Source: an uncultured Saprospiraceae bacterium
GTDB lineage: Bacteria; Bacteroidota; Bacteroidia; Chitinophagales; Saprospiraceae
NCBI GenBank assembly: GCA_937973995.1
Contig: CALJIQ010000313.1
Span: 1-35,934, forward strand
Direction of reading: 5' to 3'
DNA: 35,934 nt
Of the stretch, positions 1-35,934 are shown piece by piece. How positions within the stretch are numbered: the first letter of the stretch is position 1; every line of letters starts with the position of its first letter. Position numbers and translations under genes: made by a program. The notes beneath the pieces are model-generated. The model was not told the origin of the DNA. It saw only the letters and a list, made by a program, of their open reading frames with translations, and made no database searches.

Positions 1-1115
1 TTCATAATTGGCTGAATATCAGCTTCCTCTTTTACCATTCGCATGCCTTTCGTACGAAGCATACTTTTAGCCTCCTCAAATTTTTCATGCTTAGGCCCAA
101 TGAGTATGGGTACGCCAAAAACAGCGGGTTCTAAGGTATTATGAATGCCTCCACCAAACCCACCTCCAATATAAACAACGTCTGCATATTGATATAGTTG
201 ATTCAACATCCCGATTGTATTAATAATTAAAATAGGGTGGGGGAAGGTCGTCGTATTCTTTCTCAAAGTCGTATAGCGATGAGCGGATACTGGTAAGCTA
301 TTTTCTAATTGCTGGATGGCGAGGTTCTCCACTTCATGCGGAACAATCAATATTTTCCAATCCTTATTTTTTTTAATAAAAGTTTTCCAAATCGCTATAT
401 CCTGTGGATGGGTACTTCCTAAAACTAATAAAGGTTGTTTGTTTTTAAAAGACGCCACTATGGGAAAGCTGTTGACCATTTGGGCAATTTGAAAAACTCG
501 ATCAATGCGTGGGTCTCCTGCTAGGGAAACAGCGTTAACCCCATGTTTTGCTAACAATTGTTTAGAAGCCGTATTCTGTACAAATAATTGCGAAAAGCCT
601 TTCAATAGGTGTAAGTATCGTTTGCCATACCACTTAAAAAAATACTGCTCCTGCCGAAATAATCCCCCAATTAAAAAAGTAGGAATGTTCTGTACTTGGA
701 GGGTATATAAGAAATTATACCAAAACTCATATTTGACAAAGATCGCTAATCGAGGTTGTAAGAAATTGATAAAGTCCGTTGCATTCTTTTGGGTATCTAA
801 TGGCATGTACCAAATATAATCAGCTCCCTGATAATTTTTTCGCACGTCATATCCAGAAGGAGAAAAAAAAGTCAGCACTATTTTTTGGTTAGGCTGTTCT
901 TGCTTAATTCGTTCCATCAATGGTCGTCCTTGCTCAAATTCGCCCAGCGAAGCACAATGAAACCAGATAACCGAATGCGGTGCTTCCTTAAACATACTTT
1001 GTAAGGTAGCTCGCCAATTTTTTCGACCTGCGATCCATGCTTTCGCTTTGGGCTGCCATAAAGAAGCGACCCTGATGCCTAGTTTGTAAATTTGAAGAAG
1101 GAGATGATAGAACAA
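1..1115 (-). CDS. waaA: 3-deoxy-D-manno-octulosonic acid transferase (Kdo transferase), partial; C-terminus runs off the left edge
   Basis: Reverse-strand translation gives ...YKLGIRVASLWQPKAKAWIAGRKNWRATLQSMFKEAPHSVIWFHCASLGEFEQGRPLMERIKQEQPNQKIVLTFFSPSGYDVRKNYQGADYIWYMPLDT..., the typical WaaA/KdtA N-terminal half. Not in the ORF track because it is open at the window edge. An in-frame TAG lies just before a TTG at 1115, so a TTG start is my best guess. Confidence 0.9.
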   Translation of the reverse strand, partial: MFYHLLLQIYKLGIRVASLWQPKAKAWIAGRKNWRATLQSMFKEAPHSVIWFHCASLGEFEQGRPLMERIKQEQPNQKIVLTFFSPSGYDVRKNYQGADYIWYMPLDTQKNATDFINFLQPRLAIFVKYEFWYNFLYTLQVQNIPTFLIGGLFRQEQYFFKWYGKRYLHLLKGFSQLFVQNTASKQLLAKHGVNAVSLAGDPRIDRVFQIAQMVNSFPIVASFKNKQPLLVLGSTHPQDIAIWKTFIKKNKDWKILIVPHEVENLAIQQLENSLPVSAHRYTTLRKNTTTFPHPILIINTIGMLNQLYQYADVVYIGGGFGGGIHNTLEPAVFGVPILIGPKHEKFEEAKSMLRTKGMRMVKEEADIQPIM

Positions 1116-1245
1116 CTAATCGTTTTGACGTTTGAAATAATTTTATCTGGTACAAATGTAGGAGATTCCTCGGAGGGGTAGTGACCCTTTTGATGAAAAA
1201 GAGGCTAAGAAGAAAAGTATTTCAGCGATGAGGTCCACCCACCAA

Positions 1246-4200
1246 TTATCTCAATATAACGATTTGACCCCTTAAAACATTTCCTCTACCAACATCTAAT
1301 CGAAGAATATAATAGTAGGTGCCTTCTGCCAATGCCGCTCCATTGTTATTAGTGCCTTCCCAATTGTTCTCGTAGGGACGAGCTAAAAATACTTCGTCGC
1401 CCCAACGATTAAAGAGGAGTAGTTCATTCTTGGGGAAGGCAAGGGGATCGATTAATTGTGGGAAGATCAATTGATCGTTCAGTCCATCTTCGTTGGGGGT
1501 AATGGTATTGGGAATTAGATTTTTATCATTAACCGTAACTTCATTAAGCGGTTCTTGCAATTGAAAGACAATGGTGGTAGAACCGCAGATACTAGGACAA
1601 TCTTCATAGCAGATTTCATAGACAAATTGATCGTCCGTGCTAAAAGAACTAGCTGGTTGTAATTCAAATTGACCAATAGCCAATTCGGTTAACTCCCCAT
1701 GTGAGGGGGAGTTTAAAATGTTACTAGTTAGCTGGGTAGTGGTCTCGGGTGGAAAGATAGAAAAGGAGAACGGCACATTTTTATCCCTTATAATAAAGGT
1801 GTCTTGTGGTAAGTCTGGACGAGATAAACCTACTACTTCGAAGCGTTCAGGAAAATAAGAGGTGCAATTAATGGTATCCAATATCCAAGAAAATACCGTG
1901 TTACCACGAGGTAGATTGTTGATGGTAATTTCAGGATTTTCAGGATTAGTGATTGTGATCAGTGGGTTAGTGCTTATCCATTGACCAGTAAAATTTGCAG
2001 GATTGGAGTCAGTGGAAAGGGTTGCGCTGCCTCCACACACTTCTATGAGTTGAGTATCTTTTTGTTCTCCTAGGATCGTTGGATTGATGCAGTCTCCATT
2101 GGCTGGGGAACAAATATTATCGACAATAGGAACGGATTCTGAATCAATATCAATGGCTAGGCTTGGAAAAGGAACTTTGCTATTATCATTGATGGAGATG
2201 ATGGCAGAATCCAAAGTTTGGCGAATAAAGCAGATTTTAAAAAGGGTATCTTCCTCTGCTAAGTCATTTCCAAGAATGGAATTTTCATCTGCCCAAAATA
2301 ATTGTAATTGTCCCTCTGCAACCTGTTCTACATTAAAACTATTATCGCTTAAACTAGCTAGGTTAGAAGCGGATTGAAGTTGTGTGAATTCCAATACAGC
2401 GTCATCCCATTCTATATTCATTTGAATACCCCTTAATTGTTGGAAATTACTTACTTGAAAAGGTAAGCAGTTTTCTTCTCCTGTTTTAAACGAGCGACAA
2501 GGAGTAGAAAAAACCAAGGGTTGTATATTTCGTTCGCCTCTACATTGACAATCCTCTTGAATAACATCTAGTAAAGTTTCTTCTTCGCCATCATCACAGT
2601 TCGCCCCCAATTGGGCTTCTGAAGACTCACAAAAGATATCGAAATCTCCTTCCCAAGCTAGGGCTGGGTTATTGATAAAATTAATGTTGATTCCACACAA
2701 ATCGAGATAAGAATCTGGAATGCAGCCCATTAATTGATTTTCACGAGCAGTGAAAATATTGAGCTGTGCTAGGTCTGCCATTTCTGGCGGTAAGACACCT
2801 GTTAATTCATTGCTGTCCAATACTACTTGTTGGAGTTGGTCTAATAAAATAAGACCCACAGGAAAATCTCCAGTCAGGGTATTATCATTCACCCAAATAC
2901 TTTTTAATTCCAAAAGATTAGCGATACTTCTAGGAATCACTCCTGTTAAATCATTATGGCTTAAATAAAGGGCTTCCAACTTTTCTAATTCCCCGATCTG
3001 ATCAGATATAGTGCCCGTCAAATTATTACCAAGAGTATCCGTGCTATAGGGCGTGCCACAGTCAGGAATACCATCTAAGTCTAGACAACGGACACAGCCT
3101 TCGGCATTCAGGGTTACGCCAAACCAAGTATCCATAGGAGTGGTTAAGTCCCATTTGTTTTGCCAGTTTTCTCCATTGGCAGCCTTGTGAAAATCTATCA
3201 ACACTAGAGAATCTCGTTCTCTACACGATTGTGCACAGTCACAATAAATATCGGTAAGGGTCGCAAAAAAAGTTCCTTCTTCTGTAAGGGTATCATGTTT
3301 TCCGAGATTACTGGTATCATCCGTTGGTAAACAAATCCATTCTTCCGATAATGCAGGAAATACACAATCTATTGGATCTGATTTAATCCCATTTTGCAGA
3401 CAAGGACATCGCACTAAGGTTTTATTTTGACTTCTAATACCGGGGGTCGTTCCTCTCCAGAAATCATTGGGGAAGCAATCCCGATTCCCAAATAAATCGA
3501 TCAATATAGTTCCCTGTTCTAAGGTGATTGCGTCGTTTCCATCGAAGTCTATAGTAAAGGTGGCGTTGGCAGCATTTAGTAATGCTACCTCTGAATCTTC
3601 GTGACAGATAAAATAGGTGCTATGAGCTTTAATGGTATCTGCTAAGGTGTGGATGCTGATTCCAGTAGGATTTTCTTCATTATAAATTTTGAGGACATAT
3701 TGGTCGTTAAACACGATGGCTTCATCGGTAGGATTATAAATTTCAATACATTTATCAGTGGTGGTACTTTCAAAATATTCCGAAATAAATAGGTCCTTAT
3801 TATTCTTGGCAGCTTCTGTCAATATGCCTTTACAGGAACAATCCTCTATGATTCTATCCTGCTCGGTATTTGGATTTCCATCATCACAAGCACTACCAAT
3901 TCTATCGTTGGTATCATCGCAATTGATTACATTGATTTGTACTTCTCGTTGGCTGGTACTTAATAAAATACCATTTCTATATTCTTGGATACTGATCCCT
4001 GCAACGAACTGACCTATCAGCGTAGGTGTGCCTGTTATCAAACCAGTAGATGGTTTTATTTCTATGGTTTCTTCAAAATCGCCAAAGGGAAATTGGGCAT
4101 CATAGAGAGGTTGGACAAACGGTACAGTTGCATAAGGTGGTGGACAAGGTGGATTCGGAATGGCACCTACACAACTTTCGTAATTATCTCTAGTCACATC

Positions 4201-4866
4201 ATTGCCACCGCCATGCAAGGGAGCAGAAAAAGCAAATACTAGGGAATCCCCATCCTCATCTGTTGCCGTTTGTTGGAATTCAAATAGCTCATTAATGCAA
4301 GTGATGACAGGGGGGAAGTCATTAAAAGTAGGACTGGCATTACAGACCTGTTGGGCAGTGGGGGTGATAGCGATTGAAAAGGTGCTGCCAAATTCTTCTG
4401 GGGTTGCAATATTGGTAATGCTTTCATTCCTGCAACATCGCTGGTGGACAACATAGTAGCTGTTATTGGTATTTGGTAAAAAGGCGTCGTAGTCACTTAA
4501 CCGAAAACGATAGGTCCCTTGTTCCACACATAGTTGTGGTAATTCACAAGTAGGGTCAGGATAGTTTAGGGTTTCTACCGTATCTAAGGGGACGGTAAAT
4601 GTAAAACCTTGACTACCTTGTGCTAACTCCGTACAATCAATGGTACCATCACATTGAAAGATCGCAAAGTTGGCTTCTGCATCAAAGTCTGCACCGTCCG
4701 TTAAGCAATCTCTATATACTTGTAACGTGATTTCGTAATCTCCATTCCCCACACATTTGTAGCTGATTTCTCCACCAATTAAGTGCTTTGCAGGTAGTGT
4801 TGTTGGCCAGGAAAATAAGGCAAAGAGAAACAGAACGATCGAACGGGAATTACGCATAGGTGGCAT
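1246..4866 (-). CDS. Large secreted/surface protein: 'HLIGGEISYKCVGNGDYEITLQVYRDC' N-terminal region, lamin-tail-like segment, plant-type LRRs, cohesin-like segment, C-terminal gliding-motility/T9SS type-B (CHU_C) sorting domain
   Basis: 1206-aa ORF with signal-like N-terminus; LRRs LTGTISDQIGELEKLEALYLSHNDLTGVIP...; C-terminus LIPNTITPNEDGLNDQLIFPQL...ELLLFNRWGDEVFLARPYENNWEGTNNNGAALAEGTYYYILRL. Confidence 0.88.
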   Translation of the reverse strand: MPPMRNSRSIVLFLFALFSWPTTLPAKHLIGGEISYKCVGNGDYEITLQVYRDCLTDGADFDAEANFAIFQCDGTIDCTELAQGSQGFTFTVPLDTVETLNYPDPTCELPQLCVEQGTYRFRLSDYDAFLPNTNNSYYVVHQRCCRNESITNIATPEEFGSTFSIAITPTAQQVCNASPTFNDFPPVITCINELFEFQQTATDEDGDSLVFAFSAPLHGGGNDVTRDNYESCVGAIPNPPCPPPYATVPFVQPLYDAQFPFGDFEETIEIKPSTGLITGTPTLIGQFVAGISIQEYRNGILLSTSQREVQINVINCDDTNDRIGSACDDGNPNTEQDRIIEDCSCKGILTEAAKNNKDLFISEYFESTTTDKCIEIYNPTDEAIVFNDQYVLKIYNEENPTGISIHTLADTIKAHSTYFICHEDSEVALLNAANATFTIDFDGNDAITLEQGTILIDLFGNRDCFPNDFWRGTTPGIRSQNKTLVRCPCLQNGIKSDPIDCVFPALSEEWICLPTDDTSNLGKHDTLTEEGTFFATLTDIYCDCAQSCRERDSLVLIDFHKAANGENWQNKWDLTTPMDTWFGVTLNAEGCVRCLDLDGIPDCGTPYSTDTLGNNLTGTISDQIGELEKLEALYLSHNDLTGVIPRSIANLLELKSIWVNDNTLTGDFPVGLILLDQLQQVVLDSNELTGVLPPEMADLAQLNIFTARENQLMGCIPDSYLDLCGININFINNPALAWEGDFDIFCESSEAQLGANCDDGEEETLLDVIQEDCQCRGERNIQPLVFSTPCRSFKTGEENCLPFQVSNFQQLRGIQMNIEWDDAVLEFTQLQSASNLASLSDNSFNVEQVAEGQLQLFWADENSILGNDLAEEDTLFKICFIRQTLDSAIISINDNSKVPFPSLAIDIDSESVPIVDNICSPANGDCINPTILGEQKDTQLIEVCGGSATLSTDSNPANFTGQWISTNPLITITNPENPEITINNLPRGNTVFSWILDTINCTSYFPERFEVVGLSRPDLPQDTFIIRDKNVPFSFSIFPPETTTQLTSNILNSPSHGELTELAIGQFELQPASSFSTDDQFVYEICYEDCPSICGSTTIVFQLQEPLNEVTVNDKNLIPNTITPNEDGLNDQLIFPQLIDPLAFPKNELLLFNRWGDEVFLARPYENNWEGTNNNGAALAEGTYYYILRLDVGRGNVLRGQIVILR

Positions 4867-4946
4867 TATTAAAACTTGCTGCTAAGCTACCATCAATTCT
4901 GTAAAGATACCAATACCATTCGTAGAAAAAGCGGCTGCTATTTGAC

Positions 4947-5097
4947 ATTGCTTCATTGTTCTATTGTCTCATTGTTCCATTGGCTCATTGTTCTATTGTC
5001 TCATTGTTCCATTGTTCCATTGTTCCATTGTTCTATTGTTCTATTGTCTCATTGTTCTATTGTCTCATTGTTCTATTGTCTCATTGCTTCATTGTTG
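4947..5097 (+). repeat. Octamer tandem array 1 (18 full 8-bp units plus a partial)
   Basis: Direct parse at 8-bp register from 4947: ATTGCTTC, ATTGTTCT, ATTGTCTC, ATTGTTCC, ATTGGCTC, ATTGTTCT ... ATTGTCTC, ATTGCTTC, ATTGTTG. Confidence 0.97.
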
Positions 5098-5116
5098 ACA
5101 AAACAATTGGTGTACT

Positions 5117-5172
5117 CGTCGGATGGCTGCGTCGTCCGATGAGCCTTCCCATCCGACGGCAGCCATCGGACG
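5117..5172. repeat. Two interleaved inverted repeats (A-B-A'-B')
   Basis: A=CGTCGGATGG (5117-5126) with A'=CCATCCGACG (5149-5158); B=CGTCCGATG (5133-5141) with B'=CATCGGACG (5164-5172). Both are perfect complements. Confidence 0.9.
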
Positions 5173-5237
5173 GGATTTCGTTATTGCTGTCCAGATACTA
5201 AAGTAATTGAACAAAACAAATGAAATAGTTCCAATTA

Positions 5238-5269
5238 TCAATCAGCTCAGCTTAAAGTGAGCAGATTGA
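5238..5269. repeat. Hairpin, 12-position stem with one A-A mismatch
   Basis: TCAATC-A-GCTCA / gcttaaag / TGAGC-A-GATTGA. Confidence 0.85.
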
Positions 5270-5286
5270 ACAAAGGCGTCTGATCT

Positions 5287-5304
5287 GATCACTCCAAAGT
5301 GATC
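5287..5304. repeat. Perfect 7-bp hairpin GATCACT-ccaa-AGTGATC
   Basis: Direct reading. Lies at the distal edge of the conserved array-flanking module. Confidence 0.9.
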
Positions 5305-5346
5305 TGACCAGTTCTCAATTGTTTCAATAATTCTGTCTAACTACTA
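5296..5346 (-). repeat. Conserved array-flanking module, copy 1
   Basis: Reverse complement TAGTAGTTAGACAGAATTATTGAAACAATTGAGAACTGGTCAGATCACTTT aligns without gaps to 35884-35934. Including the preceding ATTGT, 48 of 56 positions are identical by manual alignment. Confidence 0.93.
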
Positions 5347-5535
5347 ACAATAGAACAATGAGACAATAGAACAATGAGACAATGGAACAATGAGACAATG
5401 GAACAATGAGACAATAGAACAATGGAACAATGGAACAATGAGACAATGGAACAATGGAACAATGGAACAATGGAACAATGAGACAATAGAACAATGAGAC
5501 AATAGAACAATGAGACAATAGAACAATAGAACAGA
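5347..5535 (-). repeat. Octamer tandem array 2, opposite orientation to array 1
   Basis: Parse: acaat, then agaacaat/gagacaat/ggaacaat units (22 full), then agaacaga. Reverse complement is ATTGTTCT/ATTGTCTC/ATTGTTCC. Confidence 0.97.
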
Positions 5536-5656
5536 TAAAAATGATGGAGGCTATGGAGTTGCTGGATCGGGAAGTGGTGGTGGAAAGAGAGTGGGTGTTT
5601 TACAGGTGTCTCCACAACGTCTCTTTTTGGAAAATGAAGGAACGGAATTTTCCGAA

Positions 5657-5695
5657 AAGGACGCGGTGAAAGGCTGTCGGCAGCGTCCTTTTTTT
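5657..5695. terminator. Intrinsic terminator-like hairpin, possibly bidirectional
   Basis: AAGGACGC (5657-5664) ... GCGTCCTT (5683-5690) followed by a 7-T run on +; TTTT on -. About 100 bp downstream of the stop of the minus-strand gene 5796-6626. Confidence 0.65.
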
Positions 5696-5795
5696 ATGCT
5701 TCAAAAAAAGAGATGCTGCTTATACTAATACAGTAGTATTTTTTTAAATTTTTCTTAAGGCGTTGACCATCAACCGTCAACCGAATAAAGTCTAA

Positions 5796-6626
5796 TTAAC
5801 GCTTTACAAATTTAGAATAAAACTGTTGTTGCTGACTTTCAATTTTGATAATATACATACCGGCCGAAAATTGACTGACATCTATTTGTTGAGAGGAATG
5901 CAATGCTTGCTGTGGTAGTCGTACTTGATTGGATAAATCTAAAATTGAAATTTGTGCATCTTTATCTCCTGACCAATTTAATTGCAGTTGTTGGGCAACT
6001 GGATTAGGGTAAAAAGATAAGAGACCTAAAGCAGTAGCATCCTGAACAGAGGTGGATAGATTGCCACAACTATGGTCAGTCGTATTATAATTTTTTGCCC
6101 AATTATGAATTTCTTTTTTGTCCACATTATAGACTTCGAAATCCATTCCTGGGTTGTTACTGACAGAGTTAGGTAATAAAGCAAATGGATCTCCTTGGTT
6201 ATTGATGAGTGCTATAGTGTCTGGGCAATTATTTAATTGCATAGTAAGCAATAAAGTTTCTTTCTCATTTTCCAGTTCAATACCCTTTCCATCATCAATA
6301 AAGCCGATAAAGAAGTAGCTGACATCTGGAGCTTCTATCGGTCCATCTATTTTTTCTATAGCTCCGTTCCAGTTACCGTTCACACTTTGAATATGATCGA
6401 TATTATCAAAACCATTATTCCGCAACAACACCGTTATTTGACCAGTGGCTATAACTGGTTTGGTGGGCGTTTCAAATCCTTTTGTGGGACGAACATATAC
6501 GCCCCAAACTAAATCATTGTCTTCCATCTTTTGGACGGAAAATTCTAAACTAGAATAAAAACTTTGGGCTTGTGTAACATAACACATACAGAGGGAACAC
6601 CATAAAAGGAAGATTCTCATCATCAT
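5796..6626 (-). CDS. Secreted protein with T9SS type-A C-terminal sorting domain
   Basis: 276 aa; signal-like N-terminus; C-terminus LLSFYPNPVAQQLQLNWSG...ISILDLSNQ...IDVSQFSAGMYIIKIESQQQQFYSKFVKR is a typical Por-secretion tail. Confidence 0.88.
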   Translation of the reverse strand: MMMRIFLLWCSLCMCYVTQAQSFYSSLEFSVQKMEDNDLVWGVYVRPTKGFETPTKPVIATGQITVLLRNNGFDNIDHIQSVNGNWNGAIEKIDGPIEAPDVSYFFIGFIDDGKGIELENEKETLLLTMQLNNCPDTIALINNQGDPFALLPNSVSNNPGMDFEVYNVDKKEIHNWAKNYNTTDHSCGNLSTSVQDATALGLLSFYPNPVAQQLQLNWSGDKDAQISILDLSNQVRLPQQALHSSQQIDVSQFSAGMYIIKIESQQQQFYSKFVKR

Positions 6627-6953
6627 TTTTTAAGATTCATAAAAATTTGTAATTAGCGTAACGACTAAAGGGTTCCTCCTAGAAGATTATGTAGCCTTTA
6701 TAGCTTCTATGAATGGGGACGTTGGTGAGGGTTGGTTAGACGTTACGAAGTAGTTTTTGTGATTGTTGTTACAGGACGATAAAAGAGGGGAGTGGGAATT
6801 GAAGTATAAATATGTTTCCAAATATAATTCCAATTATTTTTTAAGTATATTAATAAAAAATATCTTTTAAATATTGAAAAAGCAAAATAGATAAGTAGTC
6901 TGACAAAAGTATTATAACTTTCTTTTTTGATGGTTTGATTGGGAACTTAGAAA

Positions 6954-9266
6954 TTAATTGGATCCTTCTTCAATATTTGATTGTAAGCAGTCTGATTTAC
7001 AATCAGGACAATTAGTTGGGCGACTAATAATCACTTGATCTGTACAGCCCGTAATTAAATTTATAACTGTTAGTACTTCTCGATCTCTATTCACCATATT
7101 GACAGATACTAAGGTGCCTGTGGGTTTTTGAGATGTATTTTTCCCAAGACGAGTATCTTGTCCCTGATGAGTTATCAGTAAGTCTCCATAGTTGCTGCTT
7201 GGTGAACCACCAATAATAGAAAATCGAGTAGCATCCATATTCCAATTCCCCGCTGGATCAGAGGTTTGCATAAAACGCAATAATTCTTGCATAGAGTTGG
7301 CCACTCCAGATTGCGTCACTCCATTAACCGTCCAATTGTTTATTTGATAATTAGTTCCTTGACCTCCTGCTGGTAAAAAATTGTATTGATAGGTATAAAT
7401 ATTATCAAAGCCACATCCATGTTCTATTTGTGGCGTGCCGCTTGCTAAGTCCACAGTGAAGGTATTGTTTAATTCCTCTATTGGGAATGGTAAACAAACG
7501 AAAGCAACTGGTGCATCTGCATCTAGGCATACTTCCTCTTCTTCGATTATACTATCATCTTGACATGGAGGTGAGGCTACATCACAATTACCAGAAGTTA
7601 CCACGATCACTTCTACTTGATCTGTTGCCGTACAACCATTCGCATCATAACCTGTAACGGTATATACTGTGGTAACAGATGGAGTAGCAATTGGACTGGC
7701 AGAGGTGGGGTCATCTAGTCCAGTAGTAGGACTCCATTCCCATCTGATACCTCCATTGACGACCAATTGCGCTTGGTCATTAGGGCACATAAATTTATCT
7801 GGACATGCAACTACCGCAGGACCAATGATACATGGGTTAATAGTTTCTCCAGCATTAGAACCACTTTCTATATCCGCTCCCTCACAATTGCTATCCACTT
7901 CTATGGTAATACAGTCTGTTCCCTGACAGCCATTATTATCCGTAATCGTTACACAATAGGTAGTGGTCGTTGAAGGGGTTGCAACAGGATTGGCGATAGC
8001 TGCATTGCTTAGTCCTATAGCAGGAATCCACTGATAACTAGTACCACCATTAGCAGATAATTGGGCAGATGATCCAGCACAAACTGTTTGGTCAACCCCT
8101 GCATTAGCGATAGGTTTATTCGAAACGGTAACCGTGATGGCATCCGTTGCAATACATCCTTCTTGATTCGTTACTGTTACTGTATAGGTAGTTGTTGTAA
8201 CAGGAGTAGCAGTAGGATTAGCAATAGTACTAGCACTTAATCCAGTAGTAGGGGACCAACTATAAGTCATACCACCGCTAGAAGCATTTAAACTAGTACT
8301 TTCTCCTGAACAAATCGTTTGGTCTGGCGCATCAGTTATGCTAAATGGTCTGGTCGCACAAGGGTCGGTAATGCAATTCGTATTTTCTAGTATTACTTCT
8401 CCGTGAGATTTGAAACAAAGACCAATATTATCTCTTATCTCTACTAGATAAGTTACCCCTGATTCTAAACCACCAATGGTAGCATTGTTCCCCCAAGTTC
8501 TGCCTCCGTCGATGCTATATTGTAATTGATTGCCTCCAATATGAGCAGCATCTATGGTGATACTTCCATCCGTTTTATTGCAACCAGAAGGATTGGTAGT
8601 ATTTACATTATTGAGGAGAATACAATTACTTAAAAGGAAAGCGCCTGCTCCAGCTTCAAGCCCTTCTCTGTTCCCTTCACAAGCAGGATCGTTGTCCACG
8701 GTGATGGTGATATTATCGGTTGCTGTGCACCCCTCTTGATTCGTAACGGTAACAGTGTAAGTGGTAGTGGAAGTTGGGATAGCTATTGGATTGGCAATAT
8801 TACTAGCACTCAGTCCAGTAGTCGGAAACCAAGTATAAGACAAACCTGGCGAGGCATTTAAAAAAGTACCTTCTGTAGAACAAATCGTTTGACCTGGAAA
8901 ATCTTCTATTGTAAAAGGGGTGCGCACGCAAGGATCGGAATTATTACATTCGGGATGTTCCAAAATATATTCTCCATGAGAGGCGAAACAAAGTCCTATA
9001 TTATCTCGAACTTCTACGAAGTAAGTAACCCCCGCTTCTAATCCTCCAATGGTGGCATTATTTACCCAAACTCTGCCTCCATCTATACTGTATTGTAAGG
9101 TGTTGCCCGTTGAATGAATAGCATCAATTGTGATCGTGCCATCAGTTGCACCACAGCTAGTAGGGCTGGTATAACTGATATTATTGATGGTTAGACATCC
9201 ATTTTGGGCATGTACACCAATAACAGTACAAAGAAAAAATATTATGCAAAATGATACTCTTCTCAT
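6954..9266 (-). CDS. SprB-like/PKD-like repeat surface protein lacking a recognisable T9SS tail
   Basis: 770 aa; signal peptide; two ~200-aa tandem modules (TDGTITIDA...LQYSIDGGRVWVNNATIGGLEAGVTYFVEVRDNIGLCF + TWFPTTGLSASNIANP...TTTYTVTVTNQEGCTATD); one 'CLPF...WTVNG...GNW' domain; ends abruptly CPDCKSDCLQSNIEEGSN. Confidence 0.85.
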   Translation of the reverse strand: MRRVSFCIIFFLCTVIGVHAQNGCLTINNISYTSPTSCGATDGTITIDAIHSTGNTLQYSIDGGRVWVNNATIGGLEAGVTYFVEVRDNIGLCFASHGEYILEHPECNNSDPCVRTPFTIEDFPGQTICSTEGTFLNASPGLSYTWFPTTGLSASNIANPIAIPTSTTTYTVTVTNQEGCTATDNITITVDNDPACEGNREGLEAGAGAFLLSNCILLNNVNTTNPSGCNKTDGSITIDAAHIGGNQLQYSIDGGRTWGNNATIGGLESGVTYLVEIRDNIGLCFKSHGEVILENTNCITDPCATRPFSITDAPDQTICSGESTSLNASSGGMTYSWSPTTGLSASTIANPTATPVTTTTYTVTVTNQEGCIATDAITVTVSNKPIANAGVDQTVCAGSSAQLSANGGTSYQWIPAIGLSNAAIANPVATPSTTTTYCVTITDNNGCQGTDCITIEVDSNCEGADIESGSNAGETINPCIIGPAVVACPDKFMCPNDQAQLVVNGGIRWEWSPTTGLDDPTSASPIATPSVTTVYTVTGYDANGCTATDQVEVIVVTSGNCDVASPPCQDDSIIEEEEVCLDADAPVAFVCLPFPIEELNNTFTVDLASGTPQIEHGCGFDNIYTYQYNFLPAGGQGTNYQINNWTVNGVTQSGVANSMQELLRFMQTSDPAGNWNMDATRFSIIGGSPSSNYGDLLITHQGQDTRLGKNTSQKPTGTLVSVNMVNRDREVLTVINLITGCTDQVIISRPTNCPDCKSDCLQSNIEEGSN

Positions 9267-9594
9267 GGCTAAAATTAGGTTTTAATACAATAGTAGTACT
9301 TTGCTAAGTTGGGGTAGGGGAGGGTTAATTTTTGTTTTTTTATATTCACGTAGCCACCAAATTTATTTGGTAGGCTTCTAGTCTTGCTACTATTTATACT
9401 ATACTTGAAACGGGGTAAAAAAGTGATTTTCCAATACTGTTTATTTGTTTAGTTGTTGAACTGTTTATCCAAGTATAGCTTGTAAACGATTAAACAGATA
9501 AACCAATAAACATTTAGTTCACTTTCACAATTTTATCCCACTTACAGTAATGAATCAGCCAAATAAATTCGGCGATTCCGTAAAACTAAAAAGA

Positions 9595-9627
9595 CGATCG
9601 GATTCATCTAGATAGATGACCCGATCG
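9595..9627 (-). terminator. Intrinsic terminator of the giant gene
   Basis: On the minus strand: CGATCGGGTCATCTA-tc-TAGATGAATCCGATCG followed by TCTTTTTAGTTTT, just downstream of the giant ORF stop at 9649. Confidence 0.8.
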
Positions 9628-9648
9628 CATTCTATTCAGCTTTTTTGT

Positions 9649-12600
9649 TTATCTGTTAATCTGGACATAACCTGATTGCGTATTTCCCTCTCCATCTGTT
9701 AGGATGTAGAAGTACGTACCATCTGTTAGCGGAAGTCCGTCGAAGGTACCATTCCACTTGCCATCATAACCTTTTTGTTTAAATATTTCAGTTCCCCAAC
9801 GGTTGAAGATAGTCAACTCATTAGCTGGGTAATTTTGTAATCCTTCTATCATGAAGTAATCATTGACTCCATCGTTATTTGGTGAGAATCCAGAGACTAC
9901 TTGCATAGCTGGACATTTCACTAATACGGACACTTCTGCTTCGTCACAACCAAAACCATTACAGATTCGGTAAGCGAAATGATCGGCTACTTTAGAGTTG
10001 CAATATCCTTCATTAGCTTCATAAGAAACAGTGTTATCTGAGTTGATTACTGCTTCACCATATTGTGGTGCTTTTGTGATTTCTATCGTTATTTCTTCTG
10101 CTCTATCGTTTGCAGTTATATCTAGGATCGCTTCTTCTTCTCCATCAATTTCCACTATGTCTCCTGCTGCACGAGGTACTTTATTAGAAGCACATCCTAC
10201 ACTGACTGCGAACTCATCTGAACATCCATTTAAGGTGTTATAGAAAGAGATAGCATGGATACCTTCCGCAAATGCCATTTGGACACTATTAGGAGTTGTC
10301 TTGGTATTGATGTCTAATATGGCTTTAGACCTAGTGAAAGTTTGTACAAGCTCCAGCTTACCATAAGCGTTTGTTACTGCTCCTCCTCTAATGGCTAAAG
10401 TAGTAGCATCTTGTACCCAATTACCTTTTGGATCCATTACATTCATCCATTCTAATAGCTCTGCTAGATTGTTGAAAGAACCATTGAAGGTTTCATTGTT
10501 AACCGTCCACTTAGTAATTTGGTAAGGCCCTTTGGCGCCCTGATCTGGAATCGAGAAGTAGGTGTACGCAAAAGAAGTAACAGATGTACATACTTCCAGA
10601 ATTCCTGCGTATGGATTACCATCTACTAGAATATCGTAGTCTTCCATATTATCCGCATTGAATGGCAAACATAAAGGCGCCATTTCACTACATTCTGTAA
10701 TCGTTAAATCATATTCTCCTTCTATCAAATCTTCTGGACATCTCGGTGAAGTAGCACAAGTTCTAATAGTAACTTGGTCCGTACAACCCGTTGTATTATT
10801 GGTGATGGTTAAAACATCGTTTTCTCTACCACTCATATCAATCTCAACCAACGTACCACTTGCCTGACCTGTCTCACTTGGATTCAAATTAGTGGTAATC
10901 CAAGTCTCTTCGTGCATGATAATTAAATCACCATAAACGCCATCAGGCGTGCCACCCAAGATATAGTAACTATCAGATATATTCGTCCAATTACCAGTAG
11001 GATCATTTGACTGCATCCAAGCAGTTAATTCATCCATATTGGTTACTTCTCCAGTATAAGTATTGCCGTTCACTGTCCATGATTCAATCATGTAAGTACC
11101 GCTTCCTCCCATACTTGGAAGAATAGCATAAGTGTAGGCTTGGATTGGCACAAAGTCACAACCGTGGTTGGATACCACTGTACCTAAAGAAGTCGTTAAG
11201 GTGAAATTAGCAGCTACATCTGCTACCGAGAATGGTAAACAGATTCTTGCCATATTATCATCTTCTATACAAGTTTCTGATAGTTCTATTAAGCCTTGAT
11301 CGCAATTGGTTGGAGGAGCACAATCAGTGCTTACCTCATACACCATTTGATCGGTGGCGATACAACCGTTGAAATCCATCACGGTTACGGTATAAGTAGT
11401 CGTGGTAGATGGATTCGCAAATGGGCTGGCGCTGAATGGATTGTCTAATCCAGTTTTTGGACTCCATTCATAACTCATGCCACCTGTTGCTTTTAGTTGT
11501 GTACCAACTCCAGGACATTCAGAAATGTCAGCCCCTGCATTCGCACTAGTATTCGTCTGTACATATAGTGTTACTTGATCTACACTAGTACAGCCATTCG
11601 GTCCTGTCACCGTTACGGTATAAGTAGTAGTGGTACTAGGATTCGCATTTGGAGCAGGTATATTCGGATTATCTAAGGAAGCAGTAGGACTCCACTGATA
11701 AGCAGTACCAGCTGATACTAATAATCTAGTCGTTTCCCCTGCACACATTTCTTTATCTTCACATGCTTCTGCTACAAAATTTCCAACGGTCACGGTCACT
11801 TGGTCCGTACCTGTACAACCGTTCACATCCGTAATCGTTACGGTATAAACAGTAGTCGAACCTGGTGATGCCATTGGGTTATTAATGGATGGATTGCTCA
11901 ATCCAGTAGCAGGACTCCATTGATAACTTGCGCCTCCTGTTGCATTTAATTGAGTGCTTTGTCCGTTACAAACGGTTACATCATTTCCAGCATTCACAGT
12001 AATATTATTCCGAATGGTCACGGTCACTTGATCTGTATCGCTACAGCCATTCACATCCGTTACCGTTACCATATAAGTCGTAGTACTGCTTGGACTAGCC
12101 ACTGGATTATTGATAGACGGATTGCTCAATCCAGTAGTAGGACTCCATTGGTAGGTAGCCCCTCCCGTTGCATTTAATTGAACATTCTGACCACTACAGA
12201 TAGTCGCATCATTTCCAGCATTTACCGTAATATTATTTTCTACCCTAACCGTTACTTGGTCGGTGCCTGTACATCCGTTTACATCTGTGACGGTCACCGT
12301 ATAAGTCGTTGTACTATTTGGTGTCGCCGTAGGATTGGAAACAGTACTATTACTCAAACCAGTCGTTGGACTCCATCGGTAAGTCAAACCACCCGTTGCT
12401 CTTAAGTTAGCTGATTGACCGGCACAAACCGTTTGATCTAGTCCTGCATTAGCTGCCAGATTTCCACCGGCTGTGATCGTTACTTGATCGGTGCCAGTAC
12501 AACCCATTGGGTTGGTTACGGTTACCGTATAAGTAGTCGTTGTGCTTGGATTAGCAGTAGGATTTGCAATATTAGGATTGCTTAATCCAGTTGTTGGACT

Positions 12601-15600
12601 CCACTGGTATCTTACGCCACCTTGTCCATCTAACTGTGCTACTTGACCACTACAAATCGTTTGGTCTTCTCCACCATATACTTTCAACTCAGTCATAACT
12701 GTTACCACTACTTCTTCAGAGGCAGTACAACCATTCGCGTCAGTCGCTACTACGGTATAAGTGGTCGTAGTCGTTGGAGAAGCTTCCGGTACAGCGGAGA
12801 AAGGATTGTCTAGTCCTGCTGCTGGGCTCCATACCCAACTAACACCACCATTAACGACTAACTGTGCCGTACCTCCTACACAAATTCGCTTATCTGGACA
12901 TTCGTAGATGACAAAACCTGTACAACCTATTGGGTTAGGTTGGATGGCATCATCACTTGCAAGCGTCGGATCTTTTCCTTCTCCACACTCAATTCCGTTG
13001 ATAACGCCTCCTCCGTCACAATCGGCCGTTGCCAATGGACTGTTAGGATTTGCTTGAATGAATGCGCACAATTCAGCACCTGTATAATTGTTACTACAAG
13101 GATCGGTTGGATTCGTTCCAAGTTGTAATTCTATCGCATCTGAAATTCCATCACCATCTATATCTGAGAATGGATCAGGACAGCTTTCTACTTCTATTCT
13201 AATTTGATCTACCGCAGTACATCCTTGGTTATCTGTTACGGTTACTGTATAAGTCGTTGTACCTACTGGGCGAACTGTTTGGTTAGGCAAAGTAGGATCG
13301 GTCATGCCCTCTACGGGACTCCAGAAGTATAATACCCCTCCAGAAGCAGTTAACTGCGCAGTTTCTCCAAAACAGATTTTCTGATCTGGCTGATTAGCTA
13401 TCGTGAAATTGCTGCAATCTGGCAAACAATCTGGAGTTGCTACTTGTACCGTTACTTGATCGGTACTAGAGCAACCATTTTGATCTGTAACTGTAACAGT
13501 ATAGGTTGTCGGTCCAAATGGAGTAGCTATTGGATTTGGAATAGAAACACTATTCAATCCTGCTGCTGGACTCCATTCGTAGAAGATACCACCTGTCGCA
13601 TTTAATTGTGCGCCTGTTACGGTCTCACCTGGGCAACTAGCAAAGAAGGTAATATCTGGTCCAGCACTTACTACAATTTCACCTGTTACTTCTACTGTAA
13701 TTTGATCGGTTGCTGTACAACCTGCAGCATTGGTAACGGTAACTGTATAAGTAGTCGTTGCACTTGGATTGGCCACTGGATTTGCACTAGTTGGTTTATC
13801 TAGACCAGTAGTTGGCGACCAAGAATAAGAGATACCTCTCGAAGCATTTAGTTGCGTTATATTTCCAGCACAAATACTTCTATCAGGATAATCAATAATT
13901 GCAAACGTAGTACATGGATCAACAGGCACACCACAAACATTTGCTACCACGGTCACTTCTGCTCTAGCTGTACAGCCAGTTGCATCCGTACCAGTCACTA
14001 CATAAGTGGTAGTCGTTGTAGGGGTCGCTATTGGATTAGCAGAGAAAGGATCATCTAAGCCGATGGCTGGAGCCCAAGAATAACTTACGCCTCCAGTAGC
14101 GGATAACTGTGCGAATTCATTTAAATTCGTACAAATGGTTTTGCCTCCAGTAGCAGTTATAGTTGCTGTTCCAATAGAAACCGTAACCTGCGCTTGTGCC
14201 TGACAACCATCTGCCCTAGTCGATACTACCGTATAAGTAGTGGTGACCGTTGGACTTGCTGCTGGGTTAGCGACCGTTGGATTGTCTAAGCTACTCGCTG
14301 GAGACCAAGAATAAGATACGCCTCCCGTTGCGCTTAACTGTGCAGTGCTTCCGCTACAGATGGTGATATTATCACTAACTGATATGGAGAAGTCGTTACA
14401 GTTAGGCTGAATTACTACTGGTGTAACAGAGATTACTTGCTTACAAGAAGCTTGATTTCCACAAGCATCCGTAGCAGTAAATTCTCTTAAAAGAGCTCCG
14501 CCAATTTCACAGTCAATAGAACCGCCTTGGTTTATATACTCTATGGAAATATCAGTAGTGCAATTATCAGTAGCTGTAGCTAATCCACCTGTACCACTTG
14601 GCTCCGTAGTCTGATCACAATTGATGGTAATGTCTTGTGGACAAGTAATGGTTGGAGCAGTTTCATCATCTATCGTAATGATTTGAATACAATTACTAGT
14701 ATTTCCACAAGCGTCTGTAGCAAACCAAGTTCTGGTAATATTTCCGCAGGATGTTATCTTATCTGTATCATTAAAGGTAATCGTAATATCATCTCTGGTA
14801 CTACAATTATCACTTGCAGTAGCTCCACCAGTTAAACTTACATCCGTAGAACCTGCACAGTCAATGGTTATATCTGCCGCGCAACTAAGCGTTGGTGGCG
14901 TATCATCAATAACTGTAATAAGTTGTTCACAAGTATTGAATCCTCCACAGGCATCTATTGCCGTCCAAATTCTTACAAAGGTTCCAGTATTGCCACAGTT
15001 GTTTAAACTAGTAGTAATATCTTCATAAGTAATAGAGGCGGTTCCTGATGAACAGTTGGTGGATGCCGATGCTTGCCCTAAACTTGCTGGATCCGTTGAC
15101 TCATTACAAGTAATGGTCAGATTAGAAGGACACTCTAGCAATACAATTATTTCTGGATTACTGGTAATATCTTCATAATCATGATCGTCTTCATCCCCAT
15201 TAATAATGTCTGCATTGCTATCATTATGATTGATAACCAGATCATCGTTGACGTTACCATCTGGTGTTGAATCCTCATCATTTACGCCGTAATCTTCCGA
15301 AGAATCATCAGAAATTTCTGCAAAATTTCTATAAGAGCCATAAGAGGTATCGTCCATTCTTAAGGCAATGGTTAAGACATTCGTTTGACCAGGTTCTAAG
15401 TTCGGTAAGTCAATCCAGTTGACTAATCCATCCTTATACACACCATTGTCAGAAGCACTAACAAAGCTCATGCCTGCAGGAAGTATATCCACTACGCAAT
15501 AGTCATTGGAAGCGACTGTTCCTTGATTGGTGACAATGATAGAATAAGTTATAACATCGCCTATTGACAAAGAAGTACTTTGCCCATCAGCTATTGTTTT

Positions 15601-18600
15601 AATCAATGCTAAATCATAAACAGGTACAGGTTGTACAGAAGTAACATCCTCATAGTCACTATCATCTTCATCTCCAGCAACCTCATCTGCACTGATGTCA
15701 TTGTGATTGACCACTGGATCATTTTTCGGATCAGCATCTGGTGTTGAATCCTCATCTGTTGTGCTGTAGTCACCTGATGAATCATCCGTGATCTCCGCAT
15801 AGTTTCTATAACTTCCAATAGAAGCATCTTGTAATTGTAAAGTCAGACTTAGTACCTCTGTTTGACCTGGGTCAATATTCGGTAGATTAATCCAAGACAC
15901 GATGCCTCCGCTTTCTACTCCTCCATGAGAAGCAGCTACGAAGTCCATTCCTGCTGGAATAAGATCTACTACTACATAATCATTAGAAGGAACCCCTCCT
16001 TGATTGCTGATGAAAATATTATAATTTACAATTTCTCCTTCCGCTACTGCTCCAGACTGACCATCTGCTAGCATTTTGACTAATGCTAAATCATATTTAA
16101 AAGAAGGTCGAATAGGAGAAAATTCTTCATAGTCATTATCATCCTCATCACCGACTACTTCATCTGCAGTTGGGTCATTATGATTAATCACAAAATCATT
16201 TGTTAAATCACTATCTGTAGTAGAGTCCTCATCTTTTGTTCCATAGTCTGAGGCAGAATCTTCCGTGATTTCTGCAATATTTCTATAGGTTCCTAAAGAG
16301 GCATTCTCTAATCGTAGCGCAATGGTCAATACTTTTGATTTGCCTGGATCAATATTTGGTAAATTAGTCCAGGTCACAATACTACCACTATGTAAACCAC
16401 CATCAGACGCAGTAACAAAACTCATACCCGCAGGTAATTGATCTATTACCGTATAGTCATTAGATGGTACCTCCCCTTGGTTGGTAATGGTAATATTATA
16501 GTTGACAATATCCCCCTCCGCAATAGCAGTAGGCTGTCCACTTGCCAGTGTTTTAATCAAGGCAAGATCATATACTGGAGCAGGAACAATGGGTGTAATA
16601 GATTCAAAGTCACTATCATCTTCATCACCAATAACCGTATCTGCAGTAGGATCATTATGATTCACCGTAGGATCGTTGGTGGTATCCGTATCTGGTGTAG
16701 AATCTTCATCTGTCACTCCGTAATCTTCAGAGGAATCATCCGTGATTTCTGCAAAGTTGTTATACGTCCCTCCCAAGCTTGGATCATCCATTTGTAGCGT
16801 GATCGACAATACTTTGGTTTGTCCTGGATCAAGATTGGCAAGATTTGCCCAAGTAACAACGCCACCACTATGGGTGCCTCCATTAGAAGCAGAAACATAA
16901 CTCATTCCAGTTGGAATGACGTCTGCAACCGTGTAGTCATTTGAAGCAACCGTACCTTGATTGGTAACGATGATATTATAAGTCACCTGATCTCCAGCTC
17001 CTGCAGAACCTGACTCACCATTCGCTAATACTTTAATCAAGGCAAGGTCATATACAGGTGGTGGTAAAATAGGTGTAATATCTTCGTAATCATTATCATC
17101 TTCATCTCCTAGTACAACGTCAGCTGTTGGATCATTGTGATTCACCGTTGGATCGTTTGTAGGATCGCTATCTGGAGTAGAGTCTTCGTCTGTCACTCCG
17201 TAATTTTCAGAGGAATCATCCGTGATTTCTGCCCAGTTTCTATAAGTAGTCAACTTCGTATCCTCCATCTGCAAAGTAAGTGTCAATACTTTAGCTTGCT
17301 CAGGATTAAGGTTTGTAAGCCCTGTCCAAGTGATGACACCTCCACTATGCGTACCTCCATCAGATGCAGCAACAAAGCTCATGCCTGCTGGTATATAATC
17401 GGCTACGCTATAAGCATTGGAAGGAACATCTCCTTGGTTAGTAATCGTGATATTATAAGTCACTTGATCGCCTGCTGCTAGAGCAGTCGCTTGCCCACTA
17501 GCTACTGTTTTGATTAGTGCTAAATCGTAAGTGAAAATCACGGTAATATCTTCATAATCATTATCATCCTCGTCTCCTGCTGGATTATCTAAAGAGATGT
17601 CATTGTGATTGACATATAGATCATTTGGATCTTCTCCTGGATTTAGTGTTGCACCATTTCCAGCGTTTGTATCATGACCTATACCTGCTGCATTATCATT
17701 GCCGATATTATCATCAGGTGTAGAGTCTTCATCAGTCGTATTATACTCACTAGCAGAGTCACTGATAATCTCTGCCCAGTTACGGAAATCTCCTTTGGTA
17801 AGATCATCTACTCTTAAGATCATTTGAATAACAATTGCTTGACCTGGATCTAATGCTGGTAAGCTATTCCATGTAACAGCATTATTAACCGCATCATAAG
17901 TACCATTTGAAGAGTCTGAGATATAGCTCATCCCTGCTGGGATTTGATCTTTTACATCATAGCTCAAACTATTCACCGTACCTTGGTTAGCAACCGTAAT
18001 ATCATAGCTCACCAATGCTCCCCATCCAACGCTAGTTGTCTGTCCAGCTGATAAAGTTTTAATCAATGCTAGATCATAAACAGGTAGTGGTTGAACAGGT
18101 AATACATCTTCATAATCATTGTCATCCTCATCACCAGCAACTACATCCTTAGTAGGATCATTGTGGTTAGAAATAGGATCATTGGTTACATCAGCGTCTG
18201 GCGTAGAATCTTCATCTGTTACGCCATAGTCTTCTGAAGAATCATCAGAAATTTCTGCCCAGTTTCTATAAGTGCTAAGAGAAGTATCATCCATCTGTAA
18301 GGTGATGGTCAAGACCATATTCTTACCCGGCTCAATGCTTGGCAAATTAGACCAAGTAACTACACCACCACTAAGCGTACCTCCATTTGAAGAAGACACA
18401 TAGCTCATCCCTGCTGGTAGTTGATCTATTACGGTATAGTCATTAGAAGCAACATCTCCTTGGTTGGTGATGGTAATATTATAAGTCACTTGATCGCCTG
18501 CCGCTAAGGATGGAGACTGACCTGCTGCAAGGGTTTTAATCAATGCCAAGTCATATACTGGTGGCGGAATGATAGGAGTAATAGACTCGTAGTCACTATC

Positions 18601-21600
18601 GTCCTCATCTCCTGTTACGGTGTCCGCAGTAGGATCATTGTGATCTACCGTAGGATCGTTAGATGGATTTGTATCTGGCGTAGAATCTTCATCTGTCACA
18701 CCGTAATCTTCCGAAGAATCATCTGTGATTTCAGCGAAATTTCGATAGTCTCCTCCTACAGTTGGATCCTCCATCTGAAGGGTAATTGACAATAATTTAG
18801 TTTGACCTGGATCAAGGTTGGCAAGATTTGCCCAAGTAACCATACCGCCGCTGTGCGTCCCTCCGTTAGAAGCGGTAACATAACTCATACCTGCTGGAAT
18901 TACATCCACAACGGTGTAATCATTGGAAGGTACATCTCCTTGATTGGTTACAATAATATTGTAGGTTACCTGATCTCCAATTCCTGCACTACTAGACTGT
19001 CCATCAGCTAGTACTTTTATCAGTGCAAGGTCATATACTGGAGGAGGTAGTATTGGCGTAATATCTTCGTAATCATTATCATCTTCATCCCCTGAAACAG
19101 TATCCGAAATTGGATCATTATGATTAAATGCTGGATCGTTGGTTGGATCGTTGTCAGGCGTAGAATCTTCATCTGTTACACCGTAATCTTCCGCAGAATC
19201 GTCTGTGATTTCTGCCCAGTTTCTATAGGTGCTAAGCGTAGGATCTTCCATCTGTAGCGTGATGCTTAGTATCATGTTTTTACCTGGCTCAATGCTTGGT
19301 AAATTATTCCATGTTACAACGCTTCCGCTTTCTGTTCCTCCAGTAGAGGAAGACACATAACTCATGCCCACAGGAATATAATCTGCTACACTATAATCAT
19401 TAGAAGCCACTTCTCCTTGGTTGGAAATTGTGATATTGTAAGTCACCTGATCGCCAATAGCCAAAGAAGTAGCTTGACCACTTGGTATTGTTTTAATTAA
19501 CGATAAATCATATTCTGGTAGGATAGGTGTTACTACCTCTACATCACTATCATCTTCGTCACCTGTAACCGTATCTGCTGCTGTATCATTATGATCTATG
19601 GTTGGATCATTCGATGGATTATTATCAGGTGTAGAGTCTTCATCTGTTACCCCATAATCTTCCGAAGAATCATCTGTGATTTCTGCAAAGTTGCTATAGG
19701 CAGTTCCAAGATTTGGATCATCCATTTGTAGGGTGATGGTCAATACTTTAGTTTGACCTGGATCAAGGTTTGGAAGATTCGCCCAAGTCACTGTACCTGC
19801 CGTAAAGCTGCCTCCGTCAGATGATGAAACATAACTCATGCCTGCTGGCATCACATCCATCACGCTATAATCATTAGAAGCTACATCCCCTTGATTGGTT
19901 ATCAAGATGCTATACGTTACTTGATCGCCAATTCCCAATTCACTAGATTGACCATTGGATAATACTTTTACTAAAGAAAGGTCATATACAGGTGGTGGCA
20001 ATACAGGAGTAATATCTTCATAATCATTATCATCTTCATCACCCGCTACTGAATCAGCAGTTGGATCATTGTGATTATTAACTGGATCATCTAGTACATT
20101 ATCATCTGGCGTAGAATCTTCATCTTTTACACCATAGTCGTCAGAAGAATCCTCAGAAATTTCTGCCCAGTTTCTATAAGTACTATTCAAGGTCGGATCA
20201 TCCATTTGTAGGGTGATCGTCAACACCTTAGTTTGACCTGGTTCTATACTTGGCAAGTCTCCCCACTGAACCGTTTGTTGGAAATGATCTGCCCCATCCG
20301 AAGCTGTTACAAAACTCATACCTGCTGGCATCACATCTATGACCGAGTAGGCATTAGATGGAACATCTCCTTGGTTGCTTATTGTAATATTGTAGGTTAC
20401 TTGATCGCCTATGCCTAAAGTAGTAGATTCACCTGGTGCAATGGTTTTAATCAAAGCTAAGTCATAGACAGGTGGCGGTATAATAGGCGTTACATCTTCG
20501 TAATCATTATCATCTTCATCACCAATTACCGTATCTGCGGCAGGATCATTATGATTGGTAACAGGGTCATTTGCAGGATCGCTATCTGGTGTAGAATCCT
20601 CATCTGTTACGCCATAATCTTCCGAAGAGTCATCTGTGATTTCTGCCCAGTTTCTATAAGTCGTAGATAAGTTGACATCCTCCATTCGTAACTCAAGTGT
20701 CAATACTTGAATCATGCCTGGGTCAAGGCTTGGTAGGCTAGACCATGTTACTACTCCGCCACTTTCTGTTCCTCCATCCGATGCAGTCACAAAGCTCATT
20801 CCCGCAGGGATATAATCACTAACAACATAATCATTAGAAGGTACAGTACCTTGATTGGTAATGACGATAGAGTAGGAGGCTACGTCTCCTTCAGCAACTT
20901 CTGGAGCAGTAGTCAATAATTTTACTAAAGCTAAATCATAGACAGGAAGTAGTGTAATATCTTCATAATCATTATCATCTTCATCGCCTGTAGGATTATC
21001 TAAAGTAATGTCATTATGATTGGTATATGGATCATTTGGATCAATGCCAAACCCATCTGTATTGTCGTTGCCAGTTGTTGTGTCTGGCGTAGAATCTTCA
21101 TCTGTTACACCGTAATCCTCTGAAGAATCATCAGAGATTTCTGCCCAGTTTCTATAATCCCCATTTAACCCATCCTTTACTTGAGCAGTTAGTGTCAAGG
21201 TCTTCGTTTGCCCTGGATCAAGATTTGGTAGATTTGCCCAAGTCACCACGGTGCCTGAAGCAGTACCACTATCAGAAGCAGCAATAAATCCTAAGCCCGT
21301 AGGTAATTGATCCGTGACGGTATAATCATTAGATGGTACATTTCCTTGATTCGCTATAGTGATATTATAAGTGATAATATCTCCTACCCCTACCGTTGCA
21401 GGCTGTCCATCTGCCAGTGTTTTAATCAATGCTAAGTCATAAACAACATTAATATCAATAACGGCTGGGTCTTGATCGTCTTCTGAATCTGGATCATTAT
21501 TCGGATCACTATCTGGTGTAGAGTCTTCATCTGTCACGCCATAATCCTCCGAAGAATCATCAGAGATTTCTGCGATATTGATATAAGGAGCTTGCTTGGC

Positions 21601-24600
21601 ATCTACGATTCGCAATGACAAAGTAAGCGTTTTGGTTTGTCCTGGATCTAAACTAGAAAGAGTCGCCCAAGTAACCGTAGAACCGCTTAATGTACCGAAG
21701 TCCGAAGCGGAAACATATTCCATTCCTGTTGGAATAGCATCGGTTACGGAGTAAGTATTAGAAGGTACATTTCCTTCATTGGTAATCGTAATAGTATAAT
21801 TTACGATGTCTCCAAGATTAACCGTAGTAGCTTGGTCCGTAGCCAATTCTTTTATTAAAGCTAAATCATAAGTGATGTCTGCACTCACATCCTCATAGTC
21901 ATTATCATCTTCATCCCCTGCTGGATTATCTAATGCGATGTCATTATGATTGGTAAATGGATCATTTGGATCCGTACCAGTACCCGCTACACCATCACTT
22001 CCCGTATTACTGTCAGGGGTAGAATCTTCATCGGTTACGCCATAATCTGAGGCAGAATCATCAGAGATTTCTGCCCAGTTACGGAAGTCGCCTAAGGTTA
22101 CATCAATGACTCTCAACGCTAGCGTTAAGGTCTTCGTTTGATTCGGATCAAGATTTTCTAGGCTAGCCCATGTTACGATACCTCCACTATGGCTACCAAA
22201 ATCTGAGGCTCCAACAAATTCCATTCCTGCTGGAATTTGATCTACTACACTAAAGTCATTAGAAGGTACATTTCCTTGATTGGCAATAGTGATGTTATAA
22301 TTTACAACATCTCCAATGCCCACATTAGCCGCTTGATTGCTCGCTAGGGTTTTAATCAATGCTAAATCATAGATCACATTAACATCCACCACTGCTGGAT
22401 CAGAATCATCCTCTGCCTCTGGATCATTGCTTGGGTTGGTATCTGGTGTAGAATCCGTATCCGTTACACCAAAGTCTTCTGAAGAATCATTGGTGATCTC
22501 TGCAAAGTTGGTGAACGGTGCTTGCGTTGCATCGGTCACTCTTAAGATTAATAATAACGATTTCGTTTCTCCTGGTGCTAAACTGGAAAGACTAGACCAA
22601 GTAACGGTACTGCCACTCAGTACACCCAGATCAGAAGCAGATAAAAACTCCATACCTGCTGGGATATAATCCGCAACATCATAAGTGCCAGAAGGTACAT
22701 TTCCTTGGTTGGTAATAGTGATGCTATAATTGACTGCCTCTCCTAAAGCTACTGTTGCAGATTGGTCAGGTGCCAAGTCTTTAACTAATGCTAAGTCATA
22801 CAACACATTGACATCCACAATCTCTGGGTCTTGATCATCTTCCGCATCAGGATCATTATTTGGATCGGTATCAGGTGTAGAATCTCCATCCGTTACTCCG
22901 TAAGTTTCGGAAGAATCGTCTGTGATTTCTGCTATATTATTAAAAGGTGCTAGCTTCACATCCTCTACTTTCAGAGAAATGGTAAGCGTTTTAGTTTGAC
23001 CCGGTTCTAGGTTTGCTAAGCTCGACCAGTTGACCGTACTACCACTTACCGCACCAAAGTCGGAGGCAGCTACATAACTCATACCTGCTGGAATATAATC
23101 CGCCACAGCATAAGTACCAGAAGGTACATTTCCTTCATTGGTAATCGTAATCGTATAGTCCACTACTTCCCCTAAGCTAACAGTACCAGATTGGTCTGCT
23201 GCTAAGTCTTTCACTAAAGCAAGATCATAATTAATATTTACTTCAACTACTTCTATATCAGAATCATCTTCGTCTCCTGGTACTGTATCAGGTGTAGGAT
23301 CATCTGTTTCAACAACAGAATCGTTATTTGGATCAGTATCAGGGGTAGAGTCTTCATCAGTAACTCCATAGTCTTCAGAAGAATCATCAGAGATTTCTGC
23401 AAAATTCTCAAATGGAGCTACAGATACATCTATTACTCTTAAAGATATTGTTAAGACTTTCGATTGGTTTGGAGCTAAACTACTTAGTTTAGACCAAGTA
23501 ACTGAAGCACCTGCTTGTGTACCGAAATCAGAAGCCGCTACAAATTCCATTCCTGCTGGAATATAATCTGTTACTTCATACTCATTAGAAGCGACATTTC
23601 CTTGATTTAAAATGGTAATGGTGTACTCTACTACCTCTCCTAAACTTACGGTAGCTGACTGCCCCGTAGCTAGTGCTTTTGCTAAGGAAAGATCATAGTT
23701 GATTTCCACAGCTATGTCTTCATAATCATTGTCATCTTCATCTCCTGCTGGCTCATCCAAGGTTATATCATTATGATTGGTATATGGATCGTTTGGATCT
23801 GTACCAAAGCCTGCTGCGTCATCATTCCCTATATTGCTATCTGGTGTAGAATCTTCATCTGTTGTTCCGTAATCACTTGCAGAATCACTTGAGATCTCTG
23901 CCCAGTTACGGAAGTCACTGCTTATCGCATTGTCAACTTGTAAGAAAATATTGATAATTTTTGTCTCTCCTGGATCTAAGCTCGGTAATGTCCAGGTAAC
24001 AATACTTCCTGAAGCAACACCATTATCCGAAGTAGTCATTAGACTCATACCCGTAGGTATTTGATCGGTAACGGTATAACCATTAGAAGGCACATTTCCT
24101 TGATTGGCAATGGTGATATTATAAACCACTACATCTCCGATTTGAACGGTAGCTGGTTGGTCAGGTGCCAACTCTTTTATCAAAGCCAAATCATAAATGA
24201 CTTGCGCTTGTACGTCTTCATAGTCATTATCATCTTCGTCCCCTGGAGATTCATCTAGTGTAATATCATTATGGTTGGTATATGGATCATTTGGATCTGT
24301 ACCCGTACCTGCATCGCTATCATTTCCTGTATTGGTATCTGGTGTAGAATCATCATCAGAAGTGCTATAATCAAAAGCAGAATCATCAGAAATTTCTGCC
24401 CAGTTACGGAAGTCTCCTTTTGTGATGTCCGTTACTTGTAATACTAAAGTAATTGTTTTAGTACCACCAACTGGTATATTAGCTAAGTCTGACCAAGTAA
24501 CAACACCAGCACTTTCTGAACCACCATCGGTAGCAGAAACAAAGCTCATTCCATCTGGAATTTGATCTGTAACGTCGTATGATAAACTGGCTACATTCCC

Positions 24601-27600
24601 TTGATTGGCAATGGTAATATCATAACTAACATTATCTCCTTGATTCACGATAGCGTTCTGACCACTGCTCAATGTTTTTATCAAGGCTAAGTCATATTCC
24701 ACCCCAACTTCTATTTCTTCTATATCATTGTCATCTTCGTCTCCTGTTGGATTATCTAAAGAAAGATCATTATGATTGTTCACAGGATCATTATTTAGAT
24801 CACTATCTGGCGTAGAGTCTTCATCTGTTGTACCGTAGTCTTCCGATGAGTCATCGGAAATTTCTGCTCTGTTAATATATTCTCCAATGGTCGCATCATC
24901 CATTTGTAAAGTAATGGATAGCTGTTTAGTATCACCTGGATTTAGATTAGGTAGATTTGACCAAGTAACGATTCCTCCACTTTCTGTTCCGCTGTCAGAA
25001 GCAGCCACAAAACTCATACCTGCTGGTATGCCATCAATAACGGTATAATCATTAGAAGGCACATTTCCTTGGTTGGTGACGGAAATAGTGTAGTTCACTA
25101 CTTCGCCTACCGTAACACTAGAAGGCTGATTAGCTGCTAATGTTTTAATTAAAGCTAAATCGTATTCAACTATGACATCAATATCTTCATAATCATTGTC
25201 ATCTTCATCTCCTGTAAGATCATCTAAGGTAATGTCATTATGATTGTCTACCAGATCATTATTCGGATCTGTATCAGGAGTAGAGTCTTCGTCTCTGATT
25301 CCATAGTCATCTGCGGAATCGCTAGAGATTTCTGCCCAGTTACGGTAACTGCTTTGAGCAGCATCATCTACTTGAAGTATTAATACTAAGGTCTTGGTAT
25401 CTCCTGCATTTAGATTGGATAAATTCGACCAAGTAACCGTACTACCACTAGCCAACCCTCCGTCAGAAGCAGAGATGAAACTCATACCCGTAGGTATTTG
25501 GTCAACGACACTGTAGGCATTAGAAGGTACATTGCCTTGATTAGATACGGTGATATGATAGGTGACTAATTCGCCTATATTAACAGAAGTAGATTGACCA
25601 GTTCCTAGGGTTTTAACTAAAGCTAAATCATAGTTGATTGCTAGGAGTATATCTTCATAATCATTATCATCTTCATCTCCTGCTGGTTCATCTAAGGTAA
25701 TGTCATTGTGGTTCGTATAAGGGTCATTTGGATCAGACCCTAAGTCACTAGTATTGTCATTTCCTACATTGCTATCTGGCGTAGAATCTTCATCTGTGGT
25801 ACCATAATTAGCAGCACCATCTTTAGAGATTTCTGCCCAGTTTCTATAATCTCTTTGCGTGGCATCATCCACTCTTAATACCAATGTCAATTCTTTGGTC
25901 TGTCCAGGATCAATTCCTTTTAATCTAGTCCAAGTGACAATGCCATTATTTTCTACACCACTATCAGAAGCAGAGACGAAGCTCATGCCTGCTGGGGTTT
26001 GATCGGTTACATCAAATCGCTCACTTGGTACATTTCCTTGGTTAGCAATGGTAATGGTGTAAGTTACTAAATCACCAAGACCCACTACAGCAGACTGACC
26101 GTCTGCTAAGGTTTTAATTAAAGCCAAATCATAATTAACAATAACTGCTATGTCTTCATAATCATTATCATCTTCATCACCTACTGGTTCATCTAAAGTT
26201 ATGTCATTATGGTTGGTATATGGATCATTTGGATCTGTACCAAACCCATCTTCATTATCCGCTCCTACATTAGTGTCGGGGGTAGAGTCTTCATCTGTCG
26301 TACCGTAATCGCTAGCAGAATCATTAGAAATTTCTGCCCAGTTACGATAGTCGCCTTTAGACGCATCTTCTACTCTTAATACCAATGCTAAAGTCTTGGT
26401 AGTACCTGAATTCAAATTCGCTAAATTGGACCAAGTTACGATCCCTCCACTTTCGTTACCGCTATCAGAAGCAGAGACGAAGCTCATCCCTGCTGGAATT
26501 TGATCGGTTACAGAATAAGCATTAGAAGGTACATTTCCTTGATTGGAGATCGTGATATTATAAGTTACCAAATCTCCAACTGTTACGCTGGTTGGTTGAC
26601 CATCCGCTAAGGTTTTAATTAACGCTAGATCATACTCCACCTCCACTTGAATATCTTCATAATCATTATCATCTTCATCACCTGCTGGTTCATCTAATGA
26701 AATATCATTGTGATTATCAACTGGATCATTGGTTAGATTGTCATCTGGTGTAGAATCTTCATCTGTTGTGCCATAATCGCTAGCTGAGTCGCTAGAAATT
26801 TCTGCCCAGTTTCTATAGTCACTTTGAGTAGCGTCATCTACTTTTAAAATGAGTGATAAGACTTTCGTACTACCTGGATTTAAATTTGACAAATTCGACC
26901 AAGTAACCACTCCTCCGTTTTCATTTCCAAAATCCGAAGCAGAGACAAAGCCCATACCTGCTGGAATTAGATCTGTTACAGTGTAAGTATTGGAGGCCAC
27001 ATTCCCTTGGTTAGAAATAGTGATGCTATAAGTAACTAAATCACCAAGACCTACCGTAGTTGATTGACCTGAACCAAGTGTTTTTACTAAAGCTAAATCA
27101 TAGCTTACAGCAACAGAAATATCCTCGTAATCATTATCATCTTCATCACCTGTTGGGTTATCTAAGCTAATATCATTATGGTTGGTATATGGATCATTCG
27201 GGTCGTCTCCGAAACCTGCTGCATTATCGTTTCCTACATTGGAGTCGGGAGTAGAATCTTCATCTGTTGTACCATAATTGCCAGAACCATCCTTAGAAAT
27301 CTCTGCCCAGTTACGGTAGTCTCCTTGCGTAGCATCATCCACTCTTAAAATCAGGGATAGGTCTTTAGTTTGATCTGGGTCAAGACCTTTTAATCTTGTC
27401 CAAGTAACGATTCCACCACTTTCAGTAGCATTATCAGAGGCAGAGACAAAGCTCATACCTGCTGGAATTTGATCCGTTACATCATATCGTTCACTAGGTA
27501 CATTTCCTTGGTTAGCAATGGTAATCGTATAGGTTACCAAATCACCCAAGCCAACTGTATTTGTTTGTCCCTCACCTAACGTTTTGATTAAGGCTAAATC

Positions 27601-30600
27601 GTAGTTGACTTCCACCGCTATATCCTCGTAATCATTATCGTCTTCATCACCTGCTGGTTCATCTAGCGTAATATCATTGTGATTGGTATAGGGATCATTC
27701 GGATCTGTACCAAAACCATCTGAACTATCATTACCTACATTAGCATCAGGTGTAGAGTCTTCATCTGTAGTGCCGTAGTCACTAGCAGAGTCTTTAGAGA
27801 TTTCTGCCCAGTTACGGAAGTCGCCTTGGGTAGCATCATCTACTCTAAGGGTCAAAAAGATGGTTACCGTTTGACCTGGATCGAGATTGGGTAAATTTGA
27901 CCAAGTAACGATCCCTCCACTATGAGTACCTCCATCAGAAGAAGTTACATATCCCATTCCTGCTGGAATTTGATCAGTTACCGTATAACTATTGGAAGGT
28001 ACTTCTCCTTGATTCGCTATTTGAATGGCATAAAGCACTTGATCTCCAACTGTTACAGTGCTAGGTTGACCATTTCCAAGTACTTTGATAAGTGCTAAAT
28101 CGTATCGGCAATTATCAGGGGCTATATTGATTTCTTCAACCGCTTCACAGCCATTTGCATCGGTAACGGTCACTCGGTAAGTAGTTGCCGTATTTGGCAT
28201 TACTTCTATAGAATTACTTGTACCCAAGCCATTGTCCCACTGATAAGTATAGCCTGGCAAACCACCAGCCGCTACTGCAGAGATAGTCGTTTTTTGACCC
28301 GCACAAATATCTGGATCGCCTACCTGCATGGATACGGTTGGTTCTGGTAAGATATTCAATTGAACGGTAGCCTCAGAACAACATCCACTTGGATTGTTAT
28401 CGTTACATACTTTATAAGTGAATTGGTCACTCACACAATCTCCTGATCCTTGATAAGAGAAGGAACCATCAGAGCTAAGTGTTACCGTACCATTGCTAGG
28501 CTGCGTAACCATAACGTATATCTCGTTGGATAAACCAGCATCATTACTACTTACGTCTCCTGAAATCTGCTCACCACAACAGGCTGCAAAAGAATCATTA
28601 TTTGCATTTATATCATCTCCTACTGTTATGGTTACTTGATCGGTTGCCGTACAACCATTATTACTTACGGTAAGTGTATAAGTGGTTGTCCTGGTTGGAC
28701 AAACTTGAATCTGCCCATTGTCGGTTCGATTACCGTTTAATTTAATAGTTCCATTCACACCAGAAGACCAACTATAATTGGTGCCACTTGGACCTACGGG
28801 GTCGGCACCTATCGTAAAGCAATCGCCTGCCTTACAAGTACTTTTATCTAGACCAGCATCTGCTGAAATATTTTCAATAGCAATAGATACTTGGTCAATA
28901 GATTTACATCCATCTGCATCGGTCGCTGTTACCGAATAAGAACTAGAAGAATTTACATTTACGGTAGTACTACTTCCTGTTGCACCTGTACTCCATTGAT
29001 ACGTTACGTTTCCATTAGCTCCACTAGAAGAGGCATTTAAAGTAGTACTGCCTGGCTCGCATAAATCAGAACCTGAAGCAGTAACCGATAAATTACAGCA
29101 ATCTTCACCAACTACGGTTGCGGTTGCAGTCGCAGTACAGCCTTCGGAATCAGTTACGGTAACGGAATAAGAAGAACTACCACTAGTAGCATCTACCGTT
29201 GTGGAACTTCCTGTTGCACCCGTACTCCATTGGTACGTTACCCCTCCATTTGCTCCAGAGGAAGACGCTGATAGATTCGCTCGTTCGCCTATACATACCG
29301 TTCCTCCATTGGCATTTATTGATAAATTACAAACAGGACCACAATCTTTTAAGCTGACAGCAATTCGGCTATTTGCAGTACATCCGTTGGCATCTGTTAC
29401 TGTTACTGAATAGTTGCCCACCTCACTAGCTGAGATAGTGCCTAGATTAAGGTCTTCACTATTGGAAGAGAAACCATTCGGACCTGACCATTGATAACTT
29501 AGACCATTTGGCTTGACACTTAATAAAACAGGTTGGTCATCACAGACGTCCACGGCACAATCATTTTCTACTCTCCATTGTCCATCAATATTGCTTTCAC
29601 ATTCTATGTTTAGATTGGATTGAGCAACATTCACCTGAACTTCATCTACTGCGGTACATCCCTTATTATCTGTTACGGTTACTCTATAAGTAGTCGTGGT
29701 AGTAGGAGATACGGTAAGGTTATTACTAGTAGCAATAGAACCACCAGATAAGTTGAGTACATATTCATCAATATCAACCCCAATATTATTATTAGAAACA
29801 AATCTAATGGTATTCGCACCTGCGTTAAAATAATATGGACCAAAGCATTGGTACTCCCAAGAGCTACCACTTGAAGTTCCTACAAAGGAAGCGGAATTAG
29901 TAATGGTGGTTCCATTAATAACCAATTTCATATCAACAATACCTGCTGTATTATAGGCATATCTTACGTCAAAAGAGTAGTTTCCTGCTTGAGGAGCATT
30001 AATGGTAACTTCTGAATATTCACCATTAGCAGCATAGAATTCTACATAGCCGCTACCGTTATAGCCACCTTGTACAGATTCTATGAGCGCACCTCCACCC
30101 GCACTGCCAGACTCTGCTTGTACGGTAATATTATTTTCAGAACTACCTCCTTCAGACCAACTATAAGAATAAGGAGATGTACCATTACTACCTGCTGCTG
30201 ACAGGGTAACTGATTCCCCTTCACAGATGGTCTTATCACTTCCTGCCCGAGCAGTTATATTACAACTACTTTGACATTCCCATTGTATCATGTCTTGTAT
30301 GGTAGAAACACTAGACTTATAAAATACTAAAGAATTTTGAGAACCATCCGCTGAGGTAATTGCAGATACGGCCTCATTATAGATAGCATTTCTTTCGCCT
30401 CCTGTTTCTGTTATTGCCCAAACAGCATAGGCTACGCCAGACTGATTGAAAGGGTAGTTACAAATAATCCAATTTAATCTTGCTGCCTGAAGGGCAGATA
30501 AACCAACACCAGAATAATTCGTCCTAGTATATTGTGTATAAGCATTTGGAATATCTAAATGATAGTCGATACAGTGCCAAGTATCAATAGCTGTAACATT

Positions 30601-31638
30601 ACAGTTATCATCCACTTCGATACCACAAGGTCTGTAAGAAGAATTGGTACTGTAGGCAGTGTTAGTATATAAATTACTTGAGGATAATACGTTGCCATCA
30701 CAACTAGTCCAGCTAAGGCTGCCACAAAAAGTACTTTGAGTAGTAGCGGCAGGAGAACCAGTAAGACATTCGGTTATATTTATACATTGGGTAGATTGAC
30801 AGTCACTACAATCCGTATAGGTTAGGCAATAGGTTCCGAAACCATCTACCGTAATATTTTGATAAGCTCCAACCGGTTTACCATCCCTTGTCCATATATA
30901 GGTATTAGGATTGCTATCTTGGCATTCTTCTCTTGGTGGTCCTGTTAATTGAAAAGCTTCGCCACAATATTCTTGATCTTGCCCTAAGTCAAAAGCACAA
31001 GCTGGTGGACTAGCAAAAGGATCTTCGATCTGCGTTAAGCAGATATTATCCATTCTTAGATAGCCAGTATCAGAACTTCCAAATACCCTAACAGTAGTTG
31101 TTCCTGTTGGCGTCATACCTGTAATGGAATAGGCTTGAAGACTTCCAGATGTATTTAAATTATTATTTATTTCTACAGACTCTGTAGCTAATACAGTACC
31201 TGCACCATTTAAAAATTGTAACCCTACGAAATGATGACCATCTGGATTTTCCACACCGGCATTCACCATAAGAGAGAATTCTATACTGGAAAAACCAACT
31301 GGAATATCTTGGTGAATTTCTCCTGTTCCTGTTAGCGGAAGGAGCCAAAGGTGAAAATTTCCGTCGATAGCATAGCTACTTGCTACACCTTTCAAAGCGT
31401 TGGAAGAATTGGTCCAATCAGAGTGGTTGAATTGAAAATCTCCATTTTTTAGTAAGTTGTTTTCACAACTTTCAAAGTACGCTTTGGAAGAAAATGCAGA
31501 GGAGTTATTTGGTCCATGAAATGCACAGAGCCAAATGAAGGCAAGACAAATGAGGAGAGTCCTTCTCGCCCTAAATTGGAATTTGTCGAACCAATTTGAA
31601 CTGTTCCAGGACTTAGATGTACAAGTAGCCATAATCAA
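9649..31638 (-). CDS. Giant multidomain surface adhesin-like protein (7329 aa): CBM-like, TED-like, PKD-like with nested CBM6/35-like, 27 DUF11, 3 HYR-like, 12 PKD-like, TSP3/EF-hand-like, 2 CLPF domains, cadherin-like, CHU_C
   Basis: Single uninterrupted ORF. Repeated YDLALIKTL...DQVTYNITITNQGxVPSNDYTV...IPAGMSFV...GGIVTW blocks (DUF11). C-terminus VVSGFSPNNDGVNDYFMIEGLQNYPANELTIFNRWGTEIFKQKGYDGKWNGTFDGLPLTDGTYFYIL (T9SS type-B sorting). Confidence 0.95.
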   Translation of the reverse strand: MIMATCTSKSWNSSNWFDKFQFRARRTLLICLAFIWLCAFHGPNNSSAFSSKAYFESCENNLLKNGDFQFNHSDWTNSSNALKGVASSYAIDGNFHLWLLPLTGTGEIHQDIPVGFSSIEFSLMVNAGVENPDGHHFVGLQFLNGAGTVLATESVEINNNLNTSGSLQAYSITGMTPTGTTTVRVFGSSDTGYLRMDNICLTQIEDPFASPPACAFDLGQDQEYCGEAFQLTGPPREECQDSNPNTYIWTRDGKPVGAYQNITVDGFGTYCLTYTDCSDCQSTQCINITECLTGSPAATTQSTFCGSLSWTSCDGNVLSSSNLYTNTAYSTNSSYRPCGIEVDDNCNVTAIDTWHCIDYHLDIPNAYTQYTRTNYSGVGLSALQAARLNWIICNYPFNQSGVAYAVWAITETGGERNAIYNEAVSAITSADGSQNSLVFYKSSVSTIQDMIQWECQSSCNITARAGSDKTICEGESVTLSAAGSNGTSPYSYSWSEGGSSENNITVQAESGSAGGGALIESVQGGYNGSGYVEFYAANGEYSEVTINAPQAGNYSFDVRYAYNTAGIVDMKLVINGTTITNSASFVGTSSGSSWEYQCFGPYYFNAGANTIRFVSNNNIGVDIDEYVLNLSGGSIATSNNLTVSPTTTTTYRVTVTDNKGCTAVDEVQVNVAQSNLNIECESNIDGQWRVENDCAVDVCDDQPVLLSVKPNGLSYQWSGPNGFSSNSEDLNLGTISASEVGNYSVTVTDANGCTANSRIAVSLKDCGPVCNLSINANGGTVCIGERANLSASSSGANGGVTYQWSTGATGSSTTVDATSGSSSYSVTVTDSEGCTATATATVVGEDCCNLSVTASGSDLCEPGSTTLNASSSGANGNVTYQWSTGATGSSTTVNVNSSSSYSVTATDADGCKSIDQVSIAIENISADAGLDKSTCKAGDCFTIGADPVGPSGTNYSWSSGVNGTIKLNGNRTDNGQIQVCPTRTTTYTLTVSNNGCTATDQVTITVGDDINANNDSFAACCGEQISGDVSSNDAGLSNEIYVMVTQPSNGTVTLSSDGSFSYQGSGDCVSDQFTYKVCNDNNPSGCCSEATVQLNILPEPTVSMQVGDPDICAGQKTTISAVAAGGLPGYTYQWDNGLGTSNSIEVMPNTATTYRVTVTDANGCEAVEEINIAPDNCRYDLALIKVLGNGQPSTVTVGDQVLYAIQIANQGEVPSNSYTVTDQIPAGMGYVTSSDGGTHSGGIVTWSNLPNLDPGQTVTIFLTLRVDDATQGDFRNWAEISKDSASDYGTTDEDSTPDANVGNDSSDGFGTDPNDPYTNHNDITLDEPAGDEDDNDYEDIAVEVNYDLALIKTLGEGQTNTVGLGDLVTYTITIANQGNVPSERYDVTDQIPAGMSFVSASDNATESGGIVTWTRLKGLDPDQTKDLSLILRVDDATQGDYRNWAEISKDGSGNYGTTDEDSTPDSNVGNDNAAGFGDDPNDPYTNHNDISLDNPTGDEDDNDYEDISVAVSYDLALVKTLGSGQSTTVGLGDLVTYSITISNQGNVASNTYTVTDLIPAGMGFVSASDFGNENGGVVTWSNLSNLNPGSTKVLSLILKVDDATQSDYRNWAEISSDSASDYGTTDEDSTPDDNLTNDPVDNHNDISLDEPAGDEDDNDYEDIQVEVEYDLALIKTLADGQPTSVTVGDLVTYNITISNQGNVPSNAYSVTDQIPAGMSFVSASDSGNESGGIVTWSNLANLNSGTTKTLALVLRVEDASKGDYRNWAEISNDSASDYGTTDEDSTPDTNVGADNEDGFGTDPNDPYTNHNDITLDEPVGDEDDNDYEDIAVIVNYDLALIKTLADGQSAVVGLGDLVTYTITIANQGNVPSERFDVTDQTPAGMSFVSASDSGVENNGIVTWTRLKGIDPGQTKELTLVLRVDDATQRDYRNWAEISKDGAANYGTTDEDSTPDSNVGNDNTSDLGSDPNDPYTNHNDITLDEPAGDEDDNDYEDILLAINYDLALVKTLGTGQSTSVNIGELVTYHITVSNQGNVPSNAYSVVDQIPTGMSFISASDGGLASGSTVTWSNLSNLNAGDTKTLVLILQVDDAAQSSYRNWAEISSDSADDYGIRDEDSTPDTDPNNDLVDNHNDITLDDLTGDEDDNDYEDIDVIVEYDLALIKTLAANQPSSVTVGEVVNYTISVTNQGNVPSNDYTVIDGIPAGMSFVAASDSGTESGGIVTWSNLPNLNPGDTKQLSITLQMDDATIGEYINRAEISDDSSEDYGTTDEDSTPDSDLNNDPVNNHNDLSLDNPTGDEDDNDIEEIEVGVEYDLALIKTLSSGQNAIVNQGDNVSYDITIANQGNVASLSYDVTDQIPDGMSFVSATDGGSESAGVVTWSDLANIPVGGTKTITLVLQVTDITKGDFRNWAEISDDSAFDYSTSDDDSTPDTNTGNDSDAGTGTDPNDPYTNHNDITLDESPGDEDDNDYEDVQAQVIYDLALIKELAPDQPATVQIGDVVVYNITIANQGNVPSNGYTVTDQIPTGMSLMTTSDNGVASGSIVTWTLPSLDPGETKIINIFLQVDNAISSDFRNWAEISSDSASDYGTTDEDSTPDSNIGNDDAAGFGTDPNDPYTNHNDITLDEPAGDEDDNDYEDIAVEINYDLSLAKALATGQSATVSLGEVVEYTITILNQGNVASNEYEVTDYIPAGMEFVAASDFGTQAGASVTWSKLSSLAPNQSKVLTISLRVIDVSVAPFENFAEISDDSSEDYGVTDEDSTPDTDPNNDSVVETDDPTPDTVPGDEDDSDIEVVEVNINYDLALVKDLAADQSGTVSLGEVVDYTITITNEGNVPSGTYAVADYIPAGMSYVAASDFGAVSGSTVNWSSLANLEPGQTKTLTISLKVEDVKLAPFNNIAEITDDSSETYGVTDGDSTPDTDPNNDPDAEDDQDPEIVDVNVLYDLALVKDLAPDQSATVALGEAVNYSITITNQGNVPSGTYDVADYIPAGMEFLSASDLGVLSGSTVTWSSLSSLAPGETKSLLLILRVTDATQAPFTNFAEITNDSSEDFGVTDTDSTPDTNPSNDPEAEDDSDPAVVDVNVIYDLALIKTLASNQAANVGIGDVVNYNITIANQGNVPSNDFSVVDQIPAGMEFVGASDFGSHSGGIVTWASLENLDPNQTKTLTLALRVIDVTLGDFRNWAEISDDSASDYGVTDEDSTPDSNTGSDGVAGTGTDPNDPFTNHNDIALDNPAGDEDDNDYEDVSADITYDLALIKELATDQATTVNLGDIVNYTITITNEGNVPSNTYSVTDAIPTGMEYVSASDFGTLSGSTVTWATLSSLDPGQTKTLTLSLRIVDAKQAPYINIAEISDDSSEDYGVTDEDSTPDSDPNNDPDSEDDQDPAVIDINVVYDLALIKTLADGQPATVGVGDIITYNITIANQGNVPSNDYTVTDQLPTGLGFIAASDSGTASGTVVTWANLPNLDPGQTKTLTLTAQVKDGLNGDYRNWAEISDDSSEDYGVTDEDSTPDTTTGNDNTDGFGIDPNDPYTNHNDITLDNPTGDEDDNDYEDITLLPVYDLALVKLLTTAPEVAEGDVASYSIVITNQGTVPSNDYVVSDYIPAGMSFVTASDGGTESGGVVTWSSLPSLDPGMIQVLTLELRMEDVNLSTTYRNWAEITDDSSEDYGVTDEDSTPDSDPANDPVTNHNDPAADTVIGDEDDNDYEDVTPIIPPPVYDLALIKTIAPGESTTLGIGDQVTYNITISNQGDVPSNAYSVIDVMPAGMSFVTASDGADHFQQTVQWGDLPSIEPGQTKVLTITLQMDDPTLNSTYRNWAEISEDSSDDYGVKDEDSTPDDNVLDDPVNNHNDPTADSVAGDEDDNDYEDITPVLPPPVYDLSLVKVLSNGQSSELGIGDQVTYSILITNQGDVASNDYSVMDVMPAGMSYVSSSDGGSFTAGTVTWANLPNLDPGQTKVLTITLQMDDPNLGTAYSNFAEITDDSSEDYGVTDEDSTPDNNPSNDPTIDHNDTAADTVTGDEDDSDVEVVTPILPEYDLSLIKTIPSGQATSLAIGDQVTYNITISNQGEVASNDYSVADYIPVGMSYVSSSTGGTESGSVVTWNNLPSIEPGKNMILSITLQMEDPTLSTYRNWAEITDDSAEDYGVTDEDSTPDNDPTNDPAFNHNDPISDTVSGDEDDNDYEDITPILPPPVYDLALIKVLADGQSSSAGIGDQVTYNIIVTNQGDVPSNDYTVVDVIPAGMSYVTASNGGTHSGGMVTWANLANLDPGQTKLLSITLQMEDPTVGGDYRNFAEITDDSSEDYGVTDEDSTPDTNPSNDPTVDHNDPTADTVTGDEDDSDYESITPIIPPPVYDLALIKTLAAGQSPSLAAGDQVTYNITITNQGDVASNDYTVIDQLPAGMSYVSSSNGGTLSGGVVTWSNLPSIEPGKNMVLTITLQMDDTSLSTYRNWAEISDDSSEDYGVTDEDSTPDADVTNDPISNHNDPTKDVVAGDEDDNDYEDVLPVQPLPVYDLALIKTLSAGQTTSVGWGALVSYDITVANQGTVNSLSYDVKDQIPAGMSYISDSSNGTYDAVNNAVTWNSLPALDPGQAIVIQMILRVDDLTKGDFRNWAEIISDSASEYNTTDEDSTPDDNIGNDNAAGIGHDTNAGNGATLNPGEDPNDLYVNHNDISLDNPAGDEDDNDYEDITVIFTYDLALIKTVASGQATALAAGDQVTYNITITNQGDVPSNAYSVADYIPAGMSFVAASDGGTHSGGVITWTGLTNLNPEQAKVLTLTLQMEDTKLTTYRNWAEITDDSSENYGVTDEDSTPDSDPTNDPTVNHNDPTADVVLGDEDDNDYEDITPILPPPVYDLALIKVLANGESGSAGAGDQVTYNIIVTNQGTVASNDYTVADVIPTGMSYVSASNGGTHSGGVVTWANLANLDPGQTKVLSITLQMDDPSLGGTYNNFAEITDDSSEDYGVTDEDSTPDTDTTNDPTVNHNDPTADTVIGDEDDSDFESITPIVPAPVYDLALIKTLASGQPTAIAEGDIVNYNITITNQGEVPSNDYTVIDQLPAGMSFVTASDGGLHSGSIVTWTNLPNIDPGKSKVLTIALRLENASLGTYRNIAEITEDSASDYGTKDEDSTTDSDLTNDFVINHNDPTADEVVGDEDDNDYEEFSPIRPSFKYDLALVKMLADGQSGAVAEGEIVNYNIFISNQGGVPSNDYVVVDLIPAGMDFVAASHGGVESGGIVSWINLPNIDPGQTEVLSLTLQLQDASIGSYRNYAEITDDSSGDYSTTDEDSTPDADPKNDPVVNHNDISADEVAGDEDDSDYEDVTSVQPVPVYDLALIKTIADGQSTSLSIGDVITYSIIVTNQGTVASNDYCVVDILPAGMSFVSASDNGVYKDGLVNWIDLPNLEPGQTNVLTIALRMDDTSYGSYRNFAEISDDSSEDYGVNDEDSTPDGNVNDDLVINHNDSNADIINGDEDDHDYEDITSNPEIIVLLECPSNLTITCNESTDPASLGQASASTNCSSGTASITYEDITTSLNNCGNTGTFVRIWTAIDACGGFNTCEQLITVIDDTPPTLSCAADITIDCAGSTDVSLTGGATASDNCSTRDDITITFNDTDKITSCGNITRTWFATDACGNTSNCIQIITIDDETAPTITCPQDITINCDQTTEPSGTGGLATATDNCTTDISIEYINQGGSIDCEIGGALLREFTATDACGNQASCKQVISVTPVVIQPNCNDFSISVSDNITICSGSTAQLSATGGVSYSWSPASSLDNPTVANPAASPTVTTTYTVVSTRADGCQAQAQVTVSIGTATITATGGKTICTNLNEFAQLSATGGVSYSWAPAIGLDDPFSANPIATPTTTTTYVVTGTDATGCTARAEVTVVANVCGVPVDPCTTFAIIDYPDRSICAGNITQLNASRGISYSWSPTTGLDKPTSANPVANPSATTTYTVTVTNAAGCTATDQITVEVTGEIVVSAGPDITFFASCPGETVTGAQLNATGGIFYEWSPAAGLNSVSIPNPIATPFGPTTYTVTVTDQNGCSSTDQVTVQVATPDCLPDCSNFTIANQPDQKICFGETAQLTASGGVLYFWSPVEGMTDPTLPNQTVRPVGTTTYTVTVTDNQGCTAVDQIRIEVESCPDPFSDIDGDGISDAIELQLGTNPTDPCSNNYTGAELCAFIQANPNSPLATADCDGGGVINGIECGEGKDPTLASDDAIQPNPIGCTGFVIYECPDKRICVGGTAQLVVNGGVSWVWSPAAGLDNPFSAVPEASPTTTTTYTVVATDANGCTASEEVVVTVMTELKVYGGEDQTICSGQVAQLDGQGGVRYQWSPTTGLSNPNIANPTANPSTTTTYTVTVTNPMGCTGTDQVTITAGGNLAANAGLDQTVCAGQSANLRATGGLTYRWSPTTGLSNSTVSNPTATPNSTTTYTVTVTDVNGCTGTDQVTVRVENNITVNAGNDATICSGQNVQLNATGGATYQWSPTTGLSNPSINNPVASPSSTTTYMVTVTDVNGCSDTDQVTVTIRNNITVNAGNDVTVCNGQSTQLNATGGASYQWSPATGLSNPSINNPMASPGSTTVYTVTITDVNGCTGTDQVTVTVGNFVAEACEDKEMCAGETTRLLVSAGTAYQWSPTASLDNPNIPAPNANPSTTTTYTVTVTGPNGCTSVDQVTLYVQTNTSANAGADISECPGVGTQLKATGGMSYEWSPKTGLDNPFSASPFANPSTTTTYTVTVMDFNGCIATDQMVYEVSTDCAPPTNCDQGLIELSETCIEDDNMARICLPFSVADVAANFTLTTSLGTVVSNHGCDFVPIQAYTYAILPSMGGSGTYMIESWTVNGNTYTGEVTNMDELTAWMQSNDPTGNWTNISDSYYILGGTPDGVYGDLIIMHEETWITTNLNPSETGQASGTLVEIDMSGRENDVLTITNNTTGCTDQVTIRTCATSPRCPEDLIEGEYDLTITECSEMAPLCLPFNADNMEDYDILVDGNPYAGILEVCTSVTSFAYTYFSIPDQGAKGPYQITKWTVNNETFNGSFNNLAELLEWMNVMDPKGNWVQDATTLAIRGGAVTNAYGKLELVQTFTRSKAILDINTKTTPNSVQMAFAEGIHAISFYNTLNGCSDEFAVSVGCASNKVPRAAGDIVEIDGEEEAILDITANDRAEEITIEITKAPQYGEAVINSDNTVSYEANEGYCNSKVADHFAYRICNGFGCDEAEVSVLVKCPAMQVVSGFSPNNDGVNDYFMIEGLQNYPANELTIFNRWGTEIFKQKGYDGKWNGTFDGLPLTDGTYFYILTDGEGNTQSGYVQINR
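10192..10677 (-). other. 'CLPF' domain copy 2 within the giant protein (approximate bounds)
   Basis: LCLPFNADNM...YTYFSIPDQGAKGPYQITKWTVNNETFNGSFNNLAELLEWMNVMDPKGNWVQDATTLAIRGGAVTNAYGKLELVQ...NTLNGCSDEFAVSVGC. Confidence 0.75.
10757..11250 (-). other. 'CLPF' domain copy 1 within the giant protein (approximate bounds)
   Basis: ICLPFSVADV...YTYAILPSMGGSGTYMIESWTVNGNTYTGEVTNMDELTAWMQSNDPTGNWTNISDSYYILGGTPDGVYGDLIIMH...NNTTGCTDQVTI. Confidence 0.75.
11330..14390 (-). repeat. 12 PKD-like repeats (xWSPxxGLxNPxxxNPxAxPxxTTTYTVTVTDxxGCTxTDQVTV), interrupted by a Ca-binding-like TSP3/EF-hand segment
   Basis: Manual count of WSP/WAP motifs after the HYR block; the insertion reads DIDGDGISDAIELQLGTNPTDPC...DCDGGGVINGIECGEGKDP (approx. 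12945-13175). Confidence 0.8.
14400..15140 (-). repeat. Three HYR-like repeats
   Basis: CPSNLTITCNESTDP...WTAIDACGGFNTCEQLITV / CAADITIDCAGSTDV...WFATDACGNTSNCIQIITI / CPQDITINCDQTTEP...FTATDACGNQASCKQVISV. Confidence 0.8.
15165..28104 (-). repeat. Tandem array of 27 DUF11 repeats, about 160 aa (480 bp) each
   Basis: Manual count of YDL[AS]L[IVA]K anchors; first Tyr codon at 28104, last repeat starts at 15618. Each unit carries a D[SA]xxDYGxTDEDSTPD-type acidic tail. Confidence 0.9.
29752..30125 (-). other. CBM6/CBM35-like domain nested in a PKD-like domain (approximate bounds)
   Basis: VQAESGSAGGGALIESVQGGYNGSGYVEFYAANGEYSEVTINAPQAGNYSFDVRYAYNTAGIVDMKLVINGTTI...FNAGANTIRFVSNNNIGVDIDEYVLNL. 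Confidence 0.65.
30262..30735 (-). other. Thioester-domain (TED)-like module (approximate bounds)
   Basis: CGSLSWTSCDGN...DTWHCIDYHLDIPNAYTQYTRTNYSGVGLSALQAARLNWIICNYPFNQSGVAYAVWAITETGG...IQWECQSSC resembles TED layout ([YFL]C-hydrophobic-[ED] ... xQxAxW). Confidence 0.5.
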
Positions 31639-32053
31639 AATTTGAAATTGGTGTAGTTCGTTAAACGATGTTCGTTTTAAGTTCTGTAAGAATCATCATG
31701 GGATGCTACTACCAAAACTTGATGTCAATTGAAGAAACTAGACTGTGTGGAGGTAAGGGGAATTTGAAATCATTTTGTGGGAAGGGGGAAAGTATTTGGA
31801 GGGAAATACTTATAACTCAAAATGATTATCCTTTCTTTTCAATCAAAAGTCATGCTCAAAAAAGGCTATACTATATATAGTAAGTTTAATTTGTGACAAT
31901 GTAATTGTGGGAAAATTTCTAATTAAAATGGTACATTCTAGAAGCAAAACTGACAATTGCCACCATATATTTGTGATAAGTTTATGGAATGACTAGGAAC
32001 TATATCGTTAGGAGGTCTATTTTCAAGAGAAATTTCCTATTTTGCTTTTTTTT

Positions 32054-32130
32054 AGGAGTCAGGCGTCAGGCGTCAGGCGTCAGGGAACACAGATACCAGT
32101 CTGACCCCTGACCCCTGATTCCTGACCCCT
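32054..32130. repeat. Miniature inverted heptamer array
   Basis: AGGAGTC-AGGCGTC-AGGCGTC-AGGCGTC (32054-32081), a ~20-nt spacer, then GACCCCT-GACCCCT-GATTCCT-GACCCCT (32103-32130). Arms are near-complementary. Confidence 0.93.
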
Positions 32131-32142
32131 TAAAAGGACGAT

Positions 32143-33453
32143 ATGAAAAACCTACCTCTTCATTGGAAGATATTAATCGGAATGGCATTAGGGGTCGTAT
32201 TTGGTTTTATAGCTGTTAATACGGGCTTAGAGGATTTTACTAGAAAATGGATAATGCCTTGGGGAAAGATATTTTTGAATTTATTAAAAATGATTGCAGT
32301 CCCTTTGATTGTAGCTTCTTTGATAAAAGGTATTAGTGACTTAAAAGATATTTCCAAATTATCTCAGATTGGTGGACGGACGATTGGTATCTATATCTTA
32401 ACTACCCTCACCGCTGTCGTCATTGGTCTATTACTGGTTAATATTATTCAACCAGGTAACGGGATTGAGGAAACCACGCGAGCGAATTTATTAGAAGGCT
32501 ATGCGGCAGATGCCACCGCAAAAATAAATACGGCTAATGAGACAGAAACTTTTAAGGATGCTCCTTTGAAGTTTATTGTGGACATGGTACCTGATAATAT
32601 TGTGGGCGCAGCTACCAGCAATAAGAACATGCTGCAAGTCATTTTCTTTGCTATCTTTTTTGGAATTGCGATGATATTAGTACCAGAGGAAAAAGTGCGT
32701 TCTGTTAAATCCTTTTTTGATGGCTTAAATGATATTGTGTTGAAGATGATTGATTTGGTGATCTTGATGGCCCCTTATGGAGTGTTTGCTTTATTGGCAG
32801 GACTGGTCGTTAATTCGCCGAGTGCGGATATTTTTGTTGCTTTAGGAAAATATGCACTGACACTGATAATTGGACTAGCCATTATGATTATCTTGTATGC
32901 AGTTGTAGTTTCTATGTTTACGGGAAAATCACCAGGTTACTTTTTCAAAGGGATTATGCCTGCGCAGTTATTGGCATTCTCCACTAGCTCAAGTGCCGCC
33001 ACACTTCCCGTAACAATGGAACGAGTGGAGGAACACTTAGGAGTAGAAAAGGAAGTAGTGAGTTTTGTCTTACCCATAGGCGCTACGGTTAATATGGATG
33101 GCACCAGCGTATATCAGGCAGTTGCTGCCGTCTTTATTGCTCAGGTTTTTGGTTTTGATTTGTCCATGATGGATCAATTGACTATTGTGTTTACGGCTAC
33201 CTTAGCTTCTATTGGTTCAGCTGCTGTACCAAGTGCAGGTATTATTATGTTGGTCATTGTATTGGAATCTATTGGTGTCCCTGCTTCTGGTATTGCCCTT
33301 ATTTTTGCAGTTGATCGTCCTTTGGATATGTGTAGAACAGTAGTGAACGTTACTGGGGATGCAGCGGTGGCGATGTTGGTCGCTAAAAGTGTTGGCAAAT
33401 TAGGTGAGCCTAAACCTAAGAATTGGGACGATCATTATGAAAAAGTGGCTTGA
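32143..33453 (+). CDS. Dicarboxylate/amino acid:cation (Na+/H+) symporter, SDF/DAACS family
   Basis: 436 aa; hydrophobic; hallmarks LLAFSTSSSAATLPVTMERVEEHLGV, VLPIGATVNMDGTSVYQAVAAVFIAQ, DRPLDMCRTVVNVTGDAAVAMLVAK. AAAGGA RBS-like sequence before the ATG. Confidence 0.95.
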   Translation: MKNLPLHWKILIGMALGVVFGFIAVNTGLEDFTRKWIMPWGKIFLNLLKMIAVPLIVASLIKGISDLKDISKLSQIGGRTIGIYILTTLTAVVIGLLLVNIIQPGNGIEETTRANLLEGYAADATAKINTANETETFKDAPLKFIVDMVPDNIVGAATSNKNMLQVIFFAIFFGIAMILVPEEKVRSVKSFFDGLNDIVLKMIDLVILMAPYGVFALLAGLVVNSPSADIFVALGKYALTLIIGLAIMIILYAVVVSMFTGKSPGYFFKGIMPAQLLAFSTSSSAATLPVTMERVEEHLGVEKEVVSFVLPIGATVNMDGTSVYQAVAAVFIAQVFGFDLSMMDQLTIVFTATLASIGSAAVPSAGIIMLVIVLESIGVPASGIALIFAVDRPLDMCRTVVNVTGDAAVAMLVAKSVGKLGEPKPKNWDDHYEKVA

Positions 33454-33477
33454 TTAATTGAGAATTGAAAATTACAA

Positions 33478-35682
33478 TTGACGATGACCCGACTGTTTTT
33501 ATTATTCTTTTTGCTGGGTAACAACTTCCTAGCTGCACAAGAATTTGTAAATAGCTTTCCCACATTGTCTATAGAAAAAACAGAGGAAGTACTTTCTATA
33601 GATGGCAATGTAAAAGAAGCTGTCTGGTCTTCTGCAAAAAAAGCAACCAACTTCTGGTTACAAGCACCCATAGATGGTGAGCAAGCAAACCAGCAAACAG
33701 AAGTGCAGATGGCATACGATAATAAATTTATCTACATCGCTGCTACTTGTTGGGATGATAATAATTATGTAATCCAAACGCTCAAAAGAGATAACTTTGG
33801 AGAGAGCGATGCATTTGCTATTTTAATTGATCCGGTAAAAGAACAAACAAATGGTATTTTGTTCGCTGTCAATGCATTAGGAGCGCAAACAGAAGCCTTA
33901 TTGACGGAAGGTGGCGTTGATGATAGTTGGGATAATAAGTGGTTGGTTGGCGTAAAAAATTATGCAGATCGTTGGACGGTGGAGATGGCCATTCCTTATA
34001 AAACACTTCGCTTTAAGACAGGGATAGAGGAGTGGGGGATTAACTTTGTTCGGATAGAACCAGGAAGTAATGAAACGCATTCTTGGTCGCCTATACCTCG
34101 CCAATTTAATATTTTTGATTTAGGATATTTGGGTACGCTTTCTTGGGATCGACCACCTGTAAAAACGGGTAAAAATATTTCATTAATTCCTTATGCCACT
34201 GCTTCCTTAAATAGAGATTATCAACGTTTATCTACTACTATTCCTACTCTAAAACAAGAAGATTTTGAAGTGGGTGGAGATGCTAAAATTGCTTTATCTT
34301 CCACGTTGAATTTAGACCTCACCATCAATCCAGATTTTTCTCAAGTAGAAGTAGATCGACAAGTAACCAACCTTACTCGCTTCAATATTTTCTTCCCGGA
34401 ACGCCGTCAATTTTTTATTGAAAATGCCGATGTCTTTAATGACTTTGGACAGTTTGCGGAACGTCCCTTTTACTCTCGCCGTATTGGTTTGAATGAGTCG
34501 GGTAATACCATTCCTATTAAATATGGTTTGCGATTGAGTGGCAACGTCAATTCCAAATTGCGATTGGGATTGATGAATATGCACAGCAAATCCAACCTTA
34601 CTAATTATGGTCAAAACTATAGCGCACTTACCTTTCAACACCGACTTTGGAAACGTTCTTCTATAAAAGGAATTTTTTTAAATCGACAAGGTTTTTCTGA
34701 TGGAGAAACTTTGGAAGGAGATTATGGACGCAATGTTGGAGGGGAATTTAATTATAGTACGTCTGATGGAAAATGGAGAAGTCAGGTTGGATATATCCAT
34801 TCCTTGAAAGAAAATTTTGATAATAAAAATCGACACCTCTACGGTCGCTTTGATTATGACGGTGTCAATTTTAGAACTTTTTTTACGGTGCAACATATGG
34901 GAGAAAATTACTTCTCCGATATGGGATTTAATAGACGCTTGTTCAATTTTGATCCAACCACAGGTGAGACAATTCGAGTGGGGTTTACGCAGTTTGGCAA
35001 TATGCTGAACTACTACATCTATCCAAAAGATAGTAAAAATATTAATTTTCATTGGTCTGGTTTAGAGAACTTTGTGTACTTAAATCCTAATGGTAGCATT
35101 AATGAATGGTACACCCGATTACGTCATTTTTTCTTTTTTAAAAATACCAGCCAACTGCGTTTTCGGTTGAATAATAATTATGTGGATCTACTTTTTCCGT
35201 TTGCGTTAACTGCTACTCCTTTGCCAGTTAAGTCCTACAATATGACGGAGTTCAATGTTCAATTCAATACCGATTTACGAAAGCGATTGAACACGGAATG
35301 GTTTATCGTTTTTGGAGAATTTTATGAAGGAACAAAATTGACTTATCGAGGAAGTGTTTCCTATCGTGTACAACCGTGGGGGAATTTTTCATTAGGTATT
35401 GAACAGAATAATATCCGAATGCCGGAGCCCTACGGTAATCTAGATTTGACCTTAGCAACGGGTAGTATTGAAATTAATTTTGCGACTAATCTCTTCTTTA
35501 CCACCTTCCTACAATATAACACCCAAGCTGATAATTTTAATATCAATGCTCGTTTCCAATGGCGCTTTGCACCGATGTCTGATTTGTTTTTGGTCTATAC
35601 GGATAACTATTTGGTGGATGGTAAATTTGGACCTAAGACGAGGAGTTTGGTGTTGAAGGCTAATTATTGGTTGACGCTTTGA
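33478..35682 (+). CDS. CBM9-like / DUF5916 family protein (probable outer-membrane beta-barrel protein)
   Basis: 734 aa; signal peptide; LSIDGNVKEAVWSSAKKATNFWLQAPIDGEQANQQTEVQMAYDNKFIYIAATCWDD...; INPDFSQVEVDRQVTNLTRFNIFFPERRQFFIENADVF. Track start is TTG (33478); ATG at 33484 is an alternative. Confidence 0.88.
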   Translation: MTMTRLFLLFFLLGNNFLAAQEFVNSFPTLSIEKTEEVLSIDGNVKEAVWSSAKKATNFWLQAPIDGEQANQQTEVQMAYDNKFIYIAATCWDDNNYVIQTLKRDNFGESDAFAILIDPVKEQTNGILFAVNALGAQTEALLTEGGVDDSWDNKWLVGVKNYADRWTVEMAIPYKTLRFKTGIEEWGINFVRIEPGSNETHSWSPIPRQFNIFDLGYLGTLSWDRPPVKTGKNISLIPYATASLNRDYQRLSTTIPTLKQEDFEVGGDAKIALSSTLNLDLTINPDFSQVEVDRQVTNLTRFNIFFPERRQFFIENADVFNDFGQFAERPFYSRRIGLNESGNTIPIKYGLRLSGNVNSKLRLGLMNMHSKSNLTNYGQNYSALTFQHRLWKRSSIKGIFLNRQGFSDGETLEGDYGRNVGGEFNYSTSDGKWRSQVGYIHSLKENFDNKNRHLYGRFDYDGVNFRTFFTVQHMGENYFSDMGFNRRLFNFDPTTGETIRVGFTQFGNMLNYYIYPKDSKNINFHWSGLENFVYLNPNGSINEWYTRLRHFFFFKNTSQLRFRLNNNYVDLLFPFALTATPLPVKSYNMTEFNVQFNTDLRKRLNTEWFIVFGEFYEGTKLTYRGSVSYRVQPWGNFSLGIEQNNIRMPEPYGNLDLTLATGSIEINFATNLFFTTFLQYNTQADNFNINARFQWRFAPMSDLFLVYTDNYLVDGKFGPKTRSLVLKANYWLTL

Positions 35683-35686
35683 GGTG

Positions 35687-35886
35687 ATTGTTCTATTGTC
35701 TCATTGTTCCATTGTTCCATTGTACCATTGTACCATTGTACCATTGTACCATTGTTCCATTGTCTCATTGTCTCATTGTCTCATTGTACCATTGTCTCAT
35801 TGTCTCATTGTCTCATTGTTCCATTGTCTCATTGTTCCATTGTCTCATTGTTCCATTGTCTCATTGTTCCATTGTCTCATTGTCAG
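35687..35886 (+). repeat. Octamer tandem array 3 (24 full units plus a degenerate end)
   Basis: 8-bp register from 35687: ATTGTTCT, ATTGTCTC, ATTGTTCC x2, ATTGTACC x4, ATTGTTCC, ATTGTCTC x3, ATTGTACC, ATTGTCTC x3, then alternating ATTGTTCC/ATTGTCTC, ending ATTGTCAG. Confidence 0.97.
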
Positions 35887-35934
35887 AAATTATACAGAAT
35901 TATTGAAACAGTTGAGAACCGATCAGATCACCTT
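35884..35934 (+). repeat. Conserved array-flanking module, copy 2 (truncated by window end)
   Basis: CAGAAATTATACAGAATTATTGAAACAGTTGAGAACCGATCAGATCACCTT, ungapped match to the reverse complement of 5296-5346. Confidence 0.93.

Follow-up and report, generated by a model that had tools for sequence, protein, structure and literature searches.

Heptamer arrays have been described between the genes of Xanthomonas (GGGAATC) and of Nostoc (GGGGA(C/T)T) by Rehm et al. (PMC4692102). In Xanthomonas, two close convergent arrays form inverted repeats in 70-75 cases per genome, and the arrays lie mostly 0-50 bp from an ORF, downstream of it on the coding strand and upstream of it on the non-coding strand. 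The study deals with a single heptamer family for each genome, prone to form G-quadruplexes, and gives few inverted pairs for Nostoc (PMC4692102). TAACTGA heptamer arrays were reported by MacGregor (PMC4679880) in Beggiatoaceae, Cyanobacteria and Bacteroidetes; their distribution across phyla is patchy, horizontal spread was proposed without a mechanism, and in Beggiatoaceae most of them lie no more than a few nt from a start codon. Possible hairpins have been discussed for some repeats of the hyp operon of Nostoc (PMC2408588), and BrickBuilt, a MITE of Porphyromonas gingivalis (Bacteroidota), is associated with a tandem array and is always intergenic (PMC4596501).

The DNA analysed here (the window) is one whole contig of 35,934 bp from a 5.4-Mb draft genome (562 contigs), which is 94.6% complete and in which some contigs end in repeats of the kind described below. 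Genes of the window carry type IX secretion sorting domains, a pointer to Bacteroidota, and one reading frame of 7329 residues occupies 9649-31638 on the minus strand. The sequence-only reading of the window had reported two ATTGTnnn arrays running into a common flank. Read directly in the sequence, both arrays are real (5346-5533, minus strand, and 35687-35884, plus strand) and both have this flank; exact three-unit ATTGTnnn matches in the window number 55, versus 0.00 in shuffles. As proposed in that reading, the flank is dispersed: searched genome-wide, its 35-nt pattern is exact at both window sites and has at most 3 mismatches at 8 more, and the reversed pattern, as control, gave 0 matches in the genome.

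We found that a third array of the window, at 4946-5096, is the opposite arm of the first structure, i.e. the inverted partner of 5346-5533. This left arm is an octamer array of ATTGTYYY on the plus strand, identified by TRF and repeat search, with its GT-rich strand reading inward, and the right arm, identified by repeat searches, spans 5346-5535 on the minus strand. Between the arms are two abutting MITEs, both on the minus strand. One is a family B-like copy at 5095-5199 (boundaries approximate), read in the sequence from its terminal inverted repeat (TIR) and CGTCCGATGG palindromes. The other is a full-length, 144-bp family A copy at 5202-5345, which is 97% identical to the consensus and has an imperfect TIR (AGTAGTTAGACAGAAT...) and two inner hairpins. 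The whole region 4940-5540 folds as a single long hairpin of -312 kcal/mol versus a mean of -142 kcal/mol for 20 shuffles (z -27.6). The other octamer array (35687-35884), seen in the sequence and by repeat search, starts 4 nt past the stop codon of a DUF5916 gene (33478-35682) and is followed by the left end of a second family A MITE (35885-35934, plus strand; sequence and flank pattern), which the contig end at 35934 cuts, so this copy cannot be followed further. An Rfam search of the window at the gathering threshold gave no match, and a known RNA family was rejected on this basis.

Inward palindromes of short words are widespread between the genes of this genome. In an unbiased sample of contigs (C1-C87; 808 kb, 536 called genes), the left and right edges of 103 of 375 intergenic regions (IGRs) form inverted repeats with a score of at least 12, versus an expectation of 7.3 from pairing edges across IGRs. 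A hairpin (stem score at least 12) is present in 71 of the 146 non-divergent IGRs of 50-160 bp and in 0 after shuffling; among divergent IGRs of this length, a small class, 0 of 12 have one. At least ten words recur in the arms (ATTGTYYY, TGGYRTTR, GGAGTCA, GAGTGAA, GAGAATK, GAATKTT, ATTRATT, GTCATTR, TGATGGYT and GTTTATYT). For these ten, inward pairs outnumber outward pairs 64 to 2, and strict ATTGT palindromes genome-wide comprise 31 inward and 0 outward. These are paired inward arrays of tandem intergenic words, whose 7 or 8 nt fall in the 5-9 nt range of the Xanthomonas type. Period 7 is dominant in the palindromic edges (match 0.41 versus 0.30 shuffled), and period 8 is second and weaker.

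In compact IGRs, the arms start a median of 7-9 nt from the genes, where distances to start codons are approximate because gene starts were taken from a simple codon-usage script. Most of the word-family arrays listed start near a gene boundary, stop or start alike, and their GT-rich strand reads from there towards the interior of the IGR. ATTGTYYY contains no G-runs, and G-skew of the arms was discarded as a mark of the palindromes since other IGR edges are skewed likewise. In the unbiased sample, the loops of compact palindromes have a weak excess of AAGC and GCATA; beyond this excess the loops differ between loci, and a shared loop motif was rejected. That about half of the compact 3'-side gaps are word-built hairpins is a larger finding than the two composite copies of the window.

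The window has one more palindrome, of the GGAGTCA family, at 32054-32131 (plus strand; -47.7 kcal/mol, z -6.8), 11 nt upstream of the gene at 32143, which encodes a sodium:dicarboxylate symporter. It is in a divergent IGR and is an exception to the placement rule. Its left arm is GGAGTCA followed by (GGCGTCA)3, and its right arm, read inward, consists of GGGGTCA and GGAATCA; thus the two arms have amplified different variants, GGCGTCA on the left and GGGGTCA on the right. The order of unit variants is mirrored between arms beyond unit-shuffled arms (P<0.05) in 9 of 48 testable palindromes and is no better in 39, in a test that has little power for short arms; the window arms at 4946-5096 and 5346-5533 gave P=0.14. 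The idea that one arm is a fold-back copy of its partner was rejected, as mirrored order did not exceed that of unit-shuffled arms in most cases. Since variant order is mostly unmirrored and different variants are amplified in each arm, the sequences favour local slippage within each arm once a palindrome exists. A word palindrome would most likely be seeded first, with its arms lengthening separately afterwards.

The words change between relatives. In a sister species of the genus (G065), orthologous IGRs, whose flanks are mostly 72-87% identical, also have palindromes, and at several of the few loci compared these are built of other words: GAATKTT corresponds to a GAGGAAT-type word, GAGTGAA to GATGAATG and GAGAATT to ATTGATT. 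At two other orthologous IGRs the word is common to both genomes. None of these sites has a comparable palindrome in G158, a more distant congener, again for few loci. Of the compact IGRs examined in each, small numbers in both cases, 7 of 10 have a hairpin in G065 and 0 of 12 in G158. The octamer is nearly private to this genome among the genomes searched: the 31 strict ATTGT palindromes found here compare with 1 in one other of 397 genomes of the phylum.

In comparison, GGAGTCA palindromes reach far beyond the genus. A scan of GTDB genomes for the exact palindrome AGGAGTCAGGAGTCAG-N(3-33)-CTGACTCCTGACTCCT, made with one word in one orientation and run without a scrambled control, found 32 stretches in about ten phyla, where by a rough estimate far fewer than one would be expected by chance. 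Carriers include the isolates Nostoc sp. KVJ20, Lacipirellula limnantheis and Desulfotruncus arcticus. In a Hydrogenedentes MAG (MJ-time_bin-1056; L251-L274) we found ten GGAGTCA palindromes, several of which have a common loop, AATGAACGGAGGCGGCAGCGCCATT, in both orientations, and some of which have outer (GGATGAA)n arms. Hence, copies have been dispersed in the Hydrogenedentes genome. An identical palindrome in about ten phyla makes horizontal spread versus convergence directly testable.

The flank that the two window arrays share is the left end of the family A MITE, and a 144-nt consensus built around it has about 40 good matches in this genome, which differ in their inner hairpins. A second core, B (CGTCCGATGG...), has the same TIR and is present at many loci. 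Both families end in terminal inverted repeats, and 17 of the 29 complete A and B copies are bordered by an exact 2-bp target duplication, versus 3.7 expected from mismatched flanks; duplications of 3 to 5 bp were found at none of the 29. The window copy of family A is bordered by the duplicate AA (5200-5201 and 5346-5347, plus strand). The TIR, at up to 2 mismatches, is present in none of the 149 other genomes of a 150-genome family sample, a congener included. A search with the TIR in the genome itself gave only short elements at the copies inspected, and no autonomous partner was seen. A third MITE-like element, with TGAGTCCACTCTAAAAAGTC ends and a possible 4-bp duplication (GCAA), is inside an octamer arm at L094:8260-8430, and similar ends are present at L111 and L217. 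A dispersed CTCCCTTTAAAAGGGAG element at L129:10832-10948 has many partial matches in G065.

The association between octamers and MITEs is real: octamers are within 120 bp of 19 of the 29 MITEs, whereas among the other IGRs of 200 bp or more, 8 of 191 have them. The left flanks of the MITEs mostly carry ATTG (11 versus 2) and the right flanks mostly CAAT (14 versus 3). Hence, the MITE is usually between two inward arms. For the 17 copies with a duplication, we joined the two flanks after removing 0 to 8 bases and found that the 8-nt register comes back at a removal of exactly 2 bases and at no other (mean 5.1 of 8 matches, 9 of 17 joints with at least 6), in comparison with means of 2.1 to 3.2 matches and at most one such joint for all other lengths. 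Removal of the MITE and one 2-bp duplicate thus restores the octamer register; therefore, the MITE jumped into existing arrays.

The octamer array is not part of the MITE, and the MITE does not contain an array. A composite mobile element, in which the array is copied along with the MITE, would account for the strong co-occurrence and for the array directly adjoining the TIR in both window copies; however, the 2-bp duplication separates the array from the TIR, 10 of the 29 MITEs lack octamers, octamer palindromes without a MITE also occur, and arrays are present on either or both sides of the MITE. We consider this composite very unlikely and reject it on the restored register. The sequence-only reading had suggested that array and flank are a mobilised or template-copied unit and not independent slippage. 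That more than such slippage is at work stands, as does the dispersed, MITE-like flank with its strong tie to octamer arrays; the single unit does not. The side of the flank on which the array lies varies: in the 6 complete A copies, ATTG octamers are on both sides of 3, on the left only of 1 and absent from 2. A second rival is that microsatellites slipped independently at each site and formed palindromes by chance. It agrees with arm length and variant order that vary and with each arm being able to amplify its own variant. As sole cause it is contradicted, however, and very unlikely, since the same word is on both arms, inward pairing is 64 to 2, edges pair far above mismatched edges, a few words recur genome-wide, and GGAGTCA palindromes are present in about ten phyla. 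Slippage alone leaves the recurrence of the same few words at unlinked sites and in other phyla unexplained.

Movement of REP-type hairpins by a REP-associated tyrosine transposase (RAYT) could draw on four Y1 transposase matches in the genome; of two Y1 proteins tested, one is above the RAYT model cut-off and the other above the IS200 cut-off. However, the RAYT gene tested (L320) has several copies of a REP of its own (TCGAAGTTTGCAACTTCGA) around it and not the words, and each locus has its own palindrome loop. Little can be learned from L321 and L322, where the contig stops at the gene or close by. To our knowledge, tandem words of 7-8 nt are not a REP feature. From the one RAYT inspected, which sits among its own REPs, we rejected this origin as highly improbable, and the REP analogy drawn earlier extends to hairpin shape only. 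A templated enzyme, such as a reverse transcriptase or a telomerase-like enzyme, that writes word arrays onto DNA 3' ends during break repair would give inward arrays on both sides with unrelated loops, consistent with the inward polarity, the locus-specific loops and the different words in the same IGR of sister species. However, the search of the 94.6%-complete genome found no RVT_1 protein, where the same search finds RVT_1 in control genomes, and writing ten or more words would call for many templates. With no RVT_1 match, we rejected this writing as extremely improbable. As for function, the palindromes might act mainly as bidirectional transcription terminators, since almost all of them lie in IGRs that border a gene 3' end and they are predicted to form strong RNA hairpins. 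We regard this as unlikely, since in the sequences read most 3' arms lack a T-run and many extend to the start codon of the following, co-oriented gene. A clear T-run is mostly absent from the palindromes read; hence, canonical intrinsic termination is unsupported for most.

Given the near absence of palindromes from divergent gaps and their strong folding, they most likely act at the RNA level, where transcripts have their 3' ends. A palindrome would be retained for two reasons: its transcript would form a strong hairpin at the upstream cistron's 3' end, and such sites would hold little promoter information.

We favour as probable an explanation in two layers: word palindromes are seeded between genes, grow by slippage and are retained as transcript hairpins, and the MITE is nested in them later. 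In the first layer, palindromes of tandem, degenerate, inward words of 7 or 8 nt fill IGRs that border a gene 3' end on one side or both, and they begin close to the stop or start, within a few nt. In the second, a MITE family (A and B cores, one TIR, 2-bp duplication) has jumped into octamer arrays, usually between the arms, which gives the look of an array plus a fixed flank. For annotation, the lesson is that array-plus-flank composites can be nested insertions.

More speculatively, and with the odds against it, a word-specific process common to or passed between distant phyla may seed intergenic inward palindromes built from particular 7-8-nt words and swap words at one site within a genus, so that hairpins are kept as structures and their sequence is rewritten. 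If hairpins do keep their shape and change their words between sister species, intergenic hairpins can turn over far faster than genes. There would then also be a repeat-writing or repeat-spreading process, accounted for by no enzyme identified here.

Arrays of six of the words, sought as literal strings, were not found in the collection of papers searched. TAACTGA arrays resemble the present ones as intergenic heptamers with a cross-phylum distribution; unlike the present palindromes, they are described as directly repeated and as lying ahead of starts in mostly a single orientation, with one inverted case given for the main genome (PMC4679880). The cyanobacterial STRR and LTRR are also tandem short repeats in intergenic DNA, and LTRR units are longer. 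In BrickBuilt, a 23-nt array is inside the MITE, whereas here it lies outside the MITE and predates it. REP and REPIN sequences (PMC3733652, PMC3116915) are likewise high-copy intergenic hairpins; unlike them, the arms here are tandem 7-8-nt words, and the RAYT inspected lies among REPs of another kind.

The closest likeness is to Xanthomonas. Both have tandem short words in intergenic DNA with an inward placement rule, both have convergent arrays that form inverted repeats (here 31 versus 0 for ATTGT and 64 to 2 for the ten words), and in both an array is near its 5' neighbouring ORF whatever the orientation of that ORF. By these three features, and judged from sequence, the present arrays belong with the Xanthomonas type, where paired inward arrays with such placement are already known. 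Unlike in Xanthomonas as published, a minimum of ten words, 7 and 8 nt long, build the arrays, which occur in about half of the compact non-divergent IGRs, words are replaced between sister species, and MITEs are nested in the arrays. The number of words, their density, their turnover and the MITE nesting set the present case apart within a known kind.
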